Positions 1 to 61,574 of a DNA stretch of 61,574 nucleotides are shown piece by piece. The notes under the pieces were generated by a model that was given only the letters and a program-made list of their open reading frames with translations, had not been told where the DNA came from and did not search any database. Position numbers and translations under genes: made by a program. Source of the stretch: an uncultured Eubacteriales bacterium (lineage in GTDB: Bacteria > Bacillota > Clostridia > Christensenellales > Aristaeellaceae); NCBI GenBank assembly GCA_902764285.1, contig CACWVN010000001.1:1-61574 (forward strand), written 5' to 3'. The stretch's first letter is position 1; every line of letters begins with the position of its first letter.

Positions 1-4
1 TCCC

Positions 5-26
5 GCGGCCCGGTTTTTCGGGCCGC
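5..26. repeat. GC-rich hairpin near the left edge
   Basis: Inverted repeat with 8-bp arms (5-12 and 19-26) and a 6-base loop. Neither side carries a long T-run, so it is a poor intrinsic terminator. On the minus strand it lies about 20 nt downstream of the expected start of the consensus promoter at 52-80, so it would form near the 5' end of that transcript. Confidence 0.5.
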
Positions 27-51
27 CTGCGTTTGTCTCCGATGATGCTTT

Positions 52-80
52 ATTATAGGATCGTAAAAAGATAATGTCAA
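52..80 (-). promoter_or_regulatory. Perfect-consensus sigma-A promoter reading out of the window to the left
   Basis: On the minus strand, TTGACA (80-75) and TATAAT (57-52) are separated by exactly 17 bp. Both hexamers match the sigma-A consensus completely, and the DNA upstream (81-110) is A/T-rich like an UP element. Transcription would start near position 45 and run off the left edge. The gene it drives is not in the window. Confidence 0.75.
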
Positions 81-498
81 ACTATATATAATTAAAACTA
101 CATAAAATATGCTTATGATTATGCGCCGCCTTGGAGCGCCCCGCAGGGACAGCCTATGCGCGGGCGCCGGGAAAATGCCTGCCGGCGCGCGGGACGGGGC
201 GAAAACCCGGGGCCGCGGAGAGAAAATGAACGGATTCGATTTAACGGATGCGCAAAGCGAATCAGGATCCGTCAAATCGGGAGCTGGGGTAGCGCGATCC
301 GACGGCGGTAAACCGCGGGATCTGATTAAACATTCGATAAAGACAATAAGAAAGTCTTATGCTTTTTCGGACCGGACGTTCCGTTTCCGGGGCATCAGGA
401 GGTAAATTATTGTTGAATTTGCGAAGAATGAACGCCGGGCCGGTTGTATTCTCCGCGGGAATGTGATAGCATCAGAGGATGAAACGCGAGGGCTGCGT
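81..498. other. Gene-poor leader region upstream of the MATE gene
   Basis: About 420 bp with no convincing long gene. An arginine-rich reading frame at 109-405 has no plausible ribosome site or family signature. The stretch holds an A/T-rich segment (61-110), a weak hairpin followed by T residues near 343-367, and a short ORF with a strong Shine-Dalgarno (410-466, listed separately). Confidence 0.5.
410..466 (+). CDS. Putative 18-residue leader peptide upstream of the MATE pump
   Basis: The sequence AGGAGGT at 397-403 is the best Shine-Dalgarno in this region, but it sits about 95 nt before the likely MATE start. It instead serves a TTG codon at 410 (or 413) that opens an 18-codon frame ending in TGA at 464-466. 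That stop overlaps an alternative GTG start of the MATE frame at 463 (GTGA), a layout compatible with translational coupling or attenuation. The predicted peptide is MLNLRRMNAGPVVFSAGM. It could also be chance. Confidence 0.35.
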   Translation: MLNLRRMNAGPVVFSAGM

Positions 499-1902
499 AT
501 GAACGCGATGAGCCGCTTGAAGAGCTTCTTCGGCGTACAGGATATGACCGCCGGGCGGCCGATGGAAAAGCTGATCCAGTTTTCGCTGCCGCTGTTGATC
601 GGCAATCTGGCCCAGCAGCTGTACAACACGGTGGATTCCATCGTGGTGGGCAAGTACATCGGCGATACGGCGCTGGCCGCCGTGGGCACCGCCGGGCCGA
701 TATTGAACCTGCTGCTGGTGCTGTTCATGGGCATCGCCACCGGCGCCAGCATCATGGCTTCGCAGTATTTCGGGGCGAAGGACCGCCCGGGGCTCAGCCG
801 CGTGGTGGGCTGTTCCATCGTGCTCACGGTGGCCAGCGGCCTGCTGATGACGGCGGTGGGCTGGTTCGCCTCGCCGTTTTTGATCGGCCTGATCTCCCCG
901 CCGGCCGACGTGGCCGCGGGCGCGGTCACGTATTTGCGGATCATCTTCATCGGCATACTGGGCGGCGCGCTGTATAACATCCTGTCCGGCGTGCTGCGCG
1001 GCATCGGCGACAGCTTCTATCCGCTGCTGTTCCTGGTGCTGGCGTGCGTGCTGAACATCATACTGGACATCCTGTTCGTGGCCAGATTCAACCTGGGCGT
1101 GGCGGGCGTGGCCTGGGCCACGATCATCGCCCAGGGCATCTCCGGCGTGCTGTGCCTGATCCGGCTGGTGGGCATGAAGCACCTGATCGACGTCAACCGC
1201 CAGACGCTGGTGCCCGACAAGCCCATCACCCGGCGGCTGTGCATGATGGGCCTGCCCGCGGGCGTGACGCAGGCGCTGTTTTCCATGTCGGCCATCGTGG
1301 TGCAGGGGCTGACCAATTCCATGGGCACGGCGGTGATCGCCGCCAGCGTGGCCGTGATGCGCGTGGACGGCTTTGCCATGATGCCGAATTTCACCTTCGG
1401 CACGGCGTCCACCACCTATGTGGGCCAGAACATCGGCGCGCGGCGGATCGACCGCGTGCGCGCCGGCATCAAGGACCTGCTGAAGCTGGCGCTGGGCACG
1501 GCGGCGGTGCTGGTGGCCTGCATACTGCTGTTCGGCCACGGGCTGATCGGCATGTTCACCGATACCGAGGACGTCATCTCCATCGGCATCCGCGCGCTGC
1601 GCTGGCTGGCGCTGGGCTATGTGGCCTTCGCCGTCAGCCAGGTGCTGCAGGGCGCCATGCGCGGCGCGGGCGAGACGATGGTGCCCATGTGGATCTCCAT
1701 CGTTTCCACCATCATGATCCGGCTGCCGCTGGCCTACCTGCTGGCGGCGCTGACGCGGAGCGAGGCATGGCCCAAGGGCAATCCGGACGCGCTGTTCGCT
1801 TCGCTGCTGATCTCCTGGCTGCTGGGCATGGCGATGACGGTGTACACCTACCGCCGCGGCGCGTGGAAGCGCCGCCTGCCCGAAGATATGAAGGCGGGCT
1901 GA
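499..1902 (+). CDS. MATE family efflux transporter
   Basis: A 467-residue polytopic inner-membrane protein with about 12 hydrophobic segments and the two-fold repeat of MATE (MatE) transporters. These pumps export cationic drugs, dyes or metabolites using a Na+ or H+ gradient. Family-typical segments near the N-terminus include PLLIGNLAQQLYNTVDS and the following VGxxxGDxALAAVG stretch. The ATG at 499 is chosen because GAGGG at 488-492 lies 6 nt upstream; a GTG at 463 would add 12 residues and could be reached by coupling from the short leader ORF. It stands alone on the plus strand, convergent with the metallohydrolase operon. Substrate not deducible. Confidence 0.9.
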   Translation: MNAMSRLKSFFGVQDMTAGRPMEKLIQFSLPLLIGNLAQQLYNTVDSIVVGKYIGDTALAAVGTAGPILNLLLVLFMGIATGASIMASQYFGAKDRPGLSRVVGCSIVLTVASGLLMTAVGWFASPFLIGLISPPADVAAGAVTYLRIIFIGILGGALYNILSGVLRGIGDSFYPLLFLVLACVLNIILDILFVARFNLGVAGVAWATIIAQGISGVLCLIRLVGMKHLIDVNRQTLVPDKPITRRLCMMGLPAGVTQALFSMSAIVVQGLTNSMGTAVIAASVAVMRVDGFAMMPNFTFGTASTTYVGQNIGARRIDRVRAGIKDLLKLALGTAAVLVACILLFGHGLIGMFTDTEDVISIGIRALRWLALGYVAFAVSQVLQGAMRGAGETMVPMWISIVSTIMIRLPLAYLLAALTRSEAWPKGNPDALFASLLISWLLGMAMTVYTYRRGAWKRRLPEDMKAG

Positions 1903-1918
1903 TCCCCGGCGCGCAAAA

Positions 1919-1950
1919 AAACGGAACCGTTTGAAGCGGTTCCGTTTTTT
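1919..1950. terminator. Bidirectional intrinsic terminator
   Basis: Stem ACGGAACCG / CGGTTCCGT (1921-1929 with 1937-1945) is flanked by an A-run on the left and a T-run on the right. It can therefore terminate both the MATE gene (plus) and the metallohydrolase operon (minus), which converge here. Confidence 0.9.
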
Positions 1951-1961
1951 TGTTCGTTCCA

Positions 1962-2585
1962 TTAGATCTCCATCACGGCGCAGCCCTTCGGGGCGTCCGC
2001 CGTCACTTCGATTGCGTTGGGCAGCAGCTGCGCGCCGGTCAGGCGGATGAACTCGGCGCTGTCGGAAATCGGAAAGCCGCAATACCGGTTTTTGAAGTGC
2101 ATGGCGATGGCGCAGCGGGGCTTGAACGCCTCGATGATCTGCACCGCCTGGGGCGTCTCGATGGTGAAGAAGCCGCCGATGGGGATCAGCATCACGTCCA
2201 GGCCGGTCAGCGCCGCCTTCTGTTCGTCCGTCTCCGGCAGGTGGCCCAGGTCGCCCAGGTGCGCGATGCGCAGGCCGTCAGCCTCGATCACGGAAATCAG
2301 GTTGCTGCCGCGCTTGGCGCCGGCCGCGTCGTCGTGCCAGCTGGGCACGGCGGTGATCTTCGCGCCGCACGCCTCGTATTCGCCGGCGGCGTCGATGATC
2401 TGCGGATCGCCCTCCACGGCGGCGTAATAGTTGTGGTCGAAATGACCGTGGCTGGATAGCACGGCGTCCGCGCGCACGCGCAGCGGCGGATAGCCCACGG
2501 TTTCGTCGTAGGGGTCGGTCACGATCACCTTGCCGTTGTCCAGTGTCAGTTCAAAACAGGAATGTCCCAGCCATCTCAGCTTCAT
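1962..2585 (-). CDS. Metal-dependent hydrolase, metallo-beta-lactamase fold (UPF0173-like)
   Basis: A 207-residue cytosolic protein beginning MKLRWLGHSCFEL, typical of the YtkL/UPF0173-like branch of the metallo-beta-lactamase superfamily. The dinuclear metal motif appears as SHGHFDHN, with further ligands in HLGDLGH and AMHFKN. No substrate is established for this branch. The start ATG at 2585 has GGAGGAGA just upstream; longer upstream extensions lack family similarity. It is the last gene of the acpS-nnr operon and overlaps the preceding gene by 35 bp, implying translational coupling. Confidence 0.85.
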   Translation of the reverse strand: MKLRWLGHSCFELTLDNGKVIVTDPYDETVGYPPLRVRADAVLSSHGHFDHNYYAAVEGDPQIIDAAGEYEACGAKITAVPSWHDDAAGAKRGSNLISVIEADGLRIAHLGDLGHLPETDEQKAALTGLDVMLIPIGGFFTIETPQAVQIIEAFKPRCAIAMHFKNRYCGFPISDSAEFIRLTGAQLLPNAIEVTADAPKGCAVMEI

Positions 2586-3072
2586 GCCGTCTCTCCTCCT
2601 CAATCCAATATCGAACCAGCGCGCAGGCGTACAGCCCGCTGCCGGCATTCGGTTCGTTCGGCGCCCGGCGCAGCGCTTCGGCCGCATATTGCCGCAGGCG
2701 GCGCTCAAAGCCGCCGTCATCCCTTTCTCCGTCCAGGATCCGCGCGCCCCGGGCGAACAGCGCCAGCGTATCCGCGTCCGGCGCCCGTCCGGCGAAACGG
2801 ACCAGCGACGCGCTGAACCTGTCCGGCGGCTCGGGGAATCGCGCTTCCAGCTCCGCCAGCCACCGCGGTCCCGGCGTCAGATGCAGCAATCCCGCTTCTT
2901 CCCGGCATTCAAACCCGGCCGCCGCGCCGCGTACAGCCCAGTCGACGCCCGGTTCGCGCCGGGGCGCGTCGGTGACGTACAGCGCGCCGTCCCGGTCCCG
3001 GCGCAGGAACGCGCCGCCGGGCAGGAATCCGGACGCGGCCTCGCGCAGCCGCCCGGCCAGCGGGTTATTCAT
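2551..3072 (-). CDS. Uncharacterised 173-residue protein in the acpS-nnr operon
   Basis: Not recognised. The frame overlaps the nnr stop by 8 bp and the metallohydrolase start by 35 bp, so it is embedded in the operon and probably real. The product is rich in Arg, Glu and Ala, has no signal peptide or membrane segment, and ends with a helical, charged stretch (YWIEEERRHEAEMAG). It may be a soluble lineage-specific protein or a highly diverged small enzyme. There is no sign of a catalytic motif. Confidence 0.6.
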   Translation of the reverse strand: MNNPLAGRLREAASGFLPGGAFLRRDRDGALYVTDAPRREPGVDWAVRGAAAGFECREEAGLLHLTPGPRWLAELEARFPEPPDRFSASLVRFAGRAPDADTLALFARGARILDGERDDGGFERRLRQYAAEALRRAPNEPNAGSGLYACALVRYWIEEERRHEAEMAGTFLF

Positions 3073-4579
3073 AGTAACGGAAGGCCTCGGGCAGCGCCTC
3101 GACGATGTCCATGGCGCACATGCCGCGGACGCCCCGCTTCGCCTGCGCCAGCTCGCCGGCCTTGCCGTGGATCTCGCTGGCCACGGCGGACAGTTCGCCC
3201 AGCGCCGCGCCGCTCACTTCAAGCCCCGCCGCGGCGCGCTCGGCCATCAGCCCGCCCAGCAGCCCGGTCAGGCAGTCGCCGCTGCCGCCCTTGGCCATGC
3301 CGGCCGCGCCGCTGGTGCTCAGCACCGCGCGGCCTTCCAGCGGGATGACGGTGGCCGCGCCCTTCAAAAGCGCCTGGCAGCCCAGCGCCTTCAGCGCCTG
3401 CGCGTCGGCGACGGGATCGCTCACGTTCCGCTTCAACAGCCGCGCCGCCTCGCCGGGATGGGGCGTGATCACGTGGTTGGGCCGCAACATGGCCCGCAGC
3501 GCACCGTCGGCGGCGATCAGGTTCAGCGCGTCGGCGTCGAACAGCGCCGGCAGCCCGCAGCCCAGCAGCACCCGCAGCGCCTCCGGCGCGGCCCGGCGGG
3601 ACAGCCCGCAGCCGCAGGCCACGGCGTCCTTGCCCTTCAGCGCCGCCTGCAGAAGCCGCGCGGCCTCCGGGGCGATGGCGCCGTTGCGCTCCGGCAGCGG
3701 CAGGCACATCGCGCAGGGCGCCAGCGTCTGGATGATCGGTGCGATGCTCTGCGGGCAGGCGACGGTCACCAGTCCCGCGCCCGAGCGCAGCGCCGAAAGC
3801 GCGCACATCGCCGCGCCGCCGGCCATGCCCATGCATCCGGCGACGATCAGCAGATGGCCGTTCCCGCCCTTGTGGGCGTTGCGGGGCCGCGCTGGCAGCG
3901 CCCGGCGAACATCCTCGCGGCCCATCAGCCCGGCCAGGTCGCCCGGCCAGTACGCCCGCGGGATGCCGATGTCCAGCGCCTCCACCCGGCCGCAGGCATC
4001 CAGCCCGTCGGCCAGGAAACAGCCCGTCTTGGCGAACTGGAAGCTGTAGGTGACGTCCGCATGGACGCAGGGATCCCAGGCCGCGCCGGTGCCGCCGTCC
4101 AGCCCGGAGGGGATGTCCACGGCGACCACCAGGCTGCCCCGGGCCCGGTCGGCGTTCATGCGTCCGATCAGCGCCGCGGCGCCGCCTTCCGGCGCGCGGG
4201 ACAGTCCCGTGCCGTACAGCGCATCCACCCAGATGTCCGGCGCCTCCCGGACCTTGTCGATCGTCATCTCCTGAATGCCCGCCTCCCGGGCGCTTTTGTA
4301 GTTCTCGACGGCGTCGGGGGAACGGGGCGCCTCGGCGGGGAACACCGCGCAGCGCATGCCCGCCGCCTGCAGCCGCCGCGCGCAGGCATAGCCGTCGCCG
4401 CCGTTGCCGCCCGGCCCGCAGGCGAACCAGATGCGGCTGTTCCGGTCGCAGCGGCGCAGGATGGCCTGGGCCAGCGCCCGCGCCGCGCGCTCCATCAGCT
4501 GGATGGAGGGCGTGCCGGTCTTGTCGAAGTAGCGCTGTTCCATATCGCGCATGGCGGCGGGAGAGATGAGGGGCTTCAT
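3065..4579 (-). CDS. nnr: Bifunctional NAD(P)H-hydrate epimerase / ADP-dependent NAD(P)H-hydrate dehydratase
   Basis: A 504-residue fusion that repairs damaged nicotinamide cofactors. The N-terminal half (about 1-210) is the YjeF_N epimerase interconverting R- and S-NAD(P)HX, with GPGGNGGDGYACARR and a VDALYGTG segment. The C-terminal half (about 225-500) is the ribokinase-like dehydratase, with NAHKGGNGHLLIVAG near its start and the ATP-site motif GSGDCLTGLLGG near its end. The ATG at 4579 follows AAAGGAGG by 8 nt. It is downstream of acpS, a common bacterial pairing. Confidence 0.95.
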   Translation of the reverse strand: MKPLISPAAMRDMEQRYFDKTGTPSIQLMERAARALAQAILRRCDRNSRIWFACGPGGNGGDGYACARRLQAAGMRCAVFPAEAPRSPDAVENYKSAREAGIQEMTIDKVREAPDIWVDALYGTGLSRAPEGGAAALIGRMNADRARGSLVVAVDIPSGLDGGTGAAWDPCVHADVTYSFQFAKTGCFLADGLDACGRVEALDIGIPRAYWPGDLAGLMGREDVRRALPARPRNAHKGGNGHLLIVAGCMGMAGGAAMCALSALRSGAGLVTVACPQSIAPIIQTLAPCAMCLPLPERNGAIAPEAARLLQAALKGKDAVACGCGLSRRAAPEALRVLLGCGLPALFDADALNLIAADGALRAMLRPNHVITPHPGEAARLLKRNVSDPVADAQALKALGCQALLKGAATVIPLEGRAVLSTSGAAGMAKGGSGDCLTGLLGGLMAERAAAGLEVSGAALGELSAVASEIHGKAGELAQAKRGVRGMCAMDIVEALPEAFRYYE

Positions 4580-4629
4580 GAGGGATGGCCTCCTTTGGTC
4601 GTAGGGTTGCGATGTGCGCCGCGGGCCCG

Positions 4630-5022
4630 TTATTCCCCGGCGGCTTCCAGGATTGCCGTGGCCGCGGCCATGCCGGCTTCGTGGGTGATGGATACCCACA
4701 TCCGCCACGGTTTGCCGCCGGCCAGGGCGCCGGCCCGGGCCAGTGCGCCGCCGTGCAGCGCGCAGCGCGGCATGCCCGATTCGTCGGGGGATATTTCGAT
4801 ATCCGCCGGGCCGAACCCGGCGATGCCGGTGCCCAGCGCCTTGGCGGCGGCTTCCTTGGCGGCGAACAGTCCCGCGGCGATCTCCGCGCGGCGATTGTCG
4901 GACGCGGCCGACAGGCGCGCCTGTTCCGACGGCGCGTACACCCGCTCCACGAAGCGGGGTTTTTCGATGGCGCGAGCCATGCGGGCGATCTCGCACAGGT
5001 CGATGCCGATGCCCAGGATCAT
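4630..5022 (-). CDS. acpS: Holo-[acyl-carrier-protein] synthase
   Basis: A 130-residue phosphopantetheinyl transferase that moves 4'-phosphopantetheine from CoA onto apo-ACP, required for fatty acid synthesis. The family signatures are GIGIDLCEI (metal-binding Asp8) and FAAKEAAAKALGTG (catalytic Glu/Lys region). The start at 5022 is set by AAAGGAGG 8 nt upstream and by the family-typical N-terminus; a longer frame upstream would begin before the predicted promoter. First gene of the minus-strand acpS-nnr-unknown-metallohydrolase operon. Confidence 0.95.
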   Translation of the reverse strand: MILGIGIDLCEIARMARAIEKPRFVERVYAPSEQARLSAASDNRRAEIAAGLFAAKEAAAKALGTGIAGFGPADIEISPDESGMPRCALHGGALARAGALAGGKPWRMWVSITHEAGMAAATAILEAAGE

Positions 5023-5076
5023 GCGGGCGGCCTCCTTTGCCGGAAAATCGCGCGAAAATGCGGCGCTCTGATTAAC

Positions 5077-5085
5077 ATTATAGCA
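5077..5085 (-). promoter_or_regulatory. Extended -10 promoter for acpS operon
   Basis: TGC-TATAAT on the minus strand (5085-5077) is a consensus extended -10, about 50 nt before the acpS start codon. The -35 region is poor, as expected where an extended -10 is used. Confidence 0.6.
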
Positions 5086-5112
5086 CATCCCGGCGGATTT
5101 GGACAGTTTTCC

Positions 5113-5141
5113 TTGTAAATCCTCCGGCAAATATGTATACT
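5113..5141 (+). promoter_or_regulatory. Promoter for the MoxR-DUF58-nrdG operon
   Basis: TTGTAA (5113-5118), a 17-bp spacer and TATACT (5136-5141) lie about 100 nt upstream of the MoxR start, divergent from the acpS promoter. Confidence 0.6.
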
Positions 5142-5237
5142 AACCTTGGAAGGCTATGCCCGGGTTCCGCCGATGGAACCAAAGAACGGGGCCGGACCGT
5201 CTAACGGATGGATTATTCAACCAAGGAGATACGAATT

Positions 5238-6188
5238 ATGCAGGTGACACAGCGTTTCGCCCAGCTGTTGACGAAGAACGTGGGCAAGGTGATCGTGGGC
5301 AAGGAGGACGCCATCGAGCTGATGATGGTGGCCATACTCAGCCGGGGTCACGTGCTGATCGAGGACGTGCCCGGCGTGGGCAAAACCACGCTGGCCAGCG
5401 CGCTGGCGCGGTCGCTGGACTGCTCGTTCAAGCGCATTCAGTTCACGCCCGATATCACGCCCAGCGACATCACCGGCTTTTCCATCGCCAACTTCAAGAC
5501 CGGCGAGCTGGAATACCGCCCGGGCATGATCATGAGCCAGATCGTGCTGGCGGACGAGATCAACCGCACCTCGCCCAAGACGCAGTCGTCGCTGCTGGAG
5601 GTGATGGAGGAGGGGCAGGTCTCCGTGGACGGCGTGACCTATCCCATGCCCCAGCCGTTCATCGTGCTGGCTACCCAGAACCCGGTGGACTTCGTGGGCA
5701 CCTATCCGCTGCCGGAGGCGCAGCTGGACCGCTTCTTCATGCGCGTGTCCATCGGCTATCCCAGCGCGGAGGAGGAGGCCGACATCCTGGAGCGCTACAC
5801 CACCGGCCAGCGCCCGATGGAGGAGCTGCGGCCGATCTGTACCAGCGGCGATATCCTGCGCCTGCAGCAGGAGGTGGAGAAGGTCTACGCCGCGAAGGAG
5901 ATCCGCGTGTACGTCAGCGCCATCGCCGCCGCCACCCGCAAGAGCGGCGCGCTGCAGCTGGGCGTGTCCACCCGCGGCGCCATTTCGCTGCTGCGGGCCG
6001 CGCAGGCCTGCGCGCTGCTGGACGGCCGCGATTTCGTGAAGCCCGAGGACGTGCAGCGCATGGCCGAGCCGGTGCTGGCCCACCGCCTGGTGCTGTCGCC
6101 GGAAACCCGCATGCGCAGCATGACGGCCCAGCGAATCCTGAACAACGTGATGGGCAGCGTGCAGGTGCCCGTCAGGGTGAAGAGTTGA
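5238..6188 (+). CDS. MoxR family AAA+ ATPase
   Basis: A 316-residue MoxR-type ATPase, a chaperone-like AAA+ protein that usually acts with a DUF58/von Willebrand-type partner in assembling membrane or metalloprotein complexes. Visible motifs: Walker A GVGKTTLA after EDVPG, Walker B ADEINR, sensor-1 ATQNP, and the C-terminal lid with STRGAISLLRAAQA. The ATG at 5238 follows AAGGAGAT by 7 nt; an in-frame ATG at 5208 lacks a ribosome site. The DUF58 gene follows about 100 bp downstream, the expected partner. Confidence 0.92.
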   Translation: MQVTQRFAQLLTKNVGKVIVGKEDAIELMMVAILSRGHVLIEDVPGVGKTTLASALARSLDCSFKRIQFTPDITPSDITGFSIANFKTGELEYRPGMIMSQIVLADEINRTSPKTQSSLLEVMEEGQVSVDGVTYPMPQPFIVLATQNPVDFVGTYPLPEAQLDRFFMRVSIGYPSAEEEADILERYTTGQRPMEELRPICTSGDILRLQQEVEKVYAAKEIRVYVSAIAAATRKSGALQLGVSTRGAISLLRAAQACALLDGRDFVKPEDVQRMAEPVLAHRLVLSPETRMRSMTAQRILNNVMGSVQVPVRVKS

Positions 6189-6194
6189 GAGAAA

Positions 6195-6259
6195 AGAGTT
6201 TAGAGTTAAGAGCGAATGGCCAAATGGCAGACCAATCTGAACTCTGAACTCTAAACTCT
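6195..6259. repeat. Inverted repeat, purine-rich family (copy 1)
   Basis: Perfect 13-bp arms (6195-6207 and 6247-6259) of the form AGAGTTTAGAGTT / AACTCTAAACTCT enclose a 39-bp loop, located between MoxR and DUF58. The arm composition (GAGTT/GAGTG blocks) is shared with the elements at 21745, 25873 and 26045. Confidence 0.7.
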
Positions 6260-6284
6260 GAACACTTCAAATATGATTTGACTT

Positions 6285-7508
6285 ATGGATATGTCTTCTT
6301 CTTTGGGCGCGCGCCGCGCGGGCTGCGCGCTGGTGATGGCGGCGATGCTGGCCGCCGGGCTGTCCACGGGCGTGCGCATCTATTATATCGTCTTCTTCGG
6401 GCTGCTGGCGATGCTGGCGCTGGGGCTGGCGGCGGCGCTGTGGACGCTGTGGACGCTGGATTTCGGCATCCAGGGCGTGCGCGCCCAGGTGACGCGCGGC
6501 GACGCCATGATGACCGTGTTCACCGTGCGCCACGCGTGCCTGCTGCCCGTATCGGCCATCCAGATCCGCATGAACGTTCCCTCGGCCTACGCGCCGGAAA
6601 TGCAGGTGAACGTCTTCACGCCGCCCTTCGCCGCGCGCACGTTCCGCCAGGTCATCCAGTGCCCCCACCGGGGCGTGTACGAAGCCGGCGTGACGCGCAT
6701 CAGCGTGACGGATATCTTCGGGCTGGTCAGGCTTTCCCGCCGGCCGAACGTGAAGTTGGTGAAGCTGGAGGTGCTGCCCCGGGTGACGGACGTGGCGCCG
6801 CTGCGGCTGAAGAGCGTGGACCAGGGGCCGGAATTTCGCAGCCGGGCGGCGGAGGACAACGCCTCGCCTTCGGACGTGCGGACCTGGCAGGACGGCGACG
6901 AATTGAAGAAAGTGCACTGGAAGCTCTCGCTGCGCAAGCGCGAGATGCTGGTGCGCACCTATGAAGAGAGCGCCCGCCCGGATACGCTGGTCATCCCCGA
7001 CCTGGCGGAGATCACCGCTCTGAGGGACCAGCAGCTGACCATCGAGGACTGCATCTGCGAAGCCAGCCTGGCCGCCGCCAACGCGCAGCTGCAGGCGGGC
7101 TATCCCGTGCGCATGCCGCTGGTGGGCGCGAAGCCGCGGGAGCTGGCGGGCCAGTTCGGCCCGGATATCAGCGCCTTCGTGGACGCGCTGCTGCGCGTGA
7201 AGTTCGACAGCCCCTACGGCTATGAACAGGTGCTGTCGCTGATGCTGGCGCGCTTCCAGCGCACCGGCGGCGCGGTACTGGTGACGGCGCGGCTGACCAC
7301 GCGGATCGCCGACATGGCCATGCGCATGCAGCAGTCCGGCGTCGCCACGAAGCTGATCTGGGTTTCCGACGACGGCCGCGACGAATCGATGGAGCTGATC
7401 GAGCGCATGAAGATGGGCGGCGTGCAGGCCGAGCGGCTGGACCCCTGGCGCGCGGGCGAGGAGGGATCCGCACAGTCCGCCTTTGACGACGAATACGACG
7501 CCGGCTGA
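6285..7508 (+). CDS. DUF58 domain-containing membrane protein
   Basis: A 407-residue protein with two N-terminal membrane segments (about 10-55) followed by an immunoglobulin-like segment and a DUF58 core. The family signature is seen as DVRTWQDGDELKKVHWK followed by LVRTYEE. DUF58 proteins are the usual partners of MoxR ATPases; the molecular role is unclear. No good Shine-Dalgarno precedes the ATG at 6285 (a second ATG is at 6291), so expression may depend on coupling or on the hairpin upstream. The transglutaminase gene often found third in such loci is absent. Confidence 0.85.
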   Translation: MDMSSSLGARRAGCALVMAAMLAAGLSTGVRIYYIVFFGLLAMLALGLAAALWTLWTLDFGIQGVRAQVTRGDAMMTVFTVRHACLLPVSAIQIRMNVPSAYAPEMQVNVFTPPFAARTFRQVIQCPHRGVYEAGVTRISVTDIFGLVRLSRRPNVKLVKLEVLPRVTDVAPLRLKSVDQGPEFRSRAAEDNASPSDVRTWQDGDELKKVHWKLSLRKREMLVRTYEESARPDTLVIPDLAEITALRDQQLTIEDCICEASLAAANAQLQAGYPVRMPLVGAKPRELAGQFGPDISAFVDALLRVKFDSPYGYEQVLSLMLARFQRTGGAVLVTARLTTRIADMAMRMQQSGVATKLIWVSDDGRDESMELIERMKMGGVQAERLDPWRAGEEGSAQSAFDDEYDAG

Positions 7509-7529
7509 CGCCGCGAAGGGAGCATGATC

Positions 7530-8222
7530 ATGAAGATTCACGGCCTGCAGAAGATGACACTGCTGGATTTCCCCGGCCGGGTGGCCTGCACCGTGTTCCT
7601 GGGCGGCTGCGATTTCCGCTGCCCCTTCTGCCATAATTACGAACTGGTGGACGGCAGCGCGCCGGCGATCATGGAGGACGGTGCGCTCTTCGCGTTTCTG
7701 GAAAAGCGGCGCGGGCTGCTGGACGGCGTGGCCATCACCGGCGGCGAGCCCTGCCTGCGGCCGGACCTGCCCGAATTCATGCGGCGCATCCGCGCGCTGG
7801 GCTACGCCGTGAAGCTGGACACCAACGGCACGCATCCGGCGCTGCTGAAGGCCATACTGGACGAGGGACTGGCCGACTACGTGGCCATGGACATCAAGAA
7901 CAGCCCGGAGAAGTACGCCCGGACCGCCGGCCTGGAAACCTTCGACCTGGCGCCGGTGCGCGAGAGCGTCGGGCTGCTGATGGACGGCGCCGTCGATTAC
8001 GAGTTCCGGACCACCGTCGTGGACGAGCTGCACGAGGCCGCCGATTTCGAGGCCATCGGCCAATGGATCGCCGGCGCGAAGCGGTATTTCCTGCAGGCGT
8101 TTACCGACCGGGATTCCGTGCCCTTCGGCAACCTGCACGCGCCGTCGGCGGAGAAGCTGGGGGAATACGCGGCGATCGCGCGCCGGTACGTGCCGGACGC
8201 CTGCCTGCGCGGCGTGGACTGA
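7530..8222 (+). CDS. nrdG: Anaerobic ribonucleoside-triphosphate reductase activating protein (NrdG-like radical SAM)
   Basis: A 230-residue radical-SAM enzyme that generates the glycyl radical on NrdD. The [4Fe-4S] motif CxxxCxxC is seen in GGCDFRCPFCHN, followed by ITGGEPCLRPDL, the SAM-binding GGE. Length and layout fit the NrdG2-type subfamily. The start at 7530 is preferred because GGGAG (7518-7522) is 7 nt away; the ATG at 7524 would be only 1 nt from it. It sits 21 nt after DUF58, so it is probably co-transcribed with that operon, while nrdD follows beyond a 347-bp regulatory region. Confidence 0.9.
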   Translation: MKIHGLQKMTLLDFPGRVACTVFLGGCDFRCPFCHNYELVDGSAPAIMEDGALFAFLEKRRGLLDGVAITGGEPCLRPDLPEFMRRIRALGYAVKLDTNGTHPALLKAILDEGLADYVAMDIKNSPEKYARTAGLETFDLAPVRESVGLLMDGAVDYEFRTTVVDELHEAADFEAIGQWIAGAKRYFLQAFTDRDSVPFGNLHAPSAEKLGEYAAIARRYVPDACLRGVD

Positions 8223-8245
8223 CCCGCCGGCCGGATGTCCGCCGA

Positions 8246-8284
8246 CCACAATATATAGTGTCCACCGACCACAACATATTGTGC
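8246..8284 (+). promoter_or_regulatory. NrdR box pair 1 (two 16-bp boxes)
   Basis: Box 1 at 8246-8261 matches the NrdR consensus ACACWATATATWGTGT at 15 of 16 positions. Box 2 at 8269-8284 matches at about 13 of 16. The starts are 23 bp apart, roughly two helical turns. NrdR is the ATP/dATP-sensing repressor of ribonucleotide reductase genes. Confidence 0.75.
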
Positions 8285-8286
8285 CA

Positions 8287-8292
8287 TATAAT
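8287..8292 (+). promoter_or_regulatory. Candidate upstream nrdD promoter -10 next to NrdR pair 1
   Basis: TATAAT at 8287-8292 begins 3 bp after box 2, so box 2 would cover the spacer and -35 region. No good -35 hexamer is visible. Confidence 0.4.
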
Positions 8293-8419
8293 TTCCATAA
8301 TCTGCCGCGCACGTGCGAAATCTGTTCGTCATGCGCGGATTTTTGTTCGCATACGGCGGATTTTTCCGAAAACAGCGCCGTTTCCGCTATGTCAAAATTG
8401 TGTCACAATCCTCACGCAA

Positions 8420-8467
8420 ACACAATATATGACGTTTTTTTCATAGCTCATACACAATATATTGATT
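8420..8467 (+). promoter_or_regulatory. NrdR box pair 2 (canonical spacing)
   Basis: Boxes at 8420-8435 (13/16 to consensus) and 8452-8467 (14/16) are 32 bp apart, the three-turn spacing typical of tandem NrdR sites. The second box overlaps the -35 hexamer of the nrdD promoter, so binding should block RNA polymerase. Confidence 0.85.
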
Positions 8468-8494
8468 GACAACCCCATTCCTTTGTGCTACTGT
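8466..8494 (+). promoter_or_regulatory. nrdD promoter
   Basis: TTGACA (8466-8471), a 17-bp spacer and an extended -10, TGC-TACTGT (-10 at 8489-8494). The -35 overlaps the last NrdR box. Confidence 0.7.
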
Positions 8495-8569
8495 AGATGT
8501 GGTTCGAATCGCGGCTGCGGTTCAGTATCATCCTATCAATTATACAGATCTACGGAGGGGCATTTTTTT

Positions 8570-11041
8570 ATGTATCAGGTTGTCAAGCGCGACGGCGGAA
8601 TCGTCGATTTTGCCATCGGAAAGATCAGCGCCGCCATCACCAAGGCCTTCGAGGCCATCGGCAAGCAGTATCATCCCAGCGTGATCGAGCTGCTGGCGCT
8701 GCACGTCACTTCTGATTTCGAAAGCAAGATCCAGGACGGCAAGGTGACCGTCGAGGATATCCAGGACAGCGTGGAGAAGGTGCTGTCCGAATCCGGCTAT
8801 GCCGACGTGGCGAAGGCCTATATCCTCTATCGCAAGCAGCGCGAAAAGGTGCGCAACATCAATTCCACGCTGCTGAACTACAAAGATCTGGTGGACAACT
8901 ACCTGCAGATCAACGACTGGCGCGTGAAGGAAAATTCCACCGTGTCCTACTCCGTGGGCGGCCTGATCCTGTCCAATTCCGGCGCCATCACCGCCAATTA
9001 CTGGCTCAGCGAGGTCTATGACGAGGAGATCGCCGAGGCCCACCGCAGCGCGGCCATCCACCTGCACGACCTGTCCATGCTCACCGGCTACTGCGCGGGC
9101 TGGAGCCTGAAGCAGCTGATCCAGGAGGGTCTGGGCGGCGTGCCCGGAAAGATCACCTCCTCTCCGGCCAGCCATCTTTCCACGCTGTGCAACCAGATGG
9201 TCAATTTCCTGGGCATCATGCAGAACGAATGGGCCGGCGCCCAGGCGTTCTCCAGCTTCGACACCTACCTGGCGCCCTTCGTGCGGGTGGACAACCTGTC
9301 GCAGAAGGAAGTCAAGCAGTGCGTGCAGTCGTTCATCTACGGCGTGAACACGCCCAGCCGCTGGGGCACCCAGGCGCCCTTCAGCAACGTGACGCTGGAC
9401 TGGACGGTGCCCAACGACCTGAAGAACCTGCCGGCCATCGTGGGCGGCAAGGAGATGGATTTCACCTACGGCGACTGCCAGCGCGAGATGGACATGGTGA
9501 ACAAGGCCTTCATCGAAGTCATGATCGAGGGCGACGCCAACGGCCGCGGCTTCCAGTATCCGATCCCCACCTATTCCATCACCCGGGATTTCGACTGGTC
9601 TGAAACCGAAAACAACAAGCTGCTGTTTGAAATGACCGCGAAGTACGGCACGCCCTACTTCTCCAACTATATCAATTCCGATATGGAGCCCAGCGACGTG
9701 CGCAGCATGTGCTGCCGCCTGCGCCTGGATCTGCGCGAACTGCGCAAGAAGTCCGGCGGCTTCTTCGGCAGCGGCGAATCCACCGGTTCCATCGGCGTGG
9801 TGACGATCAACATGCCCCGCATCGCCTACCTCGCCAAGGACGAAGCCGATTTCTACCGCCGCCTGGATACCCTGATGGACATCTCCGCCCGCAGCCTGAA
9901 GACCAAGCGCACGGTCATCACCCGCCTGCTGGAGATGGGCCTGTATCCCTACACCAAGCGCTATCTGGGCAACTTCGAAAACCACTTCTCCACCATCGGC
10001 CTGATCGGCATGAACGAAGTGGGCCTGAACGCCAAGTGGCTGCGCGCCGACATGACCGATCCGCGCACCCAGGCCTTCACCCGCGACGTGCTGAACCACA
10101 TGCGCGAGCGCCTGTCCGACTACCAGGAGAAGTACGGCGACCTGTACAACCTGGAAGCCACGCCGGCGGAATCCACCACCTATCGCTTCGCCAAGCACGA
10201 TAAGGAGATGTACCCGGATATCATCACCGCCAACATGAACGGCACGCCCTACTATACCAACTCCTCCCACCTGCCCGTGGGCTTCACCGAGGATGTGTTC
10301 TCCGCGCTGGATATCCAGGACGATCTGCAGACGCTGTACACCTCCGGCACCGTGTTCCACGCGTTCCTGGGCGAAAAGCTGCCCGACTGGAAGGCCGCCG
10401 CGACGCTGGTGCGCAAGATCGCCGAGAATTACAAGCTGCCCTATTACACCATGTCGCCCACCTATTCGGTGTGCAGGGACCACGGCTATCTGACCGGCGA
10501 ACAGTACACCTGCCCCATCTGCGGCCAGAAGACCGAGGTCTACAGCCGCATCACCGGCTATTATCGCCCGGTGCAGAACTGGAACGACGGCAAGGCGCAG
10601 GAGTTCAAGGACCGCAAGGTGTACAACATCGGCCATTCCCACCTGACCCACACCGGCCCGAAGCCGGCGCCCACCAACGCCGACGCCGCCATGGAGGCCG
10701 CCTTTGAGAGCCCCTGCTGCGAACCCGCGCAGCCGATGATGAAACCGGAGGCCGAGGCCGGCACCGTCATCCAGATCGTGACGCCCATCGAGGAGCCCGA
10801 GGCCATCCTGTTCAAGACGCCCACCTGCCCCAACTGCAAGGCGGCCATGGCGCTGCTGGATCGGGCGGGCATCCGCTACACGGCGCTGAACGCCAACGAA
10901 GAGAAGGACCTGGTGGAAAAATACGGCGTCAAGCAGGCGCCCACGCTGGTGGTGCCCACGGACGAGGGCTTCATCAAGTTCCGCGGCGTATCCGACATCA
11001 AGGGCTGGCTGATGAGCCGGCAGGCGACGGGCACCCGCTGA
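8570..11041 (+). CDS. nrdD: Class III (anaerobic) ribonucleoside-triphosphate reductase with C-terminal glutaredoxin-like domain
   Basis: An 823-residue glycyl-radical enzyme reducing NTPs to dNTPs. An N-terminal ATP-cone (about 1-90, YQVVKRDGGIVDFAIGK) gives allosteric control; the catalytic barrel follows. Zinc-site cysteines appear in SVCRDHGY and TCPICG. The glycyl-radical loop is SRITGYYRPVQNWN, with Gly663. Classical NrdD ends soon after the radical glycine; here about 160 more residues follow, ending in an 80-residue glutaredoxin/NrdH-like domain with CPNC (Cys753/Cys756) and a cis-Pro region QAPTLVV. The ATG at 8570 follows GGAGGGG by 9 nt. The thioredoxin reductase-like gene 85 bp downstream fits a protein-thiol reductant instead of formate (inference). 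Confidence 0.93.
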   Translation: MYQVVKRDGGIVDFAIGKISAAITKAFEAIGKQYHPSVIELLALHVTSDFESKIQDGKVTVEDIQDSVEKVLSESGYADVAKAYILYRKQREKVRNINSTLLNYKDLVDNYLQINDWRVKENSTVSYSVGGLILSNSGAITANYWLSEVYDEEIAEAHRSAAIHLHDLSMLTGYCAGWSLKQLIQEGLGGVPGKITSSPASHLSTLCNQMVNFLGIMQNEWAGAQAFSSFDTYLAPFVRVDNLSQKEVKQCVQSFIYGVNTPSRWGTQAPFSNVTLDWTVPNDLKNLPAIVGGKEMDFTYGDCQREMDMVNKAFIEVMIEGDANGRGFQYPIPTYSITRDFDWSETENNKLLFEMTAKYGTPYFSNYINSDMEPSDVRSMCCRLRLDLRELRKKSGGFFGSGESTGSIGVVTINMPRIAYLAKDEADFYRRLDTLMDISARSLKTKRTVITRLLEMGLYPYTKRYLGNFENHFSTIGLIGMNEVGLNAKWLRADMTDPRTQAFTRDVLNHMRERLSDYQEKYGDLYNLEATPAESTTYRFAKHDKEMYPDIITANMNGTPYYTNSSHLPVGFTEDVFSALDIQDDLQTLYTSGTVFHAFLGEKLPDWKAAATLVRKIAENYKLPYYTMSPTYSVCRDHGYLTGEQYTCPICGQKTEVYSRITGYYRPVQNWNDGKAQEFKDRKVYNIGHSHLTHTGPKPAPTNADAAMEAAFESPCCEPAQPMMKPEAEAGTVIQIVTPIEEPEAILFKTPTCPNCKAAMALLDRAGIRYTALNANEEKDLVEKYGVKQAPTLVVPTDEGFIKFRGVSDIKGWLMSRQATGTR

Positions 11042-11126
11042 GATTCCGAGAAGACCTGCGGCCCGGGAGGCGGAAGCCGACCGGGCCGCGATGCTGTCAC
11101 GACAAACGGGAAAAGAGGGACAAACC

Positions 11127-12041
11127 ATGGTTGACATCATCATCGTCGGCGGCGGCCCCGCCGGCATGACGGCGGCGCTGTACGCGCTGCGCAACGGCAA
11201 GAGCGCGCTGGTGATCGAAAAGAACGGCTTCGGCGGCCAGATCACCCATTCCCCGAAGGTGGAGAATTATCCCGGCACGCTGCAGATGAGCGGCAACGAG
11301 TTTGCCGACCGCATGCTGGAGCAGATCCTGGCCCAGGGCGCGGAGATCGAGCTGGAGAAGGTCATTTCCGTGGAGGACGCGGGCGATTTCAAGCGCGTTC
11401 GCACCGAGGAGGGCGGCTGCTACGAGGGCCGCGCGGTGGTGATCGCCACGGGCGTGAAGCACCGCATGCTGGGCCTCGAAGGCGAAAACGAGCTGGTGGG
11501 CGAGGGCATTTCCTTCTGTGCGGTGTGCGACGGCGATTTCTATACCGGCCAGACGGTATGCGTGGCCGGCGGCGGCAATTCCGCGCTGCAGGAGGCCATC
11601 CTGCTGGCGGACAAGTGCAGCCGCGTCGTCATCCTGCAGGATTTGCCGCAGCTGACCGGCGAGGGCAAACTGCAGGACGTGCTGGCGGCGCGGGAGAACG
11701 TGCAGGTGATCTGCGATACGAAGATCAACCGGCTTTTGACGGCGGACGGCGCGCTGAAGGGCGTGGAGATCGAGAGCCGAACCACCGGCGAAAAACAGGA
11801 GATCGCGTGCGACGGCCTGTTCGTGGCCATCGGCCTGATTCCCGAAAACGGCCCCTTTGCGGATCTGGCGGCGCTGAACGACTGGGGATACTTCGATTCC
11901 GACGAGAAGTGCCTGACGAAGACGCCCGGCGTGTACGTGGCCGGCGACTGCCGCAGCAAGGGCGTGCGCCAGCTGACCACCGCCGTGGCCGACGGCGCCA
12001 CCGCCGCGCTGGCGGCCTGTCGCTACATCAACGAGCAATAA
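11127..12041 (+). CDS. trxB: Thioredoxin reductase-like FAD/NAD(P)-dependent disulfide reductase
   Basis: A 304-residue low-molecular-weight thioredoxin reductase family protein. N-terminal FAD motif VGGGPAGMTAAL, redox-active CAVC in ISFCAVCDGDFY, NAD(P)-binding GGGNSALQEA, and C-terminal FAD motif GVYVAGDCRSKGVRQL are all present. ATG at 11127 follows GAGGG. It lies in the nrdD transcription unit, so its likely substrate is the glutaredoxin-like tail of NrdD. The second dinucleotide motif should be checked for NADPH versus NADH preference; ferredoxin-dependent relatives exist in Clostridia. Confidence 0.9.
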   Translation: MVDIIIVGGGPAGMTAALYALRNGKSALVIEKNGFGGQITHSPKVENYPGTLQMSGNEFADRMLEQILAQGAEIELEKVISVEDAGDFKRVRTEEGGCYEGRAVVIATGVKHRMLGLEGENELVGEGISFCAVCDGDFYTGQTVCVAGGGNSALQEAILLADKCSRVVILQDLPQLTGEGKLQDVLAARENVQVICDTKINRLLTADGALKGVEIESRTTGEKQEIACDGLFVAIGLIPENGPFADLAALNDWGYFDSDEKCLTKTPGVYVAGDCRSKGVRQLTTAVADGATAALAACRYINEQ

Positions 12042-12056
12042 GCCGCAAAACAATAC

Positions 12057-12089
12057 AAGGCCCCGCGGACATTTCGTCCGCGGGGCCTT
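12057..12089. terminator. Strong hairpin between convergent trxB and BMP genes
   Basis: Perfect 14-bp arms (12057-12070 and 12076-12089) with a 5-base loop between two converging genes. There is no clear T-run on either side, but the position suggests a bidirectional terminator. Confidence 0.75.
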
Positions 12090-12104
12090 GCCGTGCGCCG
12101 GAGG

Positions 12105-13295
12105 TCATTCCTCCACCGTGATGACGTCGTCCAGCACGTAGTGGAACGTGGGGAAGGAGTGATCGGCGTTCTCGCTGTAGCCCTTGCTCAGATCGCAGGT
12201 GTCGTCGGGATTGTCGGGGTCTGTGCCGGTGTAATTCCCCTTGAACACGCTCACGCCGCCCTTCTTGAAGGCCTCTACGGCGCGGTTGATCCTTTCCTGG
12301 GTGCCGTTCGCGGCGATGTGCTCGTTCAGTTCCAGGATCTCCACCCAGCCCTCGTCGAAGCCGGCGCCCATGTCGTTGCCGTGCGCCCGGCCGCCCACGA
12401 CCTTTTCGATGGACTTGCTTTCCAGCACGGCCCCCACGGCCTGCGCGATGTAGGGCGTCCAGTTGATGCGGACGCTGACCAGCGAGGTCGCCGGCGCCGT
12501 GTCGATCATGCTCTGGTTGTAGCCCACGTGATACACCTTGCGGGTGGCGGCGGCCTCCTCGCAGGCCATGGCGGGCCCGAAGGTATTGGTGTGCTGGCAG
12601 ATGATGACGCAGCCCTCTTCGATCAGCGCCTTGGCGCTGGCCTTCTCCTTGCTGTAGTTGCACCACGTGCCGATGTAGCGCACCCGCATGGTGGCCTCGG
12701 GCGCCACCGAGCGCACGCCCAGCAGGAACGCGGTGTAGCCGGAGATGACCTCCGGCGTGGGGAAGCCGCCCACGAACCCGACCAGCGCCTGATCCGCCGT
12801 GATGACGCCGTTGTCGATCATCTCCCGCAGCTTCATGCCGGCCACGATGCCGCTGATGTAGCGGCCCTGGTAGATTTCGGCGTTGAAGGTGTGGAAATTA
12901 TCGGCGTCCTCGTTCACGTGGGCATCGGGGAAGGATGCCTGGCAGAACTGCACTTTGGGGTATTCCAGGGCCATGGCGTACACCTGGTCGCTGTAATTGT
13001 TGGCGAATATGATGCCGCAGCCCTGCCGGACCAGGTCCCGCAGCGGCTCCTCGGTATCCGTATCGGGCACGTTGCTGCGCACCAGGATCTGTACCCGGCC
13101 CGGGTATTCCCGCTCCAGGAACGTCTGCGCCAGCGCGAAATTATAGGTGTAGGGCGTGCTGTTGTCGCTCTCCAGTATGAAGCCCACCTTCAGCATATCC
13201 ACTTCCGGCGCGCGGTTCCTGAAGAAGTGGATTCCGGTAAACACCGCCAGCACCGCCAGCGCGGTGGCGATAGTCGTGATATATACGCGCTTCAT
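12105..13295 (-). CDS. BMP family (PnrA-like) substrate-binding protein
   Basis: A 396-residue exported or membrane-anchored protein: N-terminal hydrophobic segment (about 4-24, no lipobox cysteine), then the two-lobed Bmp/PnrA fold that in characterised members binds nucleosides. Supporting segments include VGFILESD, GCGIIFANNY, VGFVGGFPTPEV and YHVGYNQSM. ATG at 13295 follows AGGAGGAAG. It is the last gene of the operon starting at 17932. No permease or ATPase of the BMP type accompanies it, so a sensory role with the adjacent receptor is plausible (inference). Confidence 0.85.
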   Translation of the reverse strand: MKRVYITTIATALAVLAVFTGIHFFRNRAPEVDMLKVGFILESDNSTPYTYNFALAQTFLEREYPGRVQILVRSNVPDTDTEEPLRDLVRQGCGIIFANNYSDQVYAMALEYPKVQFCQASFPDAHVNEDADNFHTFNAEIYQGRYISGIVAGMKLREMIDNGVITADQALVGFVGGFPTPEVISGYTAFLLGVRSVAPEATMRVRYIGTWCNYSKEKASAKALIEEGCVIICQHTNTFGPAMACEEAAATRKVYHVGYNQSMIDTAPATSLVSVRINWTPYIAQAVGAVLESKSIEKVVGGRAHGNDMGAGFDEGWVEILELNEHIAANGTQERINRAVEAFKKGGVSVFKGNYTGTDPDNPDDTCDLSKGYSENADHSFPTFHYVLDDVITVEE

Positions 13296-13354
13296 TTTTC
13301 TTCCTCCTGTGTCGGGGTTCGGCCGCGGGAAACGCCCGCCGGCGCATCCTGCCG

Positions 13355-16300
13355 TTATTCCTGCGTCTTCTGCGGCTCGGCCTGGTTGGCCGCGGGGGAT
13401 TCCGGCTCGTCCTTGACGGAATACATCGCCTTCAGATCGATCTTGCCGTCGTCGATCAGCTTCAGCAGGATGTCCACGATCTGCGGGTCGAACTGGGTGC
13501 CGCGGCCGTTGCGCATCTCGTTCAGCACATATCCGAAGTCCATCTGCTTGCGGTAGACGCGGTTGGCGGTCATGGCGTCGAAGGCGTCGGCCACGCCGAT
13601 GATGCGGCCGTACAGCGGGATATCCTCGCCCTTCAGCCCTTCGGGATAGCCCTTGCCGTCGTAGCGTTCGTGGTGGTAGCGCGCGCCGTCCACCACGTTT
13701 TCGATCAGCGTGAAGTCCTTCAGGATCTCCGCGCCGCGGGTGACGTGGGATTTCATGATCGCGTATTCCTCGTCGGTCAGGCGCGAGGGCTTGTTCAGGA
13801 TGCTGTCGGGGATGCCGATCTTGCCGATGTCGTGCATCTGGGCGGCGCGGCGCAGGTTTTCGCATTCCTCGTCGCTGAAGCCCATCTCCTTGCCGATCAT
13901 CACCGAATACACGGATACGCGCATCGAATGCTGGTGGGTGCGCTCGTCCTTGGCGTCCACGGCCTTCGCGATGGCGATGATCGTCTGGTTGCCCATCTCG
14001 ATCTGCTTGCGGGCCAGCTCCAGTTCACGGCGCTGGCGCTCCATCATGCGCTGCACCCGCTGGCGGACGACAAACCAGGTCAGCCATGCCACAAACACCA
14101 TCGGAACCAGCAGCGCGTAGACGATGAATCCGGGATCATCGTAGATTTCCTTTTCCTTGACCAGCTGGTAATCCCGCTTGCTCAATATGGTTTCCTGGTT
14201 GTTGTCGAACACCGCCAGGTGGAACACATAATTGCCCGTGGGCAGGTTGGTGTACATGACGGAGCTCAGGGCGCTGCGGGGGATGATGGTCCAGTCGCGG
14301 TCGAAGCCCTCCAGGTAATAACCGACGAGGGGATCGAAGATCGTATAGTTGATGATTTCGGGATACAGCTCGATCTTGCTGACGCCGCGGCTGACTTCGA
14401 TGCCGCGGCTGCGGTCCACGTGGTACAGCTTGCCGTCCAGCCGCACGTTGGATACCATCATGCGGTAAGTATTGGAGCCGGAGGCGTATTGCGCCGTGTT
14501 GATGATGAACACGCCGCGGTCACAGGCCAGGAACAGATCGCTCTGATCGTCGCAGTAATTCCAGGAATTGGCGGTCAGCGCGCTGTTCAGCCCGCGCCGG
14601 GAATCCAGCAGGTCGTAGGCGATGCCGTCCTTGCCGGACAGCAGCTCGTCCCGATCCACCACGTAGAGGCCGGCGCTGCTGGTTACGAACAGCGTGTTCT
14701 CGTCCTTGGGCCAGACGTCGTAATTGTTGAAATAGGGGAAATTGTCCAGCGTGCGGATGGTGCCGTCCTCGTCCATGAAGGCCAGGCTGTTGCTGGTGAC
14801 GATGAACACACCGTGGGTTTTCGTATCGGCGACGGTGCGCAGGATCACGCCGGAGCTCAGCCCGTCCTTTCGCGTGATCATGCGGGAAACCTGGCCGTCC
14901 TCCAGCACCGCGATGCCGTCGCCGTCGGTGCCGGCCAGGATCCGGCCGTCCGGCAGCTCCGTGAACGTCAGGATCATGGAATTGATCAGCCCGTCGGCAT
15001 AGCCGATGGTGTGCTGGATCTGGTGATCGCGGATGAAGCTGATGCCGGTATCGCCGGCGGCCAGTATCGTGCCGTCGGAGAGCTCGCCCACCACGCGGGC
15101 GCGGTTGCCGAAGCTGCCGTTTTCGCTGTTGTACACATGCTCGGTGCCGTCGCTCTCAATTTCCAGCAGACCGCTGCCGTAGGTGCAGATCCACAGACTG
15201 CCGGCGGAATCGGCGCGGATACAGCGGATGCGCACGCCGTCCAGCTTTTCCGTCAGCGCGTTGGTCACGCGATGGCGGCAGGTTTTGTCCACCACGTCCA
15301 GGCCATTGTCGGTGCCGAAATAGTATTCGCCCTGCCATTCGGCGATGGTGTTCACCACGCGGCTGTCCATGCCCACGGTGCTGTAGACATCCTTGAACGC
15401 GGAGGGCGCCATGCGCAAAAGACCCAGGCGCGACGAGGTGAACCACAGGTTGCCCTGGTAGTCGATCAGCATGTTGTCGATGGAGTTGTTGAAATCGTTG
15501 GTATTGATCCGCTGGAATTCGATATCCTGGCGGATGAAGCCCACGCCGTTGTCGGCGGAGATGAACAGATCGCCGTTGTCCACGTAATACAGGTCGTTCA
15601 GGTTGGAAAGCCCCTCGCAGGTGCGGACCGTGAGCTCGTTGAAACCGCCGTCGGAGATATCGAATACGTACAGGTGGTTGGCGGAGGTGCCCACCAGCAG
15701 GGTGCCGTTCTCGTCAAAGCAGCAGCTGTTGAACAGCTCGCCGCCCAAGGGCAGCTGCAGCGAACTGAGGATCTGTCCCTTTTTCAGCAGGAACAGCCTG
15801 CCGTCGGAGGTGATCGCCGCCACGTTGCCCTTTTCGTCGGCCGCGATCTTGTCGGCGTAGTTGATTTCCCGCAGCGTACCGACGCGCTTCAGGCCGTTGC
15901 TGAGCGTCAGCACCTGCATGCTGCCGGTGGTGCCGATGTAATAATAGCCGTCGGAGCTCTGGATGATGGAGCGCACGGAGTTGGACGGCAGGCCGGAATT
16001 CTGGTCCACCACGCTGGATATTTCCTCGTTGATGCAGATGGACAGGCCGTTGTCGTTGGTGCCGATCCAAAGCCGACCCTCCGCGTCCACGTACAGGCAG
16101 TTGACGTTGCGCACGGATTCATAATTGTCCATCCAGCGGAACTCGCTGCCGTTGTAGCGGTACAGGCCCGCATAGGTGCCGATCCAGAGGATGCCGTCGT
16201 TGGTCTGGGCGATGTCGTTGGCCTCGCCGCAGGGCAGGCCGTTGTTGCTGCTGTAGACGGTCTGCACGTAGTCGTTGTAATCCACTATCTCCGATCCCTG

Positions 16301-16948
16301 GTCCTCCGCGCGCGCCGGCATGCCGGCCGCGCCGCAGCACAGCGCCAGGATCAGTATTACGGGCAGCGCCTTTTCCACGACGGACGGCTCGTTGCCGGCC
16401 TTCTCCTTTCGGAAGCGCTTATAGATGTGGAACAGCACGTATAGCAATACCAGCGTCACCAGCTTGTCCGCAAATTCAATGTAGAACTGCCCGGCGATCC
16501 AGCACAGCGGGGTCGGCAGGCCACGTTCTCTGAAGAGGCCGATGATGCCGTCGCCCCAGATGTTGCCGGTGCTGCCGCCGTGGAAGATGATGTTCAGCGG
16601 GATGGAGACGATCAGGCTCGTAAGGGCCGCCAGCGCGCTGATGGCCATGGTGCCGAATATGGTGGACAGCCGTTCCTTCCTGCCCGCCACACCCACGATG
16701 ATGCCCAGCGCCAGGCTGGTGATGCAACAGATATAGGAAAAGGGGTTTATCAGGCCGTAGATCAGGTTTGATACGACGCCCACGGCGGCGCCGCAGACCG
16801 GTCCGCCGACATAGGCGCAGAGCACCGTGCCGAAGGAATCCAGCCACAGCGGAAGACTGAGGGATGAAGCCAGCATCCGTCCCGCGCCGTTCAGTATAAT
16901 GCACAGGACGGTGAACAGGCTGATTTTATAGGTTTTCCAATCTTTCAC
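13355..16948 (-). CDS. Membrane receptor: ECF-S-like domain, beta-propeller/Y_Y_Y sensor and HD-GYP output
   Basis: A 1197-residue chimeric signalling protein. Residues about 1-180 form five or six membrane helices with the small-residue pattern of ECF transporter S components (LWLDSFGTVLCAYVGGP, then NLIYGLINP). A further hydrophobic segment (about 200-216) precedes a large extracytoplasmic region of Reg_prop propeller repeats (ILWIGTYAGLYRY, LWIGTNDNGLS, LWFTSSRLGLLRM) and a Y_Y_Y-like domain (YYLEGFDRDWTIIP). A membrane helix near 950 leads to an HD-GYP domain with MHDIGKIG (His1039-Asp1040) and HHERYDGKGYPEG, expected to hydrolyse cyclic di-GMP. GTG start at 16948 follows GGGAGG by about 8 nt. 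It lies between two binding-protein genes. Confidence 0.85.
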   Translation of the reverse strand: MKDWKTYKISLFTVLCIILNGAGRMLASSLSLPLWLDSFGTVLCAYVGGPVCGAAVGVVSNLIYGLINPFSYICCITSLALGIIVGVAGRKERLSTIFGTMAISALAALTSLIVSIPLNIIFHGGSTGNIWGDGIIGLFRERGLPTPLCWIAGQFYIEFADKLVTLVLLYVLFHIYKRFRKEKAGNEPSVVEKALPVILILALCCGAAGMPARAEDQGSEIVDYNDYVQTVYSSNNGLPCGEANDIAQTNDGILWIGTYAGLYRYNGSEFRWMDNYESVRNVNCLYVDAEGRLWIGTNDNGLSICINEEISSVVDQNSGLPSNSVRSIIQSSDGYYYIGTTGSMQVLTLSNGLKRVGTLREINYADKIAADEKGNVAAITSDGRLFLLKKGQILSSLQLPLGGELFNSCCFDENGTLLVGTSANHLYVFDISDGGFNELTVRTCEGLSNLNDLYYVDNGDLFISADNGVGFIRQDIEFQRINTNDFNNSIDNMLIDYQGNLWFTSSRLGLLRMAPSAFKDVYSTVGMDSRVVNTIAEWQGEYYFGTDNGLDVVDKTCRHRVTNALTEKLDGVRIRCIRADSAGSLWICTYGSGLLEIESDGTEHVYNSENGSFGNRARVVGELSDGTILAAGDTGISFIRDHQIQHTIGYADGLINSMILTFTELPDGRILAGTDGDGIAVLEDGQVSRMITRKDGLSSGVILRTVADTKTHGVFIVTSNSLAFMDEDGTIRTLDNFPYFNNYDVWPKDENTLFVTSSAGLYVVDRDELLSGKDGIAYDLLDSRRGLNSALTANSWNYCDDQSDLFLACDRGVFIINTAQYASGSNTYRMMVSNVRLDGKLYHVDRSRGIEVSRGVSKIELYPEIINYTIFDPLVGYYLEGFDRDWTIIPRSALSSVMYTNLPTGNYVFHLAVFDNNQETILSKRDYQLVKEKEIYDDPGFIVYALLVPMVFVAWLTWFVVRQRVQRMMERQRRELELARKQIEMGNQTIIAIAKAVDAKDERTHQHSMRVSVYSVMIGKEMGFSDEECENLRRAAQMHDIGKIGIPDSILNKPSRLTDEEYAIMKSHVTRGAEILKDFTLIENVVDGARYHHERYDGKGYPEGLKGEDIPLYGRIIGVADAFDAMTANRVYRKQMDFGYVLNEMRNGRGTQFDPQIVDILLKLIDDGKIDLKAMYSVKDEPESPAANQAEPQKTQE

Positions 16949-16996
16949 GGATCGAACCCTCCCGTTATCCTCGTTGCCAACGCAGACCGGCGCGCG

Positions 16997-17932
16997 CTAC
17001 ATGCCCAGCTCGGCGGCGCGCGCTTCGCTCTCTTTATACCACTGATTGTACTGGTCGGATTCCAGCAGCTCGTCGATCACGCCGTTGACGAAGTACATCA
17101 GCTGCAGTTCGCCCTTTTTTCCGGCGACGCGGTCGCCCATGTACTGTTCGTCCAGCGAAAATTCCAGCCCCGGCACCAGCATGAGCCCGCAGTCGGGGTT
17201 GTGCAGGATGTACTGTCTGGCGGATTCGATATCCACGGTCGCGGCGTCCATGGTCCCGTCCTGGACGGCGTCGTACACGCTCTGGATGGACGGCAGGCGC
17301 CTGAATTCACGGTAGCGCAGCATGTGCTCCGCGGTCAGCGATTCCTGCAGCGAACCGCTCTGGGCGGCGATATTGCGGCCGTCCAGGTCGTCCACGCAGG
17401 TAATCGCCTCGGCGTCCTCCTTCCGGATGATGACGCCGCAGTTCGGGCTGCCGTCCGTGAAGAAGTAACCCTTGGAGAATTCCACCGCGGCGGCGCGGGC
17501 CGGCGTAAAGGCCAGCGCGGAGATGGCCAGATCGCACTTGCCCTCGGCCACGGCCGTCAGCACCTCCGTGAAATCCATCGGTATGATGACCAGCTCCACG
17601 CCCATGCGCTGGGCGATCAGGCGCGCCATTTCCATGTCCGGGCCCACGTAGCTCTCCTGCCCGGAGAGATCCGGGTCGATGAATTCCTGGGGCGGGAAAT
17701 AGGGCTCGGTGGCCACGCGCAGCACGCCCGTCTCCTGGATGCGCCCCAGCACGCCCTCGGCGTTTTCGGGAATGCCGGCGGAAACGTCCATGGAGCCGTC
17801 CACGAAATTCCATTCGTTTTCGATGTATTGGACCTCGGGGGTTTCCGGCTCGGCCTGGGCGCAGGCGAGCGCCGACAGCATGGCGAATGCCGCCGCCAGG
17901 GCAATCAGTATATGGATAAAACCGCGCTTCAT
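16997..17932 (-). CDS. Amino-acid-type extracellular solute-binding protein (family 3)
   Basis: A 311-residue exported protein. The N-terminus is a signal sequence (about 1-27); Cys24 (LSALAC) might be lipidated, though the lipobox is not ideal. The family 3 fold is marked by GVLRVATEPYFPPQEF, DMEMARLIAQRMGVEL, MDFTEVLTAVAEGKCDLAIS, and ends with QYNQWYKE. Such proteins bind amino acids or related polar solutes. ATG at 17932 follows GAGGTGA. First gene of an operon with the HD-GYP receptor and the BMP protein; no matching permease is present nearby. Confidence 0.88.
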   Translation of the reverse strand: MKRGFIHILIALAAAFAMLSALACAQAEPETPEVQYIENEWNFVDGSMDVSAGIPENAEGVLGRIQETGVLRVATEPYFPPQEFIDPDLSGQESYVGPDMEMARLIAQRMGVELVIIPMDFTEVLTAVAEGKCDLAISALAFTPARAAAVEFSKGYFFTDGSPNCGVIIRKEDAEAITCVDDLDGRNIAAQSGSLQESLTAEHMLRYREFRRLPSIQSVYDAVQDGTMDAATVDIESARQYILHNPDCGLMLVPGLEFSLDEQYMGDRVAGKKGELQLMYFVNGVIDELLESDQYNQWYKESEARAAELGM

Positions 17933-17980
17933 GGGATCACCTCGTCATTCTGAAAAACGCAACCATATATACTCAATTAT

Positions 17981-17989
17981 ATTATACCA
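17981..17989 (-). promoter_or_regulatory. Extended -10 promoter for the receptor operon
   Basis: TGG-TATAAT on the minus strand (17989-17981), about 50 nt before the start of the solute-binding protein gene. The -35 is weak. Confidence 0.6.
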
Positions 17990-18036
17990 GTAAACGCCGG
18001 AAAAAGCTACTATAAATTGTATTTTCCGGGCAGCGC

Positions 18037-18070
18037 AAAAACGCCCCGGAACGCGCAGGTTCCGGGGCGT
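18037..18070 (-). terminator. Terminator of the sugar ABC operon
   Basis: Arms ACGCCCCGGAAC (18041-18052) and GTTCCGGGGCGT (18059-18070) form a 12-bp stem followed on the minus strand by a T-run. Confidence 0.9.
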
Positions 18071-18085
18071 CAGGGTGGGGAAAGC

Positions 18086-19129
18086 TTATTTGGCGCGCTT
18101 TGCGGCGCTCTTGGCGCGGCTGGAGAGCACGACGCTCTGCAGCAGGATGAAGAAGCACAGCATGCCGCCGGTGGTGATCGACTGCCACCAGGGATCCCGC
18201 AGGCCCGAGGTGACGACGATGTTCTTGATGGTGGTCAGCGTCATCACGCCGAAGAACGTGCCGATGACGTTGCCCACGCCGCCGGTCAGCAGCGTGCCGC
18301 CGATGATCGACGAGGCGATGGCGTTCATTTCCGCGCCGGCGGCGTTGGTGGCGTTGCCCGCGCCGGTGTGCATCAGGAACACGAAGCCGGCCAGGCCCGC
18401 CAGCAGGCTGCTGATGACGTGGGAGAGGAAGCGGGTGCGCTTGATGTTGATGCCCAGCATCAGCGCGCTCTGGTTGTTGCCGCCCATGGCGTAGATGTTG
18501 CGGCCCAGGCGGGAATAGCGCAGCATCAGGAACACGATGATCACGATGGCCAGCGCCACCACCACGCCGATCTCCACGCGCGCGGGGATCAGGTTGCCCT
18601 TCTTGGCGATGTAGCCCAGCCACGGGATTTCAATCTTGGTGTCCATCAGCTTCAGGAAGCCCTCGTGGGCGACCTTCTGGGGCTTGACGGAGACGATGGT
18701 GGTCATGCCGCGGGCGAAGAACATGCCCGCCAGCGATATGATGAACGGCTGGATTTCCAGGTAGGCGACCAGGAAGCCCATCACCGCGCCAAAGCCCAAC
18801 CCGATGCCCAGCGCCAGCAGCAGCGCTACGGGGATGCTGCCGCCGCCGTTCAGGAACACGACGCAGCACATCACGACCAGGCCGATGACGCCGCCGACGG
18901 AGATATCGATGCCGCCGCCGATCATCACGATGGTCAGCGAGCAGGCGACGATGATCAGCGCCGCGTTGTCGTTCAGCATGTCGAATACCTTCTGCGGGCG
19001 CAGGAAGCCGCCGCCCCAGATCAGCATCGCCAGGATGTACATGCCGAAGAAGATGCAAATCGTTATCGTCAGCAGCAGCTGGGTATCGGTCAGAGGCTCC
19101 CGCTGCCGGATCTTGTTCTTGTCCGTCAT
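18086..19129 (-). CDS. Sugar ABC transporter permease (YjfF-like)
   Basis: A 347-residue BPD_transp_2 family permease with about 8-10 membrane helices. Typical segments are GGGIDISVGGVIGLV, LEIQPFIISLAGMFFARG and RNIYAMGGNNQSALMLGI. Its position as the last of four genes (binding protein, two-domain ATPase, permease, permease) matches ytfQ-ytfR-ytfT-yjfF of E. coli, which imports galactofuranose. ATG at 19129 follows GGGAGG and lies 2 nt after the preceding stop codon. Substrate here is inferred only as a monosaccharide. Confidence 0.9.
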   Translation of the reverse strand: MTDKNKIRQREPLTDTQLLLTITICIFFGMYILAMLIWGGGFLRPQKVFDMLNDNAALIIVACSLTIVMIGGGIDISVGGVIGLVVMCCVVFLNGGGSIPVALLLALGIGLGFGAVMGFLVAYLEIQPFIISLAGMFFARGMTTIVSVKPQKVAHEGFLKLMDTKIEIPWLGYIAKKGNLIPARVEIGVVVALAIVIIVFLMLRYSRLGRNIYAMGGNNQSALMLGINIKRTRFLSHVISSLLAGLAGFVFLMHTGAGNATNAAGAEMNAIASSIIGGTLLTGGVGNVIGTFFGVMTLTTIKNIVVTSGLRDPWWQSITTGGMLCFFILLQSVVLSSRAKSAAKRAK

Positions 19130-19131
19130 CG

Positions 19132-20217
19132 TCACGCCGCCTCCCTTCTGAACTTCGCCGCGCTGCCCTTGCCGGCCAGCTTCTTCCACAGACGGTTCAT
19201 CTGCTCCTTCACCACCGGCGAGCCCATGGCGACGATCAGTATGATCACGATGGCCTTGTAGGCCTTGATGTCGGTGGAAGGCACCTTCATGGCGTACAGC
19301 GTGATGGTCAGCGCCTGGATGGCGTAAGCGCCCAGGATCGATCCGGACATCTTGAACTTGCCGCCGCCCAGCAGGTTGCCGCCGATGGCGACCGACAGGA
19401 TGGCGTCCATCTCCACGTCCAGCAGCAGCGTTTCATGGTTGATCAGCCCCAGCCGGCTGACGCCGATCACGCCCGCTATGGCGCAGCACCCGCCCAGCAG
19501 CACGAAGGACAGCAGCTTGATGCCCACGGAATTGATGCCGTTCAGCCGGGCCGCGCCCTGGTTGATGCCCACGGTCTGGGTGTACAGGCGCAGGTTGGTG
19601 AACCGGAACAGCAGCGAAAACAGTATGCCCACCACGATCACGATCAGTATCGGCGTGGGGATGGGGATGCCGGGAATGAAGCTGCCGATGCTGTTGATGA
19701 TCGGGCTTTCCACGGTGGGCGTCGCGCCGCCGTTGATCCAGTAGGCGATGGACCGGCCGCAGGTGTACAGGATCAGCGTGGCGATCATCGGCTGGATCTT
19801 GAACACGGCCACCAGCGTGCCGCTGAAGGAGGCGAACAGCATCGCCACCACGATGCCGCCCAGGATGCCCAGCGCCACCGTCAGGGGCGTGACGCCCGCG
19901 CTGCCGCGCAGCACCTTCACGAACACGCTGCCGGCGATGGCGGCCACCGCGCCCACGGAGATATCCTGTCCGCCGCAGGCCGCGGTCACCAGCGTCATGC
20001 CCATGGCCAGGATCGCCAGCTCGGACGCGCCGTTGAGGGTCGAGATCAGGTTGCCCTGCAGCACCGTGTTGCCCAGGTTGTTCTTCGCCAGGCTGATGGA
20101 GAAGAAGCCGGGATCGCGGAACAGGTTGAACAGTATGATCAGCGCCAGCGCCACCAGCGGCACCAGCAGCTGGGAATATTCGTTGCGGATCTTCGCCGCG
20201 AAGGATTTCTTTGCCAT
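19132..20217 (-). CDS. Sugar ABC transporter permease (YtfT-like)
   Basis: A 361-residue BPD_transp_2 family permease with about 8-10 membrane helices, including GGQDISVGAVAAIAGSV, FKIQPMIATLILYTCGR and the EAA-like loop TVGINQGAARLNGINSVG. Its ATG overlaps the stop of the ATPase gene (TAATG at 20219-20215), indicating coupling. The two different permeases presumably form a heterodimer in the importer. Confidence 0.9.
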   Translation of the reverse strand: MAKKSFAAKIRNEYSQLLVPLVALALIILFNLFRDPGFFSISLAKNNLGNTVLQGNLISTLNGASELAILAMGMTLVTAACGGQDISVGAVAAIAGSVFVKVLRGSAGVTPLTVALGILGGIVVAMLFASFSGTLVAVFKIQPMIATLILYTCGRSIAYWINGGATPTVESPIINSIGSFIPGIPIPTPILIVIVVGILFSLLFRFTNLRLYTQTVGINQGAARLNGINSVGIKLLSFVLLGGCCAIAGVIGVSRLGLINHETLLLDVEMDAILSVAIGGNLLGGGKFKMSGSILGAYAIQALTITLYAMKVPSTDIKAYKAIVIILIVAMGSPVVKEQMNRLWKKLAGKGSAAKFRREAA

Positions 20218-21719
20218 TATTCCGCACCTCCCGCGATGGTACGCATCACTTGATCCTGCGTCAGCTGCCCGCCGCGCAGCTCGCCCACGATGTTGCGGTC
20301 GCGCATGACGATCAGCCTGGAGCAGGTGCGCAGCATTTCCTCGATCTCAGAGGAGATGAACGTCACGCTCACGCCATCGTCGGCCAGCTTCAGCACCAGG
20401 CGCTGGATCTCCGTCTTGGTGCCGATGTCGATGCCGCGGGTGGGCTCGTCCAGGATCAGGTAATTGGGGTGGGTCAGCAGCCAGCGGGCCAGGATGACCT
20501 TCTGCTGGTTGCCGCCGGAGAGGGATTTGATGGGCGTATCCGCCGACGCGGTCTTGATGTCCAGCGCCTTGATGTATTCGTCGGCGAACTTTTCCTTTTC
20601 CGCCGCGGAGAACGGCTTGAAGAAGCCCTTCATGACCTGCAGCGCCAGGATGATGTTGTCGCGCACGGACAGGTCGGCGATGATGCCGTCGCGCTTTCTG
20701 TCCTCGGGCAGATAGCCGATGCCGTGCTTCATGGCGTCGAAAGGCTTGTTGATCTTCACCGGTTTGCCTTCCACCGTCACATGGCCGCCGGTCACGCGGT
20801 CGGCGCCGAAGATGGCGCGCACGCTCTCGCTGCGGCCGGAGCCCAGCAGCCCGGTGAAGCCGTTGACCTCGCCCCTGGCGATTTTGAAATCGAAGGGCTT
20901 GGCGTCGCTGCTGGAAAGGCCCTGGGCCTGATAGACGGGCGTGCCGGAATCCACGGCCTTATCGCTGCTCTTGATCTCGGAAAGGCCTTCCAGCTCCTTG
21001 CCCATCATCTTGGCCACCAGCTCTACCTGGGGCAGCTTTTCGATCTCGTATTCGCCCACCAGCTCGCCGTTGCGCAGCACGGTGATGCGGTCGCAGACCT
21101 CGTACACCTGCTCCAGGAAGTGGGTGACGAAGAGGATGCCGACGCCGCGCGCCTTCAGATCGCGCATCAGCTTGAACAGCATGGCCACTTCCTTGTCGTC
21201 CAGGGAAGAGGTGGGCTCGTCCAGGATCAGCACCTTGCAGTCGGTATCCACCGCGCGGGCGATGGCCACCATCTGCTGCACGGCCAGCGAGCAGCTGCCC
21301 AGCTGCTGCTTGGGCCGGGCCGGGATGTTCAGGCTGTCCAGCAGCGCCCCGGCCTTTTTTTCCATGTCCTTCCACTTGACGAAATTGTACTTGCCGCGGC
21401 CGATGTACATGTTCTCCGCCACGGTCAGGTTGGGACAGAGCGTGATCTCCTGGTACACGGTGCTGATGCCGCGTTCCTGGGCCTCTTCCGGCGAATGGAT
21501 GACCACATCGCCGTCGATGCCTTCCACGAAGCACTGGCCCGCGTCCCGGGGATACACGCCGGTGATTACCTTGATCAGCGTGGATTTCCCGGCTCCGTTT
21601 TCCCCCATCAGCGCGTGGATTTCGCCCTTGCGCAGCGTGAAATCCACGTTCTGGAGGGCCTTGACGCCCGGGAACGATTTGCTGATATTGCGCATGGACA
21701 GGACGACGCCGTTTTCCAT
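20217..21719 (-). CDS. Sugar ABC transporter ATP-binding protein (two ABC domains, YtfR/MglA-like)
   Basis: A 500-residue ATPase with two ABC modules. The first has a full Walker A GENGAGKST, a degenerate signature CSLAVQQMVAIARAV and Walker B VLILDEPTSS. The second has the degenerate P-loop GLLGSGRSE typical of carbohydrate-uptake ATPases, signature SGGNQQKVILARW and Walker B LILDEPTRG. It energises the adjacent permease pair. ATG at 21719 follows GGGGG by about 10 nt. It is separated from the upstream binding-protein gene by a 172-bp region with two hairpins. Confidence 0.95.
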   Translation of the reverse strand: MENGVVLSMRNISKSFPGVKALQNVDFTLRKGEIHALMGENGAGKSTLIKVITGVYPRDAGQCFVEGIDGDVVIHSPEEAQERGISTVYQEITLCPNLTVAENMYIGRGKYNFVKWKDMEKKAGALLDSLNIPARPKQQLGSCSLAVQQMVAIARAVDTDCKVLILDEPTSSLDDKEVAMLFKLMRDLKARGVGILFVTHFLEQVYEVCDRITVLRNGELVGEYEIEKLPQVELVAKMMGKELEGLSEIKSSDKAVDSGTPVYQAQGLSSSDAKPFDFKIARGEVNGFTGLLGSGRSESVRAIFGADRVTGGHVTVEGKPVKINKPFDAMKHGIGYLPEDRKRDGIIADLSVRDNIILALQVMKGFFKPFSAAEKEKFADEYIKALDIKTASADTPIKSLSGGNQQKVILARWLLTHPNYLILDEPTRGIDIGTKTEIQRLVLKLADDGVSVTFISSEIEEMLRTCSRLIVMRDRNIVGELRGGQLTQDQVMRTIAGGAE

Positions 21720-21744
21720 AGCATGGTTTCCCCCTTTACCGAGT

Positions 21745-21798
21745 GTTGAGAGTGGAGCGTGGAGTGCGCGGATGCGCTCTCAAAACTCCACTCTCAAC
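21745..21798. repeat. Inverted repeat, purine-rich family (copy 2)
   Basis: Perfect 13-bp arms GTTGAGAGTGGAG (21745-21757) and its complement (21786-21798) with a 28-bp loop, between the binding-protein and ATPase genes. Arms resemble those at 6195, 25873 and 26045. Confidence 0.7.
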
Positions 21799-21812
21799 TC
21801 TTTTGAAGAAAG

Positions 21813-21859
21813 GGCGCGGTGCGGAACGCGGATACCATCCGTCTTTTCCACACCGCGCC
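21813..21859 (-). terminator. Intercistronic hairpin after the sugar-binding protein gene
   Basis: Arms 21813-21826 and 21846-21859 pair over about 14 bp (one G-U) and are followed on the minus strand by CTTTCTT. Such hairpins after ABC binding-protein genes usually allow partial readthrough and stabilise the upstream message, giving excess binding protein. Confidence 0.6.
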
Positions 21860-21891
21860 GATCAGTTACACGTCAGATATTCAACCGGAGA

Positions 21892-22857
21892 TTATTCGCC
21901 CAGACCGTAGGTCTCGATGTCTTCCTCGGTGATGGCGGTGGCGTCGAAGCCGCGCTCCTCGTTGATGATCTGGCCCTTCTCGTTCAGGCCTTCGATCGTG
22001 CCGCCCTCTTCGAGGGTCTTGATCATTTCGTCGATGACGCCAGCCTGGAAGGGGCTGCACTGGCCATCGTAGTTCCAGTTGCCGGCCAGCAGTTCGCGCA
22101 GGGCCCACTTGTTGCAGTCGAAGCCCATCACGATGACGTCGCCGTTGACACCGTGGGTGATGCCGGCCTCGTCCAGAGCCGCGACAGCGCCCTTGGCCAT
22201 GCCGTCGTTCTCAGCGTAGATGACGTTGAACTTCTCGCCGGAGTTGATGACGGACTCGACGATCTTCTTGGCCTCGGCCTCGTCCCAGGTCGCGGTCTGC
22301 TGCACAACCAGGTTCACCTTGCCATCAGCGGCGGCGGCGTCCAGCGCGCCGGTACGGCCCAGCTGAGCATCGGAGCCCATGGCGCCCTGAATGTGGATCA
22401 CGTTGTACTCGTCCAGGCCCTGGTCCAGCAGCCAGCTGACAGCCAGATCGCCCTCGTTGGCCATGTCGGAAACGACGGCCGCCTCGAACATGGAGGGATC
22501 AGCGTCGATCATACGGTCGAACAGGAACACGCCGATGCCGGCTTCCTGGGCGTCCGCCAGAACCTGATCCCAGCCGGTGGTCTCGGCCGCGGAGATCAGC
22601 AGGTAGTCAACGCCGTCGGTGATGAACTGGTTGGCGGCGCTCAGCTGCTCGTCGTTCTTCAAGGAATAGAAGGTGCTGGCTTCGTAGCCGTTCTCGGCGG
22701 AGAAGACTTCTTCGAAGTTCTTGACGTTGGCTTCACGATAGCCGGACTCCGACGGGGGATTGTTGACGATGCCAACCTTGATGCCCTCGGCCAGCGCGGA
22801 GCAGGCGCCCAGCACCAGAATCAGGGAAACAACCAGAGCGATGATCTTGCGAGACAT
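21892..22857 (-). CDS. Sugar ABC transporter substrate-binding protein (YtfQ-like)
   Basis: A 321-residue exported binding protein of the periplasmic-binding-protein-like fold (Peripla_BP_4). Signal peptide about 1-23, either cleaved after ALA or lipidated at Cys19 (LGAC). Family segments include VGIVNNPPSESGYREAN, GWDQVLADAQEAGI, QLGRTGALDAA and FNVIYAENDGMAKGA. ATG at 22857 follows GGAGGTAA. First gene of the importer operon and a paralogue of the lipoprotein at 24781, which is paired with the sensor kinase across the divergent promoter region. Confidence 0.92.
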   Translation of the reverse strand: MSRKIIALVVSLILVLGACSALAEGIKVGIVNNPPSESGYREANVKNFEEVFSAENGYEASTFYSLKNDEQLSAANQFITDGVDYLLISAAETTGWDQVLADAQEAGIGVFLFDRMIDADPSMFEAAVVSDMANEGDLAVSWLLDQGLDEYNVIHIQGAMGSDAQLGRTGALDAAAADGKVNLVVQQTATWDEAEAKKIVESVINSGEKFNVIYAENDGMAKGAVAALDEAGITHGVNGDVIVMGFDCNKWALRELLAGNWNYDGQCSPFQAGVIDEMIKTLEEGGTIEGLNEKGQIINEERGFDATAITEEDIETYGLGE

Positions 22858-22902
22858 GATGTTACCTCCTGTTTTTTTTCGGTCCTTCGAAGAGAACCTT
22901 TG

Positions 22903-22931
22903 ATGGTAATATCATAGCGCGGCCAAGTCAA
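22903..22931 (-). promoter_or_regulatory. Promoter of the sugar ABC operon
   Basis: TTGACT (22931-22926), 17-bp spacer, TACCAT (22908-22903) on the minus strand, about 45 nt before the binding-protein start. Confidence 0.6.
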
Positions 22932-23070
22932 TAAAACATTCGCTTTTTTTCTGAAATCTCCATAAGTTTTTTGGATTTTGCCCCGCAAAACTTCCAAAAT
23001 GACAGTTTTATTTGATAATTATATTTTTTTTCGATTTTTGCCGTCCCGGGCTGTTTTTCGCCGCCCCGGA

Positions 23071-23079
23071 TGTTATAAT
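23071..23079 (+). promoter_or_regulatory. Extended -10 promoter of the sensor kinase operon
   Basis: TGT-TATAAT at 23071-23079 on the plus strand. The first palindrome (23085-23103) would begin within a few bases of the transcription start. The duplicated copy at 23244 has only GATAAT without TG. Confidence 0.55.
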
Positions 23080-23316
23080 GATTAGGAAAACGGAACGTTT
23101 TCCGGGTCGGCGGGCAAAGGAGCGTCCGGCAAGGCCGGACTGAGGATGCAAGCGCAGTCACGGAGTGACAAGATGCATCCGAAACCCGCGCTTGCCGCGA
23201 GGCAGCAGCGCGGGGCGTAAAGGTCGCACGCCGACAATCAAACGATAATGATTAGGAAAACGGAACGTTTTCCGGGTCGGCGGGCCCCGAAGGGTCGCAC
23301 GCCGACAATCAAACGA
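23075..23316. repeat. Tandem duplication with structured insert upstream of the kinase gene
   Basis: A 41-bp block (A) occurs at 23075-23115 and 23245-23285, exactly 170 bp apart. A 24-bp block (B) occurs at 23222-23245 and 23293-23316. In the first copy A and B are separated by 106 bp, in the second by 7 bp. Each A contains the palindrome GGAAAACG-GAA-CGTTTTCC (23085-23103, 23255-23273). The 106-bp insert can fold into three hairpins: 23124-23140, 23144-23180 with an inner stem 23157-23169, and 23185-23214. Confidence 0.85.
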
Positions 23317-23326
23317 GGTGAGCGCC

Positions 23327-24784
23327 GTGAAAAAAGGTCATGGGGAAAACCGCAACATCGAACAGCACATCAACAAGCTGCTGTTGACGGTCGGCGCCGC
23401 CATGGCCGTGATGATCCTCGCCTTCGTGCTGATCCTCCTGTCCGTCACCCGCCAGTATAACAGCGCGCTTCAAAACGCCAACATCGCCGCCGATTTCAAC
23501 GGCGCCTTCAAGGAAACCCTGGATTCGCAGATGTACAATCTGGTCATACGGCCCTGGAGCGAGCATTCCGAGGACGAGCTGCCCATGGAGGAGCTGGACG
23601 ACGCCGTGGCCGTGCTTCACCGGCTGGAAAAATCCACCACGCTGCGGGACAACGCCTGGCGCATCCGCAGCATGCTGAACATGTGCGAAAACCTGCGCGG
23701 GTACATGCTGGAGATCGCGCGCACCCAATCCTACGACGCGCGCATGGAGCTGCTGGAGCGCAACATCCGCGGCGAGACCGGCCTGACGCTGTTGATCGAG
23801 CAGTACATGCACGATTTCATCGACGATGAGGTGCGCGAGCTGGCGCAGCTGCAGGGGCGTCTGAACCGGCGGATCATCATCGTGGTCATCGCGCTGGCGG
23901 CGGGGATCACGCTGTTCATGGCGTTGCTGCTGGCCTATTCCGTGCGCATCGCCCGGCACATCACCGAACCCATCGGCGCCCTTTCCCGAAAGGCCCGGCG
24001 CTTCGGCGGCGGCGATTTCACCGCCGAACCGGTCACCACCGATATCGCGGAACTGCAGACGCTGGACAAGGGCTTCGACGAAATGGCCGGGCGCGTGAAC
24101 GCGCTGATGGCCAAGCAGATCGAGGACCAGAAATCGCTGCACCGGGCGGAGCTGGAGCTGCTGCAGGCGCAGATCAACCCGCATTTCCTGTACAACACGC
24201 TGGATTCCATCGTCATCCTGGCGGAGAGCCAGCGGGAGGAGGACGTGGCCAACATGGTCACCAGCCTGTCCAACTTCTTCCGCATCTCGCTCAGCCGCGG
24301 CCACGATATCATCTCCCTGGCCGACGAGCGCAGCCACGTGGCCAGCTACCTGCAGATCCAGCAGATCCGGTACAGCGACATCCTGAAATATGAAATCGAT
24401 ATCCCCGACGAGCTGCTGGACTGCCGCGTGCCCAAGCTGGTGCTCCAGCCGCTGGTGGAAAACGCGCTGTACCACGGCATCAAGAACCGCCGCGGCGTGG
24501 GCACCATCCGCATCACCGGCGAAGCCGCGGGCGACGACATCCTGCTGAAGGTGATCGACAACGGCGCGGGCATGACCCCCGAACAGGTGGACGCGCTTCA
24601 AAAAGGCATCTACGAAGACAAGCACACCGGCCTGGGCCTGGTGAACGTGCACAAGCGCGTCCGGCTGTACTGCGGCGAAAAATACGGCCTGTCCTTCGAG
24701 AGCGAAAAGGGCGTGGGCACCACGGTTTCGGTGCTGCTGCCCCGGCGCGTCGAAGAGGGCCGCGATGGAGGCGTATTGAAATGA
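23327..24784 (+). CDS. LytS/YesM-type sensor histidine kinase
   Basis: A 485-residue membrane kinase. One N-terminal helix (about 16-40), an extracytoplasmic helical region (about 41-185), a second helix (about 186-208), HAMP (about 209-262), then the His_kinase domain with INPHFLYNTLDS (phospho-acceptor His286) and HATPase_c with LVLQPLVENALYHG and DNGAGM. GTG at 23327 is chosen because GAGGTGA (23315-23321) lies 5 nt upstream. It overlaps the sugar-binding lipoprotein gene by ATGA. Known YesM/LytS kinases of this layout can work with a separate sugar-binding protein and a YesN regulator. Confidence 0.92.
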   Translation: MKKGHGENRNIEQHINKLLLTVGAAMAVMILAFVLILLSVTRQYNSALQNANIAADFNGAFKETLDSQMYNLVIRPWSEHSEDELPMEELDDAVAVLHRLEKSTTLRDNAWRIRSMLNMCENLRGYMLEIARTQSYDARMELLERNIRGETGLTLLIEQYMHDFIDDEVRELAQLQGRLNRRIIIVVIALAAGITLFMALLLAYSVRIARHITEPIGALSRKARRFGGGDFTAEPVTTDIAELQTLDKGFDEMAGRVNALMAKQIEDQKSLHRAELELLQAQINPHFLYNTLDSIVILAESQREEDVANMVTSLSNFFRISLSRGHDIISLADERSHVASYLQIQQIRYSDILKYEIDIPDELLDCRVPKLVLQPLVENALYHGIKNRRGVGTIRITGEAAGDDILLKVIDNGAGMTPEQVDALQKGIYEDKHTGLGLVNVHKRVRLYCGEKYGLSFESEKGVGTTVSVLLPRRVEEGRDGGVLK

Positions 24785-25752
24785 AGAAATGGATGCTGCT
24801 GTGCCTGGCGTGCGCGCTGCTGCTGGCGGGCTGCGGCGCCAGGGACGACGCCGGCGAGGGGAAGAACTACGCCGATTACGTGGTGGTGGGCTTTTCCCAG
24901 GTGGGCGCGGAGAGCGACTGGCGCAAGACCAACACCCGCAGCATGCAGGAGGCGCTCTCCGAGGAGAACGGCTACCGGCTGATTTTTGACGATTCCCAGC
25001 AGAAGCAGGAGCGGCAGATCACCGCCATCCGCAATTTCATCCAGCAGGAAGTGGATTACATCGTGCTGGCGCCCAACACGGAAATGGGCTGGACCACGGT
25101 GCTGGCGGAGGCGAAGGCCGCGGGCATCCCGGTGATCATCGTCGACCGGCGCATCGACGTGGCCGACAACGAGCTGTTCACCTGCTGGGTGGGCTCGGAT
25201 TTCCGCAAGGAGGGCAACACCGCCGTCACCTGGATGGAACAGCATTTCGGCGACCGCCCGCTGAAAATCGTCCACCTGCAGGGGAACATCGGCCCCACGG
25301 CCCAGATCGGGCGTACCGGCGCGCTGAACGCGGGGCTGGCCGCCCATGACAACTGGGAACTGGTGTTCCGCGCGCCCGGCGACTATACCCAGGCCAAGGG
25401 CCAGGAGCTGGTGGAGCAGCTGATCCGCGACGGCGTGGAGTTCAACGTGATCTACGCGGAAAACGACAACATGGCCTACGGCGCCATCAACGCGCTGAAG
25501 GCCGCCGGCATCCGCCCGGGCGAGGACGTGGCCATCATTTCCTTCGACGCCAACCGCGCCGCGCTGCAGATGATCCTGGACGGGGAGATCAGCCTGGACG
25601 TGGAATGCAATCCGCTGCAGGGCCCGCGGGTGCAGGCCGTCATCGAACAGCTGGAGGCAGGCAAGACGCCCCAGAAATTCACCTTTGTGGAGGAGACCTT
25701 CTTCGACGCGGACACGCTGACGCCCGAGATCGTGGAATCGCGGGAATACTGA
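24781..25752 (+). CDS. Sugar-binding lipoprotein, putative sensory partner of the kinase
   Basis: A 323-residue lipoprotein (lipobox LLAGC, Cys20) of the Peripla_BP_4/YtfQ type. Segments such as VVGFSQVGAESDWRKTNT, QQKQERQITAIRNFI and GWTTVLAEAKAAGIPVI closely resemble galactofuranose-binding YtfQ. It is translationally coupled to the kinase (ATGA overlap at 24781) and has no permease of its own on this strand. By comparison with XylFII-LytS of Clostridium beijerinckii it probably presents bound sugar to the kinase sensor domain. It could alternatively feed the divergent importer. Confidence 0.88.
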   Translation: MKKWMLLCLACALLLAGCGARDDAGEGKNYADYVVVGFSQVGAESDWRKTNTRSMQEALSEENGYRLIFDDSQQKQERQITAIRNFIQQEVDYIVLAPNTEMGWTTVLAEAKAAGIPVIIVDRRIDVADNELFTCWVGSDFRKEGNTAVTWMEQHFGDRPLKIVHLQGNIGPTAQIGRTGALNAGLAAHDNWELVFRAPGDYTQAKGQELVEQLIRDGVEFNVIYAENDNMAYGAINALKAAGIRPGEDVAIISFDANRAALQMILDGEISLDVECNPLQGPRVQAVIEQLEAGKTPQKFTFVEETFFDADTLTPEIVESREY

Positions 25753-25802
25753 TCCCGCCCGGCGGTACCGGGAGCCAACTACTGCCGCGCGTTCTATCCA
25801 TC

Positions 25803-25831
25803 CGCCCGCCCCGTACAGAATGGGGCGGGCG
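25803..25831. terminator. GC hairpin downstream of the sensor lipoprotein
   Basis: Arms CGCCCGCCCC (25803-25812) and GGGGCGGGCG (25822-25831) with a 9-base loop, about 50 nt after the stop codon. No T-run follows, so termination efficiency is uncertain. Confidence 0.5.
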
Positions 25832-25872
25832 TCTGCGTGCCGGCGGGACAGGCAGGAGAGTGAGGAGTGAAA

Positions 25873-25957
25873 AAGTGAGGAGTGAGGAGTATGAGTTACC
25901 CGTGTTTGTCCCGGCGGGTAGCTGTACGCCTCACTCTTCGCTCCTCATTCCTCACTT
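25873..25957. repeat. Imperfect inverted repeat, purine-rich family (copy 3)
   Basis: Left arm (about 25873-25895) of GTGAGGAGT units pairs with the right arm (about 25934-25957) of CTCCTCATTCCTCACTT type, with a few mismatches. A further partial GTGAGGAGTGA copy lies at 25860-25870. Confidence 0.6.
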
Positions 25958-26044
25958 CATTTTGGGCGGGCGGCCCATGGCCGCCCCTACATAAGACCGG
26001 CAATTCCTTCGCAGGCGCGCCGATGCGGCGCCCGCCCGACAAAG

Positions 26045-26150
26045 TGAGGAGAGTGGAAAGTTGAGAGTTGAGATATAGTTTGCCCAAGGGTCGATTTCCG
26101 CCGTCGGGCAACATTATCTAAACTCTGAACTGTTCACTCTCCGCTCTCGG
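26045..26150. repeat. Imperfect inverted repeat, purine-rich family (copy 4)
   Basis: Left arm around 26049-26075 (GAGAGTGGAAAGTTGAGAG) pairs with the right arm around 26114-26146, with mismatches. Inside it a smaller stem, TTGCCC (26080-26085) with GGGCAA (26106-26111), can form. Confidence 0.55.
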
Positions 26151-26173
26151 CATGGGCCGCTCCTGCACGACGG

Positions 26174-27772
26174 TTACGCTTCGCCGCCGTTCCTGGCGTG
26201 CAGGCTGCGGTATTCCTTGGGCGTCATGCCTTCGGACTTGCGGAACACGTGGCTGAAATAATTGGGCTCGTTGTAGCCGATCTCCATGGCGATGTTCGAA
26301 AGCTTCATATCGCTGGAGACCAGCAGCTCCTTTGCCCGCTCGATGCGCAGCCCCGTCAGGTAGGCGATGAACGGCTTGCCCATCGTCTGGGAGAACACGG
26401 TGCTGAAATGGGCCGACGACATGCCCACGTGGCGGGCGACGCCGATCAGCGTGATGTTGGGGTCGCAGTAGTTTTCGGCTACGTATTCCACCGCGCGGCT
26501 GATCACGTGGTTGCGCTGCAGGTGCAGCGGGCGGCCCTGGCGGGCGCGCGCGGCGCGCTGCAGCAGCTCCAGCGCCGTCTGGCGGAAGGTCTCCCTTCGC
26601 CCGGAGGCGGCGGTGACGTCGAAGCGGGCGCTCAGTTCGCTGGCGATATCCTTCGGGTCGGCCTGGGGCGTCGCCCGCGCGATCATGGATACCGCGATCC
26701 TCAGCAGATCGATCAGCGCGTAATAGCGCATCAGTGTGCTGCCGAACTGGTTCACCAGCGCCGGATCCTCCAGCACTGCGTCCAGCAGCGCGGGCACGTC
26801 CTCCGGCGCGGCGCGCTGCAGCTTCTGCTGGAAATCCTCGCCGAAGGGGCTGTCCGACTGCACGATTTCCGCGGTCAGCTGGGCGGTGTCGCTGATGTCG
26901 ATCACCGCTCCGGCGGAGAGGGCGCTGACCTTGCGCAGCAGGCCTTCCGCGGCCCGGCAGGCCTGGGAGACGGCGCTGATGCGCTGCACGGCGCTGCCGA
27001 TAACGGCGGTGATCGCGGGGCACAGCTCGCGCAGCTCGTGCCGCAGGATGTTGATGATTTCCCAGACCCGGTCGTTCACCGATTCCGGATCGCCGCCGCA
27101 GGCCAGCAGCGTCAATTGGCCGTTGTCGTGGAAGTAATACAGGTCCGCCTTCAGCTGGCCCAGCACCCGCGTCGCCGCGGCGCGCCGCAGCCGGTGGTCG
27201 GCGTCCTCGCCCTCGAAATAGAACAGCACCGGCTGGTAGCAGGGATACAGCACCTCCAGATCCAGCGCGCGCGCGCGCTCCAGCAGCACGCCGGTCTCGG
27301 CGCTGCCGTACAGCAGCTGCTGCATGTAATGCTGGCGCAGCGCGGTGTGCAGCTCGTCCTTGTCATAGCCGCCGGGCAGCGCGTCCTCGGCCTTGGCAGC
27401 CTCGATCTGGCCGGCGATCTTTTCGATGGCGCTCACCAGCTCCGCCGAGCGGATCGGCTTGAGCAGGTACATATCCACACCCAGCTGGATGGCCTTCTGG
27501 GCGAATTCAAAATCCCCGAAGCCGCTGATGATGATGATCTTCAGCCAGGGCATCATGCGCTTGACGTTGTCGATCAGTCCGAAGCCGTCCAGGAACGGCA
27601 TGCGGATGTCGGTCAGCAGGATGTCGGGCATCAGGTCCTGCATCATGGACAGCGCCATTTCGCCGTCGGAGGCTTCGCCGCAGAAGGCGTAGGGCCCGGG
27701 CATCTTTTCGATGATGCTGCGGATGCTCTGGCGGATCAGCAGCTCGTCTTCCACCACGAATATCTGGTACAC
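26174..27772 (-). CDS. YesN-type response regulator, receiver plus AraC DNA-binding domain
   Basis: A 532-residue regulator. Receiver domain (about 1-120) with phosphorylation site Asp55 in LLTDIRMP and acidic pair Glu8-Asp9; a long central linker of unknown fold; C-terminal AraC/XylS helix-turn-helix pair (about 430-528) with VARHVGMSSAHFSTVFSQT and IAMEIGYNEPNYFSHVF. GTG start at 27772 follows AAAGGAGG by 7 nt. It converges on the kinase and sensor genes instead of following them, but is their obvious partner. Probable targets are the divergent importer operon and itself. Confidence 0.92.
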   Translation of the reverse strand: MYQIFVVEDELLIRQSIRSIIEKMPGPYAFCGEASDGEMALSMMQDLMPDILLTDIRMPFLDGFGLIDNVKRMMPWLKIIIISGFGDFEFAQKAIQLGVDMYLLKPIRSAELVSAIEKIAGQIEAAKAEDALPGGYDKDELHTALRQHYMQQLLYGSAETGVLLERARALDLEVLYPCYQPVLFYFEGEDADHRLRRAAATRVLGQLKADLYYFHDNGQLTLLACGGDPESVNDRVWEIINILRHELRELCPAITAVIGSAVQRISAVSQACRAAEGLLRKVSALSAGAVIDISDTAQLTAEIVQSDSPFGEDFQQKLQRAAPEDVPALLDAVLEDPALVNQFGSTLMRYYALIDLLRIAVSMIARATPQADPKDIASELSARFDVTAASGRRETFRQTALELLQRAARARQGRPLHLQRNHVISRAVEYVAENYCDPNITLIGVARHVGMSSAHFSTVFSQTMGKPFIAYLTGLRIERAKELLVSSDMKLSNIAMEIGYNEPNYFSHVFRKSEGMTPKEYRSLHARNGGEA

Positions 27773-27830
27773 GTCGCGGCCTCCTTTCTCCGGCGGGGCG
27801 CCACCCCGGCTGAACGCGCGTTCTTCTGAT

Positions 27831-27836
27831 ATTATA
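27831..27836 (-). promoter_or_regulatory. Candidate -10 of the YesN-type regulator
   Basis: TATAAT on the minus strand, about 60 nt before the GTG start. The -35 candidate TTCCCT is poor. Confidence 0.4.
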
Positions 27837-27955
27837 CATCATTTTTCCGCGGAAGGGAAGAGCCCGGTTCCCGCCGGCGCCGGCGGCATTATAGAAACTT
27901 AATGGAGCGCGGCAGCGGTTTTTTTCGCGCGGGTATGGCGGACACACGCCTTTTA

Positions 27956-27964
27956 TGGTATAAT
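27956..27964 (+). promoter_or_regulatory. Extended -10 promoter of the transketolase operon
   Basis: TGG-TATAAT, about 100 nt before the transketolase start. No good -35 is present. Confidence 0.55.
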
Positions 27965-28066
27965 GGAAAGGAAAACAGCGGTATCCGGCCCCGATCGCGC
28001 CGAAAGCCGCGCGATGGAACCGGCGCGCCGGTTCGACCGGACTGTAATAAAGAGGAGGAAGAGAGA

Positions 28067-28918
28067 TTGAACACTTCTGAAAAGCGCGAGCTGCGGCGCT
28101 TTGCCGCCGAGATCCGCATAGCGCTGCTCGAGGAGTTGAAGGCCAGGGGCTTCGGCCATGTCGGCGGATCCCTGTCCATCTGCGACCTGCTGGCGGTGCT
28201 GTACGGCAAAGTCATGAATTACCGGGTCGAAGATCCCAAGTGGGCCGACCGCGACAAGCTGGTCTGCTCCAAGGGCCACGCGGGCCCCGCGATCTACGCC
28301 ACGCTGGCGCTGAAGGGCTTTTTCCCGATGGAGCAGCTGAAGACGCTGAACCGCCCGGGCACCAACCTGCCCAGCCACTGCGACAAGAACAAGACCGTGG
28401 GCATCGACTGCACCACCGGCTCCCTGGGCCAGGGCACCTCCCAGGCCGTGGGCATGGCCCTGGGCGACAAGCTGAAGGGCCGCCAGAACCGCGTGTTTTT
28501 GATCGTGGGCGACGGCGAGATCGACGAAGGCCAGTGCTGGGAAGCCGCCATGTTCACCGCGGCGAAGAACCTGACCAACCTGGTTTGGATCATCGATGAC
28601 AACAAAAAGCAGCTGGACGGCCCCACGGCCGATATCCTGCCCACGTTTGACCTGCGCGCCAAGATGGAAGCCTTCGGCTTCGACGCCGTGCGCGTAAAGG
28701 GCAACGATGTTGAGGCGCTCTATGAGGCGCTGGAAAAGAAGCCCGAGGGCAAGCCCGTCGCCATCATCATGGACAACGTCAAGGGCAGCGGCGTGAAGGC
28801 CGTCGAGGAGACCGCGTCGAACCATTCCATGAACGTCGCGCCCGAGGTGTGGGACAGCTATATCGCCGCCGTGAAGGCGGATCTGGAAGCGCTGGAAAAG
28901 GAGGTGGCCGAAGCATGA
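28067..28918 (+). CDS. Transketolase, N-terminal (TPP pyrophosphate-binding) subunit
   Basis: A 283-residue subunit of a split transketolase, which moves two-carbon ketol units in the pentose phosphate pathway. The thiamine diphosphate motif starts GDGEIDEGQCWEAAMF and ends IIDDNK; SKGHAGPAIYATLA and GSLGQGTSQAVGMALG are family-typical. The TTG start at 28067 is set by AGGAGG about 9 nt upstream. It overlaps the C-terminal subunit gene by ATGA. Confidence 0.93.
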   Translation: MNTSEKRELRRFAAEIRIALLEELKARGFGHVGGSLSICDLLAVLYGKVMNYRVEDPKWADRDKLVCSKGHAGPAIYATLALKGFFPMEQLKTLNRPGTNLPSHCDKNKTVGIDCTTGSLGQGTSQAVGMALGDKLKGRQNRVFLIVGDGEIDEGQCWEAAMFTAAKNLTNLVWIIDDNKKQLDGPTADILPTFDLRAKMEAFGFDAVRVKGNDVEALYEALEKKPEGKPVAIIMDNVKGSGVKAVEETASNHSMNVAPEVWDSYIAAVKADLEALEKEVAEA

Positions 28919-29874
28919 AGCTGAATTATACCGGCAGCCCGGACCCCAGGACCTTTAAGGATTTCTTCGGGACCGAAATTCCGCGCATGCTGGACGCGGA
29001 CCCGAATCTCATCTATCTGGACGCCGATCTGATGAGCTGCATCGGCACCGCCAAGTACGGCAAGGCCCATCCCGACCGCGCCATCAACTGCGGCATCGCC
29101 GAGGGCAACATGGCGGGTATCGCCGCGGGCCTGGCGGCGGCGGGCTTCACGCCCATCTGCCACACTTTCGGCCCGTTCGCCTCGCGCCGCTGCTTTGACC
29201 AGGTGTTCATGTCCGCGGGCTATGCCCACAACGACATCACCATGATCGGCACCGACCCGGGTGTCACCGCGGCCATGAACGGCGGCACCCACATGCCCTT
29301 TGAGGACGTGGCCATGTACCGCGCGCTGCCCGGCGCCACCATCGTGGATCCCGCCGACACCGCCCAGCTGTACAGCATCTTTGCCGACCTGGTGAAGCGC
29401 CCCGGCGTAAAGTACCTGCGCGCGAACCGCAAGTCCAACGACCGCGTGTATGAAGACGGCAACACCTTTGAAATCGGCAAGGGCGTGGTGCTGCGCGAAG
29501 GCCCCGACGCGACGATCATCGCCGCGGGCTACATGGTGGGCAAGGCCATGAAGGCCGCCGAGCTGCTGGCCGAAAAGGGCATCCAGGTCAGCGTGATCGA
29601 TATGTTCACCATCAAGCCGCTGGACGCGGAGCTGGTCGCGGCGTACGCGAAGAAGACCGGCGCCGTCGTGACGGCGGAGAACCACAACCGCATCGGCGGC
29701 CTGTACAGCGCCGTGGCCGAGTGCCTGGCGGCGACGTGCCCCGTGCCCGCGGGCTGCGTGGCCGTGGAGGACGAGTTCGGCGAGGTCGGCCCGGTGGATT
29801 ACCTGGCCGAGCGCTTCGGGCTGACGCCGGAGCACATCGTCGCCGAGGTGGAAAAGACCATCGCGAGGAAATAA
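28915..29874 (+). CDS. Transketolase, C-terminal (pyrimidine-binding) subunit
   Basis: A 319-residue partner subunit with the transketolase pyrimidine-binding domain (NCGIAEGNMAGIAAGLA, FGPFASRRCFDQVF) and the C-terminal domain (SVIDMFTIKPLD, TAENHNRIGGLYSAVAE). The ATG at 28915 overlaps the stop of the N-terminal subunit gene, so the two are made together. Split transketolases of this size are usual in Clostridia. Confidence 0.93.
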   Translation: MKLNYTGSPDPRTFKDFFGTEIPRMLDADPNLIYLDADLMSCIGTAKYGKAHPDRAINCGIAEGNMAGIAAGLAAAGFTPICHTFGPFASRRCFDQVFMSAGYAHNDITMIGTDPGVTAAMNGGTHMPFEDVAMYRALPGATIVDPADTAQLYSIFADLVKRPGVKYLRANRKSNDRVYEDGNTFEIGKGVVLREGPDATIIAAGYMVGKAMKAAELLAEKGIQVSVIDMFTIKPLDAELVAAYAKKTGAVVTAENHNRIGGLYSAVAECLAATCPVPAGCVAVEDEFGEVGPVDYLAERFGLTPEHIVAEVEKTIARK

Positions 29875-29934
29875 ACGACGGGAAACCCGGTTCAAGGGCC
29901 GGCCTGAAGCGGCCGCTCGGGGATTCCTCCCGAG

Positions 29935-29985
29935 ACCCCGCCCAAGGGAAACATCCCTTGAGCGGGGTTCTTTGAAAGTTTTTCC
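29935..29985 (+). terminator. Terminator after the transketolase genes
   Basis: Arms 29935-29948 and 29955-29968 form about 14 bp (one mismatch), followed by TCTTTGAAAGTTTTT. Confidence 0.65.
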
Positions 29986-30017
29986 CGCCGGAACGACCGG
30001 AAGAGGAGGGATGCGCC

Positions 30018-30230
30018 GTGCCGCTGTTCGGGAAGAAGCCTCAATTGAAGTACGACCCGCAGACCCAGCAGCCCGCCGTGCGCAAAAGCATTTGCACCGG
30101 CGAAATGACGGCGGGGTTCATCGACCTGCGCACCGGGAAATTCCAGGACATCATGCGCGTGGACGGCCGCAGGGGCCTGGAAGCGTTCATGAAGGAGATC
30201 GGCGCGACCGAAATCAAGGAGATCTATTGA
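30018..30230 (+). CDS. Small conserved-looking 70-residue protein of unknown function
   Basis: GTG start at 30018, preceded by GAGGAGGGATGCGCC, a clear ribosome site. The product is soluble, with a basic N-terminus (PLFGKKPQLKYD), a central CTGEMTAGF segment with one cysteine, and a C-terminal EIKEIY. I recall similar small proteins in gut Clostridia but cannot name a function. It lies 35 nt before the LUD gene and is probably co-transcribed with it. Confidence 0.65.
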   Translation: MPLFGKKPQLKYDPQTQQPAVRKSICTGEMTAGFIDLRTGKFQDIMRVDGRRGLEAFMKEIGATEIKEIY

Positions 30231-30265
30231 CAGAACCGGCGAACACGCCCGGACGGGAGGTACCC

Positions 30266-30895
30266 ATGAACGAAAACGTCATCAGGCGCAACGAACTGCT
30301 GGCCCAGAAGGTCATCAAGGGGCTGCAGTCCCGCAACATGTCCGGCTATTACGCCGAGAGCCGCGAGGCCGCGCTGAAGCAGGCGCTGGAGCTGATCCCC
30401 GAGGGCAGCTCGGTGACCATGGGCGGCGCGACGAGCGCCCACGAGATCGGGCTGGTGGACGCGCTGAAGGCCGGGAATTACAACTTCATCGACCGCGACG
30501 CCTACGAGGACAAGCGCGCCGCCATGCTGGCGGCCTATGACGCCGACGTGTTCCTCGCCAGCGCCAACGCCATTACCGAAGACGGCGTGCTGGTGAACAT
30601 CGACGGCAATTCCAATCGCGTCTCCGCCATCGCCCAGGGTCCGAAGAAGGTCGTTTTCATCGTGGGCATGAACAAGGTGTGCGACGACGTGGACGGCGCC
30701 GTGAAGCGCGCCCGCAACGTGGCCGCGCCCATCAACGCCCAGCGGTTCGGCCTGAACACGCCCTGCGCGAAGACCGGCTCCTGCATGAACTGCAAGTCGC
30801 CGGACACCATCTGCTGCCAGTTTTTGATCACCCGGTTTTCCAGGCATCCGGGGCGCATCCACGTGATCCTGGTCAACGACAGCCTGGGATTCTGA
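30266..30895 (+). CDS. LUD domain protein (lactate utilization LutC/LutB-like)
   Basis: A 209-residue protein of the LUD (DUF162) family. Recognisable segments: SVTMGGATSAHEIGLV, VFLASANAITEDGVLVNIDG, VVFIVGMNKV and a C-terminal cysteine cluster CMNCKSPDTICC that could bind metal or an iron-sulfur centre. LUD proteins occur in the LutABC lactate oxidation complex, but stand-alone versions like this are common in Clostridia and their reaction is unproved. ATG at 30266 follows GGGAGG. No lutA or lutB gene is nearby. Confidence 0.85.
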   Translation: MNENVIRRNELLAQKVIKGLQSRNMSGYYAESREAALKQALELIPEGSSVTMGGATSAHEIGLVDALKAGNYNFIDRDAYEDKRAAMLAAYDADVFLASANAITEDGVLVNIDGNSNRVSAIAQGPKKVVFIVGMNKVCDDVDGAVKRARNVAAPINAQRFGLNTPCAKTGSCMNCKSPDTICCQFLITRFSRHPGRIHVILVNDSLGF

Positions 30896-30910
30896 GAGGA
30901 GGACACCACC

Positions 30911-32194
30911 ATGCAGTACAAGGGATTGGGCACCGCCTGCGTGCAGGGCGGCTATACGCCCGGCAACGGCGAACCCCGCCAGATACCGATCATCCAGTCC
31001 ACCACCTTCAAGTACGACACCAGCGAGGACATGGGCAAGCTGTTCGACCTGGAGGCCACGGGCTATTTCTACACGCGCCTGCAGAACCCCACCAACGATT
31101 TCGTGGCGGCCAAGATCTGCGCGCTGGAGGGCGGCACCGCCGCAATGCTGACGTCCTCGGGCCAGGCGGCCAACTTCTTCGCGCTGTTCAACATCGCCTC
31201 CTGCGGCGATCACATCGTGTCCTCGTCCACCATCTACGGCGGCACGTTCAACCTGATCTCCGTGACGATGAAGAAGATGGGCATCGACGTGACGTTCGTC
31301 TCGCCCGACTGCACCGACGAAGAATTGGAAGCCGCCTTCCGGCCCAACACGAAGGCCGTGTTCGGCGAGACCATCGCCAACCCGGCGCTGACGGTGCTGG
31401 ATATCGAGCAGTTCGCCCGGGCGGCCCACGCCCACGGCGTGCCGCTGATCATCGACAACACCTTCGCCACGCCGGTGAACTGCCGGCCCTTCGAATGGGG
31501 CGCGGACATCGTCACCCATTCCACCACCAAGTACATGGACGGCCACGGCGTGGGCGTCGGCGGCGCCATCGTGGACGGCGGCAAATTCGACTGGATGGCC
31601 CACGCGGACAAGTTCCCGGGGCTCACCACGCCGGACGACAGCTACCACGGCATCACCTACGCCGAGCGCTTCGGCAGGGAGGGCGCGTTCATCACCAAGT
31701 GCACCGCCCAGCTGATGCGCGATTTCGGCTCCATCCAGTCGCCGCAGAACGCCTTTTATCTGAACCTGGGCCTGGAGAGCCTGCACGTGCGCATGAAGCG
31801 GCACTGCGAAAACGGCCTGGCCGTGGCGCGGTTCCTGCGCGGCCACGAAAAGGTGGCCTCCGTCAGCTACTGCGACCTGCCGGACAGCCCCTATCACGAC
31901 CGGGCGAAGAAATACCTGCCGAACGGCTCCTGCGGCGTGGTCAGCTTTGAGCTGAAGGGCGGGCGCGAGGCGGCCAGCGCGTTCATGAAAGCGCTGAAGA
32001 TCGCGGCCATCGAGACCCACGTAGCCGACGCCCGCACCTGCTGCCTGAACCCGGCCAGCAGCACCCACCGCCAGATGACCGACGAGCAGCTGAAGGCTGC
32101 GGGAGTGCCCGCGGGGCTGATCCGCGTCAGCTGCGGCCTGGAGGACGCCGAGGACCTGGTGGCCGACATCGCCCAGGCGCTGGAGAAGTGCTGA
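30911..32194 (+). CDS. metY: O-acetylhomoserine aminocarboxypropyltransferase / cysteine synthase family PLP enzyme
   Basis: A 427-residue Cys/Met-metabolism PLP enzyme. It would condense O-acetylhomoserine with sulfide to homocysteine. PLP-binding Lys207 lies in HSTTKYMDGHG; the cofactor-site segments SSGQAANFFAL, ETIANPALTVLD and IIDNTFATP are present. Length fits MetY more than MetB (about 380). ATG at 30911 follows AGGAGG and is 15 nt after the LUD gene. A related gamma-lyase role cannot be excluded from sequence alone. Confidence 0.85.
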   Translation: MQYKGLGTACVQGGYTPGNGEPRQIPIIQSTTFKYDTSEDMGKLFDLEATGYFYTRLQNPTNDFVAAKICALEGGTAAMLTSSGQAANFFALFNIASCGDHIVSSSTIYGGTFNLISVTMKKMGIDVTFVSPDCTDEELEAAFRPNTKAVFGETIANPALTVLDIEQFARAAHAHGVPLIIDNTFATPVNCRPFEWGADIVTHSTTKYMDGHGVGVGGAIVDGGKFDWMAHADKFPGLTTPDDSYHGITYAERFGREGAFITKCTAQLMRDFGSIQSPQNAFYLNLGLESLHVRMKRHCENGLAVARFLRGHEKVASVSYCDLPDSPYHDRAKKYLPNGSCGVVSFELKGGREAASAFMKALKIAAIETHVADARTCCLNPASSTHRQMTDEQLKAAGVPAGLIRVSCGLEDAEDLVADIAQALEKC

Positions 32195-32207
32195 AAAAAT
32201 CGTGGAC

Positions 32208-32225
32208 GGGGGAGCCGGCTCCCCC
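32208..32225 (+). terminator. Hairpin after the metY gene
   Basis: Perfect 18-bp palindrome GGGGGAGCC/GGCTCCCCC immediately after the gene. No T-run follows, so it may be a processing or weak termination site. Confidence 0.5.
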
Positions 32226-32303
32226 GCCGCGTGCGATTGTAATTCGGGTGACGCGGGTTCATCCGGGGCATACTGACGGTATCATCTCAAAGGAGGATTC
32301 GCC

Positions 32304-32813
32304 ATGCAGAAGATATTGATCGTGGTGGACATGCAGGTGGATTTCGTGAACGGCAGCCTGGGCACCGCCGAGGCGCAGACCATCGTGCCCGCCGCGGTGG
32401 AGAAGGTGCGCGGCCACGAGGGCCCGGTCATCTTCACCCGGGACACCCACGGCCCGGATTACCTGGATACCCAGGAGGGGAAGAAGCTGCCGGTGAAGCA
32501 CTGCGTCGAGGGCACCGGGGGCTGGCAGATCATACCGGAGCTGCGGCAATACGCCGTCGACGTGGTGAACAAGGGCACCTTCGGCTCCACGGCCCTGGCC
32601 GAACGGCTGCGGGCGCAGGCGGACGGCATCGAATCCATCGAGGTGATCGGCCTGTGCACCGACATCTGCGTGGTCTCCAACGCGCTGCTGCTGAAGGCGG
32701 CCATGCCGGAAGTACCCATCCGCGTGGACAGCCGCTGCTGCGCGGGCGTGACGCCGGAAAAGCACCTGGCGGCGCTGGAGACGATGCGCAGCTGCCAGAT
32801 CGACGTGATTTGA
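32304..32813 (+). CDS. pncA: Nicotinamidase-type cysteine hydrolase
   Basis: A 169-residue isochorismatase-fold hydrolase. The catalytic triad is visible as Asp9 (VVDMQVDF), Lys in VNKGTFGS and Cys in GLCTDICVVSN. It would deamidate nicotinamide to nicotinic acid. It directly precedes pncB and nadE, which turn nicotinic acid into NAD, so the assignment to nicotinamidase is stronger than family similarity alone gives. ATG at 32304 follows AAAGGAGG. Confidence 0.88.
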   Translation: MQKILIVVDMQVDFVNGSLGTAEAQTIVPAAVEKVRGHEGPVIFTRDTHGPDYLDTQEGKKLPVKHCVEGTGGWQIIPELRQYAVDVVNKGTFGSTALAERLRAQADGIESIEVIGLCTDICVVSNALLLKAAMPEVPIRVDSRCCAGVTPEKHLAALETMRSCQIDVI

Positions 32814-32827
32814 AGGAGGCGGGCGCG

Positions 32828-34288
32828 ATGACGATCTACGACCGGTCCAACATCGGCATGATGATGGACCTGTACGAGCTGACGATGGCCAACGGCTATT
32901 TCACCCAGGAGCAGCAGGCCTGCCGGGTGGCCTTCGACGTGTTCTACCGGCGCAACCCCGACGGCGGCGGCTTCGCCATCTTCGCGGGGCTGGAGCAGAT
33001 CCTGGAATACCTGGAGGGGCTGCATTTTTCCGCGGAGGACGTGGAATACCTGCGCTCGCTGAACCTGTTCAGCGCCGATTTTCTGGATTACCTGCGCGAC
33101 TTCCGGTTCACCGGCGACGTGTACGCCTTCCCCGAGGGCACCGTGATGTACCCGGAGGAGCCGATTCTGACCGTGGTGGCCGACCTGGTGCAGGCGCAGA
33201 TCATCGAAACCGAGCTGCTGGCCCAGGTGAACCACCAGTCGCTGGTGGCCACGAAGGCCCAGCGCGTCGTGCGCGCGGCGGCGGGCCGGCCGGTGTCCGA
33301 TTTCGGCGCGCGCCGCGCCCACAACAACGACGCCGCCATCTACGGCGCCCGGGCCTGCTGCATCGGCGGCGTCAGCGGCACGGCCACGGTGTCCGCCGGC
33401 CAGGCCTTCGATATCCCCGTCAGCGGCACCATGGCCCACAGCTGGGTGATGTACTACGGCGACGAGCTGACGGCCTTCCGCCGGTTCGCCGAGGTGTACC
33501 CGGACAACTGCATCCTGCTGGTGGACACCTACGACGTGCTGCGCTCCGGCGTGCCCAACGCCATCAAGGTGTTCTCCGAGATGCGCGACGCCGGCATCGA
33601 ATCGAAGAGCTTCGGGATCCGCCTGGATTCCGGCGACCTGGCCTACCTGTCCCGGGAGGCGCGGGCCATGCTGGATGCCGCGGGCTTTGACAGGGCGAAG
33701 ATCGTGGTCAGCAACAGCCTGGACGAGTACACGATCACGTCGATCCTGGACCAGGGCGGGCGCATCGACGCCTTCGGCGTGGGCGAGCGGATGATCACCG
33801 CCCGGTCGGAGCCGGTGTTCGGCGCGGTGTACAAGCTGTGCGCCGTGGCCGGGCCGGACGGCGCGTTCCAGCCGCGGATCAAGATCTCCGAGACCGTGGC
33901 CAAGATTACCAATCCGGGCCTGAAGAAGGTCTACCGCGTGTATAACGCCGACGGCAAGGCCGTGGCCGACCTGATCACCGGCTGGGAGGGCATCGACCCC
34001 GACGCCGTGCGCACCGGCTACCGCTTCGTGGACCCCGAGCGCCCGTGGAAGAAGCGGGAGTTCCGGGACTGCACCGCGAAGGAACTGCAAAAGCACGTGC
34101 TGGCCAACGGCCGGCGCACCGGCCCGGCCGCGACGGTGCGGGACATCGCCGACTACGTCCGCCGCCAGCTGAAGGACGAGATCTGGGATGAGGAGCAGCG
34201 CTTCGAATACCCGCACAAGCACTACATCGACATGTCCCCGGAATACTACGCCATGAAGATGCGCATGCTGGAGGAGAGCCATGGCTGA
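32828..34288 (+). CDS. pncB: Nicotinate phosphoribosyltransferase
   Basis: A 486-residue enzyme forming nicotinate mononucleotide from nicotinate, PRPP and ATP. Family segments: MMMDLYELTMANGYF at the N-terminus, VSDFGARRAHNNDAA, GTMAHSWVMYYGDE, FGIRLDSGDLAYLS and DAFGVGERMITA. ATG at 32828 follows AAGGAGG and lies 14 nt after pncA. It overlaps nadE by 8 bp. Confidence 0.95.
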   Translation: MTIYDRSNIGMMMDLYELTMANGYFTQEQQACRVAFDVFYRRNPDGGGFAIFAGLEQILEYLEGLHFSAEDVEYLRSLNLFSADFLDYLRDFRFTGDVYAFPEGTVMYPEEPILTVVADLVQAQIIETELLAQVNHQSLVATKAQRVVRAAAGRPVSDFGARRAHNNDAAIYGARACCIGGVSGTATVSAGQAFDIPVSGTMAHSWVMYYGDELTAFRRFAEVYPDNCILLVDTYDVLRSGVPNAIKVFSEMRDAGIESKSFGIRLDSGDLAYLSREARAMLDAAGFDRAKIVVSNSLDEYTITSILDQGGRIDAFGVGERMITARSEPVFGAVYKLCAVAGPDGAFQPRIKISETVAKITNPGLKKVYRVYNADGKAVADLITGWEGIDPDAVRTGYRFVDPERPWKKREFRDCTAKELQKHVLANGRRTGPAATVRDIADYVRRQLKDEIWDEEQRFEYPHKHYIDMSPEYYAMKMRMLEESHG

Positions 34289-35048
34289 ATATCGCTTTGA
34301 CGCGGAAAAGACGCGGGATATCCTGGTTCAGAGGATCCGGGAATTTACGGAATCGGCGGGCTGCGCGCGGGTGGTGCTGGGCATCTCCGGCGGCAAGGAC
34401 AGCAGCGTGGCCGCGGCGCTGTGCGCCCGGGCGCTGGGCCCGGAAAACGTATACGGCGTGATGCTGCCCGACGGCGAACAAGCGGACATCGCCGACAGCC
34501 GGCGGGTGTGCCAGTGCCTGGGCATCCGCCGCCGGACGGTGAGCATCGGCGCCATGCACCGCGACCTGCTGGCCGCCGTGGAGGAGAGCGGCCGCGAGCC
34601 CGGCGCGTTCCCGGTGGAATACCACCGCGAGAGCGACATCAACGTGGGCCCGCGCCTGCGCATGACCACGCTGCGCTACATCGCCCAGGCCATCGGCGCG
34701 TTCCTGTGCGGCACCGGCAACCTGTCCGAGGCTACCGTGGGCTACTGCACCAAGGACGGCGACACCAGCTGCGATTTCAACCCGCTGGGCCGGCTGACCA
34801 GCCTGGAGGTGGTGGCCGTGGGGCTGACGATGGCGGAGCTGCCCCGGGAGCTGGTGGAAAAGACGCCCACCGACGGGCTCTCCGGCAAGAGCGACGAGGA
34901 GCGGCTGGGCGTGACCTACCGCCAGATCCACGATTTCATCCGCCTGGGCACCAGCGGCGACGACGACGCGGACGCGCGCATCGCCCAGAAGGAAAAGGCC
35001 GGCCGCCACAAGCGGCGGCTGCCCACGGTGCTGGATCCCTTTGAATGA
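34281..35048 (+). CDS. nadE: Ammonia-dependent NAD+ synthase
   Basis: A 255-residue enzyme converting deamido-NAD to NAD. The pyrophosphatase loop SGGKDS is at about 36-41, followed by GTGNLSEATVGYCTKDGD and EKTPTDGLSGKSDEERLGV. The glutaminase domain of long NadE forms is absent, so ammonia is the likely nitrogen donor. No nadD is visible beside it. It completes a pncA-pncB-nadE salvage operon. Confidence 0.95.
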   Translation: MAEYRFDAEKTRDILVQRIREFTESAGCARVVLGISGGKDSSVAAALCARALGPENVYGVMLPDGEQADIADSRRVCQCLGIRRRTVSIGAMHRDLLAAVEESGREPGAFPVEYHRESDINVGPRLRMTTLRYIAQAIGAFLCGTGNLSEATVGYCTKDGDTSCDFNPLGRLTSLEVVAVGLTMAELPRELVEKTPTDGLSGKSDEERLGVTYRQIHDFIRLGTSGDDDADARIAQKEKAGRHKRRLPTVLDPFE

Positions 35049-35059
35049 ATCGTATATTA

Positions 35060-35097
35060 CCAAAGGCGCTGTCCCCGCAGGCGGCGCCTTTGGTTTA
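35060..35097 (+). terminator. Terminator of the NAD salvage operon
   Basis: Arms CCAAAGGCGC (35060-35069) and GCGCCTTTGG (35084-35093), followed by TTTAC. Confidence 0.7.
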
Positions 35098-35203
35098 CAC
35101 AGGTTACCGCCGGGATTGTCTTTCGGAGGAACGGGTCGGTTCGCCGCTTTGCGTCGACGGGCGCGCTTTACGGGAAATTATCGTCGATATCATGCATCTG
35201 TAA

Positions 35204-35232
35204 TAGACAAGGCGGGAATAATCCGGTATACT
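35204..35232 (+). promoter_or_regulatory. Promoter of the Na/Pi cotransporter gene
   Basis: TAGACA (35204-35209), 17-bp spacer, TATACT (35227-35232); both hexamers match consensus at five of six positions. Confidence 0.7.
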
Positions 35233-35253
35233 ATAAACAGGACTAAGGCATTT

Positions 35254-35268
35254 ATAACGAAACGTTAT
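35254..35268. promoter_or_regulatory. Palindrome in the Na/Pi cotransporter leader
   Basis: ATAACG-AAA-CGTTAT lies about 15 nt after the expected transcription start. Its core AACGNAACGTT also occurs in the palindromes at 23085 and 23255. It may be an operator or a small leader hairpin. Confidence 0.4.
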
Positions 35269-35283
35269 GAGAGGTATTGCTGA

Positions 35284-36924
35284 ATGTCATTAACAGAAGC
35301 GCTTTCGATGACCGGCGGCGTAGGGCTTTTTCTCTACGGCATGACGGTGATGTCCAACGGGCTCAAGCGCGCGGCGGGCGACCGTCTGCGCGGGATCCTG
35401 GAAAAGGTGACCGGCAACCGGGTGATGGCCGTGCTGATCGGCATCATGGTTACGATACTGATCCAGAGCTCCTCCGCCACCGACATGATGGTCATCGGCT
35501 TTGTCAATTCGGGCTTGATGAGCCTGACGCAGGCGATCGGCGTAATCATGGGCGCGAACATCGGCACCACGGTGACGGCCCAGATCACGGCCTTCAACCT
35601 GACGGCCTACGCGCCGCTGCTGCTGTTCATCGGCGCGATCATGGCGCTGTTTATCAAAAAACAGCTCGTGAAGGATATCGGCGGCATCATACTGGGCTTC
35701 GGCATGCTGTTCGTGGGAATCGGCATGATCAAGGCGGCCATCGCGTCCCTTTCGGATAACCCGGATTTCGTCGCGCTGCTCTCGGCGCTGGATCATCCGG
35801 CCGCGGCGGTGCTTTTCGGCGTGGCCTTCACGGCGCTGCTGCAGAGCTCCTCTTCTTCTACGGTCATCTTCCAGGCCTTCGCGGTGCAGGGCCTGCTGAA
35901 TTACCATCAGTGCGTCTATCTGGTCATCGGCGCGGCCATCGGATCGGTGACGCCGAACCTGCTGGCCTCGCTGACCACCGACCGCAACGGCAAGCGCACG
36001 GCGGCGCTGAACCTGATTTTCAACCTGATGCGCGCCGCGCTGCTGATTGTGCTGATCAACCTCTTCCCCGGCATCCTGAACGCCATCCAGTCGCTCTCGC
36101 CGGGCGATATCGGCCGCCAGGTCGCCAACACCCACACGTTCTTCGCGCTGTTCGCGGTGCTCGCGCTGCTGCCGGTTTCCAACCACATCGTGAAGCTGTC
36201 CCAAAAACTGCTGCCGACGCTGCCCGCCGAACAGCGGGTCATGGAATCCCGGAAGCTGGTCTACCTGGAAAACGCCGAAAAGAACCTGCCCGCGCTGGCG
36301 ATGCGCCAGGCCATGCTGGAGGTCGCCCGCATGGGCAAGCTGGCCCGCGACAACCTGGCCGACGCGCTGACGTTCTTCTTCAACCCGACCGATACGGAGC
36401 TTCGCCAGAAGCTGGTGGACACCGAGGAGACGGTGGATTACCTGAACCACGCCATCGAGGACAAGCTGGTGTCGCTGCGCTCGCGGCAGCTGTCGGACCG
36501 GGACGTGTTCCGGCTGTCGAAGATGGTGCTGGTGGTGTCCAACTATGAGCGCATCGGCGACCACGCGGAAAACATCATGGAATTTGCCGACCGCATGCGC
36601 GAAGCCGGGGCCGTGATTTCCGATATCGCGCTGAAGGAGCTGCGCACGATGGGCGACACGGTACTGGAGACCATCGACGTCGCCATGGCCGTTTACGAGA
36701 GCGAGAAATTCGACCTGCTGCCCCGCGCGGAGGCGCTGGAGCAGAAGGTGGACGACATGCAGGCGCAATACATCCAGAACCACGTGGACCGGCTGATGCA
36801 GGAAAACTGCGATCCGCTGGGCGGCGTCATCTTCACCGACATGTGCACCGACCTGGAGCGCTGCTCCGACCAGGGCATCAACATCGCCACGGCGCTCCTG
36901 CCCCCGAAGGCCGACGCGCGGTAA
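35284..36924 (+). CDS. Na/Pi cotransporter family protein with PhoU-like C-terminus
   Basis: A 546-residue protein with an N-terminal NptA/YjbB-type membrane domain (about 1-310), containing the duplicated substrate motif as IQSSSATDMM and LQSSSSSTVI. A PhoU-like cytosolic helical domain follows (about 340-540, including YERIGDHAENIMEFADRM). It probably imports or exports phosphate with sodium. ATG at 35284 is preceded by GAGAGG at about 9 nt. Single-gene unit with its own promoter and terminator. Confidence 0.92.
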   Translation: MSLTEALSMTGGVGLFLYGMTVMSNGLKRAAGDRLRGILEKVTGNRVMAVLIGIMVTILIQSSSATDMMVIGFVNSGLMSLTQAIGVIMGANIGTTVTAQITAFNLTAYAPLLLFIGAIMALFIKKQLVKDIGGIILGFGMLFVGIGMIKAAIASLSDNPDFVALLSALDHPAAAVLFGVAFTALLQSSSSSTVIFQAFAVQGLLNYHQCVYLVIGAAIGSVTPNLLASLTTDRNGKRTAALNLIFNLMRAALLIVLINLFPGILNAIQSLSPGDIGRQVANTHTFFALFAVLALLPVSNHIVKLSQKLLPTLPAEQRVMESRKLVYLENAEKNLPALAMRQAMLEVARMGKLARDNLADALTFFFNPTDTELRQKLVDTEETVDYLNHAIEDKLVSLRSRQLSDRDVFRLSKMVLVVSNYERIGDHAENIMEFADRMREAGAVISDIALKELRTMGDTVLETIDVAMAVYESEKFDLLPRAEALEQKVDDMQAQYIQNHVDRLMQENCDPLGGVIFTDMCTDLERCSDQGINIATALLPPKADAR

Positions 36925-36956
36925 ACGGCGCCTTTCCCCGAATTGATTTTGCGGTA

Positions 36957-36998
36957 CGGGAAGGCCGATACGATCTGTATCGGCCTTCCCGCTTTGTT
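36957..36998 (+). terminator. Terminator after the Na/Pi cotransporter gene
   Basis: Perfect 15-bp stem (36957-36971 with 36977-36991) and 5-base loop, followed by CTTTGTTT. Confidence 0.85.
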
Positions 36999-37180
36999 TG
37001 CCTCGCGCGTCGGACCGGCGCGGTTCCGGCGCCGCGAATCGAGGGAGATATTCTGGACTTGAAACGGCGGGCCGCGCGCGTTTGAGTGCGTTTTTCCGCG
37101 TTTTTCCGGACGCGCGGAGCGGTAAGATGGAACCAGACAATGAAAGGCGGAGGCGCCGGGATCGAAAGGAGGGGATTGCC

Positions 37181-37333
37181 ATGGCGGAAGAGGCCGGGAG
37201 GGACGTGCATGACGCGCTGTGCCGGAGCTTCAGAAAGGTGTCGAGGCTGGACCAGTTCGATTATCTGATCCTGCTGATGGAGTGCCGGATCCTGCCGCCC
37301 TGGTTTGCGGCGGCGGAACCCGGACGGGAATGA
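37181..37333 (+). CDS. Putative 50-residue small protein
   Basis: ATG at 37181 is 7 nt after a textbook AAAGGAGGGG, and a terminator hairpin follows at 37347. The product (N-terminus MAEEAGRDVHDALCRSF) is soluble, with an amphipathic centre (LDQFDYLILLMECRILP) and two cysteines. No family is recognised. The good ribosome site and terminator argue that it is translated, but similarity evidence is needed. Confidence 0.5.
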   Translation: MAEEAGRDVHDALCRSFRKVSRLDQFDYLILLMECRILPPWFAAAEPGRE

Positions 37334-37346
37334 CGGGGATCACCGG

Positions 37347-37393
37347 AAAACCGCCGCGGCGCGGATATGCGTCGCGGCGGTTTGCGTTTTTTC
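37347..37393 (+). terminator. Terminator after the small protein gene
   Basis: Arms 37347-37362 and 37369-37383 form about 15 bp (one G-U), followed by GCGTTTTTT. Confidence 0.8.
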
Positions 37394-37416
37394 GCATCGG
37401 CCAGGCGGATCGGGGA

Positions 37417-38121
37417 TCAGCGCCGGCGCCCGGCGAGGACCTTCACGGTTTCCGGGACGCTGCTGTGGACGATGCGCCGCGGCTCGAACCGGATCAGCGA
37501 ATAGACCAGCTGCATGACCAGCCCCGCGCCGAACGTGCTGATGACGGTGCCGATGCCCACCGGTCCGCCCAGCAGCCACCCGGCCAGCAGCACGATGCCC
37601 CACAGCAGCACCTCGACCAGCCCGATGGGAAGGCGCGGCAGCCGCTTTCCGAGGCCGACCAGCAGCGCGTCCCGCGGCCCGCAGCCCTGGCCCGCGCTCA
37701 TGTAAACCCACATGCCCAGCGCCATGAACACGAACCCCGTCAGCATCAGCCCGATGCCCAGCGGCAGGCTTTCGTTCGCGGGGAAGGGATTCAAGTCGTT
37801 GAACATCTGCACGAAATTGCCGGTCAGCAGCGCGTCGATGACGGTGCCGAAGCCGATGCGCTCCCGCAGCGCCAGGTCGATGCCCAGTATGATGACGGCG
37901 ATCAGCGTCATGGAGAGGCCGTAGTTCAGCGGCGTGTGCGCCGCCACGCCCATGCCCAGGCAGTCCCAGGGCGCGAGGCCGATGTTGGCGAATATCGTCA
38001 GATGGACGCCGAAGGCGAACACCAGGAGCCCGGCGGCGATTTGAAACCACTGCCCAACGGCGCGCGCGGCCGGGTTTTTGGGGCCGTCCGCGCTTCCGGC
38101 GGATCGAAAAAACATTTTCAT
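37417..38121 (-). CDS. YczE/YyaS-like integral membrane protein
   Basis: A 234-residue protein with about five or six membrane helices, similar to the YczE/YyaS/YitT group. Typical features are LTIFANIGLAPWDCLGMG near the N-terminus and MSAGQGCGPRDALLVGLG in the middle. The biochemical role is unknown; members are often regulated by an adjacent transcription factor, absent here. ATG at 38121 is preceded by AGAAGGAT. An imperfect 20-bp palindrome lies just upstream (38152-38171). Confidence 0.85.
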   Translation of the reverse strand: MKMFFRSAGSADGPKNPAARAVGQWFQIAAGLLVFAFGVHLTIFANIGLAPWDCLGMGVAAHTPLNYGLSMTLIAVIILGIDLALRERIGFGTVIDALLTGNFVQMFNDLNPFPANESLPLGIGLMLTGFVFMALGMWVYMSAGQGCGPRDALLVGLGKRLPRLPIGLVEVLLWGIVLLAGWLLGGPVGIGTVISTFGAGLVMQLVYSLIRFEPRRIVHSSVPETVKVLAGRRR

Positions 38122-38151
38122 GCGAAATCCTTCTTCCGATAAGGCGATGCT

Positions 38152-38171
38152 TTATCTCGTTAACGCGATAA
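38152..38171 (-). promoter_or_regulatory. Operator-like palindrome upstream of the YczE-like gene
   Basis: Twenty-base dyad TTATCTCGTT/AACGCGATAA with 9 of 10 symmetric positions, 30-50 nt before the start codon. It could bind a GntR- or MarR-type regulator; none is encoded nearby. Confidence 0.45.
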
Positions 38172-38242
38172 TCCAGTTTACCACAGGCGGCGGCGTTTGG
38201 CAAGCGGGGCCCTCGAAAAACTCAACTTTACCGCATGCCTTA

Positions 38243-38310
38243 CTTCGGAAAACCCTGTAAAACAAGGACTTCTGAATTGCCATAGCCCGAGAATACAGGA
38301 TTTTTCGAAG
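38243..38310. repeat. Long imperfect inverted repeat, candidate palindromic element
   Basis: Seventeen-base arms (38243-38259 and 38294-38310) pair with one mismatch and one G-U around a 34-base loop. Composition is more A/T-rich than the flanks. It lies upstream of the AEC promoter, so it is not part of that transcript. Confidence 0.55.
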
Positions 38311-38388
38311 TTGCTAAGGGGAGAACAGAAAACCTGCCGCACGCCGCCTGCACCGATCTGCGGGGCGACCATCCGCGGCCGTTTCTTA

Positions 38389-38417
38389 TGGACATGATTT
38401 GCGGGAAATGGTATAAT
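38389..38417 (+). promoter_or_regulatory. Promoter of the AEC transporter gene
   Basis: TGGACA (38389-38394), 17-bp spacer ending in TGG, TATAAT (38412-38417): near-consensus with an extended -10. Confidence 0.75.
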
Positions 38418-38494
38418 GAACCCACGGCTCCGCGCCGCCGTTTCGACCGGATCGGCGGCCGGGCCGGCGCGATCCAACGGATGGAGGATTGAAC

Positions 38495-39415
38495 ATGACG
38501 CAAGTACTGCGCACGATACTGCCCGTCGCGCTGATGCTGGCCATCGGCATGCTGTGCCGGCGGCGGAACATCATCTCCCGCGCGGGCATCGACGCCCTGA
38601 AAAACGTGGTGGTGAACATCACGCTGCCCGCGGTGCTGCTGAACGCCTTCGCCACCACCAGCTACACGCTGATGGACGTGGCGATCCCGCTGCTGATGTT
38701 CCTGGTCTGCCTGGCGGCGTGGGCGCTGGGCCGGGCGGCGGGCAGGGCGATGAAGCTGCCGTCGCGGTTCGTGCCTTTCCTTACCACCGGCTTTGAAGCG
38801 GGCATGCTGGGCTACGCGCTGTTCAACATGCTCTACGGCAGCGCCCGCACGGCGGAATTCGCCCGGGTGGACCTGGGCCAGGTGCTGTTCGTGTTCACGC
38901 TGTACAAGATCCTGCTGGGTCTGGACGGCAGCGAAAGGGCGGATGCGTCGAAGCTGGCGAAGGACATGCTGCGTTCGCCGATCATCATCGCCATCGCCGC
39001 GGGCGTGCTGCTGGGCGCCACCGGGCTGTACCGGGCGTGCGTGCCTTCGGGTGTCAGCAACATATTCGATGCCTGCACCAGCTTCGTCGCCGCGCCCACC
39101 AGCGCCATCATCCTGCTGGCCATCGGCTACGACCTGGTGCTGAAGGACATCCCCTGGGCGCAGACCGTCAAGGTCGTGGCGCTGCGTCTGGCGATCATGC
39201 TGGCGCTGCGCACGGCGTTTGCGGCGCTGATGAACGCGGCCTGGCCCCAGGCGAACCTGACGGCGGCCATCAACGTGATGTTCCTGCTGCCGCCGCCGTT
39301 CGTGCTGCCGGTGTTCGCGGACGATCCCGAACAGCGGGTCTACGTGTCCTCGGCGCTGTCGGTGTCCACGCTGGTCGCGATCGCCGGCTTCGCCGTGCTG
39401 GCCGCTGTGGGATGA
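38495..39415 (+). CDS. AEC family transporter (auxin efflux carrier-like permease)
   Basis: A 306-residue membrane protein with about ten helices and the two-repeat layout of the AEC/Mem_trans family. Recognisable segments: MLCRRRNIISRAGIDALKN near the N-terminus, VVNITLPAVLLNAF, TGFEAGMLGYALF and LPPPFVLPVF. Bacterial members export small carboxylates such as malate or malonate, or amino acids. ATG at 38495 lies 7 nt after GGAGG. Stand-alone gene. Confidence 0.88.
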   Translation: MTQVLRTILPVALMLAIGMLCRRRNIISRAGIDALKNVVVNITLPAVLLNAFATTSYTLMDVAIPLLMFLVCLAAWALGRAAGRAMKLPSRFVPFLTTGFEAGMLGYALFNMLYGSARTAEFARVDLGQVLFVFTLYKILLGLDGSERADASKLAKDMLRSPIIIAIAAGVLLGATGLYRACVPSGVSNIFDACTSFVAAPTSAIILLAIGYDLVLKDIPWAQTVKVVALRLAIMLALRTAFAALMNAAWPQANLTAAINVMFLLPPPFVLPVFADDPEQRVYVSSALSVSTLVAIAGFAVLAAVG

Positions 39416-39424
39416 GGCGAAAAA

Positions 39425-39460
39425 AGCAACCCCTGTCGGATATCTCCGACAGGGGTTTTA
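39425..39460. terminator. Bidirectional terminator between AEC and pta
   Basis: Stem AACCCCTGTCGGA / TCCGACAGGGGTT (39428-39440 with 39445-39457) with an A-run before and T residues after, between convergent genes. Confidence 0.88.
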
Positions 39461-39470
39461 TAATGGGCAA

Positions 39471-40466
39471 TCAATGCTGCGCCTGCACGGCGGTCAGCGC
39501 GACGGTATTGACGATATCCTGCACCGAGCATCCGCGGGACAGGTCGTTGCACGGCCTGGCCAGGCCCTGGAGCACGGCGTAGCACTCGGCGCCGCCGAGG
39601 CGCTGGGTGATCTTATAGCCGATGTTTCCGGATTGCAGATCCGGGAACACCAGCACGTTCGCGCGCCCGGCCACCGGGCTGCCCGGCGCCTTTGAAGCGC
39701 CGATCTCCGGCACCAGCGCGGCGTCCAGCTGCATCTCGCCGTCCAGCAGCAGCTCCGGCGCCAGCTCGTGGGCGATGGCCACGGCCTGCTGCACCTTCTC
39801 CACCAGCGCGTGCTTCGCGCTGCCCTTCGTGGAGAACGACAGCAGCGCCACCCGCGGCTCGACGATGCCGCACAGCGCGCGGGCGGTGTCGGCGGCGGAA
39901 ATCGCGATCTGCGCCAGCTCCTCGGCCGTGGGGCAGGGCACCACCACGCAGTCGGCGTACACCAGCAGTCCGTTTTCGCCCAGCGCCGGGTTGGGGCAGT
40001 TCATCAGGAAGCTGGAGGACACGATGTGGATGCCGGGCTTCGTCTTGATGATCTGCAGCGCGGGCCGCAGCATATCGCCCGTGGTGTGCACCGCGCCGGA
40101 CACCAGCCCGTCCGCGTCGCCCAGCTTCACCATCAGCATGCCGTAGTACATCGGGTCCGCCGCCAGCTTCGCGGCGTCCTCGCGGCTTAGGCCCTTGGCC
40201 CTGCGCAGTTCGTACAGCGCGTCGGCGTAGTCGGCGGCCTTCAGGCTCAGTGCCGGATCGACGGTTTCGATGCCGGCGATGTCCGCGCCCGCTTCCTCAG
40301 CGACGGCGCGGATCCTCTCCGCGTCGCCCAGCAGCACCGGCCGCGCGATGCCCTCGGCGCGCACCTGCGCGGCGGCCCGGACGGTGCGCGGCTCGTCGCC
40401 CTCGGGCAGCACGATGGTCTTTACGTCCGCCTTCGCCTTTTCCCAGACCCTTTCGATCATGCTCAT
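39471..40466 (-). CDS. pta: Phosphate acetyltransferase / phosphate acyltransferase
   Basis: A 331-residue short-form Pta (PTA_PTB family) converting acyl-CoA and phosphate to acyl phosphate. Family segments: [17 protein letters not shown] near the N-terminus, [38 protein letters not shown] and [14 protein letters not shown]. It follows butyrate kinase by 25 nt, so it may act on butyryl-CoA as well as or instead of acetyl-CoA, although the sequence looks like Pta and not Ptb. ATG at 40466 follows AAGGGAG. Confidence 0.9.
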
Positions 40467-40491
40467 GTGCCAAGTACTCCCTTCAAACGAA

Positions 40492-41613
40492 TCAGAATTC
40501 CACGCCCTCGAAGCCGTTCCAGACGGGCTTCCCGGAGTAGGTCAGGGCCTTGTCGTGGCCGCGCAGCACCCGCAGCACGGACAGCGCCAGCGCCTCCTGC
40601 TCCATTTCGCCGGGGTACACGTGGATCGGCGCGATCCAGCCGCAGCGGTCGCGGATGCCCTCGGTGATGTCGTCGAAGCGCATCAGCCCGCCGGTCAGCA
40701 GTATGGCGTCCACCCGGCCGCGCAGCACGGCGCTCATCTCGCCGATCATCTTGCAGATCTGGTAGATCATCGTGTTCCACACCAGCGCGGCCTTGCGGTC
40801 GCCGGCGTCCACCATGGCGTGGACGGCGTCGGAATCGGACGTGCCGAACAGGCTGACGAACCCGCCCGCGCGGGAGCACATCAGCCGCACCTCCTCCACG
40901 GAATGGGCGTCGATGTAGTCCAGCAGCGCCAGCACCGGCACGCTGCCGATGCGCGTGGGCGTGAACGCGCCCTCGCCGTCGGCGCCCATGTTGCCGTCCA
41001 CCATGCGCCCGTGGTCGTGGGCGCTGACGGTGATGCCGCCGTCGATGTGCGCGACGATGAAATTGCAGTCCTCGTAGCGGCGCTTCATGGTCTCCGCGTG
41101 GGCCTGGGCCACGGCCTTCTGGTTCAGCACGTGGGAATGGGACACGCGGTACACGCCGCGGATGCCCGTCAGCCGGGCGTAATCGCCGTATTCGTCCACG
41201 TTGGTGGGGTTCAGCGTGTAGGCGGGCCTGCCGTATTCCTGCGCGAACTTCCACGCCAGCATTACGCCCAGCTTGGCCGGGTGCTCGCTGCCGCCCACGG
41301 CGGCCTCGGTGTCGTCGTACAGCCGCTGGTCCACGGTCGTCACGCCGCCGGGCTGGGTGTGGGCGCTGCCGCCGCGGCCCACGAACACGTCGATGTCCGC
41401 CGGGTCGACGCCCTCCTCCTTCAGCATGTCCAGGATCACCCGGTAGCGGAACGGGATCTGCCCGTTCACGTGGGGATAGCGCAGCAGCTCCGGCGCGTCG
41501 TGGAACAGACTCCGCTCGAAGCGCGGCGTTTCGTTTTCGAACAGGCTCACCTTCGTGGAGGTGGAGCCCGGGTTGATGATCAGCATCCTGTAGATCTTCT
41601 TCGGTTCAGCCAT
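40492..41613 (-). CDS. buk: Butyrate kinase
   Basis: A 373-residue acetokinase-family kinase making ATP and butyrate (or a branched acid) from the acyl phosphate. Buk-type features include [16 protein letters not shown] at the N-terminus, [47 protein letters not shown] and [14 protein letters not shown]. It differs from acetate kinase in length and in these motifs. ATG at 41613 follows GAGGAAAA. First gene of a buk-pta operon, the reverse of the usual ptb-buk order. Confidence 0.92.
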
Positions 41614-41678
41614 GGGCGTTTTCCTCGATCGTCGCGTAATCGCATGGGCCCGGGGCGCTCGCTCCGGCCTGCGGGATA

Positions 41679-41687
41679 AGTATACCA
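41679..41687 (-). promoter_or_regulatory. Extended -10 promoter of buk-pta
   Basis: TGG-TATACT on the minus strand (41687-41679), about 65 nt before buk. The -35 is weak. Confidence 0.5.
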
Positions 41688-41751
41688 CAACCACGAGGCC
41701 GCGCGGGTAAAGAGTATGGAAAATATCGGCGGCCGCGGCGCCGCGCGGTCG

Positions 41752-41780
41752 TTGACTTTTTACCCGGCGCATGGTAGAGT
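41752..41780 (+). promoter_or_regulatory. Promoter of the CmpB-like/glycosidase operon
   Basis: TTGACT (41752-41757), 17-bp spacer ending in TGG, TAGAGT (41775-41780). Confidence 0.6.
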
Positions 41781-41826
41781 ATTCCCAGTTATCCGGATAT
41801 GTCGTCGTATTCAGAGAAGGTGTCGC

Positions 41827-42747
41827 ATGGAGAAATTCGTCGATCTGGTCCTGCTGTTCTTTTCTTTTTCGTTCCTGGGCTGGTGCATCGAGGTCGTCCT
41901 GAAATACCGCCAGTTCCACCGCTTCATCAACCGCGGCTTCCTGGCGGGCCCGTGGCTGCCGATTTACGGCTCCGGCGCGGTGCTGATCACGCTGGCCGTG
42001 GGCGATATCTCCCGGTATGAGTTCGCCTACGGCACCACCTTCGCCATATCCTTCGTCGTCTGCGGCGCGGTGGAATACCTGGCCAGCTGGTATATGGAAA
42101 AGCGCTTTCACGCCCGGTGGTGGGATTACAGCCAAAAGCCGATGAACCTGCACGGCCGCGTGTGGATCGGCAACCTGATACTGTTCGGGCTGGGCGGCGT
42201 GCTGATCATCCACGTGATCAACCCGGCGCTGTTCCCGCTGTTCGACGCCGCGCCGCTGCGGGCCCGGCAGGTCGCAGCCGGCGCGCTGGCGGCGGTGTTC
42301 GCGGCGGATTTCGTCATGTCCCACTTCGTATTGAAGCTGGTCAAGCTCGGCGTGGAGCGCAGCGAGGCGGACAACACCGAGGAGATCGGCCGGGAGATCC
42401 GGCTGCTGCTCAGCGACCGGTCCTACTTCCACCGCCGCTTTGCCGACGCGTATCCGGAGGTCACCTACCGCACGGAGCGCATCAGCGCCCGCATCGCCGG
42501 GATCAGGGCCGAGACGGAGAAGCTGCGCGCCGAGGCCGAACAGCGCTTCGAGGCGCGCAAGGAGCAGCTCGCCGCCAGCCTGGAGCCCACCGGCGCGATC
42601 AAGAATACGGTCATCTGCAACCAGTGTGATCTGATCGACCTGCTGTACGACGACGCGACCGCGACCGACGAGATGCGGCGCATCAAGAAAACCATCGACG
42701 CAGACCTGGAGCGGCTGAAGGACCGAGGGGCGATGGGCCGTCCCTGA
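41827..42747 (+). CDS. Putative membrane protein of the ABC_trans_CmpB family
   Basis: A 306-residue protein with about five N-terminal membrane helices. The signature is FFSFSFLGWCIEVVLK near the N-terminus, then INRGFLAGPWLPIYGSGAV and ARWWDYSQKPMNLHGRVW, typical of the CmpB-like putative ABC permease family of Firmicutes. The C-terminal third (about 190-300) is a charged, probably coiled-coil cytosolic tail, longer than usual. No ATPase is adjacent; function unknown. ATG at 41827 has GAAGGTG upstream. Confidence 0.8.
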   Translation: MEKFVDLVLLFFSFSFLGWCIEVVLKYRQFHRFINRGFLAGPWLPIYGSGAVLITLAVGDISRYEFAYGTTFAISFVVCGAVEYLASWYMEKRFHARWWDYSQKPMNLHGRVWIGNLILFGLGGVLIIHVINPALFPLFDAAPLRARQVAAGALAAVFAADFVMSHFVLKLVKLGVERSEADNTEEIGREIRLLLSDRSYFHRRFADAYPEVTYRTERISARIAGIRAETEKLRAEAEQRFEARKEQLAASLEPTGAIKNTVICNQCDLIDLLYDDATATDEMRRIKKTIDADLERLKDRGAMGRP

Positions 42748-42779
42748 CCGCCCTGAAACCCCCGGGAGGAGGAATCGAT

Positions 42780-43589
42780 ATGCTGTGGAACGCGAAAAAC
42801 GGCAGCGTGCCCATCGGCGGTACCGAGATGAACTACGTGTCCTTCGGGCGCGGGAAGAAGGCGCTGGTGCTGCTGCCGGGGCTGTCGGACGGCCTGGCCA
42901 ACGTGAAGGGCAAGGCGCTGCTGCTGGCGGGGCCCTACCGGCTGTTCTTCGATAATTACACCGTGTATATGTTCAGCCGGAAGAACGCGCTGCCGGCGGG
43001 CACGTCCATCCGGGACATGGCGGCGGACCAGGCGGCGGCGATGGCGCGGCTTGGCCTGGATCGGGCGTCGGTGCTGGGCGTCTCCCAGGGCGGTATGATC
43101 GCGCAGTACCTGGCCATCGACCATCCGGAGATGGTCGAAAAGCTGGTGCTCGCCGTCACCGCGCCCTGCGCGAACGACGTGGTCCGCGGCTGCGTCGGCC
43201 ATTGGATCGACCTGGCCCGGCGCGGCGACCACCGGCAGCTGATGATCGATACGGCGGAGAAGAGCTATTCCGAGGCGAAGCTGAAGTCCTACCGGCGCAT
43301 CTACCCGATCCTCGGGTTCGTCGGCAGGCCCGCCAGCTACGACCGCTTCATCGCCAACGCCGAGGCGATCCTGGCCTTCGACGCCCGCGGCGGTTTGGGC
43401 GACATTACCTGCCCGACGCTGGTGCTGGGCGGCGCGGAGGACAGGACGGTGGGCCCGGAGGCCGCCGGGCAGCTGCACGACGCCATCCCCGGCAGCCGGC
43501 TGTACGTCTATCCGGGGCTCGGCCACAACGCCTATGAAGAGGCGCCGGATTTCTACCGCCGCGTCTTCGATTTCCTGCAAAGGGCATAA
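42780..43589 (+). CDS. Alpha/beta hydrolase
   Basis: A 269-residue alpha/beta-hydrolase fold protein without a signal peptide. The nucleophile elbow is GVSQGG, the acid lies in LGGAEDRTVGPE and the catalytic His in GLGHNAYEE, all in order. It could act as an esterase or a C-C hydrolase. Placement 25 nt before a GH27 glycosidase suggests removal of acyl groups from a glycan-derived substrate, but this is inference. ATG at 42780 follows GGGAGGAGG. Confidence 0.85.
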   Translation: MLWNAKNGSVPIGGTEMNYVSFGRGKKALVLLPGLSDGLANVKGKALLLAGPYRLFFDNYTVYMFSRKNALPAGTSIRDMAADQAAAMARLGLDRASVLGVSQGGMIAQYLAIDHPEMVEKLVLAVTAPCANDVVRGCVGHWIDLARRGDHRQLMIDTAEKSYSEAKLKSYRRIYPILGFVGRPASYDRFIANAEAILAFDARGGLGDITCPTLVLGGAEDRTVGPEAAGQLHDAIPGSRLYVYPGLGHNAYEEAPDFYRRVFDFLQRA

Positions 43590-43614
43590 TTCCGAACCGA
43601 AGGAGTGTTGGAAC

Positions 43615-44865
43615 ATGATCGCGAAAACCCCGCCGATGGGCTGGAACAGCTGGGACTGCTACGGCGCGTCCGTCACCGAAGCCATCGTGAAGCAGAACGC
43701 CGAATTTATGGCGGCGAGGCTGAAACCGTTTGGCTGGGAATACATGGTGGTGGACATCGAATGGTACCAGCCCACCGCCGATTCCCACGAATACCGGCCC
43801 TTTTCCGACCTGGTGATGGACGGCTTCGGCCGCCTGATGCCGGCGGAGAACCGCTTTCCCAGCGCCGCGAACGGCGCGGGCTTCAAGCCGCTGGCCGACT
43901 GCCTCCACGGCCTTGGGCTGAAATTCGGCATCCACATCATGCGCGGCATGCCCCGCATGGCGGCGCACCGGCGGCTGCCCATCGAAGGCGGCGAATACAC
44001 CTGCGACCAGGCGGCGGACCCCAATTCCATCTGCGCCTGGAACCCGGACATGTACGGCCTGCGGGCGGATCATCCCGCGGCCCAGGCCTATTACGACAGC
44101 CTCTTCCGGCTGTACGCCTCGTGGGGCGTGGATTACGTCAAGTGCGACGACATCGCCCGGGAATATCCCCATTGTCGCCGGGAGATCGAGATCATCTCCC
44201 GCGCCTGCCGCGGCTGCGGCCGGGACATCGCGCTCAGCCTGTCGCCCGGGCCCGCGCCGCTGGAGCAGGCGGAGCATTTGAAGGTCCACTGCAACATGTG
44301 GCGCATCACCGACGATTTCTGGGACGAATGGCGGCTGCTGCGCGGCATGTTCGAGCGCGCGGAGAAGTGGTGCGTCCACGCCGGGCCGGGCCACTGGCCG
44401 GACGCGGATATGCTGCCGGTGGGGGCCATCCGCCTGTGCGATGAAAACCCGCCGCGGGGGAAGTGGACGAACTTCACCGAAGCCGAGCAGCGCACGATGA
44501 TGACGCTGTGGTGCATGCTGCGCTCGCCGCTGATGATCGGCGGCGAAATGACGCGCTTCGACGGCTTTACGCTGGACCTGCTGACCAACGCGGCGGTGCT
44601 GGAGATCGAAAAGGCGTCGTGGTGCGCGCATCCGCTGTACACCACGGACGAGGCCAGCGCGTGGATCGCCCCGCGGACGGACGGCGCGGGCTGCTATGTC
44701 GCCGCGTTCAACCTGTCCGATGAACCGCGGCGCGTGGCGGTCACGGCCGATGAGCTGGGCCGCGGCTGGGCGCGGGCGACGGAGCTGTGGACCGGCGCGG
44801 CGGCGGAGGGACCGTCGGCGCTGCTGGCGCCGCACGACGCGGCGGCGTGGCTGCTGGAATACTGA
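43615..44865 (+). CDS. GH27 family glycoside hydrolase (alpha-galactosidase or beta-L-arabinopyranosidase type)
   Basis: A 416-residue cytosolic glycosidase beginning MIAKTPPMGWNSWDCYG, the GH27 N-terminal signature. The nucleophile Asp lies in VDYVKCDD, and the acid/base is probably in RITDDFWDEW. A C-terminal beta domain (about 330-416) follows. GH27 includes alpha-galactosidases, alpha-N-acetylgalactosaminidases and beta-L-arabinopyranosidases; the adjoining GH127 gene makes an arabinose-related activity worth testing. ATG at 43615 follows AAGGAG. 15 nt before the GH127 gene. Confidence 0.88.
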   Translation: MIAKTPPMGWNSWDCYGASVTEAIVKQNAEFMAARLKPFGWEYMVVDIEWYQPTADSHEYRPFSDLVMDGFGRLMPAENRFPSAANGAGFKPLADCLHGLGLKFGIHIMRGMPRMAAHRRLPIEGGEYTCDQAADPNSICAWNPDMYGLRADHPAAQAYYDSLFRLYASWGVDYVKCDDIAREYPHCRREIEIISRACRGCGRDIALSLSPGPAPLEQAEHLKVHCNMWRITDDFWDEWRLLRGMFERAEKWCVHAGPGHWPDADMLPVGAIRLCDENPPRGKWTNFTEAEQRTMMTLWCMLRSPLMIGGEMTRFDGFTLDLLTNAAVLEIEKASWCAHPLYTTDEASAWIAPRTDGAGCYVAAFNLSDEPRRVAVTADELGRGWARATELWTGAAAEGPSALLAPHDAAAWLLEY

Positions 44866-44880
44866 AAGGAGGATCGGCCC

Positions 44881-46818
44881 ATGAAAGGCTGTGGGGAGAC
44901 GGTTTACGGCGCGAAGATCGGGGGCGGCTTCTGGTCGGCATTTCGCGAAACCGCGGTGCGGGAGGGCATCCCGTACCAGTGGCGGGCGCTGAACGACGCG
45001 GTGGCGGGCGCGGAGCCCAGCCACTGCATGCATAATTTCCGCGTCGCCGCGGGGAAGGAAGAGGGCGGATTCGGAGGCTTCATCTTCCAGGACAGCGACG
45101 TGGCCAAGTGGCTGGAGGGCGTGGCGTACAGCCTGCGCTGGCGGCCCGACCCGGAGTTGGAGGCCGTGGCCGACGGCGCGATCCGGGCCGTGGTGGACGC
45201 CCAGCAGCCCGACGGCTACATGGACACCTATTACATCATCAACGGCCTGGACAGGCGCTGGACGAACCTGAAGGACAACCACGAACTGTACGTGGCCGGG
45301 CACATGATCGAGGCCGCCGTGGCCTATTACCGCGCCACCGGCAAGCGGGTGCTGCTGGACGCGGTGATCCGCCTGGTGGATCATATCGACGGCGTGATCG
45401 GCCCGGAGGCGGGCAAGATCCCCGGCTATCCCGGCCATCCGGTGATCGAAATGGCGCTGATGCGGCTGTACGGGGTCACCGGCGATCCGAAGCATCTGCG
45501 TCTGGCGGAATACTTCGTGCGCCAGCGCGGGCAATCGCCGCTGTACTTTGAGCAGGAGGATGAGAAGAACGGCAACGCCTTCTACTGGAAGGACAGCGTT
45601 TTCCGCTACCAGTATTACCAGGCGGGCCGCCCGCTCTCCGAACAGGCGGACGCCGAGGGCCACGCTGTGCGGGCGATGTACCTGTATTCCGGCGCGGCGG
45701 ACGTGGCCCGGGAGACGGGCGACGCCGCGCTGGCGGAGACCTGCCGGCGCCTGTGGGACAGCGCCGTGCGCCGCCGGATGTACGTCACCGGGGCCGTGGG
45801 CTCCTCTGAATACGGCGAGGCCTTCACCTTCGATTACGACCTGCCCAACGACACCGTCTACGGCGAAACCTGCGCCGCCATCGGCCTCGTATTCTTCGCG
45901 CGGCGCATGCTGGCGCTGGAGGCAAAGGGGGAATACGCCGACGTGATGGAGCGCGCGCTGTACAACGGCGTCATCAGCGGCATGCAGCTGGACGGGCGCA
46001 GCTTCTTTTACGTCAACCCGCTGGAAGTGGTGCCCGAGGCCTGCGAAAAGGACCAGCGCAAGCGCCACGTGAAGCCCCGGCGACAGCCGTGGTTCGGCTG
46101 CGCCTGCTGCCCGCCGAACCTCATCCGGATGCTGGCGTCGCTGGAGGATTACGTCTATTCCGCCGACGGGCAGGACGCCTTCGTGCACCTGTACGCCGCC
46201 GGTTCCGTGGAGATGGAGCTGGGCGGCGCGAAGGTGCGGCTGGCGGTGGACACCGATTATCCCTGGGACGGGAAGGTCGACCTGCGGCTGGAAATGGACG
46301 GGCCGGCGGCGTTCGCGCTGAACCTGCGCGTGCCCGGCTGGTGCCGGAGCTGGACGCTGGCGGTCAACGGCGAAGCCTGCGCGGCGGAGCTGGCGGACGG
46401 CTACGCGGCGCTGCGCCGCGAATGGCGCGACGGCGACCGGGTGGAGCTGAAGCTGGATATGCCCGTCCGGCTGGTGCGCGCCAACCCGCGCGTGCGCGAG
46501 GACGCCGGAAAGGTCGCCGTGATGCGCGGCCCGCTGGTGTACTGCCTGGAGGAAGCCGACAACGGAGGCGACCTGCACCTGGTCCGCCTGGACGGCGTCA
46601 GGCCGGAGGATTTCCGGGCGGACTGGCGGCCGGACAAGCTGGGCGGCATCGTGGAGCTGACCGGCCCCGGCGTGCGCGAGACGGACGCGGGCTGGGATGG
46701 CGCGCTGTACGCCGCGGATATCCCCGTGGAAACCCGGCCGGCGCGGCTGACGTGGATTCCCTATTACAGCTGGGCCAACCGCGAGCCGGGCGAGATGCGG
46801 GTCTGGGTGCGCGCGTAA
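44881..46818 (+). CDS. GH127 family beta-L-arabinofuranosidase
   Basis: A 645-residue cytosolic enzyme of the HypBA1 type. The zinc-thiolate active site is visible: Glu and Cys in YGETCAAIG and the Cys pair in FGCACCPPNLIR, where the first Cys of CCPPN is the nucleophile in characterised GH127 enzymes. The barrel is followed by C-terminal beta domains (about 420-645). It releases L-arabinose from beta-linked arabinofuranosides. No signal peptide, so it acts on imported oligosaccharides. ATG at 44881 follows AAAGGAGG. Confidence 0.92.
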   Translation: MKGCGETVYGAKIGGGFWSAFRETAVREGIPYQWRALNDAVAGAEPSHCMHNFRVAAGKEEGGFGGFIFQDSDVAKWLEGVAYSLRWRPDPELEAVADGAIRAVVDAQQPDGYMDTYYIINGLDRRWTNLKDNHELYVAGHMIEAAVAYYRATGKRVLLDAVIRLVDHIDGVIGPEAGKIPGYPGHPVIEMALMRLYGVTGDPKHLRLAEYFVRQRGQSPLYFEQEDEKNGNAFYWKDSVFRYQYYQAGRPLSEQADAEGHAVRAMYLYSGAADVARETGDAALAETCRRLWDSAVRRRMYVTGAVGSSEYGEAFTFDYDLPNDTVYGETCAAIGLVFFARRMLALEAKGEYADVMERALYNGVISGMQLDGRSFFYVNPLEVVPEACEKDQRKRHVKPRRQPWFGCACCPPNLIRMLASLEDYVYSADGQDAFVHLYAAGSVEMELGGAKVRLAVDTDYPWDGKVDLRLEMDGPAAFALNLRVPGWCRSWTLAVNGEACAAELADGYAALRREWRDGDRVELKLDMPVRLVRANPRVREDAGKVAVMRGPLVYCLEEADNGGDLHLVRLDGVRPEDFRADWRPDKLGGIVELTGPGVRETDAGWDGALYAADIPVETRPARLTWIPYYSWANREPGEMRVWVRA

Positions 46819-46838
46819 CGCCGCCGATCGACCGCAGC

Positions 46839-46872
46839 AAAACCCCCGAAGCGCGTTTGCTTCGGGGGTTTT
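46839..46872. terminator. Bidirectional terminator between GH127 and glgA
   Basis: Stem AAAACCCCCGAAGC / GCTTCGGGGGTTTT (46839-46852 with 46859-46872), between convergent genes; A- and T-ends serve both strands. Confidence 0.9.
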
Positions 46873-46889
46873 GCGTTTGAAAGATGGCC

Positions 46890-48347
46890 TTACGGCTTCA
46901 GCTCCATGTACAGGCCGCGGTACTGTTCCGCGGAGTTCTCCCAGGACACGTCCACGTCCATGTCGCGCTGCACCATCTCGTCCCAGCGCCAGCGGTTGGT
47001 GAAATACAGCGTCTTGGCGCGGTTGACGGCGTCCAGCAGCAGCCCGGAATCGTAGCGGTCGAAGGTGAAGCCGTAGCCCCAGTTGGTGTACTGGTTGTAG
47101 GGCACCACGGTGTCCTTCAGACCGCCGGTCTCACGGACGATCGGGATCGTGCCGTAGCGCATGGCGATCAGCTGCGTCAGGCCGCAGGGCTCAAACAGCG
47201 AGGGCACCAGCAGCGCGTCCGCGCCGGCGTAGATCCGGTGGGCGCGGCCTTCGTCGTACATGATGTTGGAACAGACGATGCCCTTGTTGGTGTCTTCGTA
47301 GTAGCGGAACGCGCCTTCATAGCGCTCGTCGCCGGTGCCCAGCACCACGAACTGGGTGTTGCCGTCGATGATGGACGGCATGATGGCGTTCACCAGATCC
47401 AGGCCCTTCTGGTCGGTCAGCCGGGAGATCAGGCCGATGACGAACATGTGGTCGTCCTGCACCAGACCCAGCTGCTCCTGCAGCGCGCGCTTGTTTTCCT
47501 TCTTTTCGGTCAGCACGTTGCCGATGTCGTAGGGGGCAGCCAGCTTGTTGTCGGTGGCGCTGTTCCACAGGTCGCAGTCGATGCCGTTCACGATGCCGCG
47601 CAGCTTGCCGGAATGATAGCGCAGGTGGGCGTCCAGACCCTCGCCGAAGAACGGCGTCTGGATCTCGCCGGCGTAGGTGTGGCTGACGGTGGTGATCATG
47701 TCGCAGTAATACAGGCCGCCCTTCAGCAGGTTGGCGTTGACCCAGTCCTGGGTCAGCGCGTCCTTGTTGAACACGTAATCCGGCAGGTTGGTCCAGTATT
47801 TGATGGTGGGGATGTTGTAGATGCCCTGGAACCGCAGGTTGTGGATCGTCAGCATGGTCTTGGCGTTGCCGACGGGCGTGTGCGCGAACAGCGTGCGCAG
47901 ATAGACCGGCACCAGCGCCGTCTGCCAGTCGTGGCAGTGGATGATATCCGGGATCCAGTCCAGGTAATTCAGCGCCGCCAGCGCGGCTTTGGCGAAGAAG
48001 CAGAACCGGGGAATATCGTCCACCAGGTTCGTGTAGGGATTGCCGTAGCCGAAGAAATCCTCGTTGTCGATGAAATCATACACCACGCCGTCGCAGACGT
48101 ATTCCATGATGCCGACGTAGAAGGTGCGCCCGTCGGCGCACAGATCCATCCGGAATTCGCCGCGATACACCATCTTTTCCTGCCACTTCCAGGGGATGCT
48201 CTTGTAGCGGGGCAGGATGACCTTCACATCGCAGTTCTGTTTCGTCAGCGCCCGGGGCAGCGCGTACATCACGTCGCCGAGGCCGCCGGTTTTCACAAAG
48301 GGGTAGCATTCGGAACCGATGAAAGCAACGCTTCTTCTTGTAGACAT
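46890..48347 (-). CDS. glgA: Glycogen (starch) synthase, ADP-glucose dependent
   Basis: A 485-residue GT5 glycosyltransferase. The ADP-glucose motif KTGGLGDV is near the N-terminus, followed by HCHDWQTALVPVYL, GIVNGIDCDLWN, ISRLTDQKGLDLV and the C-terminal acceptor region PSLFEPCGLTQLIAMRYG. It elongates alpha-1,4-glucan from ADP-glucose. ATG at 48347 follows AAGGAGA. The other glg genes (glgB, glgC, glgP) are not in the window. Own promoter at 48446-48474. Confidence 0.94.
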   Translation of the reverse strand: MSTRRSVAFIGSECYPFVKTGGLGDVMYALPRALTKQNCDVKVILPRYKSIPWKWQEKMVYRGEFRMDLCADGRTFYVGIMEYVCDGVVYDFIDNEDFFGYGNPYTNLVDDIPRFCFFAKAALAALNYLDWIPDIIHCHDWQTALVPVYLRTLFAHTPVGNAKTMLTIHNLRFQGIYNIPTIKYWTNLPDYVFNKDALTQDWVNANLLKGGLYYCDMITTVSHTYAGEIQTPFFGEGLDAHLRYHSGKLRGIVNGIDCDLWNSATDNKLAAPYDIGNVLTEKKENKRALQEQLGLVQDDHMFVIGLISRLTDQKGLDLVNAIMPSIIDGNTQFVVLGTGDERYEGAFRYYEDTNKGIVCSNIMYDEGRAHRIYAGADALLVPSLFEPCGLTQLIAMRYGTIPIVRETGGLKDTVVPYNQYTNWGYGFTFDRYDSGLLLDAVNRAKTLYFTNRWRWDEMVQRDMDVDVSWENSAEQYRGLYMELKP

Positions 48348-48445
48348 GGCCGATTCTCCTTATCTGTGTCCTTTGATTGCCTGTCGTCCACCGTTCAAAG
48401 CCGCGCGACGGTCCGGGCGGAGCCACCCGCAGCCCTTCCAATTCC

Positions 48446-48474
48446 ATTATAGTCAATTCCGGCGGATTTATCAA
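48446..48474 (-). promoter_or_regulatory. Promoter of glgA
   Basis: TTGATA (48474-48469), 17-bp spacer, TATAAT (48451-48446) on the minus strand, about 100 nt before glgA. Confidence 0.75.
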
Positions 48475-48514
48475 GGATAATCGTGCAAATGGCGCGACGA
48501 TCCTCCCGGAAAAA

Positions 48515-50083
48515 TCAGCGGAAGCTCTTCACCCAGTTCAAAAGCGAATCCCGGTAGACGTTCTCGGCGACATCCCGGCGCATGCGGTCGGTCACCGGGC
48601 CGTTGGCGGCCAGCTTGGCGAGGATCGCGGACTGCAGCTGTTCGACGGTCATCTGGTCGTAGGGCACGTCCGGCACCGGCACGGCGGTCACGTCCGCGGG
48701 CGCGGCGGCCTTGGGCGGCTCGGGCGTCGCGATCTTCTGGCGCACCGGCTCGTACACGGCGCGGTTTTCGCCCTGCGGGATCCAGATCTCGCCGCTGTTG
48801 CCGTCGATCTCCAGGTGCAGCCGGCCGTTTTCCGCGGCTGCGGTGCGGCCGGTCAGCGCGCCGGCATAGGCGCCGTCGGCGTTCAGGTCGAACGAAGCCG
48901 TTTCGCCGGCGTTGTTCACGGTCACGATGATGTCGCCGCGGGCGAAGGCGTATTTCGTGGTGGTCAGCTGCAGCTCCCGGTAATCGCCGTACCACAGCGC
49001 GGATTCCCGGCTGTACACGCGGCCCAGCGCGGTGACGAGCTCCAGGCAGGGATTCGGCTGCGCCGTCAGCGCGGCCAGATCCAGCTGCGGGCGCAGCGAG
49101 GCGTCCGAGCCGCGCTCCTTGCGGCCCTCGATGCCGAATTCCGACCCGTAGTAGATGGACGGGATGCCCGGCAGCGTGTACAGAAGCACGTGCACCGGCG
49201 TGAAATGCGCCCGGTTGTTCAGCTTGGACATGATGCGCTCCACGTCGTGGTTGTCCACGAAGCTGTACAGCAGCACCCGGCCCAGGCCCATGTCCATGTG
49301 GCGCTTCACGGTGTGGGCGATCTCGAAGTAGTTGTGGTCGTTGTGGGCGCTGAACAGCGCCTTGTGCAGCTGGTAGTTGGTGACGGAATTCAGCGTGTTT
49401 TCGTTGGCCCAGCGGGTGTAATCGCCGTGGATCACCTCGCCCATCAGCCAGAAATCCGGCTTCACCTCCGCCGCGACGGCGCGCATGCTGCGCATGAAAT
49501 CGAAATCCAGCACGTCCGCGGTGTCCAGCCGCAGGCCGTCGATATCGAATTCCGCCACCCAGAACCGGATCACATCCAGCAGGTAATCCCGCACCTCCGG
49601 GTTGCGCAGGTTCAGCTTCACCAGCAGGTTGTAGCCGCCCCAGTTGTCATAGCAGAAGCCGTCGTTGTATTCGTTGTTGCCGCCGAAATTCACGTTGCAG
49701 TACCAGTTCAGATAGCGGCTGTTCTGCCGGTTCGCCCGGATATCCTTGAAGGCGAAGAAATCGCGGCCGGTGTGGTTGAACACGCCGTCCAGGATCACGC
49801 GGATGCCCGCCTCGTGGCACAGCTTCACGAAATGCTTCAGATCGTCGTTGGTGCCCAGGCGGGAATCCAGCCTGCGATAATCGGCGGTGTCATAGCCGTG
49901 GCTGCTGGATTCGAACAGCGGGCCGATGTACAGGCCGGTGCAGCCGATATCGCGGATGTGGCCGATCCAGGGGATCAGGTCGTTCAGCCGGTGCACGGGC
50001 GCTCCAAAGGGGTTGACGGCCGGCGCGCCGGCCAGTCCCAGCGGGTAAATATGATAAAAAACTGCTTTTTCGTACCAGGCCAT
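48515..50083 (-). CDS. GH13 family alpha-amylase
   Basis: A 522-residue GH13 enzyme without a signal peptide, so probably cytosolic and acting on maltodextrin or glycogen. The conserved regions are ILDGVFNHTG, GLRLDTADVL (nucleophile Asp), LMGEVIHGD (acid/base Glu) and FVDNHDVERI. A C-terminal beta domain ends near 430, and the last 45 residues (VEQLQSAILAKLAANG onward) form an extra charged helical tail after a Pro/Ala-rich linker. ATG at 50083 lies 8 nt after GGAG; a GTG three codons upstream is less likely. Precedes glgA on the same strand. Confidence 0.92.
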   Translation of the reverse strand: MAWYEKAVFYHIYPLGLAGAPAVNPFGAPVHRLNDLIPWIGHIRDIGCTGLYIGPLFESSSHGYDTADYRRLDSRLGTNDDLKHFVKLCHEAGIRVILDGVFNHTGRDFFAFKDIRANRQNSRYLNWYCNVNFGGNNEYNDGFCYDNWGGYNLLVKLNLRNPEVRDYLLDVIRFWVAEFDIDGLRLDTADVLDFDFMRSMRAVAAEVKPDFWLMGEVIHGDYTRWANENTLNSVTNYQLHKALFSAHNDHNYFEIAHTVKRHMDMGLGRVLLYSFVDNHDVERIMSKLNNRAHFTPVHVLLYTLPGIPSIYYGSEFGIEGRKERGSDASLRPQLDLAALTAQPNPCLELVTALGRVYSRESALWYGDYRELQLTTTKYAFARGDIIVTVNNAGETASFDLNADGAYAGALTGRTAAAENGRLHLEIDGNSGEIWIPQGENRAVYEPVRQKIATPEPPKAAAPADVTAVPVPDVPYDQMTVEQLQSAILAKLAANGPVTDRMRRDVAENVYRDSLLNWVKSFR

Positions 50084-50112
50084 ATGTATCACTCCTCACA
50101 AGTTTCCCGCCT

Positions 50113-50141
50113 ATTATAGCACAAACCGTCCGTTTCGTCTA
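50113..50141 (-). promoter_or_regulatory. Promoter of the alpha-amylase gene
   Basis: TAGACG (50141-50136), 17-bp spacer ending TGC, TATAAT (50118-50113) on the minus strand, 30 nt before the start. Confidence 0.7.
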
Positions 50142-50147
50142 CACAAA

Positions 50148-50177
50148 CGCCCCCGGAGGCCGTTGCTTCCGGGGGCG
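50148..50177 (-). terminator. Terminator of the acyltransferase-PAP2-GtrA operon
   Basis: Thirteen-bp stem (50148-50160 with 50165-50177, one G-U) with a 4-base loop, followed on the minus strand by TTTG. Confidence 0.75.
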
Positions 50178-50204
50178 GATACCGCAAAAACGCCGTCGGC
50201 GCGG

Positions 50205-50606
50205 CTATTTCTTTTGCCGGGTATCGATGCTCTTGCCGAATACGAAGTAGCGCTGGTAAAGGAATTCGGTGACGAAATTCAGCGCCATGTTCGCGCCGGT
50301 GGCCAGGTATTCGTTCCAGCCCAGCGCGTCCGTGTACCAGTGCTCCAGCGCGGTGGACAGCGGCGTGAACACGGCGTAGAACGCCGCCACCTTCAGCATG
50401 GCTATCGGCACGTTGGCCGCCGACTGGAACGTGAAGCGCCGGTTCAGCGTGAAATTCCACAGCACCGACAGCACCAGCGCCAGCAAATAGCTGAGCCAGT
50501 ACGGCCAGTTCAGCAGCTCGTTGAACAGCGCGAACGCGCCGATTTCGATCAATCCGGCGCTGATGGAGAAGAACGTGAACTTGGCCATGCGCACCCATTC
50601 CTTCAT
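50205..50606 (-). CDS. GtrA family membrane protein
   Basis: A 133-residue protein with four membrane helices, matching GtrA proteins that assist transfer of polyprenyl-linked sugars across the membrane. Signature segments are FFSISAGLIEIGAFALFNEL near the N-terminus, WNFTLNRRFTF, and FLYQRYFVFGK near the C-terminus. ATG at 50606 is preceded by AAAGGAGTGG and overlaps the PAP2 stop. No glycosyltransferase is adjacent, so its sugar is unknown. Confidence 0.88.
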   Translation of the reverse strand: MKEWVRMAKFTFFSISAGLIEIGAFALFNELLNWPYWLSYLLALVLSVLWNFTLNRRFTFQSAANVPIAMLKVAAFYAVFTPLSTALEHWYTDALGWNEYLATGANMALNFVTEFLYQRYFVFGKSIDTRQKK

Positions 50607-51289
50607 TCGCGACCACTCCTTTCGATCCACCGGCGCAGCCGCGTCGGTCCGAAAACCAGGTATTCCGCCAGCAGCCCCACGGGAATCGCCGCGGCGATGT
50701 CCACCACCGAATGCTGCTTGACAAAGGCGGTGGAGATCGAGATCAGAACCGCCGACAGCACGGCGCCGGCCTTCCACACCGGCGAAACGCCCTTCGTCCG
50801 GCACCACACCGATGCGATGCCCATCGAATAGGCCACGTGCAGCGACGGGCACACGCCGGTGGGCGTGTCGAACGAATAGATAAACGCCATCAGCCGCGTC
50901 AGCGCGTTGTCCCGGTCGAAGTGGTCGGGCCGCAGATTCTGTATGCTGGGCCAGAGGATGTACGCGGTCATCGCCACGACCTGGGTGATGATGATGTACA
51001 CCTGCAGGCGCTTGAAACCGCGGATATCGTAGAAGAAGAACCACGCCAGCGACCCGGCCAACAGCGCGTACCAGTAGCAGTACAGGACCGCGAACCCTTC
51101 GTGGAAGGGAATCGCGTCGTCCAGCGCGCAGTGGATGACGTGGCAGCGCTCGGCGGGGATCAGGTTTTCGGTCAGGAAGTACAGCGCGAAATAGAAGATC
51201 CAGCCGGCCAGCAGCCAGACGTGCCGAAACCGCGGCTCGTTCAGCCGGGACAATCGGAATTCGCGGTAATCGACGGCGGGTTTTTTCAT
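50603..51289 (-). CDS. PAP2 superfamily membrane phosphatase/phosphotransferase
   Basis: A 228-residue protein with about six membrane helices. The PAP2 catalytic motifs appear late: CPSLHVAYS (with the motif-2 His) and KQHSVVDIAAA (motif-3 His and Asp). The spacing resembles the inositol phosphorylceramide synthase/AUR1-like subgroup that transfers lipid head groups, more than a simple phosphatase. ATG at 51289 overlaps the acyltransferase stop (ATGA). Middle gene of a three-gene membrane-lipid operon. Confidence 0.87.
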   Translation of the reverse strand: MKKPAVDYREFRLSRLNEPRFRHVWLLAGWIFYFALYFLTENLIPAERCHVIHCALDDAIPFHEGFAVLYCYWYALLAGSLAWFFFYDIRGFKRLQVYIIITQVVAMTAYILWPSIQNLRPDHFDRDNALTRLMAFIYSFDTPTGVCPSLHVAYSMGIASVWCRTKGVSPVWKAGAVLSAVLISISTAFVKQHSVVDIAAAIPVGLLAEYLVFGPTRLRRWIERSGRE

Positions 51290-52092
51290 CTTGCAGATAC
51301 CTCGTCGGGCGTATTCTGGGGGTAGAGCCGCTTGGGCACGTTGGGGTAGGGCACCACCGTGTGCCGCGGCTGGGCGAGCGCGATGCCGGTGATCGCGGCC
51401 ATCAGCGCTTCCTTGACGCGCCGGCGCTCATCGTCGGTCGGCGCGTCCGGGTTCCAGAGGATCGGCTTGCCCAGGAACGTCTTTCTCAAGGCCGGCGCCA
51501 CGTACATCGGCACGAAGGCGGGCGCCTGCCCGGTCTGGTGATGGTACATTCGCGCCAGGTCGATGAACCGGTCCTGGAAATCGCAGACGATATGGTTGTG
51601 CGGCACGTCGTGCTCCGGGAAGATGACGATGCGCACGCCCTGCCGCATCTGCTGCAGCGTCTCGCGCAGCGTGGTGGCCACGCGCATGTCGTGGTAGACG
51701 CCGATGCAGCGGGCGTTGTTGAACACGCACGCCGACAGCGGCGCGATGACGTAGGACAGGATCCGATAAAACCAGCGCACGGCCTTCGGCTTCTTCGACC
51801 AGAAATCCCGGTAGGCGTAGGCCGGCACTTCCTTCAGGTGCATCATCTCGCCGGCGCACCAGATTGCCCGCGGCCCGGGCAGGTACAGCTCGGCGACGAT
51901 GGGCCCGTTCATCTGGGCGTGGTTGCCGACGATGATGCACGGGCACTCCGGCAGGTTTTCCAGCCCCACGATTTCGGGCTTCCGGTAGAACAGAGTCACC
52001 AGCCCCGCCGTGGCGAAATAGACGCCGTAGGCCAGTGCGCCTTTCAGCCCGCCGCCCTTGCCGCCGCGCAGGTTCGGCTTGTTGATACTCAT
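51286..52092 (-). CDS. PlsC-like 1-acylglycerol-3-phosphate acyltransferase family protein
   Basis: A 268-residue protein with one N-terminal membrane helix (about 18-38) and a PlsC-type domain. The catalytic HX4D motif is altered to NHAQMNG (Gly for Asp), and the FPEGT motif reads FPEHD. Activity is therefore uncertain, or the acceptor differs. The start at 52092 is chosen because AAAGAGG lies upstream and because the promoter at 52127-52154 places the transcript start near 52120, excluding longer frames. First gene of the operon with PAP2 and GtrA. Confidence 0.82.
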   Translation of the reverse strand: MSINKPNLRGGKGGGLKGALAYGVYFATAGLVTLFYRKPEIVGLENLPECPCIIVGNHAQMNGPIVAELYLPGPRAIWCAGEMMHLKEVPAYAYRDFWSKKPKAVRWFYRILSYVIAPLSACVFNNARCIGVYHDMRVATTLRETLQQMRQGVRIVIFPEHDVPHNHIVCDFQDRFIDLARMYHHQTGQAPAFVPMYVAPALRKTFLGKPILWNPDAPTDDERRRVKEALMAAITGIALAQPRHTVVPYPNVPKRLYPQNTPDEVSAR

Positions 52093-52126
52093 CCATCCGC
52101 GCCTCTTTTCCTGCCACATTACATCC

Positions 52127-52154
52127 AGTATAGCAGGTTTGTGGTTTTTATCAA
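52127..52154 (-). promoter_or_regulatory. Promoter of the acyltransferase-PAP2-GtrA operon
   Basis: TTGATA (52154-52149), 16-bp spacer ending TGC, TATACT (52132-52127) on the minus strand. Confidence 0.7.
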
Positions 52155-52215
52155 CCACTACGGGGATAAAAAACCAAAAGAATTTGCGCCGAAAGCTTTT
52201 CCGGCATAGGAGATG

Positions 52216-52246
52216 AAAAAACGGGGCGGGATTTCTCCCGCCCCGT
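52216..52246 (-). terminator. Terminator of the flavin reductase gene
   Basis: Stem ACGGGGCGGGA / TCCCGCCCCGT (52221-52231 with 52236-52246) followed on the minus strand by a six-base T-run. Confidence 0.9.
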
Positions 52247-52260
52247 GAGTACGCCGGGGA

Positions 52261-54723
52261 TTACGGATTGTCGGCGGCCACGGCCTTCGCGGCGGTGCGG
52301 CCGGAGACGAAGATTTCCACGATGGCGTTGCCGCCCAGGCGGTTGCCGCCGTGGATGCCGCCGGTGACCTCGCCAGCCGCATACAGGCCGGGGATGATCT
52401 CGCCGTTCTCATCCAGCACGTGGCGGCTGGTGTCGACGACCAGGCCGCCCATCGTGTGGTGGGTGGAGGGCGCCATCAGACGGATGGTCAGCAGCGCGTT
52501 GTCCAGGTCATAGGTTTCGGTCTTGTAGTTGCCGTTCTCGTCCAGCTCCACGTTGCCGATGGTGCGGGAGGCGATGGCCTTGCCCACATCCGGGAACTCG
52601 CCTTCGCCCATGACGGCCTTGTCGTAATCGCGGATCGTCTGGATGACGACCTCGGGATCGGCCTCAATGCCCAGCTGCTCGAACAGCTCCGGCAGCTCGG
52701 CGATGGTGCGGCGATAGTAGCGGCCTTCATAGTCGCCCTCGGCCAGCTGCATCGGCGCGGGCATCAGCTGTTCCTTGTTGTAGAACTCCAGGAACACGCC
52801 CTTGGTGCCGTTCACTTCCATGCCGTTCTGGAACTCGGCCAGGGACAGCACGTCGCGCTCGGAACCCTCGTCCACGAAGCGGTGGCCGGTGGTGGGGTTG
52901 ATCCAGCAGGCGTAGTTGCCGCCGCCGAAGGCCAGGTTGCCGTTGTCAACCCAGGAGATGGGCATCAGCTGGGTGAAGCCCATGCCGGTGGTCGCGGCGC
53001 CGACGGCCTGAGCCATGCGGATGCCGTCGCCGACCTGGCTGGAGCGGTTGGTGGTCTTGGTGGCGGTGGACAGGTACTCGGTGGACCAGTACACGTTGTC
53101 CGCGAGCACCATGTCGATGTTGGCGGCGTAGCCGCCGGTGGTCAGGATGACGCCCTTGGTGGCGTGCGCGGTCACTTCGGTGCCGTCCCACATGACCGCC
53201 TTGACGCCGGTCACGCGGCCGTCCTCGACGATCAGGTCGGTGGCGGTGGTGCGGGTCATCACGCTGCCCAGGCCGGAGCCCTGGATGGTGCTCATGGGCG
53301 CCATGAAGTAAGCGCCCCAGCGGCCCTGCTCGCGGGTGAACTCGTTTTCACGATACCACAGCGCGCCGATCAGCGTCTGCTGGGAATCCTCATAGAATTC
53401 CGCGCCCTGGTCTTCCAGCCACTCCTTCAGACCCTGGCCGCCTTCGATGAACTGGGTCACCAGATCCACGTTGCCGTAGATCCATTCGGACTTGTCCGCG
53501 CTCTGGCGCAGGCCGCCGTAGTAGGTCTGGAAGATGTGCAGGTTGATGGTGGAGAACAGGGTCAGCTGGTTCTCGGCCACGCCGGCGTCCAGCTGGGGCT
53601 GTGCCCAATCCAGGTATTCCTGGATCTCGGCCTTCAGGGCCTGCAGCACGGGCAGGTATTCCTGATGGACGCCGTGCTTGGACAGCTCGAGCGCGTCGCC
53701 GGCCACGAACTCGTGATCCTGGTAGAACGCCTCGTCGAAGGGCTCCTCGGACCAGTTCAGGATCATCTTCAGCTCGTCGATGCAGCCCTTCACGGACTTG
53801 ACCTTGTCGTAGGTCTGGCCGTTGTGCTCATAGACGCCGGTGGTGGCGTCGGGATCGGCGGGATCCCACACCAGGTAGGGCATCACGGACTGATACTGGC
53901 CGCCGGAAACCAGCGTGTTGCCGCCGATTTCAGCGTTCTTTTCGATCAGCAGAACGGAATTGCCTTCCTGCACGGACTGGGCCGCTGCGCCCATGCCAGC
54001 GCCGCCGGCGCCGACCACGACCACGTCGTAGGTCTGCTCGATGGGAGCGCTCGGCTCATACTCGATCTTGGCGGCCTTGAAGGCTTCCATGTTGGTGCAG
54101 CCGGCCTGCTCGGCGGTGTCGTTCACCGCGGTGCGCAGCGCGCGGGAAGAGAAGGTGGCGCCGGAGATGGCGTCCGCGCCGGAGCCGTTGGCGTCCACCA
54201 TGTCGGGGATCATCAGGTCGAAGGCGACGGTGCCGACGTGCGCGGTTTCGGCGCTGTCGACGATCTCGATGGCTTCGATCTTGTCCTCGGAGTAGGTGAC
54301 CTTCACGGTCACGGGGCCGTTGTAGCCCTCTGCGGTGGCTTCGTATTCGCCCGCGGTGAAGGCCAGCGCGGCGTCAGAGGCGCCCTCGCCGCCCGCCAGC
54401 GCGGCGTTGACGGCTTCCACGACGGCGGTGCTGGTGAAGGTCGCGCCGGTGGTCACGTCCACACCCTCGGTGGTGCCGGCTTCCAGGATGGCCGCGATCA
54501 GCGCTTCCACGCTCGTGGCGCGGTCGATGCCCGCGGTGGGATAGGTCTCGCCGGAATCATCCACGGTCAGCGCGGTGATCTTGCCGTCTTCGACGGTCAC
54601 TTCAACCTTGACTTCGCTGGCGAAGCCCTGGGCGCTGCCGGTCAGCACGTCGCCGCCTTCGGCAAACGCCATGCAGCCCAGCAGCATGCACAGGCTCAGC
54701 ATCAGTGCAACGATTTTCTTCAT
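52261..54723 (-). CDS. Extracytosolic FAD-dependent reductase lipoprotein with two FMN-binding domains
   Basis: An 820-residue lipoprotein (lipobox LLGC, Cys17). Two FMN_bind domains come first, each with the ApbE flavinylation motif: TTGAT (Thr95) and ISGAT (Thr190). A fumarate-reductase/succinate-dehydrogenase-type FAD domain follows from about residue 230 (VVVVGAGGAGMGAAA), with the catalytic-site stretches STHHTMGGL and GGIHGGNRLGGNAI. It resembles extracellular reductases such as fumarate or urocanate reductase; the acceptor is unknown. ATG at 54723 follows AAGGAGGA. It is transcribed divergently from the apbE operon, whose product should flavinylate it. Confidence 0.9.
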   Translation of the reverse strand: MKKIVALMLSLCMLLGCMAFAEGGDVLTGSAQGFASEVKVEVTVEDGKITALTVDDSGETYPTAGIDRATSVEALIAAILEAGTTEGVDVTTGATFTSTAVVEAVNAALAGGEGASDAALAFTAGEYEATAEGYNGPVTVKVTYSEDKIEAIEIVDSAETAHVGTVAFDLMIPDMVDANGSGADAISGATFSSRALRTAVNDTAEQAGCTNMEAFKAAKIEYEPSAPIEQTYDVVVVGAGGAGMGAAAQSVQEGNSVLLIEKNAEIGGNTLVSGGQYQSVMPYLVWDPADPDATTGVYEHNGQTYDKVKSVKGCIDELKMILNWSEEPFDEAFYQDHEFVAGDALELSKHGVHQEYLPVLQALKAEIQEYLDWAQPQLDAGVAENQLTLFSTINLHIFQTYYGGLRQSADKSEWIYGNVDLVTQFIEGGQGLKEWLEDQGAEFYEDSQQTLIGALWYRENEFTREQGRWGAYFMAPMSTIQGSGLGSVMTRTTATDLIVEDGRVTGVKAVMWDGTEVTAHATKGVILTTGGYAANIDMVLADNVYWSTEYLSTATKTTNRSSQVGDGIRMAQAVGAATTGMGFTQLMPISWVDNGNLAFGGGNYACWINPTTGHRFVDEGSERDVLSLAEFQNGMEVNGTKGVFLEFYNKEQLMPAPMQLAEGDYEGRYYRRTIAELPELFEQLGIEADPEVVIQTIRDYDKAVMGEGEFPDVGKAIASRTIGNVELDENGNYKTETYDLDNALLTIRLMAPSTHHTMGGLVVDTSRHVLDENGEIIPGLYAAGEVTGGIHGGNRLGGNAIVEIFVSGRTAAKAVAADNP

Positions 54724-54778
54724 ACTGTTCCTCCTTATTATGATGAGATTGTACGGGTAATCCCCATATCCACCCTAT

Positions 54779-54807
54779 ATCATATCAAAAAAAATTCTCA
54801 TAGTCAA
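54779..54807 (-). promoter_or_regulatory. Promoter of the flavin reductase gene
   Basis: TTGACT (54807-54802), 17-bp spacer ending TGA, TATGAT (54784-54779) on the minus strand. Confidence 0.75.
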
Positions 54808-54871
54808 TTCCCGCCGCGTCATTTTCGATGTCGGGATGCTCGATATTTGCGCGGCAATTCCACCGGGGGAG

Positions 54872-54900
54872 TTGATAATTCCGCCCCGAGCGGTTATAAT
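54872..54900 (+). promoter_or_regulatory. Promoter of the eetA-like/apbE operon
   Basis: TTGATA (54872-54877), 17-bp spacer, TATAAT (54895-54900). It is back-to-back with the flavin reductase promoter, allowing joint control. Confidence 0.78.
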
Positions 54901-54961
54901 GATAGATAAATACGCGCCCGCGAGCGGAGGCTTCGCCGCGCGATGCCGGAGGATGAACGCC

Positions 54962-55387
54962 GTGAAACCGAAACGCCGCCGCGCGGGGCTGCTGCCGGCG
55001 CTCCTGCTGCTGCTGGCGCTGGCGCTGGGCGCCTGCCGGGTGCAGCCGGCGAAAAGCCAGCTGTTGACGCTGGACGGCCAGCCTTGGGAGGGCGGCAGCC
55101 TTTCGCCGGAGGCCGGGGACGGCCTGCGGGTATACATCACGCTGGACGGCGCGCCGCTGGCCGACCTGCCCTTCGGCGAAGCGCACACCGTGGCGATCTG
55201 CCAGCCGGAGGGAGAAAACATCGTGGCCATCACCGGCGACGCCGTGTACATGGCGCGCGCCGACTGCGACAACCAGGACTGCGTGAACATGGGCGAAGTG
55301 ACCCGGGAAAACCTGGAAATGCGCGTGATGGGCGGCTTTATCATCTGCCTGCCGCACCGGGTTTCCGTGGAGGTGCGCGGCGATTGA
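54962..55387 (+). CDS. NusG domain II lipoprotein (EetA-like), first copy
   Basis: A 141-residue lipoprotein (LGAC lipobox at about Cys23) with a NusG-II domain. The conserved end is CDNQDCVNMGEV followed by GGFIICLPHRVSVEV. The same protein type is encoded next to EetB in the flavin-based extracellular electron transfer loci of Listeria and Lactobacillus (from memory). GTG at 54962 is used because GGAGG lies 9 nt upstream; the ATG at 54953 would abut the ribosome site. 18 nt before the Gx gene. Confidence 0.82.
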   Translation: MKPKRRRAGLLPALLLLLALALGACRVQPAKSQLLTLDGQPWEGGSLSPEAGDGLRVYITLDGAPLADLPFGEAHTVAICQPEGENIVAITGDAVYMARADCDNQDCVNMGEVTRENLEMRVMGGFIICLPHRVSVEVRGD

Positions 55388-55405
55388 CGATGCGGAGGTT
55401 GTGCT

Positions 55406-56092
55406 TTGAAACGTAAATCCACGGCGGTTGCGCTGTACGGGCTTTTGATCGCGCTGATGCTGGTGCTGGGCCTGCTGGACAAGGCCATACCGATCACCTG
55501 GTTCTTGAGCGGCGTGATCCCGGGCGTCAAGCTTGGGCTGGCCAACACGGTGCTGCTGTACGCGCTGTATCTGATGGACCGGCGCGCCGCCGCGCTGCTG
55601 ATGGTGGTCAAGGCCGTGCTGTCCGGGTTCATCTACGGCTCCGTCACCGCCATATTCATCAGCCTTTCCGGCGGCGTTTTGAGCCTTCTGGTCATGATGC
55701 TGATCAAGCGCAGCCCCAGGGCCGGCGCGCTGGGCGTCAGCGCGCTGTCGCTGGCGGGCGCCGCGTTCCTGCTGCTGCGCGGCACGAAGCTGCGGGGCGA
55801 CATGCTGTGGTGCGCGATCCTGCTGGGCCTGGCGGCGCTGGCCGGCATCGGCGCTTATCTGTACATACGCCGGCATCCGGATAACGGCGTGGTCAGCACG
55901 TCGATGGCCGGCGCGGTGGCCTTCAATATCGGCCAGACGCTGATGGCCGTGTACATCGTGCGCCTGCCGACCCAGCTGTTGTACACCTACATGCCGTTCC
56001 TGGTGGGCATGGGCGCGGTCGTGGGCTGCCTGACCGGCATCGTGTCCCGGCGCGTGTTCCGCGTATTGAAGGCGGGCGGTTTTGCGAATTGA
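55406..56092 (+). CDS. Gx transporter family membrane protein (EetB-like)
   Basis: A 228-residue protein with about six or seven membrane helices, of the family often labelled heptaprenyl diphosphate synthase component I or Gx transporter. Family segments: LLDKAIPITWFLSGVIPGVK, NTVLLYALYLMDRRAA, VLSGFIYGSVTAIFISLSGG. Members sit beside NusG-II and ApbE proteins in flavin-based electron-transfer loci, where EetB is needed but not fully understood. TTG start at 55406 follows GGAGG by 7 nt. It ends 17 nt before apbE. Confidence 0.85.
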   Translation: MKRKSTAVALYGLLIALMLVLGLLDKAIPITWFLSGVIPGVKLGLANTVLLYALYLMDRRAAALLMVVKAVLSGFIYGSVTAIFISLSGGVLSLLVMMLIKRSPRAGALGVSALSLAGAAFLLLRGTKLRGDMLWCAILLGLAALAGIGAYLYIRRHPDNGVVSTSMAGAVAFNIGQTLMAVYIVRLPTQLLYTYMPFLVGMGAVVGCLTGIVSRRVFRVLKAGGFAN

Positions 56093-56109
56093 TGATGGGA
56101 GTTTTGCCT

Positions 56110-57096
56110 ATGAAATGGCTACGCGCCGCCAGCGCGCTGATGATCCTGGCGCTGCTGTTCTGCACGCCGGGCTGCTCCGCTTCCGAGGCGAAGAAACAGA
56201 CCGCCGTGGGCTTTTACCTGGATACGGTGATCACGCTGACCGCCTACGTGGAGGATGTATCCGTTCTCCAGGACGCGCTGGAGGAATGCGGGCGCTATGA
56301 ACGCCTGCTGTCCCGGACCGTCGAAGGCAGCGACGTGTGGCGCATCAACCACGCCGGCGGACAGCCGGTGCAGGTTTCCGAGGATACGCTGGAGATCCTG
56401 CGCACGGCGCGGCGGGTCAGCGAGCTCTCCGGCGGCGCCTTCGACGTCAGCATCGCGCCGGTTTCCACGATGTGGGATTTCACCTCCGGCGCCGCGGTGC
56501 TGCCCGACGCCGACGCACTTGCCGAGGCCGCGGCGCGCGTGGATTACACCCGCGTGGAGATCGACGGCGACGCCGTTATCCTGCCCGAGGGCATGATGAT
56601 CGATCTCGGCGGCATCGCCAAGGGTTACATCGCCGACGCCGTGAAGAACTGGCTGGAGGCGCGCGGCGTGAACAGCGCGATCCTGTCCTTCGGCGGCAAC
56701 GTGGTGGCCATCGGCCTGAAGCCCGACGGCAGCCCGTGGAAGGTGGGCATCCAGGACATCGACGGCAAGACCGGCGAATACATGCTGGTCTCCCGGAACA
56801 ACGGCGGCTCAACCGTCACCAGCGGCATCTACGAGCGCGGCTTCGATGTGGACGGCACCTGGTACCACCACATCCTGGACCCGAAGACCGGCTGGCCCGT
56901 GCAGAACGAACTGGCCTCCGTGACGATCTTTTCCGAAAGCTCCATGTGGGGCGACGCCCTCGCCACCGCGGCCTTCGCCCTGGGGCGTGAAGGCGGCGCG
57001 GCGCTGATCGAAGGGCTGGACGGCATCGAGGCGGTGTTCATCGCCCGCGACCGCACCGTCAGCTTCACCTCCGGCGCCAAAGCGTACGTCGAATAG
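56110..57096 (+). CDS. apbE: FAD:protein FMN transferase lipoprotein
   Basis: A 328-residue lipoprotein (lipobox TPGC, about Cys22) that covalently attaches FMN to Thr/Ser in secreted FMN_bind domains. Motifs: MMIDLGGIAKGYIAD, ILSFGGNVVAIG, the ILDPKTGWPV segment and the Mg-binding SMWGDALATAAF. ATG at 56110 lies 8 nt after GGGAG; earlier ATGs overlap the preceding stop without a ribosome site. Likely clients in the window are the reductase at 52261-54723 and the NrfA fusion at 60285-61574. Confidence 0.94.
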   Translation: MKWLRAASALMILALLFCTPGCSASEAKKQTAVGFYLDTVITLTAYVEDVSVLQDALEECGRYERLLSRTVEGSDVWRINHAGGQPVQVSEDTLEILRTARRVSELSGGAFDVSIAPVSTMWDFTSGAAVLPDADALAEAAARVDYTRVEIDGDAVILPEGMMIDLGGIAKGYIADAVKNWLEARGVNSAILSFGGNVVAIGLKPDGSPWKVGIQDIDGKTGEYMLVSRNNGGSTVTSGIYERGFDVDGTWYHHILDPKTGWPVQNELASVTIFSESSMWGDALATAAFALGREGGAALIEGLDGIEAVFIARDRTVSFTSGAKAYVE

Positions 57097-57147
57097 ACGC
57101 CCGGGGGCCCAGGCAAACGAAAGATTGCAGGCAGGAAGGGAAAGGAT

Positions 57148-57582
57148 ATGAAGAGAATGATGATTGCGGCGCTGCTGGCGCTCGTGCTGTGCTTTGCTGC
57201 CGCGGCGGAGGTTGAAGAGACCGTCGCGCCCGTCGAATCCGGCGAGGCCGCCGCCAAACCCGCGAAGGGCTATGTGCTGGTGTCCACGGCCACGAGGATG
57301 GGCTGGCTGCCGCTGCCGGAGGAAGGGGAAATCTCCTATCCGCTGCGGCAGGTGCTGCCCGACGGCACCGAGGCGGTGAACGTGATCCACCTGACGCCGG
57401 ACGGCGTGTATATGGAAGATTCCACCTGCGAAGGTCACGACTGCGTCCAGCAGGGCGAGGTCACGCTGGAGAACCGCGACGAACGGATATTGAGCAACAT
57501 GATCATCTGCCTGCCCAACCAGGTATTTTTGCAGCTGTTTACGCCGGAGGAACTGCTGGCGATGACGCAGGCGGATCAATAA
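57148..57582 (+). CDS. NusG domain II protein (EetA-like), second copy
   Basis: A 144-residue exported protein: signal peptide about 1-20 without a lipobox, a short acidic linker, then a NusG-II domain ending CEGHDCVQQGEV and SNMIICLPNQVFLQL. It is a paralogue of the lipoprotein at 54962, but soluble or anchored only by its signal. ATG at 57148 follows AAAGGAT. Last gene of the eetA/eetB/apbE-like operon. Confidence 0.78.
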   Translation: MKRMMIAALLALVLCFAAAAEVEETVAPVESGEAAAKPAKGYVLVSTATRMGWLPLPEEGEISYPLRQVLPDGTEAVNVIHLTPDGVYMEDSTCEGHDCVQQGEVTLENRDERILSNMIICLPNQVFLQLFTPEELLAMTQADQ

Positions 57583-57594
57583 TCGTATATACAC

Positions 57595-57626
57595 AGCAGG
57601 GACGGCCTTTGCCGTCCCTGCTTTTG
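57595..57626 (+). terminator. Terminator of the apbE operon
   Basis: Stem AGCAGGGACGGC / GCCGTCCCTGCT (57595-57606 with 57611-57622) followed by TTTT. Confidence 0.88.
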
Positions 57627-57633
57627 ATTGGAA

Positions 57634-58077
57634 TTACCGGCCCAGCCGGATGCGCCGCCGCTCCAGCGCCGCTTCGTATTCGCGTTTTTCCGCGTCGGTC
57701 TGCGGCGCAAACGGCGGCACCGCCGCCGGTTGGTCGTGCTCATCCAGCGCCACGAACACCAGGTAGGCGCGGTTGATGGGCTTGCGCGTGCCGTCCAGCT
57801 GTTCCACGAAGCTGTCCACGCGCACCTCCAGCGACGTGCGGCCGGTCCAGGTGACGACGGCTTCCTGCACCACGGTGTCGTTCAGGAAAGCCGGGTTCAG
57901 GAAGTTCAGGTTGTCCACGCACACGGTGGTGACGGCGCTCTGGGTGTACCGCCGGGCCGCCACGCCGCCCACGACGTCGATCCAGGCCATCATCTGCCCG
58001 CCGAACAGGCGGGGTTTTTTGTATCCGTTGCAGTGCTGCGGCAGTACGATCTGCACGCTGGTGGTGATTTCCGGCAT
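57634..58077 (-). CDS. Acyl-CoA thioesterase, hotdog fold
   Basis: A 147-residue single hotdog-domain protein of the acyl-CoA hydrolase type. Segments: PQHCNGYKKPRLFGGQMMAW near the N-terminus and TTVCVDNLNFLNPAFLNDTV. The more usual N-x-x-G-x-x-hGG arrangement is recognisable here as NGYKKPRLFGG. ATG at 58077 follows GGAGGAAA. It lies 18 nt after the cytochrome c assembly gene on the same strand, with no obvious functional link to heme chemistry. Confidence 0.85.
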   Translation of the reverse strand: MPEITTSVQIVLPQHCNGYKKPRLFGGQMMAWIDVVGGVAARRYTQSAVTTVCVDNLNFLNPAFLNDTVVQEAVVTWTGRTSLEVRVDSFVEQLDGTRKPINRAYLVFVALDEHDQPAAVPPFAPQTDAEKREYEAALERRRIRLGR

Positions 58078-58095
58078 GGCGGTTTCCTCCGTTCG

Positions 58096-58911
58096 TTATG
58101 CGTAGCTGTGGACGCCGGGCAGCAGGGTGTTCACGCCGATGTAGGTGAACATCACGCAGATGAACCCGACGACGGCGAAGATCGCGGCGGCGCGGCCGCG
58201 CCATCCCCGGCGGATGCGCAGGTGCAGATAGGCGGCGTAGACGATCCACGTGACCAGCGACCAGGTTTCCTTCGGGTCCCAGGACCAGTAGCTGCCCCAG
58301 GCGCGCTCGGCCCAGATGGCGCCGGTGATGATCGTGAACGTCAGGAACAGCAGGCCCAGCGATACGCTGCGATAGCCGATGACGTCCAGCTTTTCCCGGT
58401 CGGGGATGTGCTGGTCCAGGAATCCCCGGGCCTTCATGCGTTCGCGCAGCAGGAATATGCCGCCCAGCACGCAGGATACGCCGAACGCGCCGTAGGCGAT
58501 GATCGCCGTGGATACGTGGAAGGCCAGCCAGTTGCTGCGCAGCGAGGGCATCAGTTCGCGCACCTCGCGGCTCTGCATCGCGGCGTAGCCGATGATCAGG
58601 AACGTGACCGGCGCGGAGAACGCGCCCAGCACCGGGAATTTGAATTTCAGCACGAAGATCAGGCTGACCAGCGACACGCCCCAGGCGAAGGACGTGGCGA
58701 ATTCGTACTGGTTCGTCAGCGGCAGCCGGCCCGCCGCGATGCCGCGGCACACCAGCGCGGCGGTGTGCAGCGCCAGCCCCGCGGCCTGCAGGGCCACCGC
58801 TGCCCGGGCGAGCTTGTCGCGCCTGGCGGCGATGAACGCGAAGTACAGGATCATCGACGCGAAGCAGATCAGCATGACGAGGGTGAACAGCGTATTTTCC
58901 ACTTGAAGCAT
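58096..58911 (-). CDS. ccsA: Cytochrome c biogenesis protein CcsA/ResC
   Basis: A 271-residue membrane protein with about eight helices. The heme-handling WWD motif reads WGSYWSWDPKETW, and conserved His residues are in WLAFHVSTA and near the C-terminus (VHSYA). With ResB it forms the system II cytochrome c synthase that exports heme and ligates it to CXXCH motifs. ATG at 58911 follows AAAGGAA and is 5 nt after resB. Its presence in a Clostridia-type genome is explained by the NrfA gene upstream. Confidence 0.93.
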   Translation of the reverse strand: MLQVENTLFTLVMLICFASMILYFAFIAARRDKLARAAVALQAAGLALHTAALVCRGIAAGRLPLTNQYEFATSFAWGVSLVSLIFVLKFKFPVLGAFSAPVTFLIIGYAAMQSREVRELMPSLRSNWLAFHVSTAIIAYGAFGVSCVLGGIFLLRERMKARGFLDQHIPDREKLDVIGYRSVSLGLLFLTFTIITGAIWAERAWGSYWSWDPKETWSLVTWIVYAAYLHLRIRRGWRGRAAAIFAVVGFICVMFTYIGVNTLLPGVHSYA

Positions 58912-58916
58912 TTCGA

Positions 58917-60215
58917 TTATTCCTTTCCGGGGGATTGCCGATTGTTCTGTTCCACGGCGGCCGTGAACCGGTCGCGGAACAGCGCGCCGCCCTTGCGGCT
59001 CTGGCCGAAGACCGTCCAGCCGCCCTCGGCGCTGCGGACGGCCCAGACCTTCGCGGGCTGGACGTAGAAGGCCAGCGCCAGCCCCGCCAGCGTCACCAGC
59101 CCGCCCAGCAGCGCCAGCCACGTGAAATGATCCACCTTGATCTGGATCAGCGTGTAGGGGCGCGGGTTGACGAAGCGGATCTCGTATTCGTTGACGGTGA
59201 TGGTCTGCCCGGCCGTCAGCACGTTCTGGCCGACGATCTCCCTCTGGTAATAGATGGAATACCGGTAGGCCGGGTTGTTCAGCCGGTCGGAGACGGTGCC
59301 GGGGCCCACGTCGGGGAGTATCGCGTAATCGGGATAAAGGGCGTCCAGCATAATGACCAGCTGCGGCCTGTCCGCCACGGGCAGAAACTCCCCGGCGCAC
59401 AGCGTATCGCTTTGCAGCAGGGCCCCGTCCTTCAGGATCTCGATGTCCGCTGCCCAGCCGGTGGAGTTCTGATAGAACTTCATGCCGGCCAGAGCGGCGG
59501 GATGGTTCACGCTGACGGACGCGCTGCCGCCGTCCGGACCGGCGCTGGCGGTATTCGCCACGGTGATGTCCGTAGTGTACTGGGCCGCGCTGCCGTCCTC
59601 GTGGGTATCCACGCGGAAATCGTCGATGGTCAGGCAATAGGGGGTGTCCCCGATCTGCCGGGTCTGGCCGGGCACGCCGTAGACGGTGTACTGCCTCTGC
59701 GTCATCTGGCCCAGTCCGAAGCCCAGGATCAGCATCAGTATACCCAGATGGCATACCCACGCGCCCCAGCGCCCGGCGCCGTTCTTCGCGGAAAACAGCG
59801 CCTCGCGGCCCTCGGCGTCCCGGCATTCCACCGGCGCGGGCATGCGCAGCGCGCGGAACACGGCCTTCGGGTCGGCGACGTTCTCCGCCCGGGCGTCGCC
59901 TTCGCTCCGCAGCGCGTTCTCCGGCCGGCCGTCGGCCTTCGCGGCGCGGATCAGCTTTGGCAGGCGAATGAGGTTGCACAGCGTCAGATTCAGGCACAGA
60001 AAGCCGGTGATGACGATGAACCACCCGCTGTGAAACGCGTCGTTCAGCCCCAGCGCCATGATCCACGCGGCGGCGCGCTGGGAATAATGCCGGGCGTACC
60101 AATCGGCGGTCTGGCCCTGCGTAACAAGACTGCCGACCGAGCAGGCGGCGGCCAGCACGATCAGCAGCAGTATGGCGAACCTCATGGAGGATATGAATTT
60201 CCAGATCTTCTTCAT
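58917..60215 (-). CDS. resB: Cytochrome c biogenesis protein ResB/Ccs1
   Basis: A 432-residue membrane protein: three N-terminal helices (about 8-28, 60-80, 150-170), a large extracytoplasmic domain with SVNHPAALAGMKFYQNSTGW, and a C-terminal helix (about 370-395). This is the standard ResB/Ccs1 layout. Together with CcsA it attaches heme to the pentaheme NrfA encoded upstream. ATG at 60215 is preceded by AAAGGTT; the frame upstream of it is non-homologous. It follows the nrfA gene by 69 bp, which contain a hairpin. Confidence 0.92.
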   Translation of the reverse strand: MKKIWKFISSMRFAILLLIVLAAACSVGSLVTQGQTADWYARHYSQRAAAWIMALGLNDAFHSGWFIVITGFLCLNLTLCNLIRLPKLIRAAKADGRPENALRSEGDARAENVADPKAVFRALRMPAPVECRDAEGREALFSAKNGAGRWGAWVCHLGILMLILGFGLGQMTQRQYTVYGVPGQTRQIGDTPYCLTIDDFRVDTHEDGSAAQYTTDITVANTASAGPDGGSASVSVNHPAALAGMKFYQNSTGWAADIEILKDGALLQSDTLCAGEFLPVADRPQLVIMLDALYPDYAILPDVGPGTVSDRLNNPAYRYSIYYQREIVGQNVLTAGQTITVNEYEIRFVNPRPYTLIQIKVDHFTWLALLGGLVTLAGLALAFYVQPAKVWAVRSAEGGWTVFGQSRKGGALFRDRFTAAVEQNNRQSPGKE

Positions 60216-60230
60216 GAAGGAACCTTTCGG

Positions 60231-60269
60231 AAAAGCGGGGAGGCGCGGCATCCGCCGCAGCTTCCCCGC
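60231..60269 (-). terminator. Intercistronic hairpin between nrfA and resB
   Basis: Outer stem 60235-60241 with 60263-60269 and inner stem 60245-60249 with 60254-60258, followed on the minus strand by TTTT. Probably a partial terminator that keeps assembly genes below nrfA levels. Confidence 0.5.
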
Positions 60270-60284
60270 CGCAGTTCATGGGGT

Positions 60285-61574
60285 TTACGGGTTCAGCAGG
60301 GTCATGGCCTCGTCGATCTTGCCATCGGCGACCTCCAGGCAGTGCAGGTCCAGCGCGGAGTTGTGCGCGCCTTCGGAGTTCTCCACGTAGCTGAAATCGA
60401 AGAACCACTGCGCCTCGCGGTGCAGCTTGCGCACGGCGTTCAGCTCGTCCTCGGACATCTTGCCCTCGGTGACCGCCGCGGCCAGCGCTTCCTTCAAACC
60501 GGCCAGCTTGTTGCCCACCTCGGTCTCGCGGGCGGTGACGTTCGCCTGGATGCCGTGGACGTACTCGACCATGTCGGTGCTGCCGTGGCACTTGGCGCAG
60601 CTGTTCAGCAGCGCCTCGTTCTCCAGCGGGCTGACCAGGAAATGGCTGCGGTATTCCGTGCCGCCCTCTGTCGTCTCCGTGGGCATGTGGCAGTCCGCGC
60701 AGCTCAGCAGCGCGGCATGCTTGCCCTGCAGGAAGGTCTCCATCTCCGGGTGCTGCGCCTTCAGCAGCCGCGTGCCCGTGGATTCCTGCGTCCAGTCGGC
60801 GAAGTCCAGCGCGTCGTAGTAGGCCAGGATCGCCTCGGGCGTCATCTCCTCCACGCTGTGATAGGGCATCATGGCCTCGCTGTCCTCGGGCGTGAAGTAG
60901 TATTCGATGTGGCACTGGCCGCAGGACAGCACAGATGCGTCGATGGTGGACACGTTGTCACCCAGCGCCTCGTTCACGTACTGGTGGGTGACCGCCAGCG
61001 CGCCGTCATTGCCGTTATCCGCGCCGTGGCAGCTGTAGCAGCTGACGTTCTGCTTCATCTGCGGCATGACCTCGTCGAAGGGCATCGAGTACACGGCCAC
61101 GCCCTGTTCCTCGATCATCTTGTGCAGGTCCGGCGTCTTGCAGGTGATGCAGTTGGCCTTGGGATGCGGCCGCTGGGTCTTGGCGACGTCCTCCAGCGTG
61201 TATTCGTGGCCGCGGGCGCTGCCATAGTCCTTGGCAAAGCCGTAGCCTTCGTAGATGGTGACCAGGTACGGGTCCTGCTCCAGGTAGTCGATCACGTAGC
61301 TGTTGTCCTTGTTGGCGCCCATGCTCACGACGATCTGGGGAAGGATCTCCGCCATCCGCGCAGCGTCCGCTTCCGCGGCCTCCGCGGGCTCGGCTTCGGG
61401 CTCGGCGGGCTTGGTTTCCGCTTCCGCGGGCGCAGGTTCGGCGGGTGCTTCACCCTCGCCGGAGGCCTGGGCCATCAGCTCGGCGACGGCTTCCTGGACC
61501 GCGGTGGAGGAGACCGTGACGCCGGAGATGGCGTCCACGGACTGCTTCGCCACGATCTGGTCGGCCCAGCCGCT
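60285..61574 (-). CDS. nrfA: NrfA-type pentaheme cytochrome c nitrite reductase with N-terminal FMN-binding segment (5' end outside window)
   Basis: The open frame runs off the right edge; 429 residues are visible. Five heme sites occur in NrfA order: CITCK (61153-61137, Lys-ligated catalytic heme), CYSCH (61039-61025), CGQCH (60923-60909), CADCH (60701-60687) and CAKCH (60599-60585). NrfA landmarks are QCHIEYYFTPED, LKAQHPEMETF and the C-terminal HREAQWFFDF. On the N-terminal side lies VDAISGVTVSSTAVQEAV, a good FMN_bind flavinylation motif (Thr of SGVT), joined by a Pro/Glu/Ala-rich linker of about 45 residues. It should reduce nitrite to ammonium outside the membrane. No NrfH is seen in the window. 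Confidence 0.9.
   Translation of the reverse strand, partial: SGWADQIVAKQSVDAISGVTVSSTAVQEAVAELMAQASGEGEAPAEPAPAEAETKPAEPEAEPAEAAEADAARMAEILPQIVVSMGANKDNSYVIDYLEQDPYLVTIYEGYGFAKDYGSARGHEYTLEDVAKTQRPHPKANCITCKTPDLHKMIEEQGVAVYSMPFDEVMPQMKQNVSCYSCHGADNGNDGALAVTHQYVNEALGDNVSTIDASVLSCGQCHIEYYFTPEDSEAMMPYHSVEEMTPEAILAYYDALDFADWTQESTGTRLLKAQHPEMETFLQGKHAALLSCADCHMPTETTEGGTEYRSHFLVSPLENEALLNSCAKCHGSTDMVEYVHGIQANVTARETEVGNKLAGLKEALAAAVTEGKMSEDELNAVRKLHREAQWFFDFSYVENSEGAHNSALDLHCLEVADGKIDEAMTLLNP

Follow-up and report, generated by a model that had tools for sequence, protein, structure and literature searches.

The pentaheme nitrite reductase NrfA encoded at the end of the analysed DNA is fused to two FMN_bind domains, and its gene directly follows those of an Rnf complex. 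We propose that this protein, FMN2-NrfA, is the terminal reductase of the Rnf operon, with electrons passing from ferredoxin or NADH through Rnf and FMN to NrfA, where nitrite would be reduced; we give this reading a probability of about 0.78. As far as sequence can tell, it is a known enzyme in a new wiring: a conserved NrfA clade stands beside Rnf genes, and many of its members have added FMN domains.

The analysed stretch of 61,574 nucleotides, referred to as the window, is an entire contig of a draft genome (2.8 Mb in 176 contigs, 94.18% complete, 3.78% contaminated), and its end is hence an assembly break. The NrfA open reading frame (60285–61574, minus strand) encodes 429 residues and runs open off this end, so that the gene is truncated at its 5′ end. 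The first 99 bases of another contig of the same genome, C139, are identical to the last 99 of the window and match residues 1–33 of the window protein at 100%. The opposite end of C139 overlaps a third contig, C12, and both joins are exactly 99 bases long; such equal overlaps are presumably the trace left by a graph assembler at a break, which here falls within the FMN_bind repeat. C139 adds the N-terminus of the protein, namely a hydrophobic helix followed by a complete FMN_bind domain and almost all of a second, with two FMN_bind stretches recognised by Pfam. By hand count from the likely ATG, the joined protein has approximately 641–644 residues. From N- to C-terminus, it is composed of the helix, FMN_bind 1 (SGAT), a linker, FMN_bind 2 (SGVT), a second linker and NrfA, both linkers being of the Pro/Glu/Ala type. 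Judging from the helix, the protein is predicted to be membrane-anchored and extracytosolic.

Of the second FMN_bind domain, the window itself contains the C-terminal portion (61476–61574, minus strand), as assigned by Pfam and by identity to the 99 bases with which C139 starts; the front of the domain is on C139. This fragment matches PF04205 at residues 10–33, scoring 21.9 bits where the cut-off is 22, and its VDAISGVT motif contains the candidate flavinylated Thr (61515–61517, minus strand). With C139 added, two PF04205 domains with the flavinylation motifs SGAT and SGVT are present, and both are predicted to carry covalent FMN. The translation then runs through a Pro/Glu/Ala-rich linker and the N-terminal edge of NrfA (61305–61475, minus strand) to the PF02335 match, which starts at residue 91. 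The earlier note had described this frame as an FMN_bind domain fused to a pentaheme NrfA, with an SGVT motif, a Pro/Glu/Ala linker and five heme sites including CITCK. All of these are in the frame, and the fusion is borne out by C139, which completes the protein. The upstream extension that the note had called for thus completed one FMN_bind domain and yielded another.

The NrfA domain (60285–61304, minus strand) was assigned by Pfam and by the match of a relative's structural model to NrfA structures. Residues 91–427 match positions 30–380 of the 438-position PF02335 profile (Cytochrom_C552) with an E value of 2.8e-78. The first 29 and last 58 positions of the profile are unmatched, and owing to the latter the C-terminus looks short. 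All five heme sites lie on the minus strand. The first is CITCK (61137–61151), the catalytic heme site with the Lys ligand, whose CxxCK pattern is invariant in 27 aligned sequences; it is followed by CYSCH (61026–61040), CGQCH (60909–60923), CADCH (60687–60701) and CAKCH (60585–60599). After CGQCH comes IEYYF, which the alignment to E. coli NrfA places in the active-site Tyr region. RGH, CxxCK, EYYF and KAQHPE all align with the E. coli enzyme, and the Arg, the CxxCK Lys, the Glu-Tyr-Tyr and the Lys, Gln and His of KAQHPE do not vary among the 27 sequences. The nearest solved proteins are the NrfA enzymes of Shewanella, E. coli and Wolinella. An AlphaFold2 model of the relative at locus L022 (809 residues, three FMN domains) is of modest confidence, with a mean pLDDT of 70.8 and a pTM of 0.48. 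It displays three similar strand-helix units, the FMN domains, with pLDDT mostly 63–95, along with an NrfA-like region. The best structural match of the NrfA region is 3ubr (E 1.4e-15), and the FMN-domain structure 8p2b matches only at an E value of 0.03; the model carries no information on docking. Nitrite is the putative substrate of FMN2-NrfA; NO and hydroxylamine are further substrates of NrfA enzymes.

The same residues bear on whether the multi-heme domain is an enzyme at all. It could instead be a non-enzymatic conduit through which Rnf passes electrons to other acceptors, in the manner of MmcA. The accessible texts on Methanosarcina acetivorans describe a multiheme cytochrome, MmcA, that likewise works with Rnf (PMC12174285, PMC11024163), and the authors of the eLife 2021 survey, as far as its accessible text goes, suggested that multi-flavinylated RNF has a role in bifurcated transfer (PMC8238504). 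However, MmcA is described as passing electrons to methanophenazine or to acceptors outside the cell and not as a nitrite reductase, and a pure conduit need not retain the CxxCK heme and the active-site Arg, Tyr, His, Gln and Lys that are invariant in the alignment. We therefore regard a conduit as improbable.

The FMN fusion recurs among relatives. A scan of contigs gave 318 matches, the best 80 of which correspond to 79 distinct named loci. In 22 of the 79, FMN_bind domains are found in the NrfA frame on a single contig, one to six in number as counted with a profile built in this analysis. Fused frames also occur in four genomes of one or two contigs (L146, L156, L160 and L165). Since the gene under study is split across contigs at an FMN_bind repeat, its fusion might be suspected to be an artefact of assembly or frame, but these uninterrupted frames refute that for the family, and we assign it next to no probability. 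Across relatives, the FMN domains are placed before NrfA, after it or on both sides. In 29 fused proteins with a total of 108 FMN domains, the attachment position is Thr in 101 and Ser in 7, and both domains of L035 are among those with Ser for Thr; Ser replaces the motif Gly in 8 of the 108. The FMN domains of L037 lie upstream but in other frames, and L027 begins at a contig edge, beyond which FMN domains could lie. In three loci beside Rnf genes, a single chain combines FMN_bind, a FAD_binding_2-type domain and NrfA (L049:755-4411, L050:8249-11167 and L146:6764-9718, the last on a 3.26-Mb contig). For L050, the nearest match of the FAD domain is flavocytochrome c3 fumarate reductase (E 7.7e-109). 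At L067:9779-12232, downstream of rnfB, a single frame of 817 residues contains two tandem NrfA domains with ten heme motifs.

The genes upstream of NrfA were found on the two joined contigs. C139 carries rnfB, rnfA, rnfE and an rnfD-rnfG fusion (PF03116 and PF04205 in one ORF), and rnfC is on C12. All subunits of an Rnf complex are thereby identified by Pfam and NCBIfam, and no second RnfC in the genome exceeds the curated cut-off. The gene order is rnfC-rnfDG-rnfE-rnfA-rnfB-FMN2NrfA-resB-resC, with approximately 25 bp, counted by hand, between rnfB and the NrfA ATG. The last two genes are in the window on the minus strand: resB, for cytochrome c maturation (58917–60251, PF05140, E 1.1e-56), is next in the operon, and resC/ccsA, for cytochrome c assembly, follows (58096–58905, PF01578, E 5.7e-56). 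The earlier note had seen no electron donor for NrfA. This is true of the window, but not beyond it, as the Rnf genes follow immediately upstream on the two contigs joined to it. Because these genes directly precede that of NrfA, Rnf is the probable donor absent from the window, and the note's suggestion of a covalent FMN as a built-in point of electron entry fits such a donor.

This arrangement is conserved among the best 80 of the 318 relatives. rnfB lies upstream of NrfA in 71 of the 79 named loci, and all five Rnf ORFs do so in 65. Between the stop codon of rnfB and the first ATG in the NrfA frame, the median distance is 15 bp (n = 71), and it is at most 150 bp in 66 of the 71; the five larger gaps are in L046, L061, L062, L064 and L097. 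Two of these, L061:6930-9823 and L097:6903-9086, have a TatC gene and FMN/FAD reductases between rnfB and nrfA. Eight loci are without rnfB, six of them at or near contig ends (L027, L028, L030, L033, L037 and L052); in L054 and L073 other DNA occupies the expected position, and both belong to the Rnf-linked NrfA clade described below. On the other side of NrfA, resB is found downstream in 77 of the 79. RnfD and RnfG share one ORF in the loci showing RnfD (L101:2839-4275, minus strand, and L022-L100). Two genomes of the same genus have a second Rnf-like cluster (L124:5128-7875 and L125) with an eight-domain FMN_bind protein and ApbE adjacent; in that of L124, RnfD is separate. We had considered that FMN might be required for the link between Rnf and NrfA, and dropped this because 52 of the 71 rnfB-linked named loci have no FMN in the NrfA frame. 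For the same reason, the FMN domains look like a relay added onto an existing Rnf–NrfA link rather than a strict requirement.

Aside from the operon, the window contains genes for flavin chemistry. The earlier note had placed ApbE 3.2 kb away, and this flavin transferase is indeed encoded at that distance from the NrfA ORF on the opposite strand (56089–57096, plus strand; PF02424, E 4.9e-85); it is the likely maturase of the FMN_bind domains. ApbE belongs to a group of genes at 52261–57582 that also encodes two NusG_II proteins, Hpre_diP_synt_I and a flavin reductase containing two FMN_bind domains. The closest solved structure to the flavin reductase is urocanate reductase. The group is likely a second extracytosolic flavin system adjoining the NrfA operon, and its ApbE, NusG_II and Hpre_diP_synt_I genes presumably resemble an Eet-type system. 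With these three kinds of genes 2.7–5.4 kb from that of NrfA, their products might be the electron source and the adjacency of Rnf incidental. They are, however, on the opposite strand, and the steady neighbour among the 79 loci is Rnf, homologues of NusG_II, Hpre or ApbE being present in three (L053, L066 and L097) within flanks of up to 10 kb that are shorter in many loci. A donor from this group is accordingly quite unlikely, even more so than a conduit role.

We then inspected the genomes for the usual donors. Characterised NrfA is fed from quinol by NrfH or NrfBCD. In keeping with the earlier note, no normal nrfH lies directly upstream, and NrfH (PF03264) had no match in any of 36 genomes (22 of the same genus and 14 others, with a positive E. 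coli control) or of 54 NrfA-bearing genomes, G044 being common to both sets. The NrfH partner of an NrfHA complex was thus not found in the genomes searched. UbiA (PF01040) is needed for the known menaquinone routes. It had no match in the 22 genomes of the genus, with 14 of 14 controls positive, and one match in the whole set of 36. Eight of the 54 NrfA-bearing genomes have a UbiA match, seven above the cut-off and one, G497, below it; those above are distributed as 3 of 28 Rnf-associated genomes (outside the genus under study, G505 counted in) versus 4 of 26 others. The molybdopterin oxidoreductase family PF00384 matched 3 of 21 genomes and had no match in the genome under study. As this genome is 94% complete, any absence from it could be a gap. 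NrfH, UbiA and PF00384 had no match in the four FMN-NrfA genomes of one or two contigs (G525, G564, G593 and G613).

From the absence of a PF00384 match it follows that nitrite is probably taken from outside, which is also what one would expect if the Rnf-fed NrfA served mainly to shield a fermenting cell against external nitrite or NO, with little energy conservation. The known action of NrfA enzymes on NO would suit such detoxification as well. Detoxification needs no coupling to an ion pump, though, and the position of NrfA behind ion-pump genes in 71 of the 79 named relatives argues for use of the pump; we consider a mainly protective role possible but not probable.

The Rnf linkage is not a general property of NrfA in these bacteria. 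With the genome under study included, PF02335 was found in 4 of 391 genomes drawn class-wide, 64 of 250 from the family and 18 of 396 from the order. Rnf is upstream of NrfA in 25 of 53 further family, order and class regions, and for this reason the notion that every NrfA without NrfH in these bacteria is Rnf-linked was dropped. One of the other 28, L141 (genome G505), has the same gene set in a different order, as does L242 (G505:C4): nrfA-resB-resC and a FAD/FMN reductase, then rnfC-rnfDG-rnfE-rnfA-rnfB downstream on the same strand. Single RnfB-like matches at L164 and L185 were rejected as other iron-sulfur proteins. The remaining regions of the 28 showed no Rnf ORF in flanks of approximately 6 kb, often cut shorter by the end of a contig, and a standalone NrfA is meant here as one with no Rnf seen in these flanks. 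In the 28 regions, the CxxCH motif is absent from all listed ORFs directly upstream of NrfA. The non-Rnf-linked loci among L135-L175, together with L184-L187, have nrfA-resB(-resC) with no Rnf or NrfH-like ORF seen adjacent.

Across the phylum, PF02335 was matched in 70 of 398 genomes drawn (own genome included), and the best listed identity outside the own genome is 41%. We used 40 NrfA loci as controls, a non-random sample mostly from the top of this 70-genome list. A tetraheme NrfH-like neighbour, defined as an ORF with at least three CxxCH within 600 bp, is present in 23 of them and neither NrfH-like nor Rnf genes in 17; in the regions around these NrfA genes, Rnf and FMN fusion were each found in 0 of 40. 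A tree of NrfA was built by a quick method from 133 rows, reduced to 119 by merging those whose last 330 residues are identical. The Rnf-linked NrfA form one clade of 91 rows (SH-aLRT 98), including L054, L073 and the six contig-edge rows, and L141 is its sister (92 rows, SH-aLRT 99). Nested in the Rnf-linked clade is an FMN clade of 30 rows (SH-aLRT 100), of which 28 have in-frame FMN and two, L027 and L037, do not; L050 bears FMN but falls outside it. The simplest history would be that NrfA first joined the rnf genes and gained FMN domains later.

Among known systems, NrfHA, for instance that of Desulfovibrio vulgaris (2j7a), shares the pentaheme NrfA, the CxxCK site and the residues of the active site, and NrfA structures are the best solved relatives. 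The present system differs in having no NrfH match, no UbiA in its own genus, Rnf neighbours and fused FMN_bind. Sporomusa ovata, according to the accessible text of its report, has NrfH1A1 plus a separate rnfCDGEAB (PMC12780646). In the parts accessible, the eLife 2021 survey reports multi-flavinylated, multi-heme "RnfG" proteins in Christensenellales, which, as here, combine FMN_bind repeats and a multi-heme domain within an RNF gene cluster and are probably the FMN-NrfA family (PMC8238504). That description takes one sentence and a figure panel, which speak of an RnfG bearing a cytochrome domain, whereas here a separate RnfG, fused to RnfD, lies beside FMN-NrfA; the word NrfA is absent from the paper, whose nitrite-reductase sentence is about NapH-like systems (PMC8238504). 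The flavinylated fumarate and urocanate reductases (FMN_bind and FAD_binding_2) described in that text similarly use an ApbE-type FMN_bind to tie a reductase domain to an electron transport chain (PMC8238504), but their reductase is a FAD enzyme and the present one a pentaheme NrfA. Nothing closer than the eLife survey was found in the literature covered, supplements and most subscription papers lying outside it. The mSystems 2024 text has no "nitrite" (PMC11334425), and neither "nitrite" nor "nitrate" occurs in the accessible part of the 2025 RNF/NQR review (PMC12174285). In its accessible part, the ISME J 2019 study deals with the expression of nrfA in the rumen by selenomonads and Wolinella, with non-hydrogenotroph reads excluded, and has no "Rnf" (PMC6776011).

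In the Rnf-to-NrfA route that we propose, reduced ferredoxin or NADH would enter Rnf via RnfB/RnfC, and electrons would traverse the membrane to reach the FMN of RnfG, which in this operon is fused to RnfD. From there they would move through the tethered FMN domains and along the hemes as far as the Lys-ligated one, at which nitrite would be converted to ammonium. Rnf would move ions during electron transfer, with ResB/ResC attaching the hemes and ApbE the flavins. Physical or functional contact between Rnf and NrfA is suggested by the conserved gene order; in the proposed route, Rnf would deliver electrons to NrfA and not to NAD alone. The broader proposition, which we consider somewhat more probable than not, is a quinone-free nitrite respiration in rumen-type Clostridia. 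Rnf would serve as the respiratory dehydrogenase, with a covalent-flavin array as its direct link to NrfA; those members whose chain also includes a fumarate-reductase-type FAD domain would have two terminal reductases on one Rnf-fed polypeptide. The loci present a visible series, from NrfA with no adjacent Rnf through Rnf-linked NrfA to flavin-fused NrfA. If our reading is true, it would name a rumen electron sink that may compete with methane formation under nitrate feeding, and Rnf would form a complete respiratory chain, from ferredoxin/NADH to nitrite, in fermenters believed to lack one.
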